Part shown: positions 1 through 64,000 of the stretch, piece after piece
Position numbering within the stretch: position 1 is the first letter of the stretch
Layout of the letters: each line of letters begins with the position of its first letter
Source: Tridacna crocea
Lineage: Eukaryota; Mollusca; Bivalvia; Cardiida; Cardiidae
Assembly (NCBI GenBank): GCA_943736015.1
Contig: OX031065.1
Coordinates: forward strand, 51,562,992-51,626,991
Direction: 5' to 3'
Length of the DNA stretch: 64,000 nucleotides
Made by a program: the position numbers and the translations under genes
The notes under the pieces: model-generated
The model's input: the letters and a program-made list of their open reading frames with translations, nothing else
What the model was told of the DNA's origin: nothing
Database searches by the model: none

Positions 1-868
1 GACCCTTTGCTGTTAATGACAGCTTGGTATCGTCTTTGTATGTACCCAATTAGGTATAACTATTTGTGGAAATGGAATTCCTTTCCTAGACAAGAAATGC
101 ATCAGGTTGTTCATTGCTTTGTGGCTGGACTTGACAAGCTGAAATACGTATTCTAACTCATTCCACGCTGGATACTGTCCATTTGAACGTGCTCTTGGGC
201 AACATGGGCCGTGGACGTACGAGCATTATCTCTATTAAAATGAACCCATTGCCAACAGTACCAGCATATAACCTTACCTATGTGCCGAGAATTTCAAATT
301 GATACCCCTTGGCAGTCACTTAGCCTCGATCGACCACAACCAGGCACAACCAGGTTAGTCCGTCCATCCCAGATTATCCAGTCCCATATCATGATACAGT
401 CGCCCCATACGGATCATGCTCAGCAATGTTTGCAGCATGAAACCTCTCCCCTGATGTCTTCACACACAAACACGGTGTAGTCCAAGCAATATCGGGACTT
501 ATCCGTATCCAACCAACATGGTTCATCGTCCAAGCAAACCAAGCCTGACAGTGATTTCGAGATAGGAGGATACGAATACATGGTCTTCTCGTGCAACCGT
601 ATGCCTACGGTTCGAGTCGAAACTCTGACCCCAGAAGCATTTCAAAGGTCAGAACGCAGTTAAGTTGCAGTTGCAAAGCGGTTTCTCCGAACCTGGATGA
701 CCAAATATCGACCATCAGCTGCAGCTGTAGCCCTTCTCCTGTCAACACCATGTTGCCTGATAGTTGTACTATACAGCCCAGGCTCTGGTGATAACAGTAT
801 GGTGCATACCAAGTGGCTCACCTACCTCACGATAAACAGCCACTTAATTTTAACATTCCAACTGTTTG
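1..868 (-). pseudogene. Tc1-like transposase, decayed fragment
   Basis: Reading the minus strand in several frames gives pieces in the order of a Tc1/mariner transposase. The helix-turn-helix part (YLVIQVRRNRFATAT) lies near 665-715. The catalytic core follows, with GDCIMIWD and IIWDGRTNLVV near 325-405 and a DNARTSTAHVAQEH-like block near 150-240. The conserved tail RRYQAVINSKG lies at about 1-45. In the family these parts cut and paste the element at TA sites. Several frame changes and stops separate the pieces, so the copy is dead. The window edge cuts its 3' side and I see no terminal inverted repeats. The family call is firm from motif order; the boundaries are approximate. Confidence 0.75.
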
Positions 869-1642
869 CACATGTAGAGAAGTGCATATGACAAATGTTT
901 TGTGACATTCGCATTTGTTATATTAACGTAAAAATATTTAGCCTTTTAAAAGAAACCGAAGAATAAAGAGAGTACTTAAGTTTGGTACATGTACATGCTG
1001 TTTATCAAAACACTATGAAAATTGAGGATATCTGCATTTGCTAGATTTGCCTGAGGAATTTGCCTGTCATACAGGGCAATATATGTACTAGGGACTTCCT
1101 TGATACACCACTAAATGATTTCCAATATTAACAGAAGAAAAATATAGAATACAGACTCTGATATGGTGCTAGGAAATATCAGTGCTTAACAAACTTTGAG
1201 TGGTGAAGAATAAAGTAGAACAGTAATAGAATTTGATGAACAGTATGTGGCAGTTCCTTTTACAAAATAAAACAGAAAACAGCACAAATGCAACAATGAT
1301 TTACTAAACAAGAAAACCATTATGAATATATACGAGTAAGTGATAATTATAATATGTATTATCTTAAATATTCAGGCTGGTGGAAGTAACTTAACTCATT
1401 ACAATCGACAAATTTTAGACAAAAATTGAAAGTATTTGTAGATGACAAAATAAGGATCACAATTTTTTTTTTCAAACTTTTTATTTTCAAGGGATTGTGT
1501 GATAAAGAGATAAAAGTAAGAAATTTACTATGGGAGTCAAATCGGGATATTCGCCTTGCATGCATGTAAATTTGTGCATACTTGGTCGTTCTATAAAAGG
1601 ATAGTTCATGATAAAACTGTATGCCTAAATGGAGAGACGAAC
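869..1642. other. AT-rich DNA downstream of the last visible galactosyltransferase exon
   Basis: I looked on the minus strand for the terminal B4GALT exon and found no convincing match. The stretch is AT-rich with no repeat I recognise and is probably intron. Confidence 0.4.
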
Positions 1643-1765
1643 CTCATTTTCATGTCGTCGTCCTCACCGCCCCAGCCCCAATATATATTGGAAAATCCAT
1701 TTACTTTTTTGAAGGTCTCTTTGTGGAATATTGTGACTCCGCCCATATAACCCACATAAAACTGC
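1643..1765 (-). CDS. Beta-1,4-galactosyltransferase, catalytic exon (GWGGEDDD)
   Basis: This exon reads QFYVGYMGGVTIF, then KKVNGFSNIYWGW and GGEDDDMKMR. It holds the acceptor-binding and catalytic hallmark of the GT7 family, WGWGGEDDD, and the YxGGV strand before it. The acceptor AG is at 1767-1766 and one leading base completes the codon begun by the upstream exon (TC + G, Ser). The donor is a weaker GTTCGT at 1642-1641, leaving phase 2. In vertebrate B4GALT1 the Tyr just before FGGV favours UDP-galactose, while invertebrate GalNAc-transferases have Ile or Leu there. Here it is Tyr (GYMGGV), so galactose is the likelier donor sugar; this is an inference. The C-terminal exon(s) were not found. 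Confidence 0.88.
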
Positions 1766-2254
1766 CTGCAACGAAAATAAACAAAAATCAATAGAATCGT
1801 AGTGTCAATAGCGAACAACCATGGAAGGCCTTTCACAACTATTGTTGCCTTCGTGGCGAGTGATCAAAATCAAACTGCAAAAAAATTCGGTCATACTTCG
1901 AATCAACACTTTCCGCTTTGCTGGAAAACCATAGACATGAGCAATAATAAAATTGCAATTATTGTGGTAGTGTTTTGAGACCTAAAATGACCGTGGACTT
2001 TATAGGTGCTACAAGTCTTAGCTTTATAAACTCGACCTGTTTCGACGTTTGAAAATATAATTCGCGAGACTCGGAAAGAGTTTTGTTAATGGCTTCAATA
2101 CAGAAAGGGGTAAGTAAAAATCCATGATCGTTGCAACATATCCGTATTTACATCTAAAATTGTCCAGATTATACCATTTTGAAGCACTGTAAGTCATATG
2201 ATGACAAACATAGCAAGTTGGCAACGCACGTGTTAGATGTAAACCGATCATTAC

Positions 2255-2259
2255 TTAAC
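2255..2259. repeat. Target-site duplication TTAAC (left)
   Basis: TTAAC directly precedes the CACACTGATC terminus and is repeated right after the other terminus at 5071-5075. Confidence 0.85.
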
Positions 2260-5070
2260 CACACTGATCAACGTGAGCCGCGGACACCATGTGTTCTCGG
2301 TACACCAGATCGAATTTTTCATGGAAGAACCGGAGGTGGTGTAAGTATTTTCATTTTCATGGACCTGATTAACCTAGATAGAGATGCTGATTTACAGCAA
2401 TGTCAAGACGAATGATTGATCTGTTTACACACATACTAGGGAATAATAATACCATCATATAAGCGAGCTGTGGCTTTATGAGCAACTGGGTCTTATTGTT
2501 TTGAAGTTTGTTGCCGATTTTCGGACAAAATCCCCTAACCATTGTTCATTTTACAAGTTTGTATGATAAGATAAATGTATTCCCTAGAGGAACACAAAAT
2601 TTCGCTTATAAATGTCCATCCAAAGCGAATATATAAATTTTTGAATGGACCTGGGTAGAGGAAAAAATGCTAACAAGACACCATTTTCATTTTCAGAGTA
2701 TGTACATGGACACCAGATCAGAAAAAGCTTGTGGTAACTGGACACAACCTTTAAATCATCAATATTTCTGCCTGAAACTCGATGCATGGGCTGTATACGA
2801 CGACTATTTTTGTAAACATTATGTCACTACGGTCCATTAATTGATAAAGAGCATGTTCAACGCAATTTTATTACTTGTAGCACTTGCTTTTTTGAAATAT
2901 TTGCAATAATGCGGCAATTTACGAAGTAGACCTACGATGCTTGATCACAATTGACCGGTCATTGCCTCCAATGTTGGTGCAAGACATGTTCTTCTTTTTT
3001 ATAGCGTTTCAGTTTTATGAATGGCGTATTAACCCATTACCACGCAATCACGAGCTTTAACGCCCTGGGAAAGATGGCTTCGAAAAACATTGTCTATAAA
3101 GAAAAACCCCTATTAACTAATACAGAGTGTACATTATTTACCACATTTGGCCTGATTCTTAGTTTAAATAATTTTCAAATCCGCTTGGCCAACTGCCAGC
3201 GGGCTCTTAGAATGGCGTTCTACCCTTCGTACATTTGCATGCGTGCGTTTGTTCGTCTACGCGTTTATTTCTAACATTTTTATTTGATTGACTTCTCCTC
3301 AGAAACCACCGAGTGGAAATCAACAAAATTCAACGTGGATGATTCCATAAATTTCTTTCGAGATACTTCGATCCTTTAAAAAAGATGGCTTATGTGGAAG
3401 GAGCTTATTTTTCCGTGTACGGCGCGTTGTGAAAATTGTAAAATTTGTCCTCCCAAAAGAACTCAATCACGAGATTGGCATTGGATAGCTTTCTATCACA
3501 TTCCTTCAATAAATTTTGATATGCTGAAAAACATGGCTTTTGTTGGTGGGACTTATTTTCTCTTTGTGTCATAAAGCGGAAGTACTTGCAGCTCTTTAAA
3601 TAAATTCATTAGTAATACATGTATGTAGATCTACATGTATTTCATAACACAGATGATCACTGATAATGTTTTATTTTGTCCAATATGCTGGAAACATTAT
3701 CAGTGATCATCTGTGTTATGAAATACATGTAGATCTACATACATGTATTATCAATGAATTTATTTAAAGAGCTGCAAGTACTTCCGCTTTATGTCACAAA
3801 GAGAAAATTAGTCCCACCAATAAAAGCCATGTTTTTCAAAAGCAGATCAAAATTTATTGAAGGAATGTGATAGAAAGCTACCCAATGCCAATCTCGTGAT
3901 TGAGTTCTTTTGAGAGGACAAATTTTACAATTTTCACAACGCGACGTACACGGAAAATAAGCTCCTTCCACATAAGCCATCTTTTTTAAAGGATCGAAGT
4001 ATCTCGAAAGAAATATATGGAATCATCCACGTTGAATTTTGTTGATTTCCACTCGGTGGTTTCTGAGGAGAAGTCAATTAAATAAAAATGTTAGAAATAA
4101 ACGCGTAGACGAACAAACGCACGCATGCAGATGTACGAAGGTTAGAACACCATTCTAAGAGCCCGCTGGCAGTCGGCCAAGCGGATTTGAAAATTATTTA
4201 AACTAAGAATCAGGCCAAATGTGGTAAATAATGTACACTCTGTATTAGTTAATAGGGGTTTTTCTTTATAGACAATGTTTTTCGAAGCCATCTTTCCCAG
4301 GGCATTAAAGCTCGTGATTGCGTGGTAATGGGTTAATATGCCATTCATAAAACTGAAACGCTGTAAAAAAAAGAACATGTCTTGCACAAACATTGGAGGC
4401 AATGACCGGTCAATTGTGATCAAGCATCGTAGGTCTACTTCGTAAATTGCCGCATCATTGCAAATATTTCAAAAAAGCAAGTGCTACAAGTAATGAAATT
4501 GCGTTGTACATGCTCTTTATCAGGTAATGGACCGTAGTGACATTATGTTTACAAAAACAGTCTTCGTATACAGCCCATGCATCGAGTTTCAGGCAGAGAT
4601 ATTGATGATTTAAAGGTTGGTGTCCAGTTACCACAAGCTTTTTCTGATCTGGTGTCCATGTACATGCTCTGAAAATGAAAATGGTGTCTTGTTAGCATAT
4701 TTTCCTCTACCCAGGTCCATTCAAAAACGTATATTTTCGCTTTGGATGGAAATTTCTGAGTGAAATTTTGTGTTCCTCTAGGGAATACATTTATCTTATC
4801 ATACAAACTTGTAAAATGAACAATGGTTAGGGGATTTTGTCCGAAAATCGGCAACAAACTTCAAAACAATAAGACCCAGTTGCTCATAAAACCACAGCTC
4901 GCTTATATGGTGGTATTATTATTCCCTAAGTGTGTAAACAGATCAATCATTCGTCTTGACATTGCTGTAAATCAACATTTCTATCTAGGTTAATCAGGTC
5001 CATAAAAATGAAAATACACCACCTCCGGTTCTTCCATGGAAAATTCTCACGGCTCACGTTGATCAGTGTG
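2260..5070. mobile_element. Giant palindromic (foldback) transposon, copy 1, with 5-bp TSD
   Basis: The element is an almost complete inverted repeat. The left arm (about 2260-3675) reappears reverse-complemented as the right arm (about 3695-5070), separated by only about 20 bases near 3675-3695. The ends read CACACTGATCAACGTGAGCC and its complement. TTAAC flanks both sides (2255-2259 and 5071-5075), so the element moved as a unit and made a 5-bp target duplication. The arms differ by scattered substitutions and small indels. No transposase is visible, so it is non-autonomous. It sits in the B4GALT intron. A second copy with a different 5-bp duplication lies at 26703-29899. Confidence 0.9.
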
Positions 5071-5309
5071 TTAACGATACCAAAAGCACAGTTATTTACA
5101 ACTAACAATTTTCCCGTGAAAAATGCTTACGCAATTGACCACGTTTAAAAATTGAATGTACAAACTGTTAGTCAACTAGTCAACGGACATGTTTTTTGAG
5201 AAAGATTTCAATAGAAAAGTGTGTATTTTTTTTAATTTGAGGCCTAGCAACTTTTAGAACGGTCAAGCAGTCTATTTCAAACAGGAATGTATTGTCTAAA
5301 TCATTTAAC

Positions 5310-5560
5310 CTGATCCTGACCTTTATGCTGAATATATAAGTAGGCATATAAATCATTATCTCCCTCTAGATGACATTCTTCAAATACAAATCTATCTAAT
5401 TTGGGCATACTGGGTACAGAAGCGGACTATTTTTTTCAAAACAACCGTTAATTTGACTTTCAAAATGAAATAAACGTTTACTCTATAAGTTGCCACCCGG
5501 TGCGATTCATTCACCTACAGATAATCAGCCAGCATGTAACTATGCATAGACTATTTATTA
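5310..5560. repeat. Dispersed repeat, uninterrupted paralogue of a split copy
   Basis: The stretch around TGACATTCTTCAAATAC, followed by an ATCTATCTAATTTGGGCAT-like stretch and GGTGCGATTCATT, recurs as two halves at about 6970-7001 and 8754-8900. There it is interrupted exactly by the type A element at 7002-8753. It therefore acts as an empty-site paralogue for that insertion. I do not recognise the repeat itself. Confidence 0.7.
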
Positions 5561-7001
5561 AAACAGCTTCTACATGCTTAGGTAAAGACTAATAGCTTCG
5601 ATATAAGCCCTAATTTTCCCAGGTATTAGGGAGATGGGGGTGCATCATAACATTCGGCATACCTCGGATGATAGGAGCCATCATATCCCTCGTAACTAGT
5701 GGCTTGATATGTAGCAGATCGGTACATTCATCGCCTGGAAATAGGTGGGTTTACCGTTCTGAAAATTGTAAGACTCCTCTTACAAAAGAAAGCTGGAGTT
5801 TCATTGTTTTATTAAAATCTTTCTTAAGTTATATTTCAGTTGATAAACAGTTCGTACATTCATTTTTTAACGTGGTTTATCAATTCCAATTGAAGTTTTC
5901 ATCGACAAATAGACATGTGTGAATAACTTCATCGAGGTTGTTTCTGCCGTTGCTGAACGACTGCCAGTGAGGCGCTATATATAGAATCACGTGATTCTCA
6001 GTTGAAATGGAAAGACCGTTATACGGCGAGCTTAGATGTAAGCACGGAATCGACCCAGTTGTGACGAGTGGCATCATAGCAGACAGGTCGAATCTTCTAA
6101 GGATATGACATGCGCAGACAAGGGCATATTAACAGAACTCCGACCATTATTCGGTTGGTTGGATGTGTTAGGGTTTAACGCCACTTTAACAGCTAAGGTC
6201 ATGGCTGTCGGTGACGCACATGTGTTTCCTGGCTTTCTCACACAGGTACTTACACAACTTAAAGCTTGGCTTTGTACTATCAATATCCTCGATTCGGGCC
6301 TACCTTGTAAACAACGCTGGTTTTTGTCAGATTCTCCCTAGATTCCGATCATCAAACTGTAAGAACGTGTACCATATTAGGTCCTTTTCATGGCATGTCT
6401 TTGACGATATTAGTACACCACAAGCAAAAGTTTGCACAGGATCTCAGTTCAATCGAGATCTGAAAAAAACTTCACCTGTGAAATGTACTCTAAACCAGCT
6501 ACATCCCACCCACTTTTTGACATGATCGGTAATTCCTTCGCTTGATGTAGAGCGATCCTTCTGACGTTATTCAGTTACAGAAATTCATATCCACTCATTC
6601 ATCCTAATTGTAATCGTCCAAATGTGTGCAAGTTTATCCCACACAAGTCCAGTTTGAATTAAAAATCATTAGAAGTGAATTTACGCCGAGAGAACCATAA
6701 CTGGCATACAGGGCTAGCGGTCCTTCACCTCTCGTAACCAAAACTTCCGGTTTTGACCCATTTAGGTACAATACATTCGAAGTTCGTTTAAATGCATTTC
6801 GATGGAAATACTTTTGCTATCTTTGCAAATAATTGCTAAAATACCCTAACCTCATGCAATAATAGCATTAATTCACGTTTTTTCTTTAAGTCGACCATGA
6901 AAATGAGTGTGCATAAACACATTTTTCAGTCCTCTACGAATGTTAACAACCTCATAAACGTGGATTAACCCAATATTATCTCTCCCTGGATGACATTCTA
7001 C
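5561..7001. other. Intronic DNA with minor dispersed repeat sequence
   Basis: No gene was recognised. A short piece near 6205-6250 (GTGTTTCCTGGCTTTCTCAC) recurs in reverse near 51977-52005, so part of 6.1-6.3 kb is a dispersed repeat. The frames over it are not supported as genes. Confidence 0.35.
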
Positions 7002-8753
7002 AACAAGAGGGCCAAGATGGCCCTGAATTTTTTTTTGAGGTATTGAAACTTCGGAGAAAAAAATCATTATTTTGCCAAACAATTTTGCAAAGGTCACCTG
7101 TAAAAATCATTTCAAAATCTGTCACCACCCCTACAGTCATCATCACAGCAATGATTTCGAAGAATCAGAATTCTGCAAATAAATTTTGGGATAGATCACC
7201 TAAGAACAATTTCTTGAAGAAGAGCACATGATAGTGACTAAAACACAAGTAGAACAAGACAAAGAACACTACATGCAGGTGCCAGCAATTGGCTACTGTT
7301 TTTCGACGAACAGAAATTTGAATAACAACTTTTGAAAAAGGTCGCCCGTGAAATTATTTCAAAATCTGACGAGCAGTTTCAGAGAAGAATAATTTTTTAG
7401 AAATTCCTCTTCATGTCGTTCCTGTAGTACAAATAGCCCCCACCATTAGAGCCATGCTTCTTGAAAGATCACAATTTTGTGAACAATTTTGAAAGAGTCA
7501 TCCAAGGACTCCCAGCGGTTTCAGAGAAGATGATTTTTTAAGAAATTTTTTTATGTTCTTATAGTGTAAACATCCCACAGCCATCAGAGCTATGTTTCTT
7601 AGTGGATCAAAATTTTCCGAACAATTTGCAGAATGGGTCACCCAAAAAACATTTCTGTGAAATCATTTTAAAATCTGACTAGTCCTTGCAGAAAAGAAGA
7701 ATTTTTAAGAATTTCTTCATGTTCATATTGCAAGTGTCTCCTCAAGTGTCTCCCCCCCTCAGAGTCATAGATCTTGAACAGTTTTTGAAAAGGGGTCACC
7801 TAAGGAACATTTCTGTAAAAGTATTTTAAAATCTAACCAGCGGTTTCAGAATAGAAGAATTTTTAAGAATCTCTTTATTTCCGTACAGTGCAAGTAGCCG
7901 CCATTTACCAGAGCCATGTTTCTTGACGGATCAAAATTTCACGTAGCTATCTTCAAAATGGTCATTCAGGGAACATTTCTGTGAAATTATTTTAAATTCT
8001 GACCAGCTGTTTAAAAGATGAAGAATTTTATGAGAATTTCCTCATTTTCGTATAGTGCAAGTAGCCACCCCTTCACCAGAACCATGTTTTATGACGGACC
8101 AAAATTTCGCGAGGAACGTTTGAACAAGGTCATCTAACAAACATGTCTGTGAAATTATTTCAGAATGTGACCATCAGTTTCAGAGAAGAAGAATTTTTAA
8201 GATTTTTTTTCATTTCTGTATAGTGCTAGTAGCCCCTATTCCCCAGAGCCATGTTTCTTGACGGATCAAAATTCCACGACCGATTTTTGGAAAGGGTAAC
8301 CGAAGAAACATATCTGTGGAATTATTTCCAAATCTGACCAACGGTTTCAGGGAAGAAGAATTTTTAAGAATTTCTTTATTTCTGTATAGTGCAAGTAGCC
8401 CCCATTCACCAGAGCCATGTTTCTCGATGGATCAAAATTTCCAGGCCAGTCTTTGAAAAGAGTCACCCTAGGAACATCTCTGTGAAATTATTTCAAATCT
8501 TAACTGCGGTTTCAGAGGAGAAAGTTTTTAAAGATTTTTTTAGAAAATTCCATGGCAACCAGAGGAATCAGATTCTGTGAATAGTCTTTAAGGAGGACCT
8601 CCTTAAGAACATTTCAGCCAAGTTTGGTCCAAATTGGCCAAGCGGTGTCGAGGAGTTGATGTTTAAAGAATTGTTGACGACGCAGGACAGACGATGGACA
8701 CGTGGTGATCCTAAAAACTCTCCTTGAGTACGTTGTGATCAGGTGAGCCAAAA
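7002..8753 (-). mobile_element. Type A tandem-cored element (Helentron/HINE-like), copy 1
   Basis: On the minus strand it begins with TTTTGGCTCACCTGATC (near 8753) and ends with GGCCATCTTGGCCCTCTTGTT-type sequence (7002-7022). The core is about eight diverged units of roughly 165 bp, each with GAAGAATTTTTAAGAATTT, a run about chemically neutral words such as CAGAGCCATGTTTCTTGA, and GGGTCACCCAAGGAACAT-like text. The near-end inverted repeats (GCTCACCTGA and CAGGTGAGC type), the 3' hairpin GGCCATCTTGGCC and the absence of a duplication follow the plan of non-autonomous Helentrons. It encodes nothing and sits in the B4GALT intron. The Helitron-class assignment is an inference from structure. Confidence 0.7.
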
Positions 8754-9186
8754 GCACATCTATCTAATTGGGCATCGGACTACTTTTCTACGCGACAACC
8801 GTTACTTTGAATTCCAAACTAAGATATATATTTGCTCAACATAAAGCTACCTGGTGCGATTCATTTAGCTATGATCAGCAGTTTAGAGAAATCTGGAGCT
8901 AAAGCAGTCCTGATTTCTCCCCAAAAGTATTGATAAAAACTATTTTGTCTCTTGCTACGAGATTACAGCCGATTACGTTGTCTTTGTTTTGGCTCCAAAG
9001 AGGCCCCTATACTACTAATTTTAATTTATGTCAATAGTTTTGACCTGGGTCAGGTTAAATGAAGTCGATAGCATGTGCATTTCACTAATCGTAATACAGT
9101 CGAGGGATTTGATCAATAGAGCACCCGAGGTTTGTGTCAGTGTAAATATCTAATATCAGAATAAATATTCTGTGCAGTCTTTTGAC

Positions 9187-9427
9187 TTAAATCTTTACCA
9201 AACGACAAAAATTTACTCTGGCCCAAATATTGAAAGGATTTGCAGACAACAAATCAAATGTAACTGTAATGACGATTTTTGTTTTTGATTAGGTAGAAAA
9301 CAATGTGGGAAAAGGAGGATCTGCTGGCCGACAGCTTTTTCTCCTTTTCCCACATTGTTTACAAAAGCCTTCTCTTACAGGGTCGTCAAAACCCGAGATT
9401 GTGTGTTGTGTGGTAATGGAATAAACC
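9187..9427 (-). mobile_element. TTAA palindromic MITE (229-bp family), diverged copy
   Basis: It has the family layout: CTTTACCAAACGAC near one end, a central hairpin of GTGGGAAAAGGAG against CTCCTTTTCCCAC at about 9307-9355, and GTGTGGTAATGG near the other end. The loop is diverged (GATCTGCTGGCCGACAGC). Confidence 0.75.
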
Positions 9428-9567
9428 TTTAAGTGCCCCCCCCTTTTTTTTACATCTTCCACTTCAAGGATTGAATGATGTCTACACGTTCCACTCGTTC
9501 GTAGTGTTTCTATTTTATCGGTGTTGCGCACCGCAATTTTCTTCAAGCTGCGGGCTCTTTTCATCTT

Positions 9568-9696
9568 TAACCCTTTACCAAACAATCCCTTTCTCTTACG
9601 ACCCCGATATAGACGTCTTTTTGAAAACATTGTGGGAAGAGGAGAAAATGGTGGTAAGTAGCAATATTTTCTACCCTGCTGGAAACAAATTTCAGT
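9568..9696 (+). mobile_element. Half of a TTAA MITE, interrupted by a type B element
   Basis: It starts TTTAACCCTTTACCAAACAA and runs through the GTGGGAAGAGGAGAAAATGG arm. It stops at CAAATTTCAGTTTTT, where the type B element begins. The expected next words of the MITE (TCAGTCACTTTTA type) resume at about 10606 as CAGTTACTTTAAAATG, so the element landed inside the MITE. Confidence 0.7.
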
Positions 9697-10605
9697 TTTT
9701 TAGATTCACTGGCCGAAGGCCAGCGGGCATATGTCATGGCCTTGTGTCCGTCGTGCGTCCGTCCTTCCGTGCGTGCGTCCGTTCGTTAACTTTTATTTAA
9801 AAACATTTTCTCTGAAACTACCCATCCAATTTTGATGAAACTTCACAGAAACAATCTTGCAATGGTCCTCTTCATAATCCCTTGAAAGAATGGAGGGGAA
9901 GGGGGTTTCACAATTTTTATATGGGCTTATGTCGGGAAAACTTTAAAAATCTTCCCATACGGAGCCATAAGGCCTAGGGCTACTCAAGTTTGCATCTATC
10001 TTTATTAAATGGTTGTCTACCAAAGGTGCCAAAATTATGGCCCTGTCATGGGGGTCACAAGTTTTACATGGGCTTATTTAGGGAAAATTTTAAAAATCTA
10101 CTTGTACCAAGCCAAGGCCTAAGGCTACCAAATTTTGCATGTTGCTTCATCTAGTGGGCCTCAACAAGGAGGGCCCAAATTATAGCCTTTGGGTAAAGTT
10201 TGTCCCCACACCAGTGGTCACAAGTTTTACATGGGCTTTTGTGGTGAAAAGCCATGATAAAGTTTAGGGCTACTAAATTTAGCCTTGTCTCATGGATTTC
10301 ATGTTTTACGGGGCCTTATATTGAGAAAACTTTGAAAATCTTCTTGTCTATAACCACACACTCTAGACCTGTATTATTTGGTATGATGCTTTATCTTGCG
10401 GACCTCCACCAGGATTCAAGTAATTATAGCTTTTCGGTCAAAATTGGCTTGCTCGGGGGTCACAACTTTTCGGTAGGATTTTTTAGAAAAAAAAAAGTAT
10501 GTCCTCAAGTTTGAAACTAATTGGCCAAATATTGTAATATTTGACTTGTAGTGCTTTTACTAATTAGCCAGTGAAGCGATACAGGCCCATCATGGCCCTC
10601 TCGTT
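9697..10605 (+). mobile_element. Type B tandem-cored element (Helentron/HINE-like), copy 1
   Basis: The 5' end is TTTTAGATTCACTGGCCGAAGG with the hairpin CTGGCCGAAGGCCAG. The 3' end is AGCCAGTGAAGCGATACAGG followed by CATGGCCCTCTCGTT. CACTGG near the start and CCAGTG near the end form subterminal inverted repeats. The core holds diverged units of about 165 bp around GGCCTAGGGCTACCAAATTT and GTCACAAGTTTTACATGGGC. It is non-coding. The insertion in a MITE gives its boundaries. Confidence 0.7.
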
Positions 10606-10774
10606 CAGTTACTTTAAAATGAGTTTCGAAAACATAATCCTAGAATACTAGCTCTGTGCAGACGTACGCTACATGGCTGACATTGCTTTGCTTCCCCAGC
10701 ATAATATTGCAACCACTGAGAAAACATTTGAAACTCCTCGGTCACTGATACGGAAGTCACACACTAGTACTCAC

Positions 10775-10965
10775 GAAAACTTATATTGCCGTACGAATCT
10801 GGCTGGATGCATCATTATGTCTTTCACACACTTGTAGGAGATGCCTGTATGCAAGGGCAGCATGTCAACATCGTGGAAAACGTAGCAAGGAATATCTGTG
10901 GACTTCGATACTTCATTGAAGCCGGCATTCATTAGCACACCCTTGTTAAATGTAATGTTTTTATC
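10775..10965 (-). CDS. Beta-1,4-galactosyltransferase, FNKG / DVD exon
   Basis: The translation runs DKNITFNKGVLMNAGFNEV, then STDIPCYVFHDVDMLPLHTG, then ISYKCVKDIMMHPARFVRQY and KFS. FNKG corresponds to the family FNRA motif and DVD is the Mn2+-binding DxD-type triad, so the nucleotide-sugar site is intact here. The acceptor TTTTTGCCCAG ends at 10966 and keeps phase 0 with the upstream exon. The donor is GTGAGT at 10774, leaving two bases (TC) that pair with the single leading base of the next exon. The segment between PARF and GYMGGV is a few residues shorter than in vertebrate enzymes, which may be a lineage feature. Confidence 0.92.
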
Positions 10966-11117
10966 CTGGGCAAAAACAGAAAACAAACTGATAGCGCATC
11001 TCATTACTTAATGTAAGTAAAAGTATTTTGTTGTATGCTCCAAACATACTGTGGTGATGGGGTCCCATACAAGGCGATGTATATATTTGTCGTAGGACAT
11101 ACTAAAAAGTGAGCACC

Positions 11118-11235
11118 AACCATTCTTAAGAACGTTCTTCGTCTTATTCTATGAAATTTTATAGATTTGAAAGTAGTACAGCTTCTGATTGGCTAAACTA
11201 AACGTTTTAGCCAAACAGAAATTATATATAATTTT
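11118..11235. repeat. Remnant of the CTTCTGATTGGCTAAAC foldback MITE
   Basis: The words CAACCATTCTTAAGAACG and AGCTTCTGATTGGCTAAACT match one arm of the foldback at 17753-17943. Only about one diverged arm is left. Confidence 0.65.
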
Positions 11236-12198
11236 TCTTATCTAATGGTGTGTTCAAGGAAAGCGTGTTAGATTTCATATTATCTGAATATTGAAGCTGT
11301 ATATATAGCCTTTTCAAAGGCAAACTCAGACACGAACACCATCATCCATGTCTCAACAGACTCTACACAAAAGTACAACACTGTTTTGCAATGGGAGACA
11401 CGTATATTTGATGAACATGACTGGGCACTGACACGACATGTAATGCAACAAAAACCAGAAAACAGCATGCATCAATCGAACCAGAAATCGTATTTTACAT
11501 ACATGTTTCTACGAAGAAACAAGTATACCTTGTAAATAAATTTGTGGTAGAAGTTCGATCTATTATTTCTAATCCGGATCCGAGCACCACACGAAAAAAA
11601 ACCACCTTATAGAGGAACCGTGTATTCAACGCCGGAGGCTCGCGTACATCCCTAGAAACACTGAACTGCGTCAGACATTCTTGCATCATGAGAAATATAT
11701 ATGAAAGAATATAAACAATTCTTGACACTTAACCAAATTTTCAAACTCTAGAAGTACTTCCGAATTTGAATTTAGTAAAGTTCGATGTTCACTTGACGGT
11801 GGTCTCCGTAGAGCTGACCATTCTTATTAAATGGGTTTTAAACACACCTTCCTGAACTGGTCCAATCAGTTTTGTACCCGACCCTGTTTAGACAAATATT
11901 CTCCGCTATACGATGTAACGAGGAGAATAGATAAGTCTTTATTTTTTTTATCTATAATCTCCTTGAGAGATGATGCAGATAAGCTATGTATATGCAAAAT
12001 TTTAAGAAAGAATCTGTCCGTTAGATGAGGTATAGATCTACGTCGTAAATATTTTTTGTCAGAAATGAAATGTTTAGAACATGAAAATACTTGTAAGTAT
12101 GCGACATATTTTACCTCCGGTAGAATAATTTTTGATTAAATAGTTGCTTTTATTTATATCTCAATATAGTTATTATAGGAAAATGAAAGGCTACTTAC
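11236..12198. other. Intron 2 of the galactosyltransferase gene, remaining part
   Basis: No coding frame here continues the enzyme. I saw no recognised element between 11236 and the donor at 12198. Confidence 0.4.
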
Positions 12199-12428
12199 AA
12201 GTTCTATCACATAAATCGTATAGTCCATTTTCTGAAGCTGTAGAAATGGATGCATGTGCTGTAGAAATAGTTTTAAGTGCTTTTCTCGGTTTCTATACGG
12301 AATGATGATAGCAAGCTTCGGTCCAGCTCGACATCCAGTCGGTATAAAGCGCCCACCTGGTTTGAGCATCGGGAATTTCGCCTCCAACGCCTTCCAGGAT
12401 AGCTCACTTTTATTAACTTGTAGAATTT
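12199..12428 (-). CDS. Beta-1,4-galactosyltransferase, PYRNR exon
   Basis: The exon reads ILQVNKSELSWKALEAKFPM, then LKPGGRFIPTGCRAGPKLAI, then IIPYRNREKHLKLFLQHMHP, and ends in MDYTIYVIEL. GGRFxPxxC and IIPYRNREKHL are the start of the GT7 catalytic domain; PYRNR touches the UDP-sugar. The acceptor CTTCAG ends at 12429 and the first two bases (AA) complete a codon with the single A from the upstream exon. The donor GTAAGT at 12198 leaves phase 0. Both joins match their neighbours, which supports one transcript across more than 12 kb. Confidence 0.93.
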
Positions 12429-14126
12429 CTGAAGTTTCAAGTTGATTTTTTTTTTAAATTTCGTGATATTGAGTATAGCATCTGACGTGAGATGGTGTTT
12501 GAGATAAAAACTTTAGTAAAGGAATCTAGGGAAAATGTTAACGTTATAAAGCGAGCCTTTGCCGAGCTTATTTGATATTTTATCTCGACAAGTTTCATCA
12601 ACTTTTATCTCAAACGTCATATCATATCATACTCTTTTTATCACATAACGATATTTCAAAGATTATAAGAGCTAAGAAGATGTAAATCCATCTATAGATT
12701 AACCCGCGATAAAATCCATTCACTTCTTTGAGATGTGTACAAAATGACGTCATTCAGCTGTGATATCAAACGTGTGTAAGATAATATATGAAAATTTGAA
12801 AGGAACAAGGGAGGTTATGTAATAGAATTGTATTATCGGACATCTGCCAGGGGCCGTATGCACCAACCATTTTCAAGAGCACTCATTGTCTTAAAAGCTG
12901 AAATTTTCTAAATCTTGAACTAACACAACTCATTATAGGCTCAGCCAAATGGTTTAGCCAATCAGAAGTTGTGTTTATCTCAAATGCATGTACTCCGCTA
13001 TGGGTGAAATGCTCCTCGTGAAGGACCACTTTCTCTTGGCCGATTACACCTTGGATGAATTTCTTTTAGGACAACTTTTTCATGTACAAATGCTTTTTCA
13101 TAGAAACGTCCCAACGAAAATATCCTTTTCTGATTCAAAATTCTCCTAAATTCTGTTGAATAATGTGCATATTTGTTCGATCACATACAGTCGGCTAGAG
13201 TCTGGTACCACTTCACCTTAGGACAGCTCTAGGGTAGAATGCGGAACTAGTCCATCTGCATTTAGGACAATTTTACAGGAGAGGGATAAAAACCTTCTCA
13301 TTTCTATGAAAAGCATTGTTAGATCATCTTGCTCAGATATGTTGCGTTGAACTGTGTAAATGAGATCAACATAACTTATCCAAACAGAAGAAAACAAAAA
13401 AATTTCCCGTGAAACTAAATCTACAAAAGTCTCACCAAAATAAAATGAACCACTTGTGATTACAGTAGCCCAACTTCTCTGTCGTTTATTTACATTTATC
13501 TCGTAAATACAGAAACAATGAGAAATATAGTCATCATTGCAGACAAATGGGTGTTGTTCATATTCTCAATACTAGTAATGAGACGTTGACGATGCATCTT
13601 TTCATAGATTGGACATTGGACATTTTTTTGTGCTCTGTGCCGATGAATTTTCCGATGTACTGACTTTGTATTTCAGTGTTTTAATCGGCACTGCGTACAG
13701 CAAAATGCAATTGATTTAAGTTACACGTGTACATGAAAAAAAGTTTCATTACCTAAAGCAAATTTAGAAGTGGATTATCTAGCATGTAAATCTCGAAAAA
13801 CAAACCTAACGATATCTTACGTGTTTGGCAGCCATTTTGTGCCTACTTAGGGGAATGCAAACATCTCGATTAAAATATGAATTAAACTTTTTTTTTCTTT
13901 TTCTTTTGTGCTTAAATTGAAAATATTTGTACTCGAATGGAAGGATAATTAAATAAGCAAGAAATAGTTATTTTTTGTTGTTGTCAATTTATGAAAGTAT
14001 GAGGATTTTTCAAAAGGTGTGTTCAAAGTTTTTGCGGAGATTTCAACATTTTTTTTTGCGTGATCGCTACGTTCGAACACCCATTTTACCTGCGGCAGGG
14101 TAAAATCTAATGAAATTCGAACTAAC
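12429..14126. other. Intron 1 of the galactosyltransferase gene
   Basis: AT-rich intronic DNA. It contains one arm of the CAATCAGAAGTTGTGTT foldback MITE at about 12848-12985. No other feature was supported. Confidence 0.5.
12848..12985. repeat. Half copy of the foldback MITE (as at 17753)
   Basis: It starts GGGCCGTATGCACCAACCAT and ends AGCCAATCAGAAGTTGTGTT, matching the two parts of one arm of the complete copy, with many substitutions. Confidence 0.65.
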
Positions 14127-14303
14127 TGTAATCGGTGTCAGCCATTTTGCATTCTGGTTCTGAGTTTCTAGTGGCGGCGATCTCTCTCAGTCTGAACCAT
14201 AAATTGTCCTTTAGTGCGCCCGCTGGAAAGCTTAGGAATGTCAAGTAAGCCCCAATTATACAGGTGCCCGCTACAATAACAACCAACCATATTCTCTTTA
14301 TGT
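14127..14303 (-). CDS. Beta-1,4-galactosyltransferase, membrane-anchor exon
   Basis: The minus strand gives IKR, then a hydrophobic stretch IWLVVIVAGTCIIGAYLTFL, then LSFPAGALKDNLWFRLREIA and a polar stem ending MADTDY. A short basic flank followed by one membrane span is the type II anchor expected for a Golgi glycosyltransferase. The acceptor GTTTCAG ends at 14304 and the exon opens with two bases of a split codon, so a further upstream exon must carry the start codon; I did not find it. The donor GTTAGT at 14126 leaves one base (A), which pairs with AA of the next exon to give Lys. The phase match makes this small exon convincing. Confidence 0.8.
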
Positions 14304-16250
14304 CTGAAACGATAAAAGATTTGTTATTATATTGAGTTATATGGACGCACTGCTGATGACAGCATGCGTATAAATCTCAGCCGAGTTAGTTCTCAACTTT
14401 GAAATTTAGAGATACTTCAGTTCGTGATAAAATGTGAAATCAAAGCTCTGAAAGTAATGATGGCTATGGGCCAGCTGGAAGTGTACATGCATAGAGCGAT
14501 ATGTTTTCAACCCCAAGGTATCCATTTCAAAAGTAAAAGAGAAATATTGCTGTGTATTGTTATACTTTTTTTTTAATTTTCATGCATATCCAAAGATTTA
14601 GAAGTAGTGAGTGGATGCATCAACAGACTGGGTCCTTATGTTGCGAAAATTCAAACAAGTACTACATATACCATTTTTTTCCCCATATGCCAAGTACATT
14701 TTATGATGTCGAAATCCATAGCAATACTACTTGTTGAAAAGCATTTGCACTTATTCTAATTTTGGTGTGTGGAAAGATTCTTTTTTCACATTCCAGTTAT
14801 TTTCTTCCTCATCTTATTTTCTAGACTTTATAAACAATAAGAAAAATACTACTGAAGCCTTTCATTTGTGCCATATTGTCATTTAGTGCATGACTTAAAC
14901 GAAACTTGTCGGAATGTCCAACATCGTGAGCAGCAACAACAGAATTAGAAACAAAAGCAATAATAACTAAAACCTTATTCCAATGTCACTGGTCACTAAA
15001 AGCTTTTAATATGTATGTAATTTTGAGAGTAAAATGATACTTTTTCATCCCATATATGAGCTGTTATGACTGTGACAAATAAACCAAATTTTGTCTTAGA
15101 AATAGTGGTATGAGACAATCATGTCTTTTAGATAGGCCAACGGAGAGCAAATTTGTCTATTTCCCTACCTGCACAATATCTTAAATAGTGTGTTACACCT
15201 TACATAAATTCAGAAAATTGTTTGGGGTAACAGTCTTGAAATCAAGGTTGGCAAAAGACCGGTCAATATTAGTACTGACTGGGCGGGCAGTTTTAACTGG
15301 TTATAGCCAGTCAATACTGGCCAATTGAAGTGGTTGATGAGGGCGAATAAATCACTGGCTTACATATTTCTCCTGTTTCTAAATTAGTCTTAAAAGCCCT
15401 CCTTCTGCATTCTGTATAAATTAAATATTACCTTTTGTATCGTAGTTTTTTATCAATAATTTTTTTCTCATTTAATCATAAATCAAATGATATTACTGCT
15501 GGTCATCTGAGTTATAGCCAGTCTGAGGAAGTTGAATGGGTTGGCATTTCTATATGAACTTCAATACAGGTCAGTTCTTTTCAACTGGCTTTTATCTATC
15601 ATCATTCCTTATAAGATATATAATTGTTTACAATTCTACATCTCTCTCTCTCTCTCTCTCTCACTTTCCCTCCACTACAAAAAAGACGTAGGTTTTAGAA
15701 ATATACATTATTTAACATGTGCCTTTGATCATAAAAGTTTAAAGATAGCATAAACAAGCAGGTGATATATAATTTTTATGTAAAAATGCAGAAAAAGGTG
15801 TCACCCATAAACAAACATGTGAATTACACCTGTTATTAATCTTTAGCTATATTGAAGTGCAAATGAAGAAGGTTGTAACTGGGTAACCAAACAATGGTTA
15901 AGAGTATGTATATATTAATGTCTTTCCATTATATGTTATCTTCCTACACAATTATGGGTTGCATGTCGAGGGTTGACGAGACTACTGATGACTACATGTA
16001 TTTACTATCCTTATTCACCTACAAATATCATCAATTAATATATAAATCAATTAATTTGTTTGTCCATACTTCACCTTTTGAAACTAAAGTTCTACATTTT
16101 GTTCACCTCAACAGGGATCTCTGACTCCACTGCAGATGATAACTTTTGAAAACATTGTTGATTGAAAAACGTAATCATTCCTCATCAGCATTTTGATGTT
16201 GGCTACGAAATGAAGCATTCCATTCAACTTCTGTCTTTGTATTCTTTCAC
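14304..16250. other. Upstream intron or intergenic DNA
   Basis: No recognised gene. The galactosyltransferase start exon should lie upstream on this side but could not be picked out. A (TC)n run sits at 15643-15661. Confidence 0.4.
15643..15661. repeat. (TC)n microsatellite
   Basis: About nine TC units in a row. Confidence 0.9.
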
Positions 16251-16418
16251 AACAAAAGGGACAGAAGAACCTCTCGAACATTTTTATCCTAGTACGGACA
16301 CTCGCTGTACAATTTTGAAGACGTCGCTGTTCGCAACAAAAGGGACACAAGAACCTCTCGAACATTTTTATCCTAGCACGGAAACTCGCTGTACAATTCT
16401 GAAGTCGTCGCTGTTCGC
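16251..16418. repeat. Two tandem 84-bp units
   Basis: AACAAAAGGGACA, ACCTCTCGAACATTTTTATC, CACTCGCTGTACAATT and GTCGCTGTTCGC recur with a period of 84 bases (16251-16334 and 16335-16418), differing at a handful of positions. The period equals 28 codons, so a plus-strand frame repeats as well; I see no other sign of coding. Confidence 0.85.
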
Positions 16419-17110
16419 AAGCTTTCGCTGCTGATTGTGGAAATCAGAGTTGCAATCATTCAATATGAAAATAGTTCTTCCTAGCACTTTCGATTCTAAG
16501 TCCAATCGAGTTCTTCTATCACATGTTCATCCAATTTTCGCGTATAACACTCCATTTTATTGTTTTGCAGGCGTCCTCGGCGATCTCTCGACGCTATTTT
16601 GGATATTATTTGTCACTTCGTGTCCGAAAATATTATGAACCGACCCGGGGAAGCAGCGGTTACGGTCTTAGCCGAATCCATAAGACTTTGACGATGAAGG
16701 GCGATGTCAAAGGAATAGAGTGCCCCTTTCTCAACGTTCATCATGCAAACGAACGCCGAAAAAATGTTTGCTTTGAAAACATTTTCCTTTGCACTGTGTC
16801 GTTCTATGTAGATATTGATGACCTCTTTCTATTTCTATGTTATGGATAAAGAATTCGTAAAGTGTAAGGCGGTTTTGAAGGGTGTTGTTTGCGCATGTCG
16901 TATTCTTCGAAGGTTCGACCTGCGTCACTTTAAGCCAGTCAGATACGGCAGTTGCGGTTTGAACAAATCACAGACACCGAGTAGCGCGCATTCATACATA
17001 ATGTTAGGACTGGTTGCAGCTTTTGTGCAAAGGTCCAAAACGTGCATTGTTACTAAGGCACGGTGCCAATTGACCTCTAGAAAAATTAATTGCATGGGCT
17101 AAAATAACCA
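16419..17110. other. Anonymous sequence, slightly richer in GC
   Basis: Short open frames occur at 16523-16849 and 16815-17102 but resemble nothing I know. TTGTTTTGCAG at about 16559-16570 looks like a splice acceptor. No function is proposed. Confidence 0.3.
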
Positions 17111-18304
17111 AACTTTCTTTTAGACCTATATATACTGTAGCAAGCTTTTTATGCTTGTGCTGCTTGGTTATTCTTAAGACTTGACCAACATAACCTTGAC
17201 GTAATTAGTGCTCCCAAATATTTTTGTATGGAAACTGTTTCAATTTCTTTTCCATCATAAAACCATTATTCGCTCTTTCTCAATACTCCTCCTCCTCCTC
17301 GGAAAACAACGATTTTTGTTTTATCTAGATTTAAACACATCCTGACCGACTTACAAAATTTATAGTTGCTTTTGTAGATTAAAAGCCTTATCAGCAAAAC
17401 AAGATACATCATCGGCAAAAAGTAAAGCTAAAATATTTTCAATATCATTTGACACGGCTGCATTCCAATCTTACATATTCAACAAGATCGTTTATAAATA
17501 GGTCGAAATCGAAAATGACAGGTAAACTTCTATGTCCTTGTCGCGTGCCCCTTTTACACTGAAAAGGGTTCAGTAATATATCATCAATCTTAATTTTACA
17601 GTTTAGCTGTCGATACATAGTTTTAAAAATCCTCAAAATTTTCCACCAATTTCTGTCCTTTCCAAAGAGTTCCAAAGTTTTTCGTGATCGATACAATCGA
17701 AAGGTTTCATTGGTATGTTTATGTAATTCAATACATAGAATATCCGGGCCCGTATTCAACAACCATTCTTGAGAATATTCTTAGTCTTATTCTCCAAGTT
17801 TTTCTACATTTGTAAGTAACACAGCTTCTGATTGGCTAAACCATTCGGTTTAGCCAATCAGAAGTTGTGTTACTTACAAATGTAGAAAATTCTGGAGAAT
17901 AAGATAAAGAACGTTCTTAAGAATGGTTGATGAATACGGGCCCAGGTCCCACATACTTGTTTGGTTTTACCCGTTTAATACTTTGTTTAATTTCTTCAGA
18001 AGAAATTTTATCGTTAAGATATTCATCATCACAGTCGTGAACAATATCGAAAAGTATGTTTTCTTCACAAACAATATTGTATTTCTCATACAAATTTTTT
18101 AAATGATCCACCCAGTCTTTGTTACTGACATTAGAAGATTTGTTCTTTAGTAGGTGTCCTAATTAAACTCCAAAACGTTTTAGCAATTTTTTTCCTGAAA
18201 CGAACAAGTTTGGAGCTATATTTGCGTTCAAGATTTAGACGACTTTGTTTACATTTTGCCTTATATTTATGTCGCATTATCTTATATTGTAAAAAATCAT
18301 CGTC
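17111..18304 (-). pseudogene. LINE reverse transcriptase, 3' part (decayed)
   Basis: In minus-strand order: the linker KYKAKCKQSRLNLERKYSSK and FRKKIAKTFWSLI (18140-18290), KRVKPNKYVGPGP, DILCIELHKH, LELFGKDRNWWKILRIFKTM, PFQCKRGTRQG, then FADDVSCFADKAFNLQKQL and NLDKTKIVVFRGGG (about 17290-17440), and CWSSLKNNQAAQA near 17170. FADD is the RT catalytic motif. Frame changes and stops are spread through it, so it is inactive. Two later insertions split it: the MITE at 17753-17943 and the type A element at 18305-20062. The clade is uncertain (CR1/Jockey-like style). Confidence 0.85.
17753..17943. mobile_element. Foldback MITE, complete copy, inside the LINE
   Basis: An almost perfect hairpin runs from GGGCCCGTATTCAACAACCA to the matching TGAATACGGGCCC. 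Each arm is about 90 bp, with AGCTTCTGATTGGCTAAACC meeting its complement in the middle. It interrupts the LINE reading between VGP and DILCIEL. Partial copies lie at 11118 and 12848. Confidence 0.88.
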
Positions 18305-20062
18305 TTTTTAGCTCACCTGAGCACAACGTGCTCAAGGGGAGCTTTTAGGATCACCCGGTGTCCGTCGTCCGTCGTGCGTCGTCAACAATTCTTTAAACAT
18401 CAACTCCTCCTAAACCGCTGGGCCAATTTGCACCAAACTTGGCTGGAATGTTCCTTGGGAGGTCCTCTATAAAACTTGTTCACAGAATTTGATTCCATCA
18501 AAAACTCTGGTTGCCATGGCAACGAAATGGAATTTTTTTAGGAAATTCTTTAAAAATCTTCTTCCCTGAAACCGCTGGCCAGATTTTAAAATAATTTCAC
18601 AGAGATGTTCCTTGGGTGACCCTTTTCAAAAAGTGTTCGTGAAATTTTGATCCGTCAAGGAACATGGCTCTGGTGAATTGGGACTTCTTGCACTATACAG
18701 AAATGAGGAAATTCTTAAAAATTCTTCTTCTCTGAAACCGCTGGTCAGATTTTGGAAAATTTTCACAGAGATGTTCCTTGGGTGACCCTTTTCAAAAATG
18801 TTCGTGAAATTTTGATCCGTCAAGAAACATGGCTCTGGTGAATGGGGGCTACTTACACTATACAGAAATGAAGAAATTCTTAAAAATTCTTCTTCTCTGA
18901 AACCGCTGGCCAGATATTAAAAATAATTTCACAGAGATATTCCTTGGCTGACCCTTTTCAAAACTTGTTCGTGAAATTTTGATCCGTCAAGGAACATGGC
19001 TCTGGTGAATGGGGGCTTCTTGCACTATACAGAAATGAAGAAATTCTTCAAAATTCTTCTTTATTTTTTGTTGTTGTAATGTAAAGGGTCAAATGTACCG
19101 AAAGCATTAAACCCATTCAACATAAATAGATTCATCCAGATACGCCCAACCCCCATCACACTGAACACAAAATGGGAGGGGGGGGAACAGGTTTCATGAA
19201 AGTGAGAATTTCGTGCAGTTAACCTTGACAGCGCTGGTCAGATTTTGAAATAATTTCACAGAGATATTCCTTGGATGACGCTTTTCAAAATTTGTTTGTG
19301 AAATTTTGATCCGTCAAGAAACATGGCTCTGGTGAATGGGGGCTTCTTGCACTAGAGGGAAATGAAGGAATTCTTAAAAATTCTTCTTCTCTGAAACCGC
19401 TGGCCAGATTTTGAAATAATTTCACAGTGATGTTCCTTGGGTGACCCTTTTCAAAATTGTTCGTGAAATTTTGATTCGTCAAGAAACATGGCTCTGGTGA
19501 ATTGGGGCTTCTTGCACTATACAGAAGTGAAGAAATTCTTAAAAATTCTTCTTCTCTGAAACGGCTGGTCAGATTTTGGAAAATTTTCACAGAGATATTC
19601 CTTGGGTGACCCTTTTCAAAAATTGTTCGTGAAAGTTTTATTCGTCGAGAAACATTGCTCTGGTGAATGGGGGCTACTTGCATTACATGGAAATTAATAA
19701 ATTCTTGAAAATTCTTCTTCTCTGAAACGGCTGGTCAGATTTGAAAATTGTTTCACGGAAATATTCCTTAAATGACCTTTTCAAAATTTGTTTGAGAAAT
19801 TTTGATAGGTCAAGAAACATGGCTCTGGTGACTGGTGGCTACTTGCACTGTACGGAAATTATGAAACTCCTAAAAATTCTTCTTTTTTGAAACTGCTGGA
19901 CAGATTTTGAAAGGACTTTTACAGGTGACCTTTTAAAAATTGCCTGGCAAAATAATGATTTTCTTTCCAGTGTTTCAATACCTTAAAAAAAAAAAAAAAA
20001 AAAGGCTATGGTCCTCTCAAAAATTCAGGTGAGCGATCCTGGGCCATCTTGGCCCTCTTGTT
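18305..20062 (+). mobile_element. Type A tandem-cored element (Helentron/HINE-like), copy 2
   Basis: This is the clearest copy of the family. The 5' end is TTTTTAGCTCACCTGAGCAC with the hairpin GAGCACAACGTGCTC, then the GTCCGTCGTCCGTCGTGCGT stretch. The core is about eight units of roughly 165 bp with CTTCTCTGAAACCGCTGG and CATGGCTCTGGTGAATGG. The 3' end is CAGGTGAGC, a GGCCATCTTGGCC hairpin and CTCTTGTT. About 160 bp of unrelated DNA (19062-19225) sits inside the array. LINE text stops at its left edge and resumes at its right edge with no obvious duplication. Confidence 0.8.
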
Positions 20063-20430
20063 ACTATTCCTATAGTTTCTCAAAGAATACAGCCTCAACT
20101 ATTTCAACTTTTGGCATTCATCATTCCACCATTCGGGTTTTTTAAAACTGTAATTATCACTGTTTAAATATTTTTTCTTCCTATTTCCAGTCGATTTTCA
20201 TAAGCATGCTTGAAATTTTCAAGTTCGTTCTCTGTATTTGTCAGCGGAAAACCCATAGAATTAAAATAAGTATTGAAAGTGGTAAAAAAATATGTAAACA
20301 ATCATTTTTCAGAGTTTCGTTCCACTTGCATAGCTGGTGTATTTCATTACCAGCAGAACGTCTTTCGAAATTATTACACTTGTCCGTTTCGAATTCTTGT
20401 TTGCATACCAGTGGGAAATGATAAGAAAAT
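20063..20430 (-). pseudogene. LINE linker region, upstream part of the split element
   Basis: The minus strand gives CKQEFETDKCNNFERRSAG, a stretch up to ENFKHAYENRLEIGRK, and NPEWWNDECQKLK followed by LRLYSLRNYRNS, which joins the KYKAKCKQSRLN part across the type A insertion. WWNDEC is typical of the region between endonuclease and RT. The endonuclease itself is not seen further right. Confidence 0.75.
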
Positions 20431-21383
20431 TCTATTGTTTCTACTTTGAAACATGTAACATTTTCAAATTATTTTCTTGCGACTAAAGTATAACCAACAT
20501 TACTCTTGCCATCATTTACGAACCATGTTAAATATTTATGAATACTTGCTGAAAGTTAACCACCGTGACGATCAAAAGAAGGAATTAAAACTTTTTGCGT
20601 GATAAAACTGTTACAGATCATGTCATTGTCATTTTTGACATCCGATCATACTCGTATATGAAGAAAGAAACGATAAGACTGAAACCCAAGTTATCCCCTG
20701 CTATTAATCGGCACATTAGCTGGCCGAAACTAGCTCGAAATGCTAGATATTGTGATTTCAAATAATTTACCTTTTTCTTTTCACGGGTCTCCAGCATCAA
20801 AACTGGGCCACATTAAATTTTACTTCTCATAGAGACAGAATGATGTTGTCAACAGAGAAAAGAGGTCTGTTAGCGATACGTCATTCAAAAAAGCTATCCG
20901 ATTGGTTATTTCAGGGATCGTAAGTTGACATAATAGACTATCCCCTCTGGTTAATTGTTTATGCGTTTTGGAACGGAATTAGATCCGAATAACGTCACTT
21001 TAGGAGTTTTCGATTGGCTTGTTAGATCTGATGGCTCTCAGTACCCGAGGTATACCGAATGTAGCAATTAACTGATCTAAAGTATTTTGCATTTGTCAGA
21101 AACGATGCTTTTTAAGAATTCGATTTCATTTTTTCTAGAAATCTGAAGTTTCTTTTTGCTGTTCTGATTAAATTTGCAATGGTCTCGACATTATTTTGTT
21201 CTTGTGTGCTCGAGAAGTAAGGAACTATTTGAAAGGCGTTTGGATAATTCTGTTCAGAAGCATTTGCAACACACTACCGACATATGAAGGCGAGAATGAA
21301 AATCTAGCCTGCCAAAAAGAAAAGTTGTACCTATCCGTGCATATTTCGTCACAAAAAAGGAATAAAGGTAACTATGGAACTTA
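20431..21383. other. Anonymous AT-rich DNA
   Basis: No gene, RNA or repeat was recognised in this stretch. Confidence 0.35.
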
Positions 21384-22870
21384 TTTTTAGCTCCACTGGC
21401 CGAAGGCCAGCGGGCTTATGTCATGGCCCGTTGTCCGTCGTGCGTCTGTCCGCCCGTGCGTTAACTTTTTCTTTAAACATCTTCTTCTCTGAAACTACCC
21501 ATCCAATTTTGATGAAACTTCACAGAAATGATCCTGCTATGGTCCTCTTCAGAATTTCTTGAAAAAATTTAATTCTTTCAAAAACTCTGGTTGCCATGGC
21601 AACAAAACTGAAAAATTTTGAAAATCTTTGAAAATCTTCTTGTCTGAAACCGTATGGCCTAGGGTTACCAAATTTGGCATGTAGTTTTATCTAGTGGACC
21701 CCTACCAAGTGTCTTCAAATTATAGCCCTGGGGTCAAAATTGGCCCCGCCCCGGGGGTCACAAGTTTTACATGGGTTTATTTAGGGAGAACTTTAAAACT
21801 CTTCTTCTACCTAGGCATAGGGCCTAGGGCTACCAAATTTGGGATGTTGTTTTATCTAGTGGACCTCTACAAAGAGTGACTAAATTATAGCCCAGGGGTC
21901 AAATTTGGCCCCGCCCCGGGGGATAACAAATTTTACATGGGCTTATATAGGGAAAACTTTCAAAATCTTCTCACACCTAGCTATAACGGCTAGGACTATC
22001 AAATTTTCCATGTAGCTTTATCTAGGGAGTCTCTAGCAAGGGTGCCCAAATTATAGCCCTGGGGTCAAATTTATCCCCGTCGCAGGGGGTCACAAGTTTT
22101 ACATGAGCTTATATAGGGAAACTTTAATAATCTACTTGTACATAACCATAAGGCCTAGGGCTACCAAATTTTGCATGTAGCTTTATCTAATGGGCCTCTA
22201 CCAAGAGGGCCCAAATTTTAACTTTGGGGTCAAGTTTGACCCCACCCCAGGGGTCACAAGTTTTACATTGGCTTTATAAACCTGTCTCATGGGTCACATA
22301 TTTTACAGGGCCTTTTATTGAGGAAACTTGTTTTACAGGGCTTTTTATTGGGCAAGATTCAAAAATCTTCATGTTTATAACCACACATTCTAGTTTCAAA
22401 TTGTAGGTCTGGGGTCAAAATTGGCTCCATCTAGGGATCACAAGTTTAACATTGGCTTCAAAATATAGTCACTTCAATTTAAACATTAATCACGGGAAAT
22501 AACTCTTTTTATGAAAGATAAAGTTTGGTACTATTTACCTCCCTTGATTATCAAACTGCATTGATACGTGATTGGTGCTAGACATTAAGTTTTTTGATAG
22601 AAAATATTCTGTTTTCAAGTGTGATTCATTTTGATGCTAATAGTTATGCTCACATGAGCTGAATAATAATTTCAGAGTAAGGTTTCTATCATTCAGCTTA
22701 TTTTTCCAAGGATTTTACCTTTCATGCTAATGAATTAACCTGCTTGTACTGCCTGACAGTGTTCATTGTTTTTGAAGGCCCTCTTTTTCATGGTCATGAA
22801 CTCTTGAATTTGTGTGGTAAAGGGTTAAAAAGCCAGTGGAGCGATACAGGGCCATCATGGCCCTCTTGTT
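21384..22870 (+). mobile_element. Type B tandem-cored element (Helentron/HINE-like), copy 2
   Basis: The 5' end reads TTTTTAGCTCCACTGGCCGA with the hairpin CTGGCCGAAGGCCAG, and the 3' end reads AGCCAGTGGAGCGATACAGG with GGGCCATCATGGCCC and TCTTGTT. CTCCACTGG and CCAGTGGAG are subterminal inverted repeats. About five core units of roughly 165 bp carry GGCCTAGGGCTACCAAATTT and TCACAAGTTTTACATGGG. It is less decayed than copy 1. Confidence 0.82.
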
Positions 22871-22894
22871 TTCAAGGAAAATATAGGATGAAAG

Positions 22895-22970
22895 CTCAGC
22901 AGACATAGTGGGGAAAAGGAGAAACTCATTATATTTCTCCTTTTCCTACAATATTTGTTCAATTTTGAAA
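22895..22970. mobile_element. TTAA MITE core fragment
   Basis: Only the central hairpin of the 229-bp family is left (GTGGGGAAAAGGAGAAA against TTTCTCCTTTTCCTAC). Confidence 0.6.
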
Positions 22971-23497
22971 CAGCTTTACTTCCACAGCTTTAAATTTCCT
23001 GCTTTTGTTCGCTCGTTTGGCGTGTAACACCGTTCAACAGTAATTTAAGTATATCACGGTGGCAATTCACAGATCCATTCTTTTCGCTTTACTACTGCTA
23101 CCTGAAGAAAGTGCTACTTCTTTCAGTGTAACAAAAATATTGCCATAAAGGCTAAAATACATAGGCGCACTTCTGATTTACTGTCCATGACAAAGAAACC
23201 ACATGCGCATTAGCATGCGCGCTAATATTTGTGATATATGTCGTTAAATTTGGACAAGGCTGAAAATATTATCTCCGTGTAAATAGTTCTAGACTTACGT
23301 GGTATTTTGACCATCTTTTCTGGCTGGGTCGTCGGTCAAAATATCGGCACATCTATTTTCCCTCGCAAGTTTCAGGTGGTACAAAATTGTCACGCTTGTG
23401 AGTCCATTCAAGTCGACTCTTCTTCGCCTATTACTTACGTCAGACTGAAAGTCAATTTAGATTTCGTTCTTTAATTGTTTCCAAATCATTTAGATCT

Positions 23498-23861
23498 AGC
23501 CCTTTACCATACAATTTATCGTTTTGCGGCTCTGAAAAAAAAAAACGGGCTTTTAAAATGGGGAAATATGCCTAGCATTTTATCCTTACTTTCCCCACAA
23601 TGCCCACCTTTCGAATACAGACCCTATCCTTTAACCCTTTCCCAAACAATCCCTGGTTTTCACGGGTCTGGAATAGTAGCCTTTTGAAAACATTGTGGAA
23701 AAAGGAGAAAATGCTGGTAACCAGCATTTCCTCCTTTTCCCACAATGTTTTCTACCCTATCATAGACAGAAATCATCTTTTCAGCAAGAGTTGAATTGTC
23801 ATCTGCAAATGCTTTCAATTTGGTCTACTCCAAAAGTTTGTTGTTTGGGAAAGGGTTAAGA
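23498..23861 (+). mobile_element. TTAA MITE (about 23637-23861) behind a fragment of another
   Basis: The complete copy runs from TTTAACCCTTTCCCAAACAA to GGGAAAGGGTTAAG with the central hairpin at 23694-23755. A decayed piece with CCCTTTACCATACAA and CCTTACTTTCCCCACAATG precedes it. Confidence 0.8.
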
Positions 23862-23888
23862 TTATTTTACCGATAATTTAAGCCACTT

Positions 23889-24154
23889 ATGGAGTGCAAC
23901 ACGCGAAAAGGGTCATTCGGACATTTGCGTAAAGTGTCGTCTCGGATCCGCCTGCGCAGTCCGCAGAGGCTAATCCGAAACGACATTTTCCAATTTTATG
24001 TGATTTTCTGTTTTACGCAAGACTACTGTAGCACAAAATCTAATGTAGTCGTAAAGTGCCGTCTCGGATTAGCCTGCGCGGACTGCGCAGGCTAATCCGG
24101 GACGACACTTTACGCAAATGTCCGAATGCACCTTTTCGCGTGTTGCACTCCATT
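23889..24154. mobile_element. Palindromic MITE, TGCAACACGCGAAAAGG type, copy 1
   Basis: The ends are GGAGTGCAACACGCGAAAAG and its complement. Inside are two inner palindromes around GCCTGCGCAGTCCGC / GACTGCGCAGGCTAATC and the phrase AAAGTGTCGTCTCGGAT. The whole 265 bp is an interrupted inverted repeat; another copy lies at 46616-46878. It has no coding capacity. GC content and CpG count are far above its surroundings. Confidence 0.85.
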
Positions 24155-24253
24155 ATAATTTGTGGTCTTCACATTTATTCCAGTAGATGATTCTAATGAT
24201 TTTTCCGCTGGTAAAGAGTTAATTTTCAACCTTGTACCACTCAACACCGAGTG

Positions 24254-24482
24254 TTAACTCGTTACCACACGACAAAATTTTAGACTGGTCCAAATTGAAA
24301 GCATTTGCAGACGACAAAATAAAGGTGACTGAAAAATTGAAACTTGTTTTGGGAAGGGTAGAAAACACTGTGGGAAAAGGAGAAAATGCTGGTTACCAGC
24401 ATTTTCTCCTTTTCCTACAGTGTTTTCAAAAGGCTTCTTTCTCAGGGGCGTCAAAAGTAGGGATTGTGTGGTAATGGGTTAA
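24254..24482 (-). mobile_element. TTAA MITE, full 229-bp copy
   Basis: TTAA-bounded, with ACTCGTTACCACACGACAAA at one end and TGTGTGGTAATGGGTTAA at the other. Its central hairpin (24370-24421) has the GCTGGTTACCAGC centre. Confidence 0.9.
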
Positions 24483-24682
24483 CGGCCCTGAAGAAAGGAG
24501 GCCTTTTGAAAACATGGTGGAAAAAGGAGAAAATTCTGGTATCCAGCATATTCTCCTTTTCCAACAATGTATTAGTCCCTTCCCAAAGTGCTTTTTAATT
24601 TGCGAGTCACATTCACGTTGTCGTCTGAAAATGGATTCAATTTAGACAGGTCTGAAATTTTACAATTCAGTGAAGATTTAAC
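24479..24682 (+). mobile_element. TTAA MITE, shorter copy, sharing TTAA with both neighbours
   Basis: It begins at the terminal TTAA of the preceding copy and ends in GATTTAA shared with the next. The hairpin loop is TTCTGGTATCCAGCATA, slightly unpaired. The first terminal segment is shortened. Confidence 0.75.
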
Positions 24683-24903
24683 CTTTTACCATATATTGCC
24701 TGCTTTTGACGACCCTCAGATAGAAGCCTTTCGATAACATTGTGGGAAAAGGAGAAAATGCTGGCAATCAGCATTTTCTCCTTTTCCCACGTTTTCTACC
24801 ATTCACCAAACAAATTTCAAATTTTAGTCACTTTTATTATGTTGTCTGCAAATGCTTTCGATTTGGACAAACCTAAAAATATTGTCGTTTGACAAAGATT
24901 TAA
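24679..24903 (+). mobile_element. TTAA MITE, third in a row
   Basis: It runs from TTAACCTTTTACCATATATT to GACAAAGATTTAA, with hairpin centre ATGCTGGCAATCAGCATTTT. Confidence 0.8.
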
Positions 24904-24971
24904 CGCAAGATAGCCAAGATACAGGTTTCTGCGTCATCTATGGATGAAGCTCGGTACATTACCGTCGATGT

Positions 24972-25088
24972 AATAGTTAAACGCTAAGAAGTCAAAATTA
25001 AACGATTTAAAACAGCCAAAAGGAGGGAGCGTAGCGACCGCCTGTGGCTGTTTAAAACTTTTAATTTTGAACTTCCTATCGTTTAACT
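24972..25088. repeat. Hairpin / short foldback
   Basis: GTTAAACGCTAAGAAGTCAA and TTTAAAACAGCCA are mirrored by TGGCTGTTTAAAACTTTTAA and a TTCCTATCGTTTAAC tail, around a GGAGGGAGCGTAGCGACCGC loop. It resembles a small foldback MITE. Confidence 0.7.
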
Positions 25089-25300
25089 GACTTAGTCTCC
25101 GTCCGCCCACATTACATCATTACTAAAATAATGTGCCATATACGGAACCCATATTTCACAAAGAAATGCCCTTTTACCCGTATATGGAGTTGGATGATTC
25201 GCTCATTGACAAAGAAGCGTGATCATTGCATCATCGCTAAAAATTACGTAATTTCCACGTGAATATCCCAGCTAAACAACTCGTACACGACCACGTTATA

Positions 25301-25340
25301 TTTAACCCCTTACCAAACAATCCATTGTTTTAATGACCCT
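25301..25340 (+). repeat. Terminal stub of a TTAA MITE
   Basis: TTTAACCCCTTACCAAACAA, then the text stops against LINE sequence. Confidence 0.6.
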
Positions 25341-26697
25341 TAATGTAGACAAGAAATAGAAGAGGACCGAGAATAGATCCTTGTTGAACTTCCGCATTAA
25401 TAGAACTTCTGAGACGGCACCAGGTAGAACAACAGAATTTTGCCACTTATTCCAGCTTTGTGTAGCTTATATAGAAGACCGTTATGCCATACTTTGTCGA
25501 AGGCTTTACAAATATATAAAAATATATCTCTAATTTCTAGTCCTTCATCCAAAGCTTTGCAAATTTTATCAAAATACAACTTGGTAAACGGTTGAGTCTC
25601 CGGATAGAAAGCCTTGTCGAGAAGGCGTGAAAAAATTGGTATCGTTTCGGTGTATAAGGACATGTTTGAAAATTATTCTTTCAAATGCCTTTTCCATGTG
25701 TTTAATAGAGACACTCGTAGGTAATTAGATGCAATAGCAGAGTCACCACTTTTAAAGATGTGACAGACATTGGAAATTTTCTAAGAAAAGGGAAGTATAC
25801 TTGTGTTCAAAGACTGGTAATAAATTTGACTCGGAGATTGGATATTTGATTGAAGTGCAACTTCCATTAAAATATGATGGTTGATACCATCTGGACCAGA
25901 TGCCTTACCTAGACGGATTTTGCTTTAAACATCTAACAGCTCAGCGGGAGTAATCGTTATTGAAAATAAAGAGTTGTCTTTAATTTCATGTCTATCATCC
26001 GGGAGACTGTTAGCTGAGTCTCCAGTAGTTGATTGTTTGGTAAATTATGAATTTAAAACGTTAGCCTTTTCATGCTCATCAACAACCATTGAGTCCTTAG
26101 TGTAATCCATCAGTGGAGGTAAAGAGGATGAAGACGATAGAGCTATAAAGATTTCAAGACTTTCCACCAATCTCTTGACGTAATGTTAATTGAACGTAAT
26201 TTCACTGTCATTTGATCTAGGTGATCTTGATTTCTTTGTCGAATGAGAGCAATCAATTCATTTCTTAAAACTTTAAATGTGGACCAATGATGTGGATTGT
26301 TTGTACGTTTAGCCTTCTGATATGCTCTTTTCCGTTGCCCATTTTTTTCTTTTTATTAAACTATTTATCCATGGGAGTCAATGAGGGTTAATGACTATTA
26401 CTTTATTGGGAATGCAGAGCTTAGCTTCTTTAGTTAATATACCAGTAATATTTTGTGTAAAAGTATCAATGTCATCGTCTTGCAGCTGATCCCCATTAAC
26501 ATTTGCAAGAGTATCTCTAAACTTGTTTTAACCATCTTGTTTATATTTCCATATGGTGCGTTTGAAAGTTTTATATTTAGGTTTTAAGAAGTTAAAAACG
26601 GCAAATATTGCACAGTAATACCTTATATTAAAATCAAGACATGGTTCACCTACTCCAGTAATTAGAATGAAATCTTTGTTTGTTACAAAAGAAGGTC
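25341..26697 (-). pseudogene. Second LINE: end of endonuclease, linker and RT start
   Basis: Minus-strand pieces in order: DFILITGVGEPCLDFN (endonuclease end), NFLKPKYKTFKRTIWKYKQ, INPH.LPWINSLIKKKW, LRKASGPDGINHHIL-like RT start at about 25880-25930, then CKALDEGLEIRDIFLYICKA and FDKVWHNGLLYKLHKAGISG (25441-25560). SGPDGI and AFDKVWH are standard non-LTR RT signatures. Stops and frame changes are common. The right side is broken by the palindromic transposon and resumes at 29905. Confidence 0.83.
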
Positions 26698-26702
26698 GAT
26701 TA

Positions 26703-29700
26703 CACACTGATCAACGTGAGCCGCGGACACCATGTGTTCTCGGTACACCAGATCGGATTTTCCATGGAAGAACCGGAGGTGGTGTAAGTATTTTCATTTT
26801 TATGGACCCGATTTACCGAGATAGAAATGTTGATTTACAGCAATGTCAAGACAAATGATTGATCTGTTTACATACATACTAGGGAATAATAATACCATCA
26901 TCTAAGCGAGCTGTGGCTTTATGAGCAACTGCGGTCTGATTGTTTTGAAGTTTATTGCCGAATTTTGGACAAAATCCCAAACCATTGTTCATTTTACAAG
27001 TTTGTATGGTAAGATAAATGTATTCCCTAAATGAACACAAAATTTCACTTAGAAATGTCCATCCAAAGCGAAGATATACGCTTTTGAATGGACCTGGGTA
27101 GAGGAAAATATGCTAACAAGACACCAATTTTATTTTCAATGTATGCACATGGACACCAGATCAGGAAACGCTTGCGGTAACTGGACACCAACCTTTAAAT
27201 CATCAATATTTCTGCCTGAAACTCGATGCATGGGCTGTATACGAAGACTATTTTTGTAAACATTGTCACTACGGTCCATTACCTGATAAAGAGCATGTTC
27301 AACCCAATTTCATTACTTCTAGCACTTGCTTTTTTGAAATATTTGCAATATTACGGCAATTTACGAAGTAGACCTACGATGCATGATCACAATTGACAGG
27401 TCATTGCCTCCAATGTTGGTGCAAGACATGTTCCTTGTTTACAGCGTTTCAGTTTTATGAATAGCGTATTAACGCATTACCACGCAATCACAAGCTTTAA
27501 TGTCCCTGGGAAAGATGGCTTAGAAAAAAAATGTCCATTAAGAAAAACCCTATTAACTAATACAGTGTGTACATTATTTAACACGTTTGTCCTGATTCTT
27601 AGCTTAAATATTTTTCAAATTCGCTTGGCCAACTGTTAGAACGGCTTTGTACCCTGCATACATTTACATGCACATGCGTTTGTTCGTCTACGTGTTTATT
27701 TCTAAAATTTTCATTTAATAGACTTCTCTTCAGAAACCACCAAGTGGAAATCAACAAAAATCAACGTGGGTGATTCCATAAATTTCTTTCGAGATACTTC
27801 GATCCTTTAAAAAACATGGCTTATGTGGAAGAAGCTTATTTTCCGTGTACGGCGCGTTGTGAAAATTGTAAAATCTGTCCTCTCTAAAGAATTCAATCAC
27901 GAGATTGGCATTGGGTAGTTTTCTATCACACTCCTTCAATAAATTTTGATCTGTTGAAAAACATGGCTTTTGTTGGTGGGGCTTATTTTCTCTTAGTGTC
28001 ATAAAGCGGAAATACTTGCAGCTCTTTAAATTCATTGATGATAAATGTATGTAGATGTATTTAATAACACAGATGATCTCTGATGTTTCATTTTATCCAA
28101 CATGCTGGGTGATCATGATATATGAGATATTAATCTTTATTGTTACAAACTTACATAGTTCTAGTAAATGCAGCATTATAGTGCTGAGATATAGTTACAG
28201 TTAAACCTATATTAATCAATTACCAAAGGGACGGTCAAAAGAGCTTGCCAAAGGCAGGTGCTTGCTTGATATAGATGAATCTCTGTGCAATGCTATTTGT
28301 CGGGAACTACATGTATGCTTGTTTATTTAGGTTGCTTACTTAATATAGGTGGCCAACATGCCAGGTTTTACTGTATTTACAGTGGTGGTTTTAAAATTCA
28401 GACTGCCAGAGAATTTGCTAATATCTTCGAGCGTAATTATTCTGATACACAGTCTGTTTCGTCATAGTTTTGTAAAAAAAGCGAAATTAAAAAAAAAAAA
28501 AAAAAAACGAAACAGGATATAGACGTGATTTATTTTTATAAATGACGAATTTCAGAAAAGATTTAATTTAGTAATTTGCCATTGCTGCAATTAACCTCTC
28601 TAATAATTTCCTAGCACACTACGTACCTTTGAGCAATATAAATTTAACCTGATTCTGTTCCCTCTTTTTATCCATGCAGAAATCTTTAGTTGGTTCTAGA
28701 GCATCAAAGGGGTAGTATCAAACTAAAAGTGAAAATTTTTCAAGTGAAAAAAATGTCAGTAATCAAGTTGCTGAGAAATTTCAAAAACAAACTCACCTCT
28801 TTACCAGTACTCGAATGTTTACAAATATGTCTATATGTGTTATGCATTACCTTGAAGATAATTAATTTTCATAGTCCCATTCGGCATGTAGCGTGTTCTA
28901 CCAAAAAAGTTTTTAATACCATCAAGAATGAAAGAACTGAACATTTTCGGTGTATGTACAATCTAACGTCAAAGCCGTCAATCCAACGAATACATACGTT
29001 GGCAAGTGTGACCAATTCTTGAACTCATGAACACGAATTACAAATTCGTTGGATTAGTTAATAGGGACAATGTTTTCTAAGCCATCTTTCCCAAGTACAT
29101 TATAGCTCGTAATTGCCTGGTAATGGGTTGATACGACATTCATAAAACTGAAACGCTGTAAACAAGGAACATGTCTTGCACCAACATTCGAGGCAATGAC
29201 CTGTCAATTGTGATCAAGCATCGTAGGTCTACTTCGTAAATTGCCGTAATATTGCAAATACTTCAAAAAAGCAAGTGCTAGAAGTAATGAAATTGGGTTG
29301 AACATGCTCTTTATCAGGTAATGGACCGTAGTGACATAATTTTTACAAAAATAGTCTTCGTATACAGCCCAAGCATCGAGTTTCAGGCAGAAATATTGAT
29401 GATTTAAAGGTTGGTGTCCAGTTACCGCAAGCGGTTTCTGATCTGGTGTCCATGTGCATACATTGAAAATAAAATTGGTGTCTTGTTAGCATATTTTCCT
29501 CTACCCAGGTCCATTCAAAAGCGTATATCTTTGCTTTGGATGGACATTTCTCAGTGAAATTTTGTGTTCATTTAGGTAATACATTTATCTTATCATACAA
29601 ACTTGTAAAATGAACAATGGTTTGGGATTTTGTCCAAAATTCGGCGATAAACTCCAAAACAATAAGACCCCAGTTGCTCATAAAGCCACAGCTCGCTTAA

Positions 29701-29899
29701 ATGATGGTATTATTATACCCTAGTATGTATGTAAACAGATCAATCATTCGTCTTGACATTGCTGTAAATCAACATTTCTATCTATGTAAATCAGGTCCAT
29801 AAAAATGAAAATACTTACACCACCTCCGGTTCTTCCATGGAAAATCCGATCTGGTGTACCGAGAACACATGGTGTCCGCGGCTCACTTTGATCAGTGTG
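26703..29899. mobile_element. Giant palindromic transposon, copy 2, with 5-bp TSD
   Basis: Same family as 2260-5070: ends CACACTGATCAACGTGAGCC and TGATCAGTGTG, with GATTA on both sides (26698-26702 and 29900-29904). The left arm is complete to about 28110. The right arm has only its outer 850 bp (about 29050-29899). About 930 bp of unrelated DNA (28120-29050) replaces the inner right arm, so this copy is no longer a perfect hairpin. It landed in a LINE, whose reading stops and resumes at its edges. Confidence 0.88.
28120..29050. other. Unrelated filler inside palindromic transposon copy 2
   Basis: It has no counterpart in copy 1. It holds an A-run near 28490-28506 and a short unrecognised plus-strand frame at 28690-29022. 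Origin unknown. Confidence 0.45.
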
Positions 29900-29904
29900 G
29901 ATTA

Positions 29905-30176
29905 TAGTTGCAGAATTTTCTGTGAAATGGGTAGGTTTCTCAATACATTGCACATCAATTTGTTCGCTAGACTTTGCACGTTATATAGTGCACGATAGAC
30001 ACGTGATTTGGAAGATTTATAAAATTGTATAAATCGGTCGAGCTTGACCAATGATCTGAATGGTTACCACCATCTGGACCTGGATTAAGATGAATATCAC
30101 CAGATAGTAAAATTAGCGATCCAATCCATACGACAAAAGCAGGGTGACAAAACAAAAACAGTGTAATACAACGCAA
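29905..30176 (-). pseudogene. Second LINE: start of the endonuclease ORF
   Basis: The minus strand reads LILLSGDIHLNPGPDGGNHS and DLYNFINLPNHVSIVHY. SGDIxLNPGP is the characteristic opening of the ORF2 of CR1/Jockey-style LINEs. Most of the endonuclease between this and 26697 is missing, so the LINE was internally deleted before or at the palindrome insertion. Confidence 0.8.
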
Positions 30177-31382
30177 TATGAGTATCTTATATTTTTAGCC
30201 AGCCTATTGCTAATGAGAAATCGAAATTGATTTATATATGTATAACTTGTTCAGTCAGACAAGCTGTTGACTCAATACCTTAAGGAATAGAATGTTGACG
30301 GACTGGGTAAATCTAGATTAGCACAGGAACGAAAACAATGATTGTCAGCCTGAATCTGAACGTGATCATTTTTGGTCGCCATTATATGTACAGCATGGAC
30401 ATCGAAAATGAAATGAAAAAAAAAAAAAACGCATAGAGCTTCAAATTAAGCAGATGGCATGTATACATCTTCATATATAGAAATACACATATTCACACGG
30501 GTAGGAAACTTCATATTCAGAGCCAATGGCTCCGACGAGAAAATGTTGTGTTGGTCTTCCGTTTCTGAAGATGTCGGCTGAAAAACAATCCCAAAACAGG
30601 TAGGCATGTCAGTATTTGTAATTATGTGTTCTTATGTCTTTGAAATTCAAAAAAAGGAGAATGTCATTCGATGCTCTGGTCGTTCAACGTGTTCTTTGCA
30701 CTATGGAAAGTTGGAACAGGTGTACGATGATGTCTGAATCATTTGTGGCGTGGGTTGACTGTAGCCAAAGTAATACGTCTCGGAGATGAATTCAGTCTGT
30801 TATTGTCATTTAATTTGCAAGTAAGAGAGAGTCTTACTGTCCCAAAACCGTGAATTAATGTCCTGAAATGTTACATTCACTACTGGTCGAAAATTGAAAA
30901 GAAAAGCACAAAAATTGATAAAAATAAAGAAGGGCTCTGATTATGTGGACCGGCTCTGACTATGTTACTCGGCACCGATTCAAGAGGGCTCCCTTTCAAA
31001 ATTTTTAGTTTTCTGTAAATAATTAGTAAGGACGTAAGTTTTGTTTCCGTCTAATATTTAGTTCATTTGTTGGATGGAACATGACCGCATGTATGAAAAT
31101 ACAAAGGACTGATATGGTCACATTAGAAAAATGCTGTTTAACATTAGTCTATCTCAATTTTGAAAATACTTCTGCATTGCTTTTGATATTTTTCGTGCTT
31201 TTGTCGTAAGTGCAGCCCACACATAAGCACAAATTATGAAAAAAATTTCTTTTAGAAGTACGAGAATGATAAAAGCAACACTTGTTTGAATGGTCTAGAT
31301 GCATGAATTTGCATTAGGCAGTTTATGAATCATTATTCAGTCATCAACACAATTCTTTACATATGATCTAAACTTTGGAAAC

Positions 31383-32137
31383 ACAATCATTATTTTGCCA
31401 AGCAATTTTAAAAAAAGTCACCTGTAAAAGTCATTTCGAAATCTGTCACCAACCCTACAATCATCACCACAGCAATGACTTTGATGAATCAGGATTCTGC
31501 AAATAAATTTTGGATAGATCACCCAAGAACAATTTCTTGCAGAAGAGCACATGCTCTTGGGTGACTAAAATCATAAGTCCAACGAGAGAACCACATGCGG
31601 ATGCCAACAATAAGCTGTTGTTTTTCGACGGATTAAGAATTTCCAAAACGATTTTTGAAAAGGGTCACCCTAGGAACATATCTGTGAAATTATTTCAAAG
31701 TCTGACTAGCCATTCCAGAGAAGAAGATTTTTTTTTAATTTCTTCATGTCCATATAGTATTAATAGCCCACATCAGAGCCACGTTTCTTGATGGATCAAA
31801 ATTTCTCGAACACTTTGCGAAAAGGGTCACCCAAGAAACATTTCTGTGAAAGTATTTCAAAATCTGACCAGCCGTTCCAGCCGAGAAGAAGAATTTTTCG
31901 TATAGTGCAAGTAGCCCCCATTCACCAAAGCTACATGTATGTTTATTGACGGATCAAGATTCGCTAACAATTTTTGAAAAGGGTCACTCAAGGAACATCT
32001 CTGTGATATGATTCCAAAATCTGACCATCGGTTTCAGAGAAGAAGACTTTTCAAGAATTTCTTCATGGCCATAGTGCAAGTAGCCCTCATTCATCAGAGC
32101 TGTGTTTATTGACGGATCAAAAGAAAGAAGATTTTTC

Positions 32138-32168
<31 letters not shown>

Positions 32169-32512
32169 CATTTCCGTATAGTGCAAGTAGCCCCCATTCA
32201 ACAGAGCCAGGTCTCTTGACATCAAAATTTCATGAACAATTTTGGAAAAGGGAAACCCAAGGAACATTTCCGTGAAATTATTTTAAATCTGACCAGCAGT
32301 TTCAGAGTGGAAGAATTTTCAAGAATTTCTTCATTTCCGTTCAGTGCAAGTAGCCATCATTCACCAGAGCCATGTTTCTTACGGGGTTAAAATCGCCTAC
32401 AATTTTTAAAAAGGGTCACCCAAGGAACATCTCTGTGAAATGATTTCAAAATATTATGAGCAGTTTCAGAGGTGAAGATTTTTAAAGAATTTCCTGGCAA
32501 CTAGGGTTTTGG
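31383..32512 (-). mobile_element. Type A tandem-cored element, copy 3, ends missing
   Basis: About six units of the 165-bp core. Its left part (31390-31560) follows the same unit-specific text as 7063-7230, so copies 1 and 3 descend from one internally rearranged parent. A T-run fills 32141-32168. Neither terminus is present. Confidence 0.75.
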
Positions 32513-33029
32513 ATCTAGCTGAAATTTTGCATGTGTAATGATTTATATCTCTATGGGTTATGTGGCAAATTACAACTCTAAACTAATCGTGGTTCGTGAT
32601 TTACAGGTGTTTGAACTGAGTCAGATGTGAAATGGGAGCCTGTTGAGTGTCGCGCAGTGACCCAGTTTTTGTATTTGAAAGGACGCACTCCACAGGAGAC
32701 TTTTGATGAATTTAAAGAAACTTATGGTTATAATGCCCCATCATATGACCTTGTAAAACGCTGGCATCGTGAATTCAAATTTGGCCGGAAGTCTGTACTA
32801 GAATTTAAATGACCATTAGGTTACAAGAAGTAATTTTACTCATTTTCTATCAGATGTCAGTCACACAAATGACTCAGTTCAAACACCTGTAAATCAGAAA
32901 CCACAATTAGTTCAGAGCTGTAATTTGCCGCATAACCCATAGAGATATAGATCATTGCACATGCAAAATCAGGTAGATCAGACAACTTAAAGTGGGTCAG
33001 GGGCATTACTTATTGAACGCCCCTCGTAA
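32513..33029 (+). mobile_element. mariner-type remnant with one intact end
   Basis: The right end reads AGTGGGTCAGGGGCATTACT then GAACGCCCCTCGTA, which fits a mariner terminal repeat next to TA. An inner inverted pair of about 110 bp (32515-32625 and 32862-32980, with TTATATCTCTATGGGTTATG and its complement) surrounds the short coding piece. The left terminal repeat is absent at the junction with the type A remnant. Confidence 0.7.
32627..32812 (+). pseudogene. mariner transposase N-terminal HTH fragment
   Basis: The frame reads PVECRAVTQFLYLKGRTPQE, then FKETYGYNAPSYDLVKRWHR and EFKFGRKSV. This matches the HTH_48 DNA-binding half of mariner transposases (AVIxFLxLEGxSAKEI...APSYxTVKRW). In the family this part binds the element's own ends. 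The catalytic D,D(34)D half is missing, so only a binding domain could be made. Frame and start (ATG at 32628-32630 region) are open for about 60 codons. Confidence 0.85.
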
Positions 33030-33596
33030 AATGAACTTGTTGCTTCACATTTAACCCTTATATATACCCGGAAATTAGAATAAAAAATAAACGAAATTCC
33101 TCTTCTATCGGAGCAAACCGATATTTTCGTAGCCAACCTACACAATTGGAGCCTTTCTTAAATTACACCCGTGTTTGTGTAGTTTTCTGTCGATTCTTGC
33201 ATTGAGTGAATGGAAACGACAGAGACAATTATCTAAGCATGTAGACTTGAAAATTTTCTTTACTTTGCTTATTTAATGGGCAGAAAGAGCCTGTATTCAT
33301 CTCCGAGACGTATGATTTTGGCTAAGGTCAACCCACGCCACAAATGATTCAGACAACATCGTACACCTGTTCCAACTTTCCGTAGTGTAGAGAACACGTT
33401 GAAAGACCAGAGCATCGAATGACATTCTCCTTTTTTTGAATTTCAAAGACACAAGAACACATAATTACAAATATTGACATGTCTACCTGTTTTGGGATTG
33501 TTTTGCAGCCGATATCTTCAGAAACGGAAGACCAACACAACATTTTCTCGTCGGAGCCATTGGCTCTGAATATGAAGTTTCCTACCCGTGTTCATA

Positions 33597-34245
33597 TAAA
33601 GATTATTTTGAAATGAAATTTTCGACTAGTTTTGTTATAGAAATCAATACTGTACACAACAGTTTTCAGTCACAAGTTAAAGGTACTTTTGCGTAGGTTG
33701 CAATGGTAGGAATACAAGATGGGTAGATGTCACGGTACAGTGTACATAAGCAAGGGCTTATTGGTCGCCCGGCAGATGCCGGCGACCTATATTTAAGATA
33801 GTCCAGAAGAGATGTTGATGGCGTAGGTACTTCCGCTTGAGGATCATGTTCGCCAGCTTTATTTAGGTAAAATAGATGTGAATGTTTGTGAAATTGTTGC
33901 GTGGGCTTTTCATCACCAGTTTTGAAGCTGTTCATTTGTTTTGAAACCAATAAGGAATCGTGAAAGATTTATCAACGGTCTGGTGCACAGTGTTTTGTGA
34001 AACAATGCTCTGGTGTAGATTGCATGTATATTTTACTCGTATATCTGTACATCTATAATGTACTCGTCCGGTCACATAATCTTAAGAACCATTGGAAATC
34101 CAAAAATGCGCCTACTCTTTGAAATACCGGTAGGCCTAAAGTGCGCAATGGAAATATCATTGAGCAATGGGCGCAATGGCAAAGAAAGTACGCAATGGAA
34201 ATATATTTTGTCTGTGTTATAAAATAGAATAAAAGTAATGATTTG
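33597..34245. other. Anonymous DNA
   Basis: No supported gene. The segment near 34140-34200 repeats the phrase CGCAATGGAAATAT, which also occurs near 34620 and, as TTTGCAATGGAAATAT, near 46090, so it is a dispersed repeat. Confidence 0.4.
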
Positions 34246-34248
34246 AAA

Positions 34249-34284
34249 CGTGTGTGTGTGTGTGTGTGTGGGTGTGGGTGGGGG

Positions 34285-34315
<31 letters not shown>

Positions 34316-34318
34316 TTC
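34249..34318. repeat. (TG)n microsatellite followed by a T-run
   Basis: Alternating TG and GGGTG units, then more than 20 T. It explains the histidine-rich minus-strand frame over it. Confidence 0.92.
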
Positions 34319-35194
34319 TACCCAATAAAGGTAAATATACAAGTAAAAACCCAAAATTATGTTTTTGTACCACTGAAAAAAAGTACTTGTAGCGATATTT
34401 TTCCTTTATGCAGGTAGATCTATTCCCAGATGGCGAAATGGAAAATTTACCGAATTAAAACTTATACAATATATTGTACCAAAAATTTTACAGGTCTTTA
34501 ATGTATTTTCTTATGGGTATTTAATTGAAGAGAATGGTTGGAATTTCTTTATGCTTATAAGTACAAATGTTAAAGCCTTTTACTTTTCCTTTGTGCGGGA
34601 CTGGTACAATGGAAAATAAAGTACGCAATGGAAATATTCTAAGGCGAAAAAGAAAGGCAGGGTACCATACGAGATATTGAATAAGCTTTGAGTCTCCATA
34701 TGCAGTCACTACTTTTTTTCGCTAAGAAGGGGGTATTGTCAGGAAGAAGCCATTTTCTAATTTGCTTTTGGCCACACTGAAATGAAATTTCGTCAAAATA
34801 TTTAAAACTGATCGGTGGTAAACATAAGATCATAATTTAGAATTCCCAATCAAGTTATACACCTCTAAACTACCTTGAAGGGTTACCATGCGGTTTTTTT
34901 CGTCTTGGTATATATTATATATTTGTTACTATATATAAAGTAAATATGTATTATTTCAAACGTGTGTATTTGAACTCATCTATCTTTTACAGGGTATATC
35001 AACAGGAATATTTAAAAATAAAGTCTTTACCGTTAAAAAAATATATGTATGTAGCAATATTTCCTTCTTTAAGCATGTAATCTCAGAAGGGGAAATGAAA
35101 AATTTACCAAGTTCGAACAAGTACAATATAATGTACCCAAAACAGGTATTAAAGTCCAGACTGAGTTTTAAAATGGATATTAACTTGATTTAAA
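34319..35194. other. Anonymous AT-rich DNA
   Basis: Nothing recognised apart from the dispersed CGCAATGGAAATAT phrase at about 34621. Confidence 0.35.
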
Positions 35195-35550
35195 TATCAG
35201 CTTATACGCATTAGACTGCGTGAATCTAGGATCAGACTACAATTTTGATAAGTCCGATCTTGGCCTACACCATCCTCAAATATTTCACTGTCCGGCTTTG
35301 GTTACATTTATCAGTTTAAATACATTAGACTGCCTGAATCTAGGATCAGATGTAAATTTTGGTAAGTCTGATCTTGGTCTACACCGTCCACAGATATTTC
35401 ACTGACCGGCTGTGGTTACATTTATCAGTTTACATGCATTACACTGCGTGGATCTAGGTTCAGACTGCCATTTTGGTAAGTCTGATCTTGATCTACCCGT
35501 CCACAGATATTTCACTGACCGGATTTGGTTACATTTATCAGTTTACATGC
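35195..35550. repeat. Tandem repeat, about 120-bp unit, three copies
   Basis: GAATCTAGGATCAGACT, AAGTCTGATCTTGG, CACAGATATTTCACTGACCG and GGTTACATTTATCAGTTTA recur three times with a period of about 120 bp. A degraded fourth start appears at 35655-35705. Confidence 0.88.
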
Positions 35551-35705
35551 CAGCTTACATGCATAGCAATATCCTTAATTATTACTTATTTTGTCAGTTG
35601 TCGAATATATGTGAATTCATATACATGTACGTAGTTCAGCGTGTTGATCAGTGTATTGGACTATGTAGATCTAAGATCAGACTGCATTTCTGGTAAGACT
35701 GATTT

Positions 35706-36316
35706 CATCTACATGTAATAATTTTGAAAATCATAGTAACTAAAATGCGATTTTTTAGTGCAATGCAACAAGCACGCACAAAAACTCAAAATTTCGAAGT
35801 TAGCTCCCCTCCCCCCTCCCAATCTTGAAATGCTTCCTACGTGCTTGGTTTATATCATTCGCAGCTGTTTACTTGTGTATAAATTTACATGAAAAACTTT
35901 TCTAAATTACAGTAGTTCGAAACGTTATCAGACTTTTCTCGTATTTATGAATGTAAATGAAAACTTTTGAGGAAAGAAAAGCTGAAGATTGAGTAGTGGA
36001 TTGGCGATCAGACTGCACATTGCTTGCTGTCTGGTTCTGATGCACAACGTTTGTAATACCATTACTAGGCGCACTCAGCTGCAGATAGTTTTGGTGATAT
36101 CTGAATTCTTGTATGTCAGTTGTTTTTGATTTTCAACGTAAACAACGCAATTTGTATTTATCTTTTCCATTATTCCTTCGGAAAACATAAGGTATTTCAT
36201 GTAATGCCGACACACACTTATTCATCCCCAGCAATGGAGCACAGACTTACCTGGATATCGTATTGGTATACCGATAGATAAAGCGCACAGAAAATAATGG
36301 ACTGCTATAGTACATG
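35706..36316. other. Anonymous AT-rich DNA
   Basis: No gene or repeat with support. GATCAGACTGC-like words of the neighbouring tandem repeat recur at about 36008. Confidence 0.3.
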
Positions 36317-36320
36317 TTAA

Positions 36321-38471
36321 TGACGTTTGGTATAAATGTTCACGCGCATCCATACTGCGCATGTGTATTTCTCACAGGTAGTAAAACTCTCAGCGCTATT
36401 GTTTATTTTTCACTCAAATGGCAATAGTAACGGTGGACCGACGGTGCACTTTTACAAGTAGAAAATTCTACGGATGCTACTAGTACGGTTGCACCAGCCA
36501 TGGTATTCTATGGTTGAAATGAAGTGGGGAAGCTTTCATCAAAACAAAAGCTTATTTGTCGTGAAAAATGGAAACTGTCAGCCATCCAACGGGGAAAACG
36601 ATACAGCTTCTTACATTTTCCTGACAATGGCAGGCCAGTTGTCATGCTATCCTTTCAGGAATAAGGTGATAGCATCAAAACTGGCCTGCCAGTGTAAGGA
36701 TGATATGGCTGGTAAAGAACTAGCTGGAAAAAAAGTCCAGTTACACAATGAAACAGGCAGAAAATTGAAGCTGTTGAAGTATACCTATTTCTTGAAGTAT
36801 AGCTGTTTCCTTTTGAAAAATACTGTGGGAAAAGGAGAAAATTCTTCTACTGAATAACTTTTTCTTTTTCCATCATGTCTGCCGAGCTTTTATCTCTTTT
36901 TTCCACAGACATTTTTTTTTTCTATGAGCCTTATGGCCATAATCATGTATGCAAATTTGTAAAAAAATAACTACATGTAGCCAATGAAGGGTTTGATACG
37001 AATTTGAGGTATATGGGCTATGTTCATTTTTTTGAAGGAGTATAGGATCCAAAATTGATGTGGGAAAAGGAGAAATCACTTTTAATGAGCATGAGCAATT
37101 TTTTGTTTCCCTCTGTGTCTGCTGAGCTTCTATTATATAGTCTTCCTTAGAAAAAATAACTTCAAACGTGACATTCATCCCTGTTTCCTGGGGAAAGAAG
37201 CACGGGTAGGTGCCATTCTTATTTTTTCTTATTGCCAAGATTTATAAGTACTATGATTGTGGAAATTAAAAAAAAAATCTGTCCGTTAGAAAGTATGTTT
37301 TTATTGAAGATTAACCCTTAACCCGGTCAAATTATCTCACTTTTTACTCAATGGTCTATATATAAAATGCATATTGGTACATTTACCATGCTCAGAACCA
37401 GGCTTAATCTTGCTTTTTGTGCAAAACTGAATTATTTTTCTTTAAAGTGATGTATATTTCTATATTCTTCTGGTAATTTTCCTGTTTAATTGACTATTAA
37501 TGGAAAGTGTGTTAAATCCAGTATATGCTGAATTTTGGAACTGTATATACCTTTTTCAAAAGTGAATTTCTCGGAAACGAACACGGGGACCCCCCTTTTT
37601 TTTTCATTGTAATCTACAAGAGACATGATAAGCTTTGTATGTGCAAAGTTTAAAAAAAATCTTCCGTTGGAAGAATGTCATAAACGTCCTTAAAAGTTAT
37701 TTCTCCTTTTCCCACAACAATTTTGGATCCTATACTCCTTCAAAAAAATGAACATAGCCTATAATTTTTATACCTCAAATTCGTATCAAACCCTTCATTG
37801 GCTATATGTAGTTCTTTTTTTACAAATTTGCATACATGATTATGGCCATAAGGCTCATAGAAATACAAAAAAAAAAGAAATGTCTGTGGAAAAAAGAGAT
37901 AAATGCTCGGCAGACATGATGGAAAAAGAAAAAGTTATTCAGTAGAAGAATTTTCTCCTTTTCCCACAGTATTTTTTAAAAGGAAACAGCTATACTTCAA
38001 GAAATAGTTATACTTCAACAGCTTCAATTTTCTGCCTGTTTCATTGTGTAACTGGACTTTTTTTCCAGCTAGTTCTTTACCAGCCATATCATCCTTACAC
38101 TGGCAGGCCAGTTTTGATGCTATCACCTTATTCCTGAAAGGATAGCATGACAACTGGCCTGCCATTGTCAGGAAAATGTAAGAAGCTGTATCGTTTTCCC
38201 CGTTGGATGGCTGACAGTTTCCATTTTTCACGACAAATAAGCTTTTGTTTTGATGAAAGCTTCCCCACTTCATTTCAACCATAGAATACCATGGCTGGTG
38301 CAACCGTACTAGTAGCATCCGTAGAATGTTCTACTTGTAAAAGTGCACCGTCGGTCCACTGTTTCTATTGCCATTTGAGTGAAAAATACGCAATAGCGCT
38401 GAGAGTTTTACTACCTGTGAGAAATACACATGCGCAGTATGGATGCGCGTGAACATTTATACCAAACGTCA
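36321..38471. mobile_element. Third giant palindrome, TTAA-flanked
   Basis: The left arm (36321 to about 37095) reappears inverted at about 37690-38471. The termini are TGACGTTTGGTATAAATG and the complement, with TTAA at 36317-36320 and 38472-38475. The arms are very alike: a 127-codon frame lies in each (36474-36857 plus, 37935-38318 minus), differing at one residue. The arms also contain a nested hairpin (TGGCAGGCCAGTT and AACTGGCCTGCCA) and the GTGGGAAAAGGAGAAA core of the TTAA MITE. About 600 bp of spacer separates the arms. TTAA sites suggest a piggyBac- or Kolobok-like mobiliser; none is encoded here. Confidence 0.83.
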
Positions 38472-38475
38472 TTAA

Positions 38476-39821
38476 ATTCAAAATTGTTGATGGATCCTAT
38501 AGGGTACATCGGCGTGACGTCACATTCCCTAGCAACGAGCGGTCGCCATTTTCGGAGGTGAATCGATAACATAGCAACCATATATTTTAATGCTGTTCGC
38601 AATTTTTTTTGTTGAGAAAAAATACGTTTTTCACGAATCAAAGCTTTTGACAGTTACGATAACTATTAGGAAAATACTTTAGAAAAACGTATGGCTAGTT
38701 GTTAATTTTTCTTTGAGACGATTTTCATTAAATGTGCCTACACAATTAGAGCTACCATTTAAATATATAGTGGATCTAGACCCTTCAGACATAGAAATAA
38801 ATGTTCATTTTTTCTTAGTCTCCTTCATGTCCGAGCCTAAAAATAAGTTTAAACACATTATGTTGTTCATCAGATTTAAAGAAAGGTCGGAGAATTCCAT
38901 GGTTCCAAAGGATTTTCTCTCTCTCTCTCCGACCAGAGCTACATGTATTTCCTGAATTTTCAAAGGTTGATAAGCTAATAAATCTCTCAAGTATCGTCAT
39001 GAAAAATTACCATTCTTGTAAAATATCTTGGTATTTGATGGTGATTATTTTAATTTTCTAATATTTGAGCGGAAAAAAAAAGAGTAGTCTGATAAAATTG
39101 TTTTTAAAACGTTGCCCCCGAGACAGACTGTAAGATCTAACCCATTACAAAAAAAAAATCCACTGTTTTTCCGACCATGAAGAGAGAGAATTCTGAAAAT
39201 ATTGCAGTGAAAGGAAAATACCAATCAGCATCCTTTTTTCCACAATATTGCTGCTCTTTCAAAGACAAATTATATCGCTTTGGCATGTTTCGTTCCAAAA
39301 TTCTAATTTTGATATATATATGTTAGATTGAAGAATGAACTTACCCTCTGTAACTTGCGAAAAATTCCAAATTTTAAACACAATGGTCACTATAAAGGTG
39401 AATGAAGATCAGTAGCAGACATAAACAGTCAGTGTAATGTGACACGAGTGCGTTATTTTTTTTATTTCCACCAAGCAATTACGTTACAGCTCTCGGGTCG
39501 TCCACCCTGCAGTGCGATACCGAGATCAAAGGCACACGGAACACCCTTCACCATTTTTGTGAAAATTCATATGACACGTACAAAGTATTTCTTAAAAACT
39601 TTTGAGAACTGGATTATAAATATTTTGTAGATGGGGGATGGAAAATTAAAAATTTGAACTGGAGCTATGTTTTGGAACACGACTAAGTTATGCACAATAT
39701 AAAAAGTTCGGGTTTTTTTTTTAAGGATCGTAATTTTTTAAATAATCAAAAGTATGCATTTAGTGCTGTAATTTTAGTAAATGGACTATCCCTGTTTCTT
39801 TCAAGACACCGGAAAGATTCT
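38476..39821. other. Anonymous AT-rich DNA
   Basis: No recognised gene. A short repeat at about 39490-39556 has an inverted partner at 40829-40905. Confidence 0.35.
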
Positions 39822-40905
39822 TAACCCTCTACCAAACGATACCGAGTTTTAACAACTCTGGAAACGTAGGGTGCTTGAACAAAACAATGTGAAATGCTTT
39901 GAACCAGCATTTTCTCCTTTTCCCATGATATTTTCTACTTTTTCAAAAGCCATTTCAACAATATGACCCACGTGTAAACTGTTGCCTTCAAATGCTATGG
40001 ATTTTGATAGGTCCTAAGTTTTGCAGTTTACTAAGATTTTTAGTCAAATAAGCCATTACTCTCATTGTTCAAACCCGACTTTTAGAGACCCCGAGAAAAA
40101 ATCCTTTAGAAAACGTCGTGGGAAAAGGAGAATATTCTAGTTACAAACACTGTTTCCTGTTACAATATCTTCTACCCCTTTTTTTAAAAACGAAATTCCA
40201 GTTTTGAGCCACACTTATTTTTGTTATCTTCACATGCTTTTAACTTGGGCAAGTCAAAATTTTGTCAATCAATCAATTAAGTTTATTCGTTCAAATCATA
40301 CATACATGATACACGAACAAAGAGTACAACTTACATACATATAAAATTATAGAAAGTGACGTTCTGTAAAGGATAATTGTAGGAAGGGTAGAAAGTGCTC
40401 GTGACCATCATTTTCGCCTTTTCCTACGATATTTTCTATTCAGTTTCATTATTTAAGCCATATGAAATTGAAAGGGTGTCAATATTTACAATTTGGAAAA
40501 GTCTTTTTTTTTTTCTTTCTTTCTTTGAAAAGGATTAGGGTGGTGATAAATTTCCGTAATTAGAAAAGAGTTTTATTGTGTGCAAAGTTTGAAAGTTGAA
40601 ACACGATAAAGTTTGAGTTTCTTGATCAAATTCTTGCCTAAGAAGATATCGTATCTTCTTAGTTGCATTTTTATTTTTCATCACTCTTAATCGATGACTA
40701 TCGTAACGACGAAGGTCTATTCAAATTTTAAACCTCTCTTTCCATCTAAAAATTGTGGTGTATGTTTCATTTTTAGCGAGAAATATGTGCTAAAGCCGTT
40801 TTCGTTTTAAAGCTGGTAAAGGGTTAGCCGGGTGTTCCCTTGATCTCGGTATATCACTGCAGTAATGGGTGACACATCGTCTTTGCTAAACACTAACACA
40901 CACGT
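39490..40905. repeat. Inverted short repeats flanking decayed MITEs
   Basis: CTGCAGTGCGATACCGAGAT with GGAACACCC (39509-39550) matches in reverse GGGTGTTCCCTTGATCTCGG with TCACTGCAG (40831-40863). They may be two oppositely placed copies of one repeat or the ends of one element. Confidence 0.55.
39822..40580 (+). mobile_element. Row of three decayed TTAA MITEs
   Basis: Starts TTAACCCTCTACCAAACG. Hairpin arms are recognisable near 39880-39935, 40118-40170 and 40385-40435 but mispaired. They are older than the 229-bp copies elsewhere. Confidence 0.65.
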
Positions 40906-42289
40906 GTCATAAAAATGTGTCTGCCTTGTTTAATTTTCTCTTGACCATTCGTAAATACGGTAAACAGGATTTGGAATAATCAACTTTTTTTAACATAGGG
41001 TAAGTTCATTCTCATTTTTGAGTTCCGAAAACTTTTTTTGTTTTCAAATGCATTTTTATTGCTTCCCGATTTAACTACAGTTCGCTTTTCATTTTCTTGT
41101 TTAAATTATTGTCTTATAAATCTAAGGCAGTTTGCTAGAAATAATTATTTCTTTCTCGGTATTAATAATGTAGTCTGCACACGAAAGTTTCTATGAAAAC
41201 CAAAAGGAGACAGCGCTTGAGCTATAACTTTTTTCTGTAGGATACCGGATAATTGATAACTTGACAGTTTTTGCCTCTTCGAAAGTGATAATGGATACAA
41301 CTACCGACACGGCCGATTTCTGGCATTTTTATCGTTTTTACGGTGAATTTCATTTCTAAAATGTCATGAATTACTATACGGGTATATTCAAGTTGGCGTT
41401 TGCTTTCACCTCCGCCCTTTTTGCTATCACGTGATCAACGAAAATGCCCGGATGTCCGACGCTATCAATAAGTTGGAAAATTTATCTTTCTAAAGATATA
41501 AATTACACATTTCTGAGTGAAAAAAAAAAGTTAGGTCAAATTTGAAATAATCATAGCCAACTTTCACGCACATGACTTATCAAGTCTCGCATGACAACAA
41601 ATCGATGAAAATAATCGATATCATACGTAAAGGTCCGGAAGTTTCCGGAGTTTGGCGAACTTACATCTTGTATACAAGTAATCGATATTCAAAAGTCTGC
41701 AGCGATAAAAGATAAGAGAAACGTAACATTACGTAACAGTAGCCTGCTTCAAATTCACAATCCTTGCCTAGACGGTATATCTGTCCTGGCATTTTTTTCT
41801 GATTTTAACCTAAACCCTTTGTCTGGTACAGCACAGTGTGGCTCTTGAATATCAGTATCAGACTGCACAAAATGCGCACCCTTATTAGACTCAACAGCAT
41901 GTTGGAATTACACCCCCAGATAAAGCGAGAGTTTTCTTGAGAAAAGAACATTGAAATTGTTATATTTCAGCTTTATTTGTCGATTTGTCGGTTTGTAATT
42001 CATTTATCCTCGGATTAAGGGTTAAGTTTTGATTCTCTGAGACATAAACTGATTGGTCCCAAAACTGCTCTTTTTGTAGTCTGATCCTGAAATCTAATCC
42101 GTCCAAATGCACTTTTGCTGACATATTGTAGATTTATAACATGCTGTATAATACAAGCTGTCTGATCTTGGGCCTGATCGATTCTGTAAGTCGACAATTA
42201 TTTTGGTAAAAAAAAAAAAATCTTTGATATTCATGGCAAAATCAACAAGTTGAATTCAGCAGAAAATTCGGCGTTTTGAGAATACTAGT
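40906..42289. other. Anonymous AT-rich DNA
   Basis: No gene, RNA or repeat was recognised in this stretch. Confidence 0.3.
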
Positions 42290-42760
42290 TTAACACTACA
42301 GCAATCTAACTGACCTGAGAGAAAAGGCTTTTGTAAACTTTGCTGGGAAGGGAGAAAATTTTCTCCTGTTCCTAAAATGTTTTCTACCTTTTCAAAGACA
42401 GATATTATCATTTGAGTTGCATTTTATTTGTTGTCTGCAAATGTTTTTAACTTGGTGGTTTCCAAAATTTTGTCATTTGGTTTTTTGATGAGAAAATTTG
42501 CTTTATCTGGCAGTTACATTACCAATCCGACCCTGGGAAAGAAAGACCAATCCGACCCTGAAAAAGCAAGAAAAGGAGAAAATACTTGTGGTGGGCAATT
42601 TCCCATTTTCCCTAGTTATCGTATATAATATGTTATCTACGATTCCTGTTTTCCCACTGTGTTTTCTACCCTTTCAAAAGTTTCATTATGCAAGAGCTTT
42701 CAACTTGAAAAAAAAAAAGATCATAATATATTTTGTCGTTTAGTAAATAGCTAATGGTTA
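42290..42760 (+). mobile_element. Two decayed TTAA MITEs
   Basis: Hairpin words GGGAGAAAATTTTCTCCTG near 42350 and GGAGAAAATACTTGTGG near 42577, followed by the family's GTTGTCTGCAAATG and TTTTGTCGTTTAGTAAA endings. Confidence 0.6.
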
Positions 42761-44000
42761 TATCTTGATTGGGTAAACATTGTCTTTTGTGTGCAGGTGT
42801 GGTTTGATGGTTTTGATTTTTATAATGTCCACTTTCTACAATTTATAAAGGAAAAAAAGTTGGGGAGGCGGATAAATAAAACTGTTATAGCACATAAAAT
42901 AATTTCAACAGCTGCTGAGAACCATTAGAGTGGGTTTACATGGTTTTATGCGCACGAAAAGTTACATATTCGGCATATCAAAAAGCTTTCATTCAAAGTT
43001 GGTTTTCATCGAACAAATAAAAGAAAATGGTATGTTCCGAACACTCCATGTACTGTGTGGCGCCGATTTGTATTTTGGCTTAATGAGCGATGTTGGATTT
43101 TGCTTACCATGTCTACTACTATCAATAAATGTATTAAAATGTTTCCATTTTCAGCGAGTCTAAAAGCTGTTTAAGTATAAGTATTTCGGAACAACTTAGG
43201 TCTATCTATGCACTAAACTATATCTTTATACATAAAAGTAGGTCCAAGCTATTATTATCACACAAGTTTAAAAACGCTGCCGATGTATTATATATACTTA
43301 AGATTCTTTTTATTGCAGCCGAAGTGGGGGAAAAATGTGCTCGAGACTCAACAGAAAGTTACTAAAAATGTTCGTGTTGAAAGTATCATAACAGACCAGC
43401 ACTTGTGAACTGATCCGATGCTACACTCTAGCGCCGCTTACAGGCATGATAAAGATAAAAAGATATTTCTTCCTCTAAAAAAGTTATGTATGGTGTCATT
43501 TCAACTAATCATCAGTAGAATTCATCAGCAAGCTGTGTTAAAAACCGGTTTCAAACCAAGATACATGTAGATCATTCTTAATACAAGGTTGATAAAATAC
43601 ATGTACTATCTCTTGAAATAATAAATAATGATTACGCAGCAGGTAACTTGTTAAGTCACTGCATGGTAAGGGAGAAGTAGCTTGTTTTATTCCCTTTTCC
43701 ATGTACATGTATATATGGTCTATGTCATTTTTTTTTTTTTCATCTTTTATTTACTCTTAGCGGTTATGCTTTTTGCAGGTTGCGTCGTTTTAAAGATGGA
43801 AGAACCTCAATGTTTAGGTTAATTCTTCCAATGAACAATTAAAATATTAAAGATGTTGAAGGGAAGGGGACATTTGAAAGAAGGGAGAAACTGTTTGATG
43901 TAAAAAGAAAATAGTTGTTTCTAAAAGTTGGAGATCAACTGCACGGTCGTCAGAAGTCGTATTTGTACAACATTAGGTTAAATTTGTTCTACTTAAGCCT
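42761..44000. other. Anonymous AT-rich DNA
   Basis: A T-run at 43730-43740 and a loose echo of the MITE core near 43670-43700. Nothing else supported. Confidence 0.3.
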
Positions 44001-44220
44001 TTACAAAACGACAATATTTCAGACTTGTCCATATTTTTATCATTTTCGTGACTAAAACGACGAAATTTGTCTCAAAAAGGATAAATTTCGAAAAAAGGTT
44101 TATACGCATGCTGGTTACCAGCATTGTCTCCTTTTCTCACAATGTTTTCAAAAGCCCTCTACCTCAGGATCGTTAAACCTCAGAAATTTTGTGGTTTATT
44201 GTTTAGTGTTACCTTTCCCC
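44001..44220 (-). mobile_element. Decayed TTAA MITE
   Basis: CCTTTACAAAACGACAATAT, ATGCTGGTTACCAGCATTGT and CTCCTTTTCTCACAATG in family order; one arm of the hairpin is largely lost. Confidence 0.65.
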
Positions 44221-44903
44221 ACAGAGCAATTTCAAATCGATGCCATTTCTTCGGGATATTTCATGAGTCTATACAGGGGCTTGCCTGTAAATGATAATTA
44301 CCAGTGTGCAGCTGCTTAAATCTTTAACTCGCCGATATAGAAGAATTCGCTTTTTTTTTTTACCCTTTTTCCCGCTTTGTTCATAACCTGTGTCAATTGT
44401 GATCTAGTATTGTCATTATTTGAATGGCAAATACTCTTTGCAGGAGAAACTGATTGAGTGATGTAGACAATATTGTTTGAAAAGTAGAAGATAACTTGTA
44501 AAAAGATAATGCGCCTGTTTCAATATTTTATCCTAAACAATCAACAGCAAGGTCGTATTTATACAGTAACAGGTTAAGCTTGTTTGGAGAACTTTCTGCC
44601 ATTTTCATCAAAAGTTTTGGAATAGTCGAAAATTTGTCAATTGGGAAAGGGTTAATCGTATTTGAGGTAACTGTCAAACACTAAAATGGACATTGTTATA
44701 CGCCTCTCTCTTCCAGGGCACTTCATAATTCTGTGTAAAAGCTAAGAGTAAATTAGGTAGATATCGTAATTCACATAGCTCTGAAAGCTGACAATTACGT
44801 TAATTGATTCAAACGGCGACGATTTCCATGTATATACCGGTCGTCCGCGTAAGCTGAAAGATTCATATAAATACAAAATATTAAATCTCAACAATGTACA
44901 TAT

Positions 44904-45133
44904 TTAACACATTACCACACAGTCCCTACTTTTGACGCCCTTGAGAAAGGGGCCTTTTGAAAACACTGTGGGAAAAGGAGAAAATGCTGGTAACCAGCAT
45001 TTTCTCCTTTTCCCACAGTGTTTTCTACCCTTCCTAAAACAAATTTCAATTTTTCAGTCACCTTTATTTTATCGCCTGCAAATGCTTTCAATTTGGACCA
45101 GTCTAAAAAGTTTTTTGTGTGGTAAAGACTTAA
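44904..45133 (+). mobile_element. TTAA MITE, near-consensus copy with perfect hairpin
   Basis: TTAA at both ends. The central hairpin at about 44965-45020 pairs without mismatch over roughly 27 bp per arm, around GCTGGTAACCAGC. The other segments (GACGCCCTTGAGAAAG, AATTTTTCAGTCACCTTTAT, AAATGCTTTCAATTTGGACC) are the best guide to the family consensus. It encodes nothing. The short frames over it are shadows. Confidence 0.92.
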
Positions 45134-46615
45134 CTACAGCATGAACATGTATGTCTTGAATGATTAAAGCTTGGATATAAAAATCTTGGAAACTGATCCA
45201 AATCTTCACCTCGCATTTTATGAGGTTGGTCTCTACTGACAGAGATTGCCTTTGAAAAGAATGTCAATAATACGATTTTTTTTCATGAAATATATTTTTA
45301 GAAGAATAAACTCTGATGTGATGTTTAGGCAAAATGTCCACATTACAGTCGGGGTTCCAGCTTCGATCTTATAGTACGAAGACCACCAAAATATCTGGTC
45401 TGCCAGTTTCGGTATAATATAGGCGGTGAAATGCATTTTTATCACGAAAACACAGGGAAAAAATCTTTTGAAGCGCCACCATTCAACGTAAATTCATCAA
45501 TCTAAGGGCTGTACAGCGGATAATTTTAATTCTTGCATACCGTGTTTTACAATTTTGATTTCAAGAAATAAGCTAGAACTAGTATATCTTAAAGTCATGT
45601 CAAATATAAATCGGATATCAAACAACCTCTAATGTGGATATATCAAAGCTAGCAGGGGGTCTGTGCAAAATAACATTACGTAATACAACACATGTGTCCG
45701 ATAAGGCGGCTTATCGCAACTATCGGATTCGGCTATCATCGGATATCTCCGTCACAATCTGAACATTCGCGAAATCAGCGGGTATTGCAAATCACGCGGT
45801 CAGGCCCAAAAAAGGTAGATTATTTCCCTTGATCTTCATTTCTGACCATGTTTTCAAAATTATACTGATATACATGCATTTTTGCCTTTTCTGATCTCGT
45901 GCATATTTTGTTAAAATGTATTTTGTATTGGCTATAAGTATGTTGTATTTTATGCCAAATAAAGATTGTTATGTTATAATTTATAACTCAAATAAACTGA
46001 AACATTTCCCCCATACCTATTGACTACCCAGATAATAAAACTTCCTTCTTAATTTCCATTGCGAGGGACCGCGCAATGGTTTAACGAACTTTGCAATGGA
46101 AATATAACGTTACTATATATAAGTTGTAAAATAAAGTATTTGGTAACCACGTGTGGTTTCAAATGTTTATTTGTCCTCATTGACCAATTATAAGGTATAT
46201 CTCCAGTTATGAAACGAACTACAATACTTTTGTAATCATGGCTGAAAAAAATGTATTTGTAGCACTTTTCTTTTTTCATTATGCAGTTATTCTCAGATGC
46301 AGAAATTGAAAATTGGCATAAAAGTAGCATAAAATCTAAATCGGGCATTTAAACGGTTTGCAGTGCGAAAACCCATACTTTATTTTGACAGTTTGTCATA
46401 CGGCAAACTCATGACATAGTAGGTCACTATTGTCATGTCAATTTCATTGGAAAACAATAGCTATTTTTTCGCAAATGAAAAATAACTGAAAAAATTGTAG
46501 TCTGATAAATTCTGTTGTCTACATATTTATCTGTTTGATAATGAAAAAACAATTCTTTTTCGGGCGACCTTGACGCCATTGCGTCTTCTTTTTCTCTTAT
46601 AAAATACTGCAGATA
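45134..46615. other. Anonymous DNA with a dispersed repeat near 46060-46130
   Basis: GCAATGGAAATATAACG and its surroundings resemble the repeat at 34140-34200. No gene was recognised. Confidence 0.35.
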
Positions 46616-46878
46616 TGGAGCGCAACACGCGAAAAGGTGCATTCGGACATTTGCGTAAAGTGTTGTCTCGGATTAGCCTGCGCAGTCCGCGCAGGCTAAT
46701 CCGAGACGACACTTTACGACTACATTAGATTTTGTGTTACAGTAGACTTGCGTAAAACAGAAAATCACATAAAATCGGAAAGTGTCGTTTCGGATTAGCC
46801 TGTGCGGACTGAACACGCTGATCCGAGACGACACTTTCCGCAAATGTCCGAATGACCCTTTTCGTGTGTTGCACTCCA
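46616..46878. mobile_element. Palindromic MITE, TGCAACACGCGAAAAGG type, copy 2
   Basis: It starts ATGGAGCGCAACACGCGAAA and ends GTGTGTTGCACTCC. Inner palindromes around GCCTGCGCAGTCCGCGCAGG and AGCCTGTGCGGACTGAACAC match copy 1 at 23889 in reverse order. A decayed third trace appears near 62340-62395 and 62640-62665. Confidence 0.85.
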
Positions 46879-47586
46879 ATTATTATTGAACAGTTCCCTT
46901 AACCACCAGACCATCTCATAGCACAACACAAAAGAAAAGTCAACAAAAATATAGCATATTTATTTCAGATGATACAATGGTATAGAGTACTTGAGAGAAC
47001 GAGCGGATATACAGGTCTACAAATATATACATCAAAACTAACCACAAATACACATATATATAGTAATACTCCAACTCTTGCTCTGCTTAACCGAACTTGA
47101 AGAACTAAACCAGTTCTGTCCTCCTAGATGGTCTCTACAACAACAACAACAATCTAACAACGAAATCTTTGTCGCGCAAACGTATATGCTGGTTTGAGCA
47201 GAGACAGGAATAAATGAATACATACAACACATGGGCATTGTTTAATTTACACCCCAGTCCGGTATGTACGATACATGATTATCTATAATACCACAAAGTA
47301 TTCGTTATGGAAATGGTGATTTATATCTCTTTCAACGGTATTTTTGACCATATAAACCTTATTACATCATTGCATTTATCATTTATTCTATGGCCGACTC
47401 GCCCAGGAAAAATCAGAGATAAAGACTACATGTAGAAAAACCTCGAAACCTGTGTCCATTTGTCAACGTCTAGTGCCATGGAATGTTGGGCCTCATTCAA
47501 TGAATTGGATTTTAAGCTACCGAAACAACTTCAATGTACCGCTTAAATTCTAATTCGTTCCTCAAACTTAAGAAAGTATATTTCCC
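46879..47586. other. Anonymous DNA
   Basis: Apart from a short (CAA)n run near 47140, nothing was recognised. Confidence 0.35.
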
Positions 47587-47815
47587 TTAACCCTTTACTC
47601 CATAGATACTCATTTTGACGCATCAACAACAGACAGCTTTTGAAAACATTGTGGGAAAAGGAGAAATTGTTCACAACGAGCAATTTCTCCTTTTCCCACA
47701 ATGTTTTTCACTCAATCAGATAATTGTTTCCCCATTTGTCCATGTTTTTGGCATCATATGTTTATTTGCTGCTGAAAGGGAAGAGCCTAAATTGGCATAT
47801 GAAGTAAAGGGTTAA
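47587..47815 (+). mobile_element. TTAA MITE, 229 bp, AATT-variant hairpin
   Basis: TTAA-bounded. The hairpin arms read GGAGAAATTGTTC and GAGCAATTTCTCC instead of the AAAATGCT form, so both arms carry the variant. The flanking segments (TTTACTCCATAGATACTC, AGTAAAGGGTTAA) define a second subfamily shared with 51358-51586. Confidence 0.9.
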
Positions 47816-48129
47816 TACTCAGATCTTCTCACAGAACAACACAAAAAGTCTACATAAATAGACCATATTTAGCACTATGGTATAGAGCACTTGAGAGAGC
47901 AAACTGAACTAAAAGAACGGGAGAAAGAAAGGAAAATCGAATGATACCATTGGAACATCCAACTGAAGAAATTGGAAATAGGAATTATACTTGCGTACTT
48001 AAGCACTCAAAAAGAATGTAAAGACGCTTTCATTATAATGAATATTTTTTTTTCACTTTTGAATTCTCGCTGAATTACGTCATTTACGGATGAGCATCTA
48101 CCTTTACTATGTTAAAAAATAAACCTTTC

Positions 48130-48905
48130 TTTTTACTCCAGAAAGGCCAAGCCTTCTGTGCTGATTCAATAAATCCAGAAGCTCCCACTTGTACCCAATC
48201 CGCTTGTAATGAACGAACAATGTTCTACAATGCACATCTAAGAAGCACCGCCGTATATATAATGTAAACTTGGTACAATCTTTAAGAAAACGAAATTTCT
48301 TTCCTTTTATACCAGAAAGAACCAAGCTTTCTGCGCTAATTACTTAAATTTAGAAGCTCTCAGTTCTACCTAGTCTGTTCCGGTAAAGTGCGAATAATGT
48401 GCTACAGTGCATACATGTATTTAAGAAGCACCACCGTTTGCATAATATAAACTTCATATAAACTTCAAAAAATCGAAATTTCTTTCCCAGTTTGATACCT
48501 GAGAGACCAAGGCTTTCTGCGCCGATTACTTCATTACAAAAGTTCTCACTTTTACCCAATCCGTCAGTAAAGTATGATCAATGAGCTACAGTGCACGTCT
48601 AAGAGGCATCACCGTGCGCATAGTATAAACTTTATAATTATAATCTTCAAAAAGCAAAAAAAAAAATCGAAATTTCTTTCCTTTCATACCAGATAGACCA
48701 AAACTTTCTGCGCTTATTACTCAAATTCAGAAGCTCTAATTTCTACCCAATCCGCTTGTAATCTATAAACAATATGCTGTTGTGCTCATCTAAAAAGCAA
48801 AACTGTGTGCCAAACCCAATCCATATATTCTTAAAATAAACAGATTTAATTAAAATTCTACATATAAAGCCAGCTTTCTGAAATCTAAATCCTTTTCCCA
48901 AACAA
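48130..48905. repeat. Tandem repeat, about 185-bp unit, four diverged copies
   Basis: GAAATTTCTTTCCTTTTATA, CCAAGCTTTCTGCGC, AGAAGCTC..CCCAATCCG and AAGAAGCACCGCCG-like words recur in the same order at about 48130, 48310, 48495 and 48685. The last copy is the most changed. Short minus-strand frames repeat with it and are not genes. Confidence 0.85.
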
Positions 48906-50355
48906 CCCATGGCACTACCATTCTTACACATAGTGTAATACTATTTTGAAACTAGTAAATCATCGTACCGAATTATCATGATTGACTTTTTTCTTAGGCT
49001 ACATTACATATTTCTATCAAGCAATCAGACTTGTGCATCTTAATCAACATGCGATTTAGTTGTACAGTTCACTCTTTCATTACAGATCGATCCAGTACTA
49101 GATTGGTCATCTATGTCAGAAGAGATTCTTATCCACATTTATTCTGAAATTGAACCAAACATGTATCCAGTGATCTTTCCTAATGCATTACTAAGCCGAC
49201 TATGGATTGCATTGGGCGCAGGTACTTATTTGCATCACGAACTTTTCAAGGCTTGTGCCAGCCGGCCACAAAGCCCAGTGCCACAAAGCACCAACGATTG
49301 CCCAACCTTCTCAGTGCTACGTCACACAACACAATCTCTCTGTGATATATAAATACACATTTTATAGCCGCTTAGTTTCAGTTTGCACCATTACATGTTT
49401 TCGTTTTCATCACAACCATCTCTCATTATAGCGTGTACACAAAACAACGCTCCAATGCACGAGTAAATAAGTATTTAGTGCCATTGGCACAGAAATACCT
49501 CACAAGCCACCGCACACACAACATCCAGCGCAAGCAAGTGCACACAAACCAATGAACAAACGAGTACTGCAGTGTACATAAAACGAAATCCTGCAGTGCC
49601 ATAATTGCGGTTATTCCGCTTAGACACAAACAGTTAGTGCCAGTGCACACAAAAATCATAAGTGCTAATTGCATTATGTTTCTGTATTACCTGAATACAA
49701 GAGGAAAATGTAGAAAACAGTGTTATAGTTCACTAATCACAACAATCCAGTGCCACAAAGCACTGAACTCCTCCTTAGTGCTACAGAGCTATACACCATG
49801 GCAACACCATGAACAACATACCAACACCACAGTACTTAAAAACACAATGTGGCAAACGCCACGACGGGACTCGTACTTTACCAGCATTTCTAAGGCATCC
49901 ACGCCTTCACCCACTGCAGTGTATGTTACCCCTACCACAATCCAGATATGAAGAAGATTATTTCTCACAAGTCATACACTCATGATACTTTGCCTATCCT
50001 CTGTTATTTGTCCATCATAATTCTGAAAGTCAGGTAGTTGATCATAAATGAGAATACTTGTTATTATCATGACCTGCAGTGCATTAATAAGAAATTGTAA
50101 TTAATACTTATCTTATGGATACACTTTGTCTCTCGCAAATTATATCCTCTTATGTTTTACAAATGGTACTGCAAATCTTAAAACAATATACTCCTATACG
50201 AAAAAGGAGCCTCGTTGTATCCGAAGAGCTGGTATGAACTCTGTCGGTTTGTCGCCATTTCCCTGCGAAGCAGAAACCGACAAGCAGGTACAAAGAAAAA
50301 TAAAAACGTATACATGTACATGTTGCCCTCTCAAAGCTGAATGAACCTTGCACCA
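48906..50355. other. Anonymous DNA with recurring CAGTGCCACAAAGCAC words
   Basis: CCCAGTGCCACAAAGCACC (49273) and CCAGTGCCACAAAGCACTG (49749) recur along with AGTGCTAC words. A short hairpin near 50243-50283 pairs TGTCGGTTT with AAACCGACA. Frames of up to 104 codons here (49637-49951) are unrecognised and compositionally repeat-like. Confidence 0.35.
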
Positions 50356-50359
50356 AATA

Positions 50360-51205
50360 TACTACTCAACTTTTGCTTTGGATCAAAACCAAAATATTGT
50401 TTATTTTTATACGCCCGTCGAAGACGGGACGTATTATGGGATCACCCGTGGCGGGCGGGCGGCGTCCAGTTCTTTGTCCGGAGCATATCTCCAAAACTAT
50501 TCTAGCTAGGGTTATGAAATTTCATGGGTGGATATATCTCACCGAGGGGGAGTGCAGTGCACAGGAATCATAACTCTTGCTCACTTGATTTTCGGGTTAT
50601 TGCCCTTTGTTGTTTTTCATACTTGAATTTTGTCCGGAGCATATCTCCAAAATTATAATAGCTAGGGTTATGAAATTTCATGGGTGGATAGATCTCATCC
50701 AGGGGGAGTGCAGTGCACAGGAATCATAACTCTTGCTCGCTTAATTTTTGAGTTAGTGCCCTTTGTTGTTTTTCATACTTGAATTTTGTCCGGAGCATAT
50801 CTCCAAAATTATACTTTCTAGGGTTATGAAATTTCATGGGTGGATAGATCTCATCAAGGGGGAGTGCAGTGCACAGGAATCACAACTCTTGCTCGCTTAA
50901 TTTTTGAGTTAGTGCCCTTTGTTGTTTTTCATACTTGAATTTTGTCCGGTGCATGCCCCAGCTTTACAACTTTAAGACGGGCGTATCTTGCGACAATTTG
51001 CCGCTCTTGTTTAGAATTGGCAAATCCATTTTTTTCATCTACCACGATGTTTGAAAGAACTTTATTCTGTTTATTTGATATATTTGATACTGATTTCCTT
51101 TACTATGACCATAGATTAAATGAACTTGTTTTTGTTTGAATAAGTTTAATTTTGGAAAAAATTATTCATGTTTTTGTTTTGATCCCTAGCAAAAGTTGAG
51201 TAGTA
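50360..51205. mobile_element. TA-flanked MITE (mariner-type ends) enclosing a type E element
   Basis: TACTACTCAACTTTTGCT, two bases, then GGATCAAAAC at the left is mirrored at the right by GTTTTGATCC, two or three bases, and AGCAAAAGTTGAGTAGTA. TA sits directly outside both ends (50358-50359 and 51206-51207). The interior outside the type E element is about 200 bp. TA duplications point to a Tc1/mariner-type mobiliser. Confidence 0.8.
50405..51011 (+). mobile_element. Type E tandem-cored element (Helentron/HINE-like)
   Basis: 5' end TTTTTATACGCCCGTCGAAG with hairpin CGTCGAAGACG; 3' end AAGACGGGCGTATCTTGCGA then GCCGCTCTTGTTT. ATACGCCCGTC and GACGGGCGTAT are subterminal inverted repeats. The core has three units of about 155 bp, with TTGTCCGGAGCATATCTCCA, GGGTTATGAAATTTCATGGG and GGGGGAGTGCAGTGCACAGG. 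The units are very alike, so this array is younger than those in types A and B. Confidence 0.82.
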
Positions 51206-51357
51206 TACATGAACTACATGTACAACCTGCCTATCATGAATCCCGTACTTCTTACCCTTCAGGTACATATCAAAGCGTCATCGAACAAGGGAAAATAAAT
51301 TCCTTCTAAACCGTTCGGTTCCTTTACTCAGGAAATTAGATTTACTGTAAGCGTAAC

Positions 51358-51586
51358 TTAACCCTTTACTCCACAGATACTCATTTCTACGCATTTCTTG
51401 TTGGAGCCTTTTGAAAACATTGTGGCAAAAGGTGAAATTGCTCGAGACGAGCAATTTCACCTTTTTTCACAATGTTTTCTATGCTACCAAAAGATGTCAT
51501 ATACATATAAGAAACAGCTTCATCCTTGCTGTTATTTAGGGTCAATTAGAGATACCATAGAAATGCCTTATGGGGTAAAGGGTTAA
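51358..51586 (+). mobile_element. TTAA MITE, 229 bp, doubly varied hairpin
   Basis: TTAA-bounded. The hairpin at 51419-51476 reads GGTGAAATTGCTCG against CGAGCAATTTCACC. The GAG-to-GTG change is present as the complementary change on the other arm. Outer words match 47587-47815. Confidence 0.9.
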
Positions 51587-52346
51587 ACAAAAAGTGAGAT
51601 ATGGAAAGAAAGATAATAGTTTAATTTCTAAAAATTGAGAAAAAAAAAAAAAAAAATCTACATACCATGGTTCCGTTTGGGAACTGTGTACATTAAGATC
51701 AGACCGCCCAGAACAGACTGTCTGATCTTAAATATGTACTGTTCCACATTTCAGAGATATTCCAACGAAAACGACAGTGACATTGTAAGTTCTTTTTTAA
51801 AATGACTGAAAAGTTGCTCACTAAAAGTCAAAGGAAAACTCATAACACATGATCAGTCATAAAAAACGAAAAAAATCAAACCTTCAAATATTTGTCGGAA
51901 TACAGTATTGACCTTGGTCATGTCTAATTTGTCAGAAGACGTAAAAACGAAAGCCTAAAAAGAAAGCTGTGCCAGTACTGGTGTGAGAAAGCCAGGAAAC
52001 ACATGCGTAGGCGCACTGTCCGCCGTGACATGGCCTAAGTTGTAAAAAAAAAAAAACAATTTAGCTTTATTACAAACAAATAAATACAATGATCTGACCA
52101 ATATACACATACGAAAGCACATGTAAACACTCACTACAGAATCAGTGAAGATATAAAATGATTCTTGAAATGCTTGATGCAATTGGTATTCCTTTTACGA
52201 ACTCGACGTTTTGGATATGTTTGTGAAAGAGATATGGTGACAGCTGAAATAGTCAACATACTGATTATAAGAAAATAGATACACAAGTAGACAATTCATC
52301 CAGAATCAAACAAACATCGTACTAATTATGCGATAAACACGCAAGT
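51587..52346. other. Anonymous DNA with a short repeat at 51970-52010
   Basis: GTGAGAAAGCCAGGAAACAC is the reverse of text at 6220-6245. AAGATCAGACcGCCC / CTGTCTGATCTTA forms a short hairpin at 51693-51728. An A-run lies at 51641-51657. Confidence 0.4.
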
Positions 52347-52985
52347 AATTTTTAACTCTACTGGCTGAACGCCAGCAGAGCTTATGCCATGGCGTGGTTT
52401 CCGTCGTCCGTCCGTCCGTTAGTCTTTTTCTTGTTCAGGCGACTAAGCCTGCACTTGTGGTCAGATTTCCATGAAATTTGCACAAATTGTTTATCTCATT
52501 AATACCTTCAATCCTATCGATGTTATGAAAAAATCTAACAAACAGTATGGGAAAAAGTAGCCATTTGAAGTTGAACATTTTATTTTGTTTACGCAATAAA
52601 GTCTGCACTTGAGGTCAGATTTTTGTTAAAGTTGCACAGCTTGTTTATCTCACTAATAGCTTCGACCCTATTGATTTTGAAAAAAAAATCCAATCAACAG
52701 TATGGGAAAAGTAGCCATTTCAAGTTGAAATTTTTCATTACTTGTTTACGTGTTAAAGTCTGCATTTGTGGTTATATTTTTGTGAAACTTGCACAGTTTA
52801 TTTATCTCATAAGTAGTCTAGCTTCTACCGTATTAATTTTGAAAAAAAAAAAAAAAAAAAAAAAAATCCAACAAACAGTATGGGAAAAGTAGCCTTTCAA
52901 GTTGAATTTTTGTCATTTCTTGTTTACGCAAATAAGTCTGCATTTGTTGTCAGATTTCAATGAAACTTGCAGAGTTTGTTTATTT
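52347..52985 (+). mobile_element. Type C tandem-cored element, 3' end missing
   Basis: It starts TTTTTAACTCTACTGGCTGA with the hairpin CTGGCTGAACGCCAG and the GTCCGTCCGTCCG stretch. Four core units of about 155-165 bp carry AAGTCTGCACTTGTGGTCAG and AACAGTATGGGAAAAGTAGC. An A-run at 52842-52866 lies in the third. The array stops without the usual 3' hairpin. Core units without either end recur at 61936-62200. Confidence 0.7.
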
Positions 52986-53575
52986 TATAATAATTGCACT
53001 CATGTTGTAAAATCGGTTTTTTGATTGGTCAGAATCTGGTCATGTGATGAAAAAACTTGCAAGTTATTTTTCGATGAACGCAATAGCACTACTTTCGGTT
53101 TTTCCAAATTGTTGTGTAGTATCTAATTTTAGATTTCATGCAAACTGTTTATGGGCTATATTTGGAGTTCCATTGTTGAATCAGACAAATGCAAAAAGAT
53201 CGATTTCTTTTTCTTTATAAAAACACTTGCAAAGAGGAAACTACCGAATTAACCTTGACAAAATGATGCGTGTTTATCTTTATATGATTGCACTCATGTT
53301 GTAAAATCGTGTTTTGATTGGTCAGAATCGGGTCATGTGATGAAAAAAACCTGCATGTTATTTTTCGATGAACGCAATAGTACTACTTTGGGTTTTTCCA
53401 AATTGTTGTGTAGTATCTAATTTTAGATTTCATGCAAACTGTTTATGGGCTATATTTAGAGTTCCATTGCTGAATCAGACAAATGCAAAAAGATCGATTT
53501 CTTTTTCTTTAAAAAACTTGAAAAGAGGAAACTACCGAATTAACCTTGACAAAACAATGTGTGTTTATCTTTATT
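52986..53575. repeat. Direct duplication, about 297 bp, two copies
   Basis: ATTGCACTCATGTTGTAAAA, GGTCATGTGATGAAAAAA, TCCAAATTGTTGTGTAGTAT and CTACCGAATTAACCTTGACA occur in both 52986-53282 and 53285-53575, with few differences. The second copy runs on into a repeat phrase also found at 60295-60365. Confidence 0.88.
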
Positions 53576-55211
53576 TGCACCCTAAAAATAAAAGATACAC
53601 TATGCCAACAGTGAATGGAGAGTATGAATGGTCGACGTCATCAGTTACCTTTTCACGCTAATTCTCGCACATGCGCGCAAGGACTTCCGGACGGCAACCG
53701 ATTATTTCCGCATTGTTTGTTTACATTGGTTACTCTCGAAAATGTCAATGCGGGAAAGTTTAAAAAAGATTGAATAAACAATCCGTGGTAATTTTAGCTA
53801 GAGAACACGGAATAGAAGTCAGGAAGAAAAAGAAAGATGACTTTACAAGTCAGATTTTAACGTCGTAGACTCCAGAATCTGTTCTCACCCCTGTTGTATA
53901 CCAAGAGTCCGAGCTGTACAATCATACCTCGGAGTGACCAAAACCTACCACCGTTCAACAAAGTAACCTATTCTGAGACTTGTCATGTACCGAAAATCAC
54001 TTTTAATGACATTTGTAATTTCATGATATTGCGTCCTACGGTGTCTGGTGGTCACGTCAACAACTTAAAAGGGCTAGATAGAGCCGTTAAGCACTTCAAA
54101 GCGCTCCGGCGATGTTAAGGATATTAGCTGTGCAAAGGTATGACTTGGACATTTTGTTATTTTCGTTTGTCTGAAATTTAAAGATAAAAGAGAGAGAAAA
54201 CTTTGCAGTAGCTGAGTAGACTGCATGCAAATCAAATTCTAGTTATCCTGTTATGATTAAAAATGAAATAAAACGTCAGGGTAACCAGATCTACCCTTCA
54301 AATGAGTATAATAGTTTCTCATAGATCTCAATAATTTGTGTGCATGTATGTCAGTGGCGTAGCTGAAGCCTAAATCACAGTATGCACATTTGAAGGGGTT
54401 AGGGAGTGAAGGGGGGTGTGAGGTGGGCAGTCCCTCTGAGGGAGACCTCAGGGAACGAAAATAAGGCAATATAGAGTTGATAAAAAAGGCTGTCCATGAC
54501 AATTTTTACACTCACACACACAAAGAAAAAACTGAGCAAGCAGATATCTGAGTGTGTGTCAGTAAAACAACTGATAAGTACTCTCACAGAATGTCTATCC
54601 ACAGAACAACATGGATCCTTTATGATGTCCTCCCCCGGGATGCCGACCTAGGCATCCTTGCAGGTCGTGTTTCTTGGAGGGGGGGCGTTGGATTTACCCT
54701 AAGCCTTGGTCCACAACCACTTGCCGTGCAGCCGATTTTGTGAATCCCTTGTTTACAAAGATGCAGAATATGTTATTCAGCAAAGAAAATGGTAAAATAA
54801 CAATACTGATACATTTTGCAATCAAAGCAAAACAGTTTAACCATCATTTTGGTATGGAGTGACCGTATGATTTGAGAAGTAAAAACAAATATAATTATGT
54901 ATGTTGATGCTAATTCTTCACCACCTGCAACATATCAGCCAGAGAATATTTTTCAAATAGGCTAAACAGTCTGAACAGTCTTTAGATTCTTATTAAATAA
55001 ATTTGGAAGCATTGTGACTAATAATATATCTCTTATATCAAACAATACTTCCTTTTATTCTTCTACAGAAAACAGTACAATGTCATTGACAGGAAATGAA
55101 TAATTCAAATTTAGTACAAAAATGATGAAAATTTTTATTATCTGAACTTACAAATAAGTTTCTTTGTAAGCACAGGGTGCATTTAAGTTTTTATTTTTTT
55201 TTTAAATTGTA
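53576..55211. other. Repeat-derived and anonymous DNA
   Basis: 53578-53650 (AAAAGATACACTATGCCAAC) recurs at 60300. 53655-53692 (GCACATGCGCGC, then CTTCCGGACGGCAACCG) recurs in reverse at about 59258-59292. Frames at 53894-54118 and 54257-54502 are not recognised. Confidence 0.45.
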
Positions 55212-55215
55212 CTTA

Positions 55216-55666
55216 TGTCACGGAGAGTGATTAGATATATAACCACTTGAAACCTGCCTTGCTGTTGAGCTAGCTTTTACAGCGATGCGGTTTGGTGTGT
55301 TTCTCTCTGTGACAGTTAAGCAACGTGGCATTAGGTTAGTGCCTGGATGGGTGACCAGGTCGTTGCACGTTACATTTGGTGTCAGAAGTGGGATAATGAC
55401 AACTGCCGGACTGGAGTTGCCTTACCCATGTATATTCCCCTGGTGTTTCTGTATATACATGCTTGTATATAGGTCTCGGGGTCGAGACTTCTCAAAGGCG
55501 GGAGTAATGTCACGGAGAGTGATTAGATATATAACCACTTGAAACCTGCCTTGCTGTTGAGCTAGCTTTTACAGCGATGCGGTTTGGTGTGTTTCTCTCT
55601 GTGACAGTTAAGCAACGTGGCATTAGGTTAGTGCCTGGATGGGTGACCAGGTCGTTGCACGTTACA
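55216..55666 (+). mobile_element. Cassandra-like TRIM: miniature LTR element with 5S-rRNA-like LTRs
   Basis: Two 159-bp direct repeats (55216-55374 and 55508-55666), beginning TGTCACGG and ending GTTACA, look identical by eye. They frame a 133-bp interior. Just inside the first repeat TGGTGTCAGAAGTGGGAT fits a primer-binding site for a leucine tRNA 3' end, and AAAGGCGGGAGTAA before the second repeat fits a polypurine tract. CTTA (or ACTTA) flanks both sides as target duplication. There is no coding sequence; it must borrow proteins from a full LTR element. Each repeat contains AGTTAAGCAACGTGGC, GGTTAGTGCC and TGGATGGGTGACC, close to the internal promoter region of 5S rRNA. The element looks whole and very young. 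Confidence 0.88.
55314..55358 (+). promoter_or_regulatory. 5S-rRNA-like internal promoter stretch in the left LTR
   Basis: AGTTAAGCAACGT and TGGATGGGTGACC with GGTTAGTG between correspond, in order and roughly in spacing, to box A, the intermediate element and box C of animal 5S genes. An ACCACTTGAAAC phrase about 70 bp upstream resembles the 5S 5' part. The same stretch is in the right repeat at 55606-55650. Pol III use is an inference. Confidence 0.8.
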
Positions 55667-55670
55667 CTTA

Positions 55671-55974
55671 TAGTGCCCCCAATGACTATTGACCCGGAAC
55701 TGGTGCAATATATAGAAAACTGAACTAAAAGCCAGAAACTGTCAGAAATGTGGAAAAAGCTGCACATAGGTCATCTGACAAGTTCTATATTTGGTGCTGT
55801 ACTAAGCTCAGGGGATAATCCAAGCATTCCAAGGTCTCTTGTGCAGCAAATTCAGAAAGATCCAGTCTAAATAAGTATGATTTAATTATTATTCATGTAA
55901 CAACTGTTGAATTTTGATAGATCTGCAGCAGACACACACTTAAAGTATTTAGAAGAAAATCCTAAAACCTGCTT
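55671..55974. other. Anonymous AT-rich DNA
   Basis: Nothing recognised between the LTR element and the next MITEs. Confidence 0.35.
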
Positions 55975-56326
55975 TATCACAGCAAACTTTTCTGAAAGTG
56001 TAAGAAACTTTGTGACAAAAGTGGAAATTGCTCATCACAATCAATTTCTGCTGTTGCAACAATGTTTTCAAAAGTTTCCAGCTACATAGTCATGACAAGG
56101 TATAACCCATTCTGTCATAAAATCAAGGTTTGATGGGTGTTAAATTTAAAAATTTTGAAAACATAGGGGGAAAAGGAGAAAATTCTTACAATGAGCAAAA
56201 TCTCATTTTGTCATAATGGTTTCTTCTGTATCAGAGACTCAATACATTATTTTCTGAAGCTGATATTTATTTTTGCCTCCAAAATGGAAGACTTAACAGA
56301 ATTGCATATCAGGGAAAGGGTTAAAA
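55975..56326 (+). mobile_element. Two decayed TTAA MITEs
   Basis: The first (55975-56095) keeps AAAGTGGAAATTGCTCATCA with a mirrored CAATTTCTGCTGTT arm. The second (about 56105-56326) runs from TATAACCCATTCTGTCATAA to AGGGAAAGGGTTAA with a diverged hairpin. Confidence 0.65.
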
Positions 56327-56924
56327 ACCAAAGTACAAATATAAATATATTTAGATACCGTTGCTAATGATTAGTTTCTCAATATTTGTAATTTGCAGAC
56401 CTGATGTATTGGTATTTTCTTAAGACATCACAATCTTGAATAAATCTACAGCAGATTATATAGCAAACATGCAGACCTGTGCAAATACAAGAATTTTTCA
56501 TTATTTATATATAACTTCTTGACAAGCAAACATTTTCCATAATGGAAATAGTGCTCATTTTGAGCCAAATATCGTTTGTTTGCAATATTATTTCAACAGC
56601 TCTCACAAATCATCATTATCTCCCCATAAGGTATTGAAGAGTATTCCTTCCCAATCAACAAATCTAAAGCAATAGGCCTATATGATCAAAACATATTTGG
56701 AAAAATGTTAAAAGTCCTCATAAATATCAATACAGTGGATTCCACTGAATTGCAATTATGATAATAGCAATCCACTACTTAATTGCAACCGACTTAATGC
56801 ACAAACATTAGATATATAAAACAAAATGTTCTCTCTAATTGCAATTTTCTGTTATTATACTGTAATTAACAAAAACAAATGTTAGCAATATGGTGTTGTA
56901 ATTGACAGAAATCCACTGTATTAC
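56327..56924. other. Anonymous AT-rich DNA
   Basis: No gene, RNA or repeat was recognised in this stretch. Confidence 0.3.
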
Positions 56925-58274
56925 TTCAAATAAAGTTGGAAAAGTTTGTGGCAAAGAAATATACATGTACTGTTCATAACCAGGATTGTCCACAATGCTT
57001 TTTAGCTCACTTGAGCACAAAGTGCTCAAGTTGAGCTATTGTGATTAGGCTGTGTCCGGCATCCGTCGTGTGTCAACGATTACTTGTTTGCACTCTAGAG
57101 GCTACATGATATCTCGGACAAGTTCAATATTGGGTCAAAAATTAGGTAACTAGGAAAAATTTAGAAAAACCCTGTATGTAATCTAGAGGCTATACATTTT
57201 TGGCTCAAATGTCTTTCAACTTGATCAGAACATTTGTCTCCATGAATATCTTGGACAAATTCAATATTGGGTCACATGTGGTCAAAAACTAGGTCACTAG
57301 GTCAAACCCTACAAAAACCATGTGTGCACTGTAGAGGCTACATTTTGGCTCAGATGTCTTCAAAGTTGGTCAGAATGTTTGTCCTAATGATATCTCGTAC
57401 AAGTTTGATATTGGGTCAACTAGAGTCATCAACTAGGTCTCAAGGTCAAATCTTAGAAAATCTTTTATGCACACTAGAGGCTACATTTGTGGCTAAAATG
57501 TATTGAAATTTGATCAAAATGTTTGTCACCATGATATCTTGGACAAGTTTGATATTGGGCCACAATGGGTAAAAAACTAGGTCACTAAGTCAAATCTTAG
57601 AAAACCCTTGTGTGCACTCTAGGGGATACATTTATACCGGGTCACATGGGGCCAAAAACTATGTCACTGGATCTTTTGAAAATTCAGGTGAGAGCTATAG
57701 GACCAATGGCCCTCTTCTTTTAAAATCCATATGCTATAGACACATTATGACTTATGCTGTGCAGTGGGGTGTGGAAAATGAAAGTAAAGCAAGGTCAAAG
57801 TATACTGATTTGAAACAAATCTTCAGGGAAAATTTCAAAGTAGAGGAAACAGGTTTGACATTATATGAAACTCATTCTTTCATAGAAGCATCCAGTTATG
57901 GTAGAGTAGCTGAAGATGGCTCTGTTGGTATACTTGAAATAAAGTGTCCATATCCTGTACAAGGGAAATTAATTAACAGGATGTAAGTTTTGGATATTGT
58001 TGCAATAAACAATACAGAATTCTGTCTTGCATCCAGCACAGAGGGTATAAGGCTGAAAAAGACCCATAAGTACTATGCTCAGGTACAGGGTGAGATGGCA
58101 GTCACGTGTTTACCATGGTGTGACTTTGTTATCTGGACAGCAGACCCTCAGAACAATATGTTTATTGACAGGGTTTACTTTGACACTGAATTTGTGAATT
58201 ACATGTTACCAAAACTGGTAGAGTTCTACGTTAAACGTGTTTTTCCTGCACTTGATTGTAATGTCAAACAATGA
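56925..58274 (+). pseudogene. YqaJ-type nuclease (viral recombinase family), interrupted
   Basis: The main part (57722-58274) contains YAVQWGVENESKARSKY, ILEIKCPYPVQGK, THKYYAQVQGEMAVT and WCDFVIWTADPQ. These match YqaJ/lambda-exonuclease-like proteins: the G-ENE-AR helix, the EIKCP catalytic strand and the YYAQVQGQM helix. A piece with TSNKVGKVCGKE near 56930-56965 matches the usual R-x-T-x-SN-GKV opening. The type D element at 56999-57718 separates these two parts. In animals such domains often belong to DNA transposons (for example ISL2EU) or stand alone. This copy is broken by the insertion and by a small number of other interruptions and is treated here as a fossil. Confidence 0.78.
56999..57718 (+). 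mobile_element. Type D tandem-cored element (Helentron/HINE-like)
   Basis: 5' end TTTTTAGCTCACTTGAGCAC with hairpin GAGCACAAAGTGCTC; 3' end TTCAGGTGAGAGCTATAGGA then CAATGGCCCTCTTCTT. The ends resemble type A, but the core is unrelated: about four units near 145 bp with TCTAGAGGCTACATTTTGGC, CTTGGACAAGTTTGATATTG and GGTCACTAGGTCAAA. It sits within the YqaJ-type gene with no clear duplication. Confidence 0.8.
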
Positions 58275-58469
58275 ATATACCAGTTTCATACCTACGAAAG
58301 TATGTAACATGATGTACATGTATGATGAGCCGTCAGTTAGATTTTGTCTTGAAACAACATCACTTATGCTTTTGAAATGAACACACTTTTCTATCATACA
58401 ATCAAATCTCGGTACTTTAAACTTGCTTACTTTGTAGCCGAGTTAACATTGTAGAAAAGTCAAATTCCC

Positions 58470-58698
58470 TTAACTCATTACCGAACGACAAAATTTTAGA
58501 ATGGTCCAAATCGAAGGAATTTGCAGACGACAAAATAAAAGTGACTGAAAAATTGAAATTTGTTCTGTGAAAGGTAGAAAAAATTGTTGGAAAAGGAAAA
58601 AATGATGGTTACAAGTATTTTCACCTGTTCCCACAATGTTTTCTAAACGCTTGTTTCTCCGGGCTGTCAAAAGTAGGAATTGTGTGGTAATGGGTTAA
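58470..58698 (-). mobile_element. TTAA MITE, full 229-bp copy
   Basis: TTAA-bounded, from ACTCATTACCGAACGAC to TGTGTGGTAATGGGTTAA. The hairpin is partly decayed (GGAAAAAATGATGGTTACAA). Confidence 0.85.
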
Positions 58699-58935
58699 CC
58701 CTTTTCCGCATAATTTCGAATTTTAGCGACCCTGAAAATAAAGCGTTTTGATATCATTTTTAGAAGAGAGAAAATGCTGTTAACTAGCAATTTATCCTTT
58801 TCCCATAATGTTTCCTTCTTTTTCAAACACAAATACCCTTATTTTGAGCCACATTTCGTATATATGTTGTCTGCAACTACTTTCTACTTGGACGAGTCCA
58901 AAATTTTGCCGTGTAAAAAACGGTAAAAATGTAAT
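58695..58935 (+). mobile_element. TTAA MITE adjoining the previous copy
   Basis: It shares the TTAA of the copy at 58470 and reads CCCTTTTCCGCATAATTTCG, GAGAAAATGCTGTTAACTAG and GTTGTCTGCAACTAC in family order. Confidence 0.7.
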
Positions 58936-59034
58936 TACAGTAGATATAGGTGTTTACAAATTTATAACAAAGGAAAAATAATGTAAAATAAGAAATTTCT
59001 CAAATAAGCAATTTCTACTTCTGCTACATGCTTT

Positions 59035-59170
59035 AAGCCTTTCCCTCATAGAAGCAGGTTTTGATGCGTCTTAAATTTAGGCCTCTTGTAAATATTGTGG
59101 GAAATGTAGAAAATGCTCATAATGAGCATTTTGTCCTTTTCCTACAATATTTCCTATTCTGTCAGAAACT
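59035..59170 (+). mobile_element. Partial TTAA MITE
   Basis: GCCTTTCCCTCATAG and the hairpin GTAGAAAATGCTCATAATGA against GCATTTTGTCC. The distal part is missing. Confidence 0.6.
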
Positions 59171-59324
59171 TAAAAGCATTCAAGAACAGCGGAAGACAAC
59201 ACACTGTATAACCATGTTTGACAATGACAGTACTGTTGTCAATATAAACATGTTTTGGTTGCCGTCCGGAAGCGTTTCTGCGCATGTGCGAGGTACCGGA
59301 AAAGAGAAAACACGAAAAGGTCTA

Positions 59325-60290
59325 TTCAATGTATACGTCAGCGATCGATTTCTATGAAGCCAAGGTCACTGAGTTAAATTTAGTGCACTGTGTGAACGAA
59401 TTTGATTTGTTTCATGACGGAGTTACTCTTAAACTTTTTTATTAAGGGGATTAGATTAAAAAGATGATGGAATCTAGATGACTACTGACCAGAAAAAGTC
59501 ATCGTGGATTTGATAGAATGTATAAGTGAAAGATCTGTTGGAGAAAGGACCGAAAGAAGTAAATACACTGTGTTAAGAATTTTTGAGATGTTGGCGTGAT
59601 AGGGACGATATTAGAAACAAGCCTAGAACTGGGAAACCAAAAAATATTGTAAAATTAACAGAGTTCTGCGACACCGTTTTTTATATTCTAATAAGTGGGT
59701 CTCAAAACTTTGGCGTCATTCGATTCATATCTTACATGAAACATAGGATAGACCAAGTCTTATATCGACAACAGATAGATCTATACTCATCGAGAACAGA
59801 TCTGCCGACGGTACGTACACATTTTCTTTACAAATTATCTATAAAAATGTCACTGGAATGAACACATCGTCCGCTTAGCCTCAAGTGGAGATAGTTGATT
59901 GTATCGTTCATATACAGATTTTTTTTATTAGTTTTGTTCGATGAATCATCGAAAGTATCCATTTCAAAGCCAACAAAATAGCCGTCTTCGACAGAAAAAT
60001 CATGTTGAAAAGCTAAAAATAGATTGTGTATTCATGCCCGTTCTACCAAGTATCCGCAAAGGAAATTAACTCTGATTTACTATTGTATTTGTGCTTGAAG
60101 TTTTTCTCTCTATCATTTTCGAAAAGTGATTTAAGTAAACAGCGAGTGCAGATTTTTGTGTTTTCATCGAGATATAAAATGCAATTGCCTTATTACATGG
60201 CTTAACATAACGCCCTATTTGCCATGTAATAGCCTTAGGCAATTGCATTTTATATTTCGATGAAAACACAAAAATCTGCACTCAACCCTA
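59325..60290 (+). repeat. Duplicated repeat unit, first copy (uninterrupted)
   Basis: It begins ATACGTCAGCGATCGATTTC and includes CATGACGGAGTTACTC, GATGATGGAATCTAGATGAC and TGTTGGCGTGATAGGGACGA. It ends in a hairpin at 60145-60287. A frame near 59583-59650 reads CWRDRDDIRNKPRTGKPK, reminiscent of the linker after a Tc1-type helix-turn-helix. The unit returns at about 60370-61935. The identity of the parent element is unknown. Confidence 0.75.
60145..60287. repeat. Hairpin with about 60-bp arms
   Basis: GAGTGCAGATTTTTGTGTTT, CGAGATATAAAATGCAATTG and CCTTATTACATGGC are mirrored by GCCATGTAATAGCC onward. One arm alone recurs at 61862-61935. Confidence 0.85.
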
Positions 60291-60753
60291 TATTGTACCC
60301 TAGAAATAAAAGATACACTATGCCAACAGTGAATGGAGAGTATGAATAGTCGACATCATCAGTTACATCATTCAATACGTCAGCGATCGAGCGAGCGAAC
60401 CACTCTTGCATAAATGAATTAGATTTGTTACATGACAGAGTTACTCTTAAACTTTTTTATTGCGTGGATTAGATTAAAAAGATGATGGAATCTAGATGAC
60501 TATTGACCAGACAAAAGTCATCGTGAATTTGATGGAATGTATATAGTGAAAGAACTGTTGGAGAAAGGATCGAAAGAAGTAAATACACTGTGTTAAGACT
60601 TTTTGAAATGTTGGCGTGATAGGGACGATATTAGAAAAAAGCCTAGAACTGGGAAACCAAAAATATTGTAAAATTTATTCTAATAAGTTGGTCACAAAAC
60701 TTTGGCGTCATTCGATTCATATCTTACAAGAAACATAGGATAGACTAAGTCTT

Positions 60754-61203
60754 GCTTTCCGGTAGGATATCGAGAAATAGTGCTCAGTGTAAAATATTTT
60801 TCGACCTTTCACTGGTACCACCAGTGCAAATACCGATTTTCACGTTCTTGTTGCCTAGGTAAATTGGGCGTGCCTGACAACCAGATGGGAAATATGACGT
60901 CATATACCTTAGATTTCTCGCGCTTGACGTAATATTGTAATGCGTTGCTATGCGGGAGGGGTAAACCACGGGGAATAATAGAAAAAACTGTACCGGATTT
61001 TGATAAAGCTCTTCCCAGAAAGGGTTAAAAGCATGAAATAAATAGAATTTTTTTTTTCGGTGAAAGATCGAAATTTATTTCATCGAGTGAACACCATCGG
61101 TAATATCTTCACGAGTGGCGCAGCCACTCGTGAAAATATTACCGATGTTGTTCACAAGATGAAATAAATTCCGATCTTTCACCGGAAAAACAAATCTTCT
61201 ATT
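60754..61203. mobile_element. Insertion absent from the paralogue, ending in a hairpin
   Basis: In the first copy AAGTCTTATATCGAC is continuous; here it is split after AAGTCTT. The right part of the insert is an imperfect palindrome (about 61036-61203) centred on CGAGTGGCGCAGCCACTCG near 61120. Family unknown. Confidence 0.7.
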
Positions 61204-61387
61204 TATATCGGCATCAGATAGATCTATAATCATCGAGAACAAATCTGCCGACGGTACGTACACATTTTCTTTGCAATTTATTTATTAAAATGTCACTCGA
61301 ATGGCCGCCTTCGACAAAAAATATGTTGCAAAGTTAAAAATAGATTATAGCATGTATTCATGCCCGTTCTACCGCAAAGGAAATTAA

Positions 61388-61762
61388 GGTAAGACCAGTG
61401 TAATGCACTTCCGGTGAACATTTGGCAAACGTTCTAATTGGTTGTTAAATAAGGATAAGTAAGGATTTATGCAGAAATAATATTTTTTGCACCTTTCTAA
61501 CGGATCAGAAATTCCGTTTATGTCTATCTTGAAACTATTTTTTGATACTTTTGTTTGTTTTCTAAAAAGGGAGGTAATTATTATCTCTTTTTCAATTGAG
61601 AATATAGCGGTTTTAGATTTGTAAATGATAATTCAAAGAAGGAAAAAATGGAAAAAAATGAAAAGGTGAAATTAGTTCAATAATACTCAATTTTAATTAT
61701 AGCTAATTTTGTATGATGATATTTTAGTGGAAATAGCTGTTTTCCATTACACAGGTCTTACC
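61388..61762. mobile_element. TTAA-inserting MITE, 375 bp, with empty-site paralogue
   Basis: The ends are GGTAAGACCAGTGTAATG and CATTACACAGGTCTTACC, with TTAA on both sides (61384-61387 and 61763-61766). The paralogue near 60060 reads GGAAATTAACTCTGATT with a single TTAA. This proves the target duplication. TTAA sites fit piggyBac- or Kolobok-type mobilisation. Confidence 0.9.
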
Positions 61763-61935
61763 TTAACTCTGATTTAGATCTACTGTCGTATTTGTCCGTG
61801 AAGTTTTTCTCTCTATCATTTTCGAAAAGTGATTTAAGTGAACAGCGAGTGCAATTATAAGGGTTGAGTGCAGATATTTTGTACTTTCATCGAAATATAA
61901 AATGCAATTGCCTTATTACATGGCTTAACATAACG

Positions 61936-62200
61936 AAAAAATCCAACAAATAGTATGGGAAAAGTAGCCTTTCAAGTTGAAAATTTTCATTTTTTTGTTT
62001 ACGCAATAAAGTCTGCATTTTTAGCCAAGATTTCCATGAAACTTACAGAGTTTGCTTATCTTATCAGTAGCTTCAACACTATCGATTTTGAAAAAAAAAA
62101 TCCAACCAACTGTATAGGAAAAGTAACCATTTCAAGTTGATTTTTTTTATTTCTTGTTTACGTGTTAAAATCTGCATTTTTGGTTATATTGCATGCTAGC
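61936..62200 (+). repeat. Type C core units without ends
   Basis: AGTATGGGAAAAGTAGCC and CGCAATAAAGTCTGCAT match the units at 52450-52980. Confidence 0.75.
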
Positions 62201-62402
62201 TTGAAAGCAAACTCTCTGCAAGGAGGGCGATTTCGACCCTGAAGTATCAATGTTTAGAAAACTCTTATCATCAAATACACAAAACAACAACTGTAATACG
62301 AAATACTGTATACTAGTTACTGTAATACAAAATCTAATGACGTTGTGAAGCGCCGCACGTGTCGGATTAACCCAGACTGCGTTGATTTATTTGAAATGAC
62401 AC

Positions 62403-62630
62403 TTAACTCATTACCAAATGACAAAATTTTAGGCTTGCCCAAATCGAAAGCATTTGCAGATGACAAAATAAAAGTGACTGAAAATTTGAAATTTGTTTTG
62501 TTATGGGTAGAAAACATTTGGGAAAAGGAGAAAATGCTGGTTACCAGCATTTTCTCCTTTTCCCACAATGTTTTCTAAAGGCTTCTTTCTCAGAGGCGTT
62601 AAAAGTAGGGATTGTGTAGTAATGGGTTAA
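62403..62630 (-). mobile_element. TTAA MITE, near-consensus copy
   Basis: TTAA-bounded; the hairpin at 62516-62570 has near-perfect arms around GCTGGTTACCAGC, close to 24254-24482. The flanks hold traces of the TGCAACACGCG MITE, suggesting this copy landed in one. Confidence 0.9.
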
Positions 62631-62639
62631 GCAAATATT

Positions 62640-63380
62640 AGAATGCCCTTCTTCGCGTGTTGGAAGCGCTTTATAGACTATTGCGGTCCGAACCTTTGTG
62701 GGATCCGTGACAAGCCGTGGAGGAAACCCTACGTTTATATCATTTTCAGAGCAGTCACGTTTCTGACAACCGCGGACAACCGGATTGACGTATTCAGCGT
62801 GGAGGATCGGGAAACTTATGCTACGTTTACACTATGTTCCCGGCGGCCACGGCAATCACGTTTCAGGCCACCGTGGACAAAACGTGATGTACGTGAGACA
62901 ACGCGGGGGGACGGGATAGGCAAACGTGACAGGTCGTGATTGCCGTGGATGCCGGGCCAGATTTTTAAACTGTCAAAAAATTTTCCACGGCAATCACGGT
63001 GCGGATGAGAAACCTAGTAGGCCGCAGTAAAAAGGGGGTGAACGCAACAAAACGTTACAGGCCGTATCAGGCCGTAACAAAACGTGGAGGCGGTCCGTAG
63101 TGGGACGGGAAGCGTGTGTATCACCCGGCATCTCACGGTCCTTTCAGGTTTTGTCGCGTTCTGCCGCGTTTAGTCCGCGTTTTATCACGGTTGCTTCACG
63201 GCTGCTGCGTGTTTTGTCCCGTTTTGCAGCGTGTTGGCACGGTTCTCACGTCAGGCTATCATGGATGGTAGCCGTTTCGTCCCGTTCAATCAGGACGCGT
63301 CCCGGCGTGTGACGGTTACCGGCCCGGCGTGATACGGCGTGTTGCGTTCTGCTAGGGTCTGACACGGCGCGCGCGGTCTG
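62640..63380. other. GC-rich leader of the Harbinger-like element
   Basis: GC content rises sharply. Imperfect words such as CACGGCAATCACG, GGCCGTATCAGGCCGTAAC and GTTTTGTCCCGTTTTG recur on both strands. This is likely the subterminal region of the PIF/Harbinger derivative; a terminal inverted repeat was not identified. Confidence 0.5.
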
Positions 63381-63387
63381 GGAGGAA

Positions 63388-63398
63388 TATATAAAAGG
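63388..63398 (+). promoter_or_regulatory. TATA box of the MADF/Myb-like frame
   Basis: TATATAAAAGG lies 41 bases before the first ATG of the frame at 63439, a normal distance for a Pol II TATA promoter. Confidence 0.6.
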
Positions 63399-63438
63399 CG
63401 ATCCCGGTAATGGAGTTTCATTCAAGTATGAGCAATCG

Positions 63439-63756
63439 ATGGCACTGTATATACAAGCTATGCCACCGAAGAAGCAAAGACGCAAAGCCCCACGTGCTGC
63501 ACTACCACCACCATCTGATGGTCCTCGCCGTTCACCGCCGCCAGATGAAGAGGAGCGTGCTGCTGCTACTGCTGACCCGATCCCCGAACTGGATCCTGAA
63601 CCTGAGGCTGAGGAGGCTGAAGAAGATGCACCTGCTGGGAAGAGGGTAGCCCCCAGGGTCGTCACCAACTTTTCGGAGGATGAGAAGGAGCTCATCATTG
63701 ACTTTCTCCAGCAGAATCCCAAGCTGTATTCCAAGTCCAAAGCTCCCACCGCATGA
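63439..63756 (+). CDS. MADF/Myb-like DNA-binding protein of a PIF/Harbinger element, truncated
   Basis: The frame opens [20 protein letters not shown], with an alternative start at 63460 (MPPKKQRR) that fits such proteins better. A basic leader and a proline/acid-rich stretch precede [20 protein letters not shown] and KLYSK. The ending ELIIDFL..NPKLYSK resembles the start of a MADF/SANT-like domain, the DNA-binding partner of Harbinger transposases. After KLYSK the frame runs into antisense nuclease sequence (about 63735) and stops, so the domain is cut short. A TATA box precedes it. The product, if made, would lack most of the binding fold. Confidence 0.7.
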
Positions 63757-64000
63757 GGCACATTCCACTTGTCTTCAAACTCCTGGGCAAGGGCTCTCCA
63801 CTCATCGGGCGTCATAGGAGCGGCGAACACTTCATTTTTGTAGGCTTCCACGATGGCTTTGTACACTTCTGGCACCATATGGCCGATTGCTGATTTACTG
63901 CACCGGAATGCATAGGAAAGTGACGAGTAATTGTCCCCAGTGGCCAGATGTCTCTAAGTCAGTGACAGCTTCAGTCCAGATGGTAGGGCAGAGCGGAACT
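63735..64000 (-). pseudogene. PIF/Harbinger nuclease (DDE transposase), N-terminal part
   Basis: The minus strand reads [20 protein letters not shown], then [16 protein letters not shown] and [20 protein letters not shown] followed by AVGALD. This is the well-kept stretch leading to the first catalytic Asp (W-x-FPH-x-GA-x-D) of Harbinger nucleases. One in-frame stop lies upstream in the LSLT.RHLATG segment. Just after GALD the text changes to antisense of the MADF frame, so the rest of the nuclease is deleted. The element has thus collapsed to the outer halves of its two opposed genes. Confidence 0.85.

What the first reader, a model, noticed from the sequence alone, without database searches (positions are those of the whole stretch)
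55216..55666. Cassandra-like miniature LTR element carrying 5S rRNA promoter sequence, in an animal-like genome
Seen: two apparently identical 159-bp terminal repeats, a tRNA-Leu-type primer-binding site, a purine tract, a short target duplication, and in each repeat a 45-bp stretch matching the 5S rRNA box A to box C region. Known: Cassandra TRIMs with 5S-derived LTRs are described from plants. I do not know of an established animal example and cannot search. Inference: either a convergent capture of the 5S promoter by an animal LTR lineage or a little-noticed animal family. Identical repeats point to very recent movement.
Basis: partly seen in the sequence, partly recalled or inferred. Interest (0 to 1): 0.92.

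Follow-up and report, generated by a model that had tools for sequence, protein, structure and literature searches.

The report
Ajax-like mini-retrotransposon with 5S promoter
A very young 451-base jumping element in what looks like an invertebrate genome carries the control region of the 5S ribosomal RNA gene in both of its ends, resembling the little-known Ajax elements described from ribbon worms in 2024.

Summary
55216-55666 is a complete 451-bp LTR retroelement without a long ORF: two identical 159-bp TG...CA repeats, an 18-nt tRNA-Leu primer-binding site, a short interrupted purine tract, and a CTTA target duplication (4 bp; 5-bp ACTTA is also possible). Each LTR carries 5S box A, IE and box C in native spacing, not a whole 5S gene. 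New here: TATATAA at about -29 from the 5S-equivalent start, where bivalve 5S genes carry theirs, and the element's only T4 run just after that start, so a Pol III transcript would have roughly 15-nt terminal repeats, as in Cassandra.

Animal examples are already published: Kojima (2024) described Ajax from two nemerteans (421/434 bp, partial 5S in the LTRs, tRNA-Leu primer). This element fits that group, except for an ambiguous TSD length and a descent I could not test. It is not plant Cassandra. Its primer site matches that of bivalve Steamer-type Gypsy elements, candidate helpers. The host was not identified; flanking repeats look bivalve-like to me (recalled). If so, this extends the group to a second phylum. 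No genome was available to look for more copies; Pol III use is inferred.

The parts
55212..55215 (.). left target-site duplication CTTA (5-bp reading: 55211-55215 ACTTA)
55216..55374 (+). 5' LTR, 159 bp, TGT...ACA
   Evidence: 159 of 159 identical to the 3' LTR
55236..55242 (+). TATATAA, begins 29 bp upstream of the 5S-equivalent start (LTR position 21 against 50)
   Evidence: bivalve (Donax) 5S genes have a TATA-like motif at about -28 (PMC6204057)
55275..55278 (+). TTTT, LTR positions 60-63, possible Pol III stop (not used in the 5' LTR under the model)
55314..55326 (+). 5S box A-like AGTTAAGCAACGT
55334..55340 (+). 5S intermediate element-like GGTTAGT
55345..55356 (+). 5S box C-like GGATGGGTGACC
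55377..55394 (+). primer-binding site, 18 nt, tRNA-Leu(CAA) type
55473..55488 (+). hairpin GTCTCG-GGGT-CGAGAC in the internal region (role unknown)
   Evidence: folds
55494..55504 (+). short purine tract with one C, candidate PPT
   Evidence: sequence
55508..55666 (+). 3' LTR, 159 bp
55567..55570 (+). TTTT in the 3' LTR, predicted transcript end
55606..55648 (+). second copy of box A, IE and box C
55264..55570 (+). predicted RNA, 307 nt, with about 15-nt terminal repeats (inferred)
   Evidence: -111.2 kcal/mol, z -3.83, 0 of 100 shuffles fold as well
55667..55670 (.). right target-site duplication CTTA

Best explanation
A recently inserted, non-autonomous LTR retroelement (TRIM) whose LTRs carry a 5S-type RNA polymerase III promoter, of the kind named Ajax / TRIMp3. 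TFIIIA and TFIIIC would bind box A, IE and box C, and TFIIIB would sit at the TATATAA about 29 bp upstream of the start. Transcription would begin near LTR position 49-50, pass the first T4 run because it lies too close to the start, and end at the T4 run of the 3' LTR: an RNA of about 307 nt with terminal repeats of about 15 nt. A tRNA-Leu primes reverse transcription, the short R repeats allow strand transfer, and the promoter, lying downstream of the start and so inside the RNA, is copied with it. Gag, RT and integrase come from an autonomous Ty3/Gypsy element; a tRNA-Leu-primed Steamer-type element is the best candidate. Shown: anatomy, 5S core, PBS, LTR identity. Inferred: polymerase, transcript ends, helper.
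For: Identical LTRs, PBS and flanking duplication. 5S core beyond shuffles, with the exact 18-nt gap between box A and box C of the Cassandra consensus. Mismatches to a recalled lophotrochozoan-type 5S core (35 of 45) fall in spacers and edges, not in box A or box C. TATATA at -32 to -26 occurs in 9 of 20000 shuffles of LTR 1-98 and in 56 of 9129 window segments; Donax 5S genes carry it at about -28 (PMC6204057, passages). No AATAAA or ATTAAA in the element. Ajax has the same 5S part, the same primer tRNA and nearly the same length (PMC10886601). Cassandra is reported to start in the 5S part of the 5' LTR and stop in that of the 3' LTR, with 18-bp end repeats. Steamer elements share PBS TGGTGTCAGAAG (PMC8905726, passages).
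Against: No expression data. One copy only, so conservation of the boxes cannot be tested. Absence of further T4 runs between the two is unremarkable (582 of 2000 shuffles), and the TATA and T4 placement was noticed after the fact. Four Ts may be a weak stop in this host. Steamer LTR ends and PBS spacing differ (TGTAACA start, PBS immediately after the LTR, against TGTCACG and a 2-base gap here), and a Steamer-like element of Mytilus chilensis uses another tRNA (PMC11046912). No helper was seen in the window.
Confidence: 0.72

Rival explanations
1. An ordinary Pol II TRIM: TATATAA drives Pol II from about the same start, and the 5S core is a passenger left by a SINE3-type insertion into an ancestral LTR.
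For: A TATA box at this place suits Pol II too; Cassandra-related TRIMs without 5S carry TATA boxes for Pol II (PMC10853983, passages). Kojima suggests SINE3 insertion as the origin of the Ajax 5S part.
Against: Box A, IE and box C are preserved with native spacing while the spacer between box A and IE has diverged. No AATAAA or ATTAAA in the element.
Confidence: 0.2
2. A plant Cassandra that entered this genome by horizontal transfer or contamination.
For: Same architecture and a 22 of 25 fit to the Cassandra box consensus.
Against: Different PBS (TGGTATCAGAGC in Cassandra); 451 bp against 565-860 bp; 5S core closer to recalled fly and human than to recalled Arabidopsis 5S.
Confidence: 0.02
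3. The host is a nemertean and this is simply a further copy or subfamily of published Ajax (a rival on novelty, not on mechanism).
For: Size, 5S part and primer tRNA agree with Ajax.
Against: Flanking repeats look bivalve-like to me, by recall only; 451 bp against 421 and 434 bp.
Confidence: 0.25
4. A duplication made by the assembly, with chance 5S resemblance.
For: The repeats are identical and only one such element lies in the window.
Against: PBS, target duplication and TG...CA ends sit where an LTR element needs them; 5S match beyond shuffles.
Confidence: 0.02

Closest known systems
Ajax (Ajax-1_NGe, Ajax-1_LiLo; Kojima 2024, PMC10886601)
   Same: TRIM; only the box A-IE-box C part of 5S, inside the LTR; tRNA-Leu primer; length 421/434 bp against 451 bp
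Cassandra (plants; PMC7215508, PMC10853983, passages)
   Same: 5S promoter in the LTRs, TRIM, exact 18-nt gap between box A and box C, short terminal repeats on the RNA (predicted here)
   Different: PBS TGGTATCAGAGC, 565-860 bp, plants; independent origin from Ajax according to Kojima
Helenus (Kojima 2024), including molluscan families
   Same: TRIM with a small-RNA promoter in the LTR; animal Helenus makes 4-bp TSDs
   Different: tRNA-derived promoter; bivalve Helenus primers listed are Lys, His, Ile, Pro, Glu and Ser, not Leu
biv-TRIM (PMC6934838)
   Same: TRIM of bivalves
   Different: 202-218 bp repeats, 77-80 bp inner domain, PPT GGGGAGA, no unambiguous PBS; the parts read (1-2 of 5) mention no 5S part
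Steamer-clade Gypsy (PMC8905726, passages)
   Same: tRNA-Leu PBS TGGTGTCAGAAG; LTRs of 153-219 bp
   Different: autonomous, with gag-pol; LTR ends TGTAACA...TTAAACA; PBS directly after the LTR

Membership tests
TRIM | under 1000 bp, two LTRs, PBS and PPT, no mobilisation proteins | tested here: met
   451 bp; LTRs and PBS clear, PPT weak; none of the 12 ORFs of at least 120 aa overlaps it
Ajax | partial 5S sequence with box A, IE and box C inside the LTR | tested here: met
[quoted passage not shown]
   Ajax primer
Ajax | 5-bp target-site duplication | tested here: inconclusive
   CTTA with TG...CA ends, or ACTTA
Ajax | sequence relationship to the nemertean consensus sequences | not testable with these tools
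   consensus sequences lie in the supplement/Repbase; supplement look-ups are capped at 0
[quoted passage not shown]
   22 of 25 positions, gap exact
Cassandra | conserved PBS TGGTATCAGAGC | tested here: not met
   TGGTGTCAGAAGTGGGAT here
TRIMp3 | working Pol III promoter in the LTR | not testable with these tools
   needs RNA or in vitro data; the layout is consistent
Helenus | tRNA-derived sequence in the LTRs (box B GGTTC) | tested here: not met
   0 tRNAs by ARAGORN in the window, 0 Rfam matches in the LTR at E up to 10, no GGTTC in the LTR on the + strand (read); a very degenerate tRNA part is not excluded

The most novel reading that the evidence does not exclude
A bivalve (Mollusca) lineage of 5S-promoter TRIMs, outside nemerteans, that keeps the complete 5S promoter layout (TATA at about -29 plus box A, IE and box C) and is mobilised by Steamer-type Gypsy elements: either an independent third capture of the 5S promoter by an LTR element, or an Ajax lineage shared between phyla by descent or horizontal transfer, active very recently.
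Probability: 0.4. Interest if true: 0.55.

Novelty: new member of a known kind. Interest (0 to 1): 0.42.

Why it matters
5S-driven LTR elements are known from plants (Cassandra) and, since 2024, from two nemerteans (Ajax). A young copy in another animal group would show that this solution is more widespread. It also gives concrete tests of how a Pol III transcript can serve an LTR life cycle: TATA at about -29, a T4 run just after the start, terminal repeats of about 15 nt. The shared tRNA-Leu primer points to a testable helper; Kojima states that no autonomous helper of Cassandra is known.

Tried and rejected
Rfam searches at gathering and permissive thresholds gave nothing, so the LTR holds no recognisable 5S RNA structure. 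No other copy of the element lies in the window; besides the element itself and its two LTRs, one search shows four short rows (E 0.08 to 1). Pattern searches in viral contigs and prokaryote genomes found nothing; these collections are not expected to hold animal genomes, so this says nothing about copy number. One search used a wrong spacer (9 instead of 7 N) and is void; one search used the right one. A literature search for two LTR strings, one PBS string and two flanking-repeat strings found no paper; shorter PBS and tRNA strings found 14 papers, of which I looked at passages in 4. Pfam on 9 of the 12 ORFs found only a YqaJ domain, which does not identify the host. That no further T4 run lies between the two was tested and is not significant by itself (582 of 2000 shuffles). 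Cassandra membership was rejected on the PBS.

Full report
Observation. The stretch 55216-55666 is a complete small LTR retroelement. The two terminal repeats are identical over 159 of 159 bases. They start TGT, end ACA, and enclose 133 bp. Two bases after the 5' LTR stands TGGTGTCAGAAGTGGGAT, the only match in the 64 kb with up to 3 mismatches (mean 0.07 expected). A tRNA fragment listed in PMC12025293 (passage) ends in its exact complement, CCA included. Its last 15 bases begin the reverse primers for tRNA-Leu-CAA-2-1 (PMC7555719, passage) and for a fly pre-tRNA-Leu, there labelled CAC (PMC11495624, passage). A short purine tract with one C precedes the 3' LTR. CTTA flanks both ends. Because the LTR ends in A and the left flank reads ACTTA, a 5-bp duplication cannot be excluded. 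None of the 12 ORFs of at least 120 aa overlaps the element. Identical LTRs point to a recent insertion.

5S similarity. The core lies at LTR positions 99-141: box A, seven bases, IE, four bases, box C. Local scores of the LTR against recalled human and fly 5S are reached by 0 of 2000 shuffles each; against recalled Arabidopsis 5S by 4 of 2000. Among 1598 tiles of the window (both strands) the four over the LTRs rank first for all three references, narrowly so for Arabidopsis (25 against 23). Gapless identity over 45 bases is 31, 32 and 29 (human, fly, Arabidopsis). The published Cassandra consensus (PMC7215508, passages) fits 22 of 25 positions with the exact 18-nt gap. The next best place in the window has 20, and the best of each of 20 shuffled windows, one strand each, is 19 or 20. 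Rfam gives no match: the element keeps the promoter, not the RNA.

Promoter geometry. With box A and box C in 5S register, the 5S start corresponds to LTR position 50. TATATAA begins at position 21, that is at -29. Passages of a study of Donax 5S genes (PMC6204057) report a TATA-like motif at around -28 (TATATA in two of four species, variants in the other two), box A at 50-64, IE at 67-72 and box C at 80-97. A TATATA falls at -32 to -26 in 9 of 20000 shuffles of LTR 1-98 and in 56 of 9129 window segments. I looked for it after seeing the sequence, so this is support, not proof. The only T4 runs of the element, on either strand, are at LTR positions 60-63 of both LTRs, just after the predicted start. 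Shuffles of the 288 bases between them lack TTTT in 582 of 2000 cases, so the absence is unremarkable by itself; the placement is what fits. The element has no AATAAA or ATTAAA on the + strand. The predicted RNA, 55264-55570, folds at -111.2 kcal/mol, z -3.83 against 100 shuffles. The palindrome AGCTAGCT present at both ends lets the ends pair, which may account for part of this.

How it most likely works. Pol III starts in the 5' LTR under the 5S-type promoter, reads through the first T4 run and stops at the second, giving terminal repeats of about 15 nt. Kojima's introduction gives 18 bp for Cassandra, so the scheme has a precedent. A tRNA-Leu primes reverse transcription, and an autonomous Gypsy element supplies the proteins. 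Steamer is a candidate helper clade: passages of PMC8905726 give PBS TGGTGTCAGAAG directly after the LTR, and LTRs of 153-219 bp beginning TGTAACA and ending near TTAAACA in bivalves. The ends and the PBS spacing differ from those here, so this is a lead. A Steamer-like element of Mytilus chilensis uses another tRNA (PMC11046912, passages). I saw no helper in the window, but did not search it for RT or integrase beyond Pfam on 9 ORFs.

Comparison. Kojima 2024 (PMC10886601; outline, parts 1-4 of 6 and the figure/table section) describes Ajax by a partial 5S sequence with box A, IE and box C in the LTR, a tRNA-Leu primer, 421 or 434 bp and 5-bp TSDs, in Notospermus geniculatus and Lineus longissimus. 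The present element meets the promoter and primer features and is close in size (451 bp). The TSD is inconclusive and descent untestable here. By what it works like, it is an Ajax/Cassandra-type TRIMp3; by membership, it fits the descriptive definition of Ajax, and fails Cassandra on the PBS. Literature searches: for Ajax with TRIM, 5S rRNA and retrotransposon from 2023 on, only PMC10886601 among the 20 listed of 112 papers holds the word Ajax; of 6 papers holding the string TRIMp3 only that one concerns retroelements. Searches pairing Cassandra, 5S, TRIM or LTR with animal, mollusc or bivalve terms listed 20 of 241, 15 of 24 and 10 of 12 papers; no title or abstract start listed there reports a molluscan 5S-LTR element. 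The listings are partial, and subscription papers and Repbase are not covered.

Host. No genome is held for the window and no tool named the organism. The repeats around 57000-57700 and the tandem arrays at 7512, 18542 and 32163 look to me like those of bivalve genomes; this is recall, not a test. If the host is a nemertean, the finding is a further Ajax copy or subfamily; if a bivalve, a new host phylum.

Verdict. A real, intact, recent element of a known but newly described class.

Noticed in passing
7512-8542, 18542-19912, 32163-32493: Three tandem arrays of a related unit of about 163-167 bp, in both orientations; reminiscent by recall of bivalve satellite-like repeats.
   Followed up: partly
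36317-37088 and 37687-38475: Inverted pair of about 789 bp, 96% identical, each arm with a near-identical 131-aa stop-to-stop ORF; the one tested (36462-36857) has no Pfam match.
   Followed up: partly
2260-5044, 26703-28108, 29066-29900: Dispersed repeat of up to about 1.4 kb, 90-96% identical, with matches in both orientations as in an element with long inverted arms.
   Followed up: no
57573-57986: ORF with a YqaJ-like recombinase domain (Pfam E 5e-07, residues 61-127), next to a 144-bp tandem repeat at 57132-57633.
   Followed up: partly
63246-63953: ORF whose start reads to me like a PIF/Harbinger transposase (recalled); Pfam found nothing at E up to 1. The region is GC-richer than the rest of the window.
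   Followed up: partly
52977-53574: Two tandem copies of a 294-bp unit, about 93% identical.
   Followed up: no
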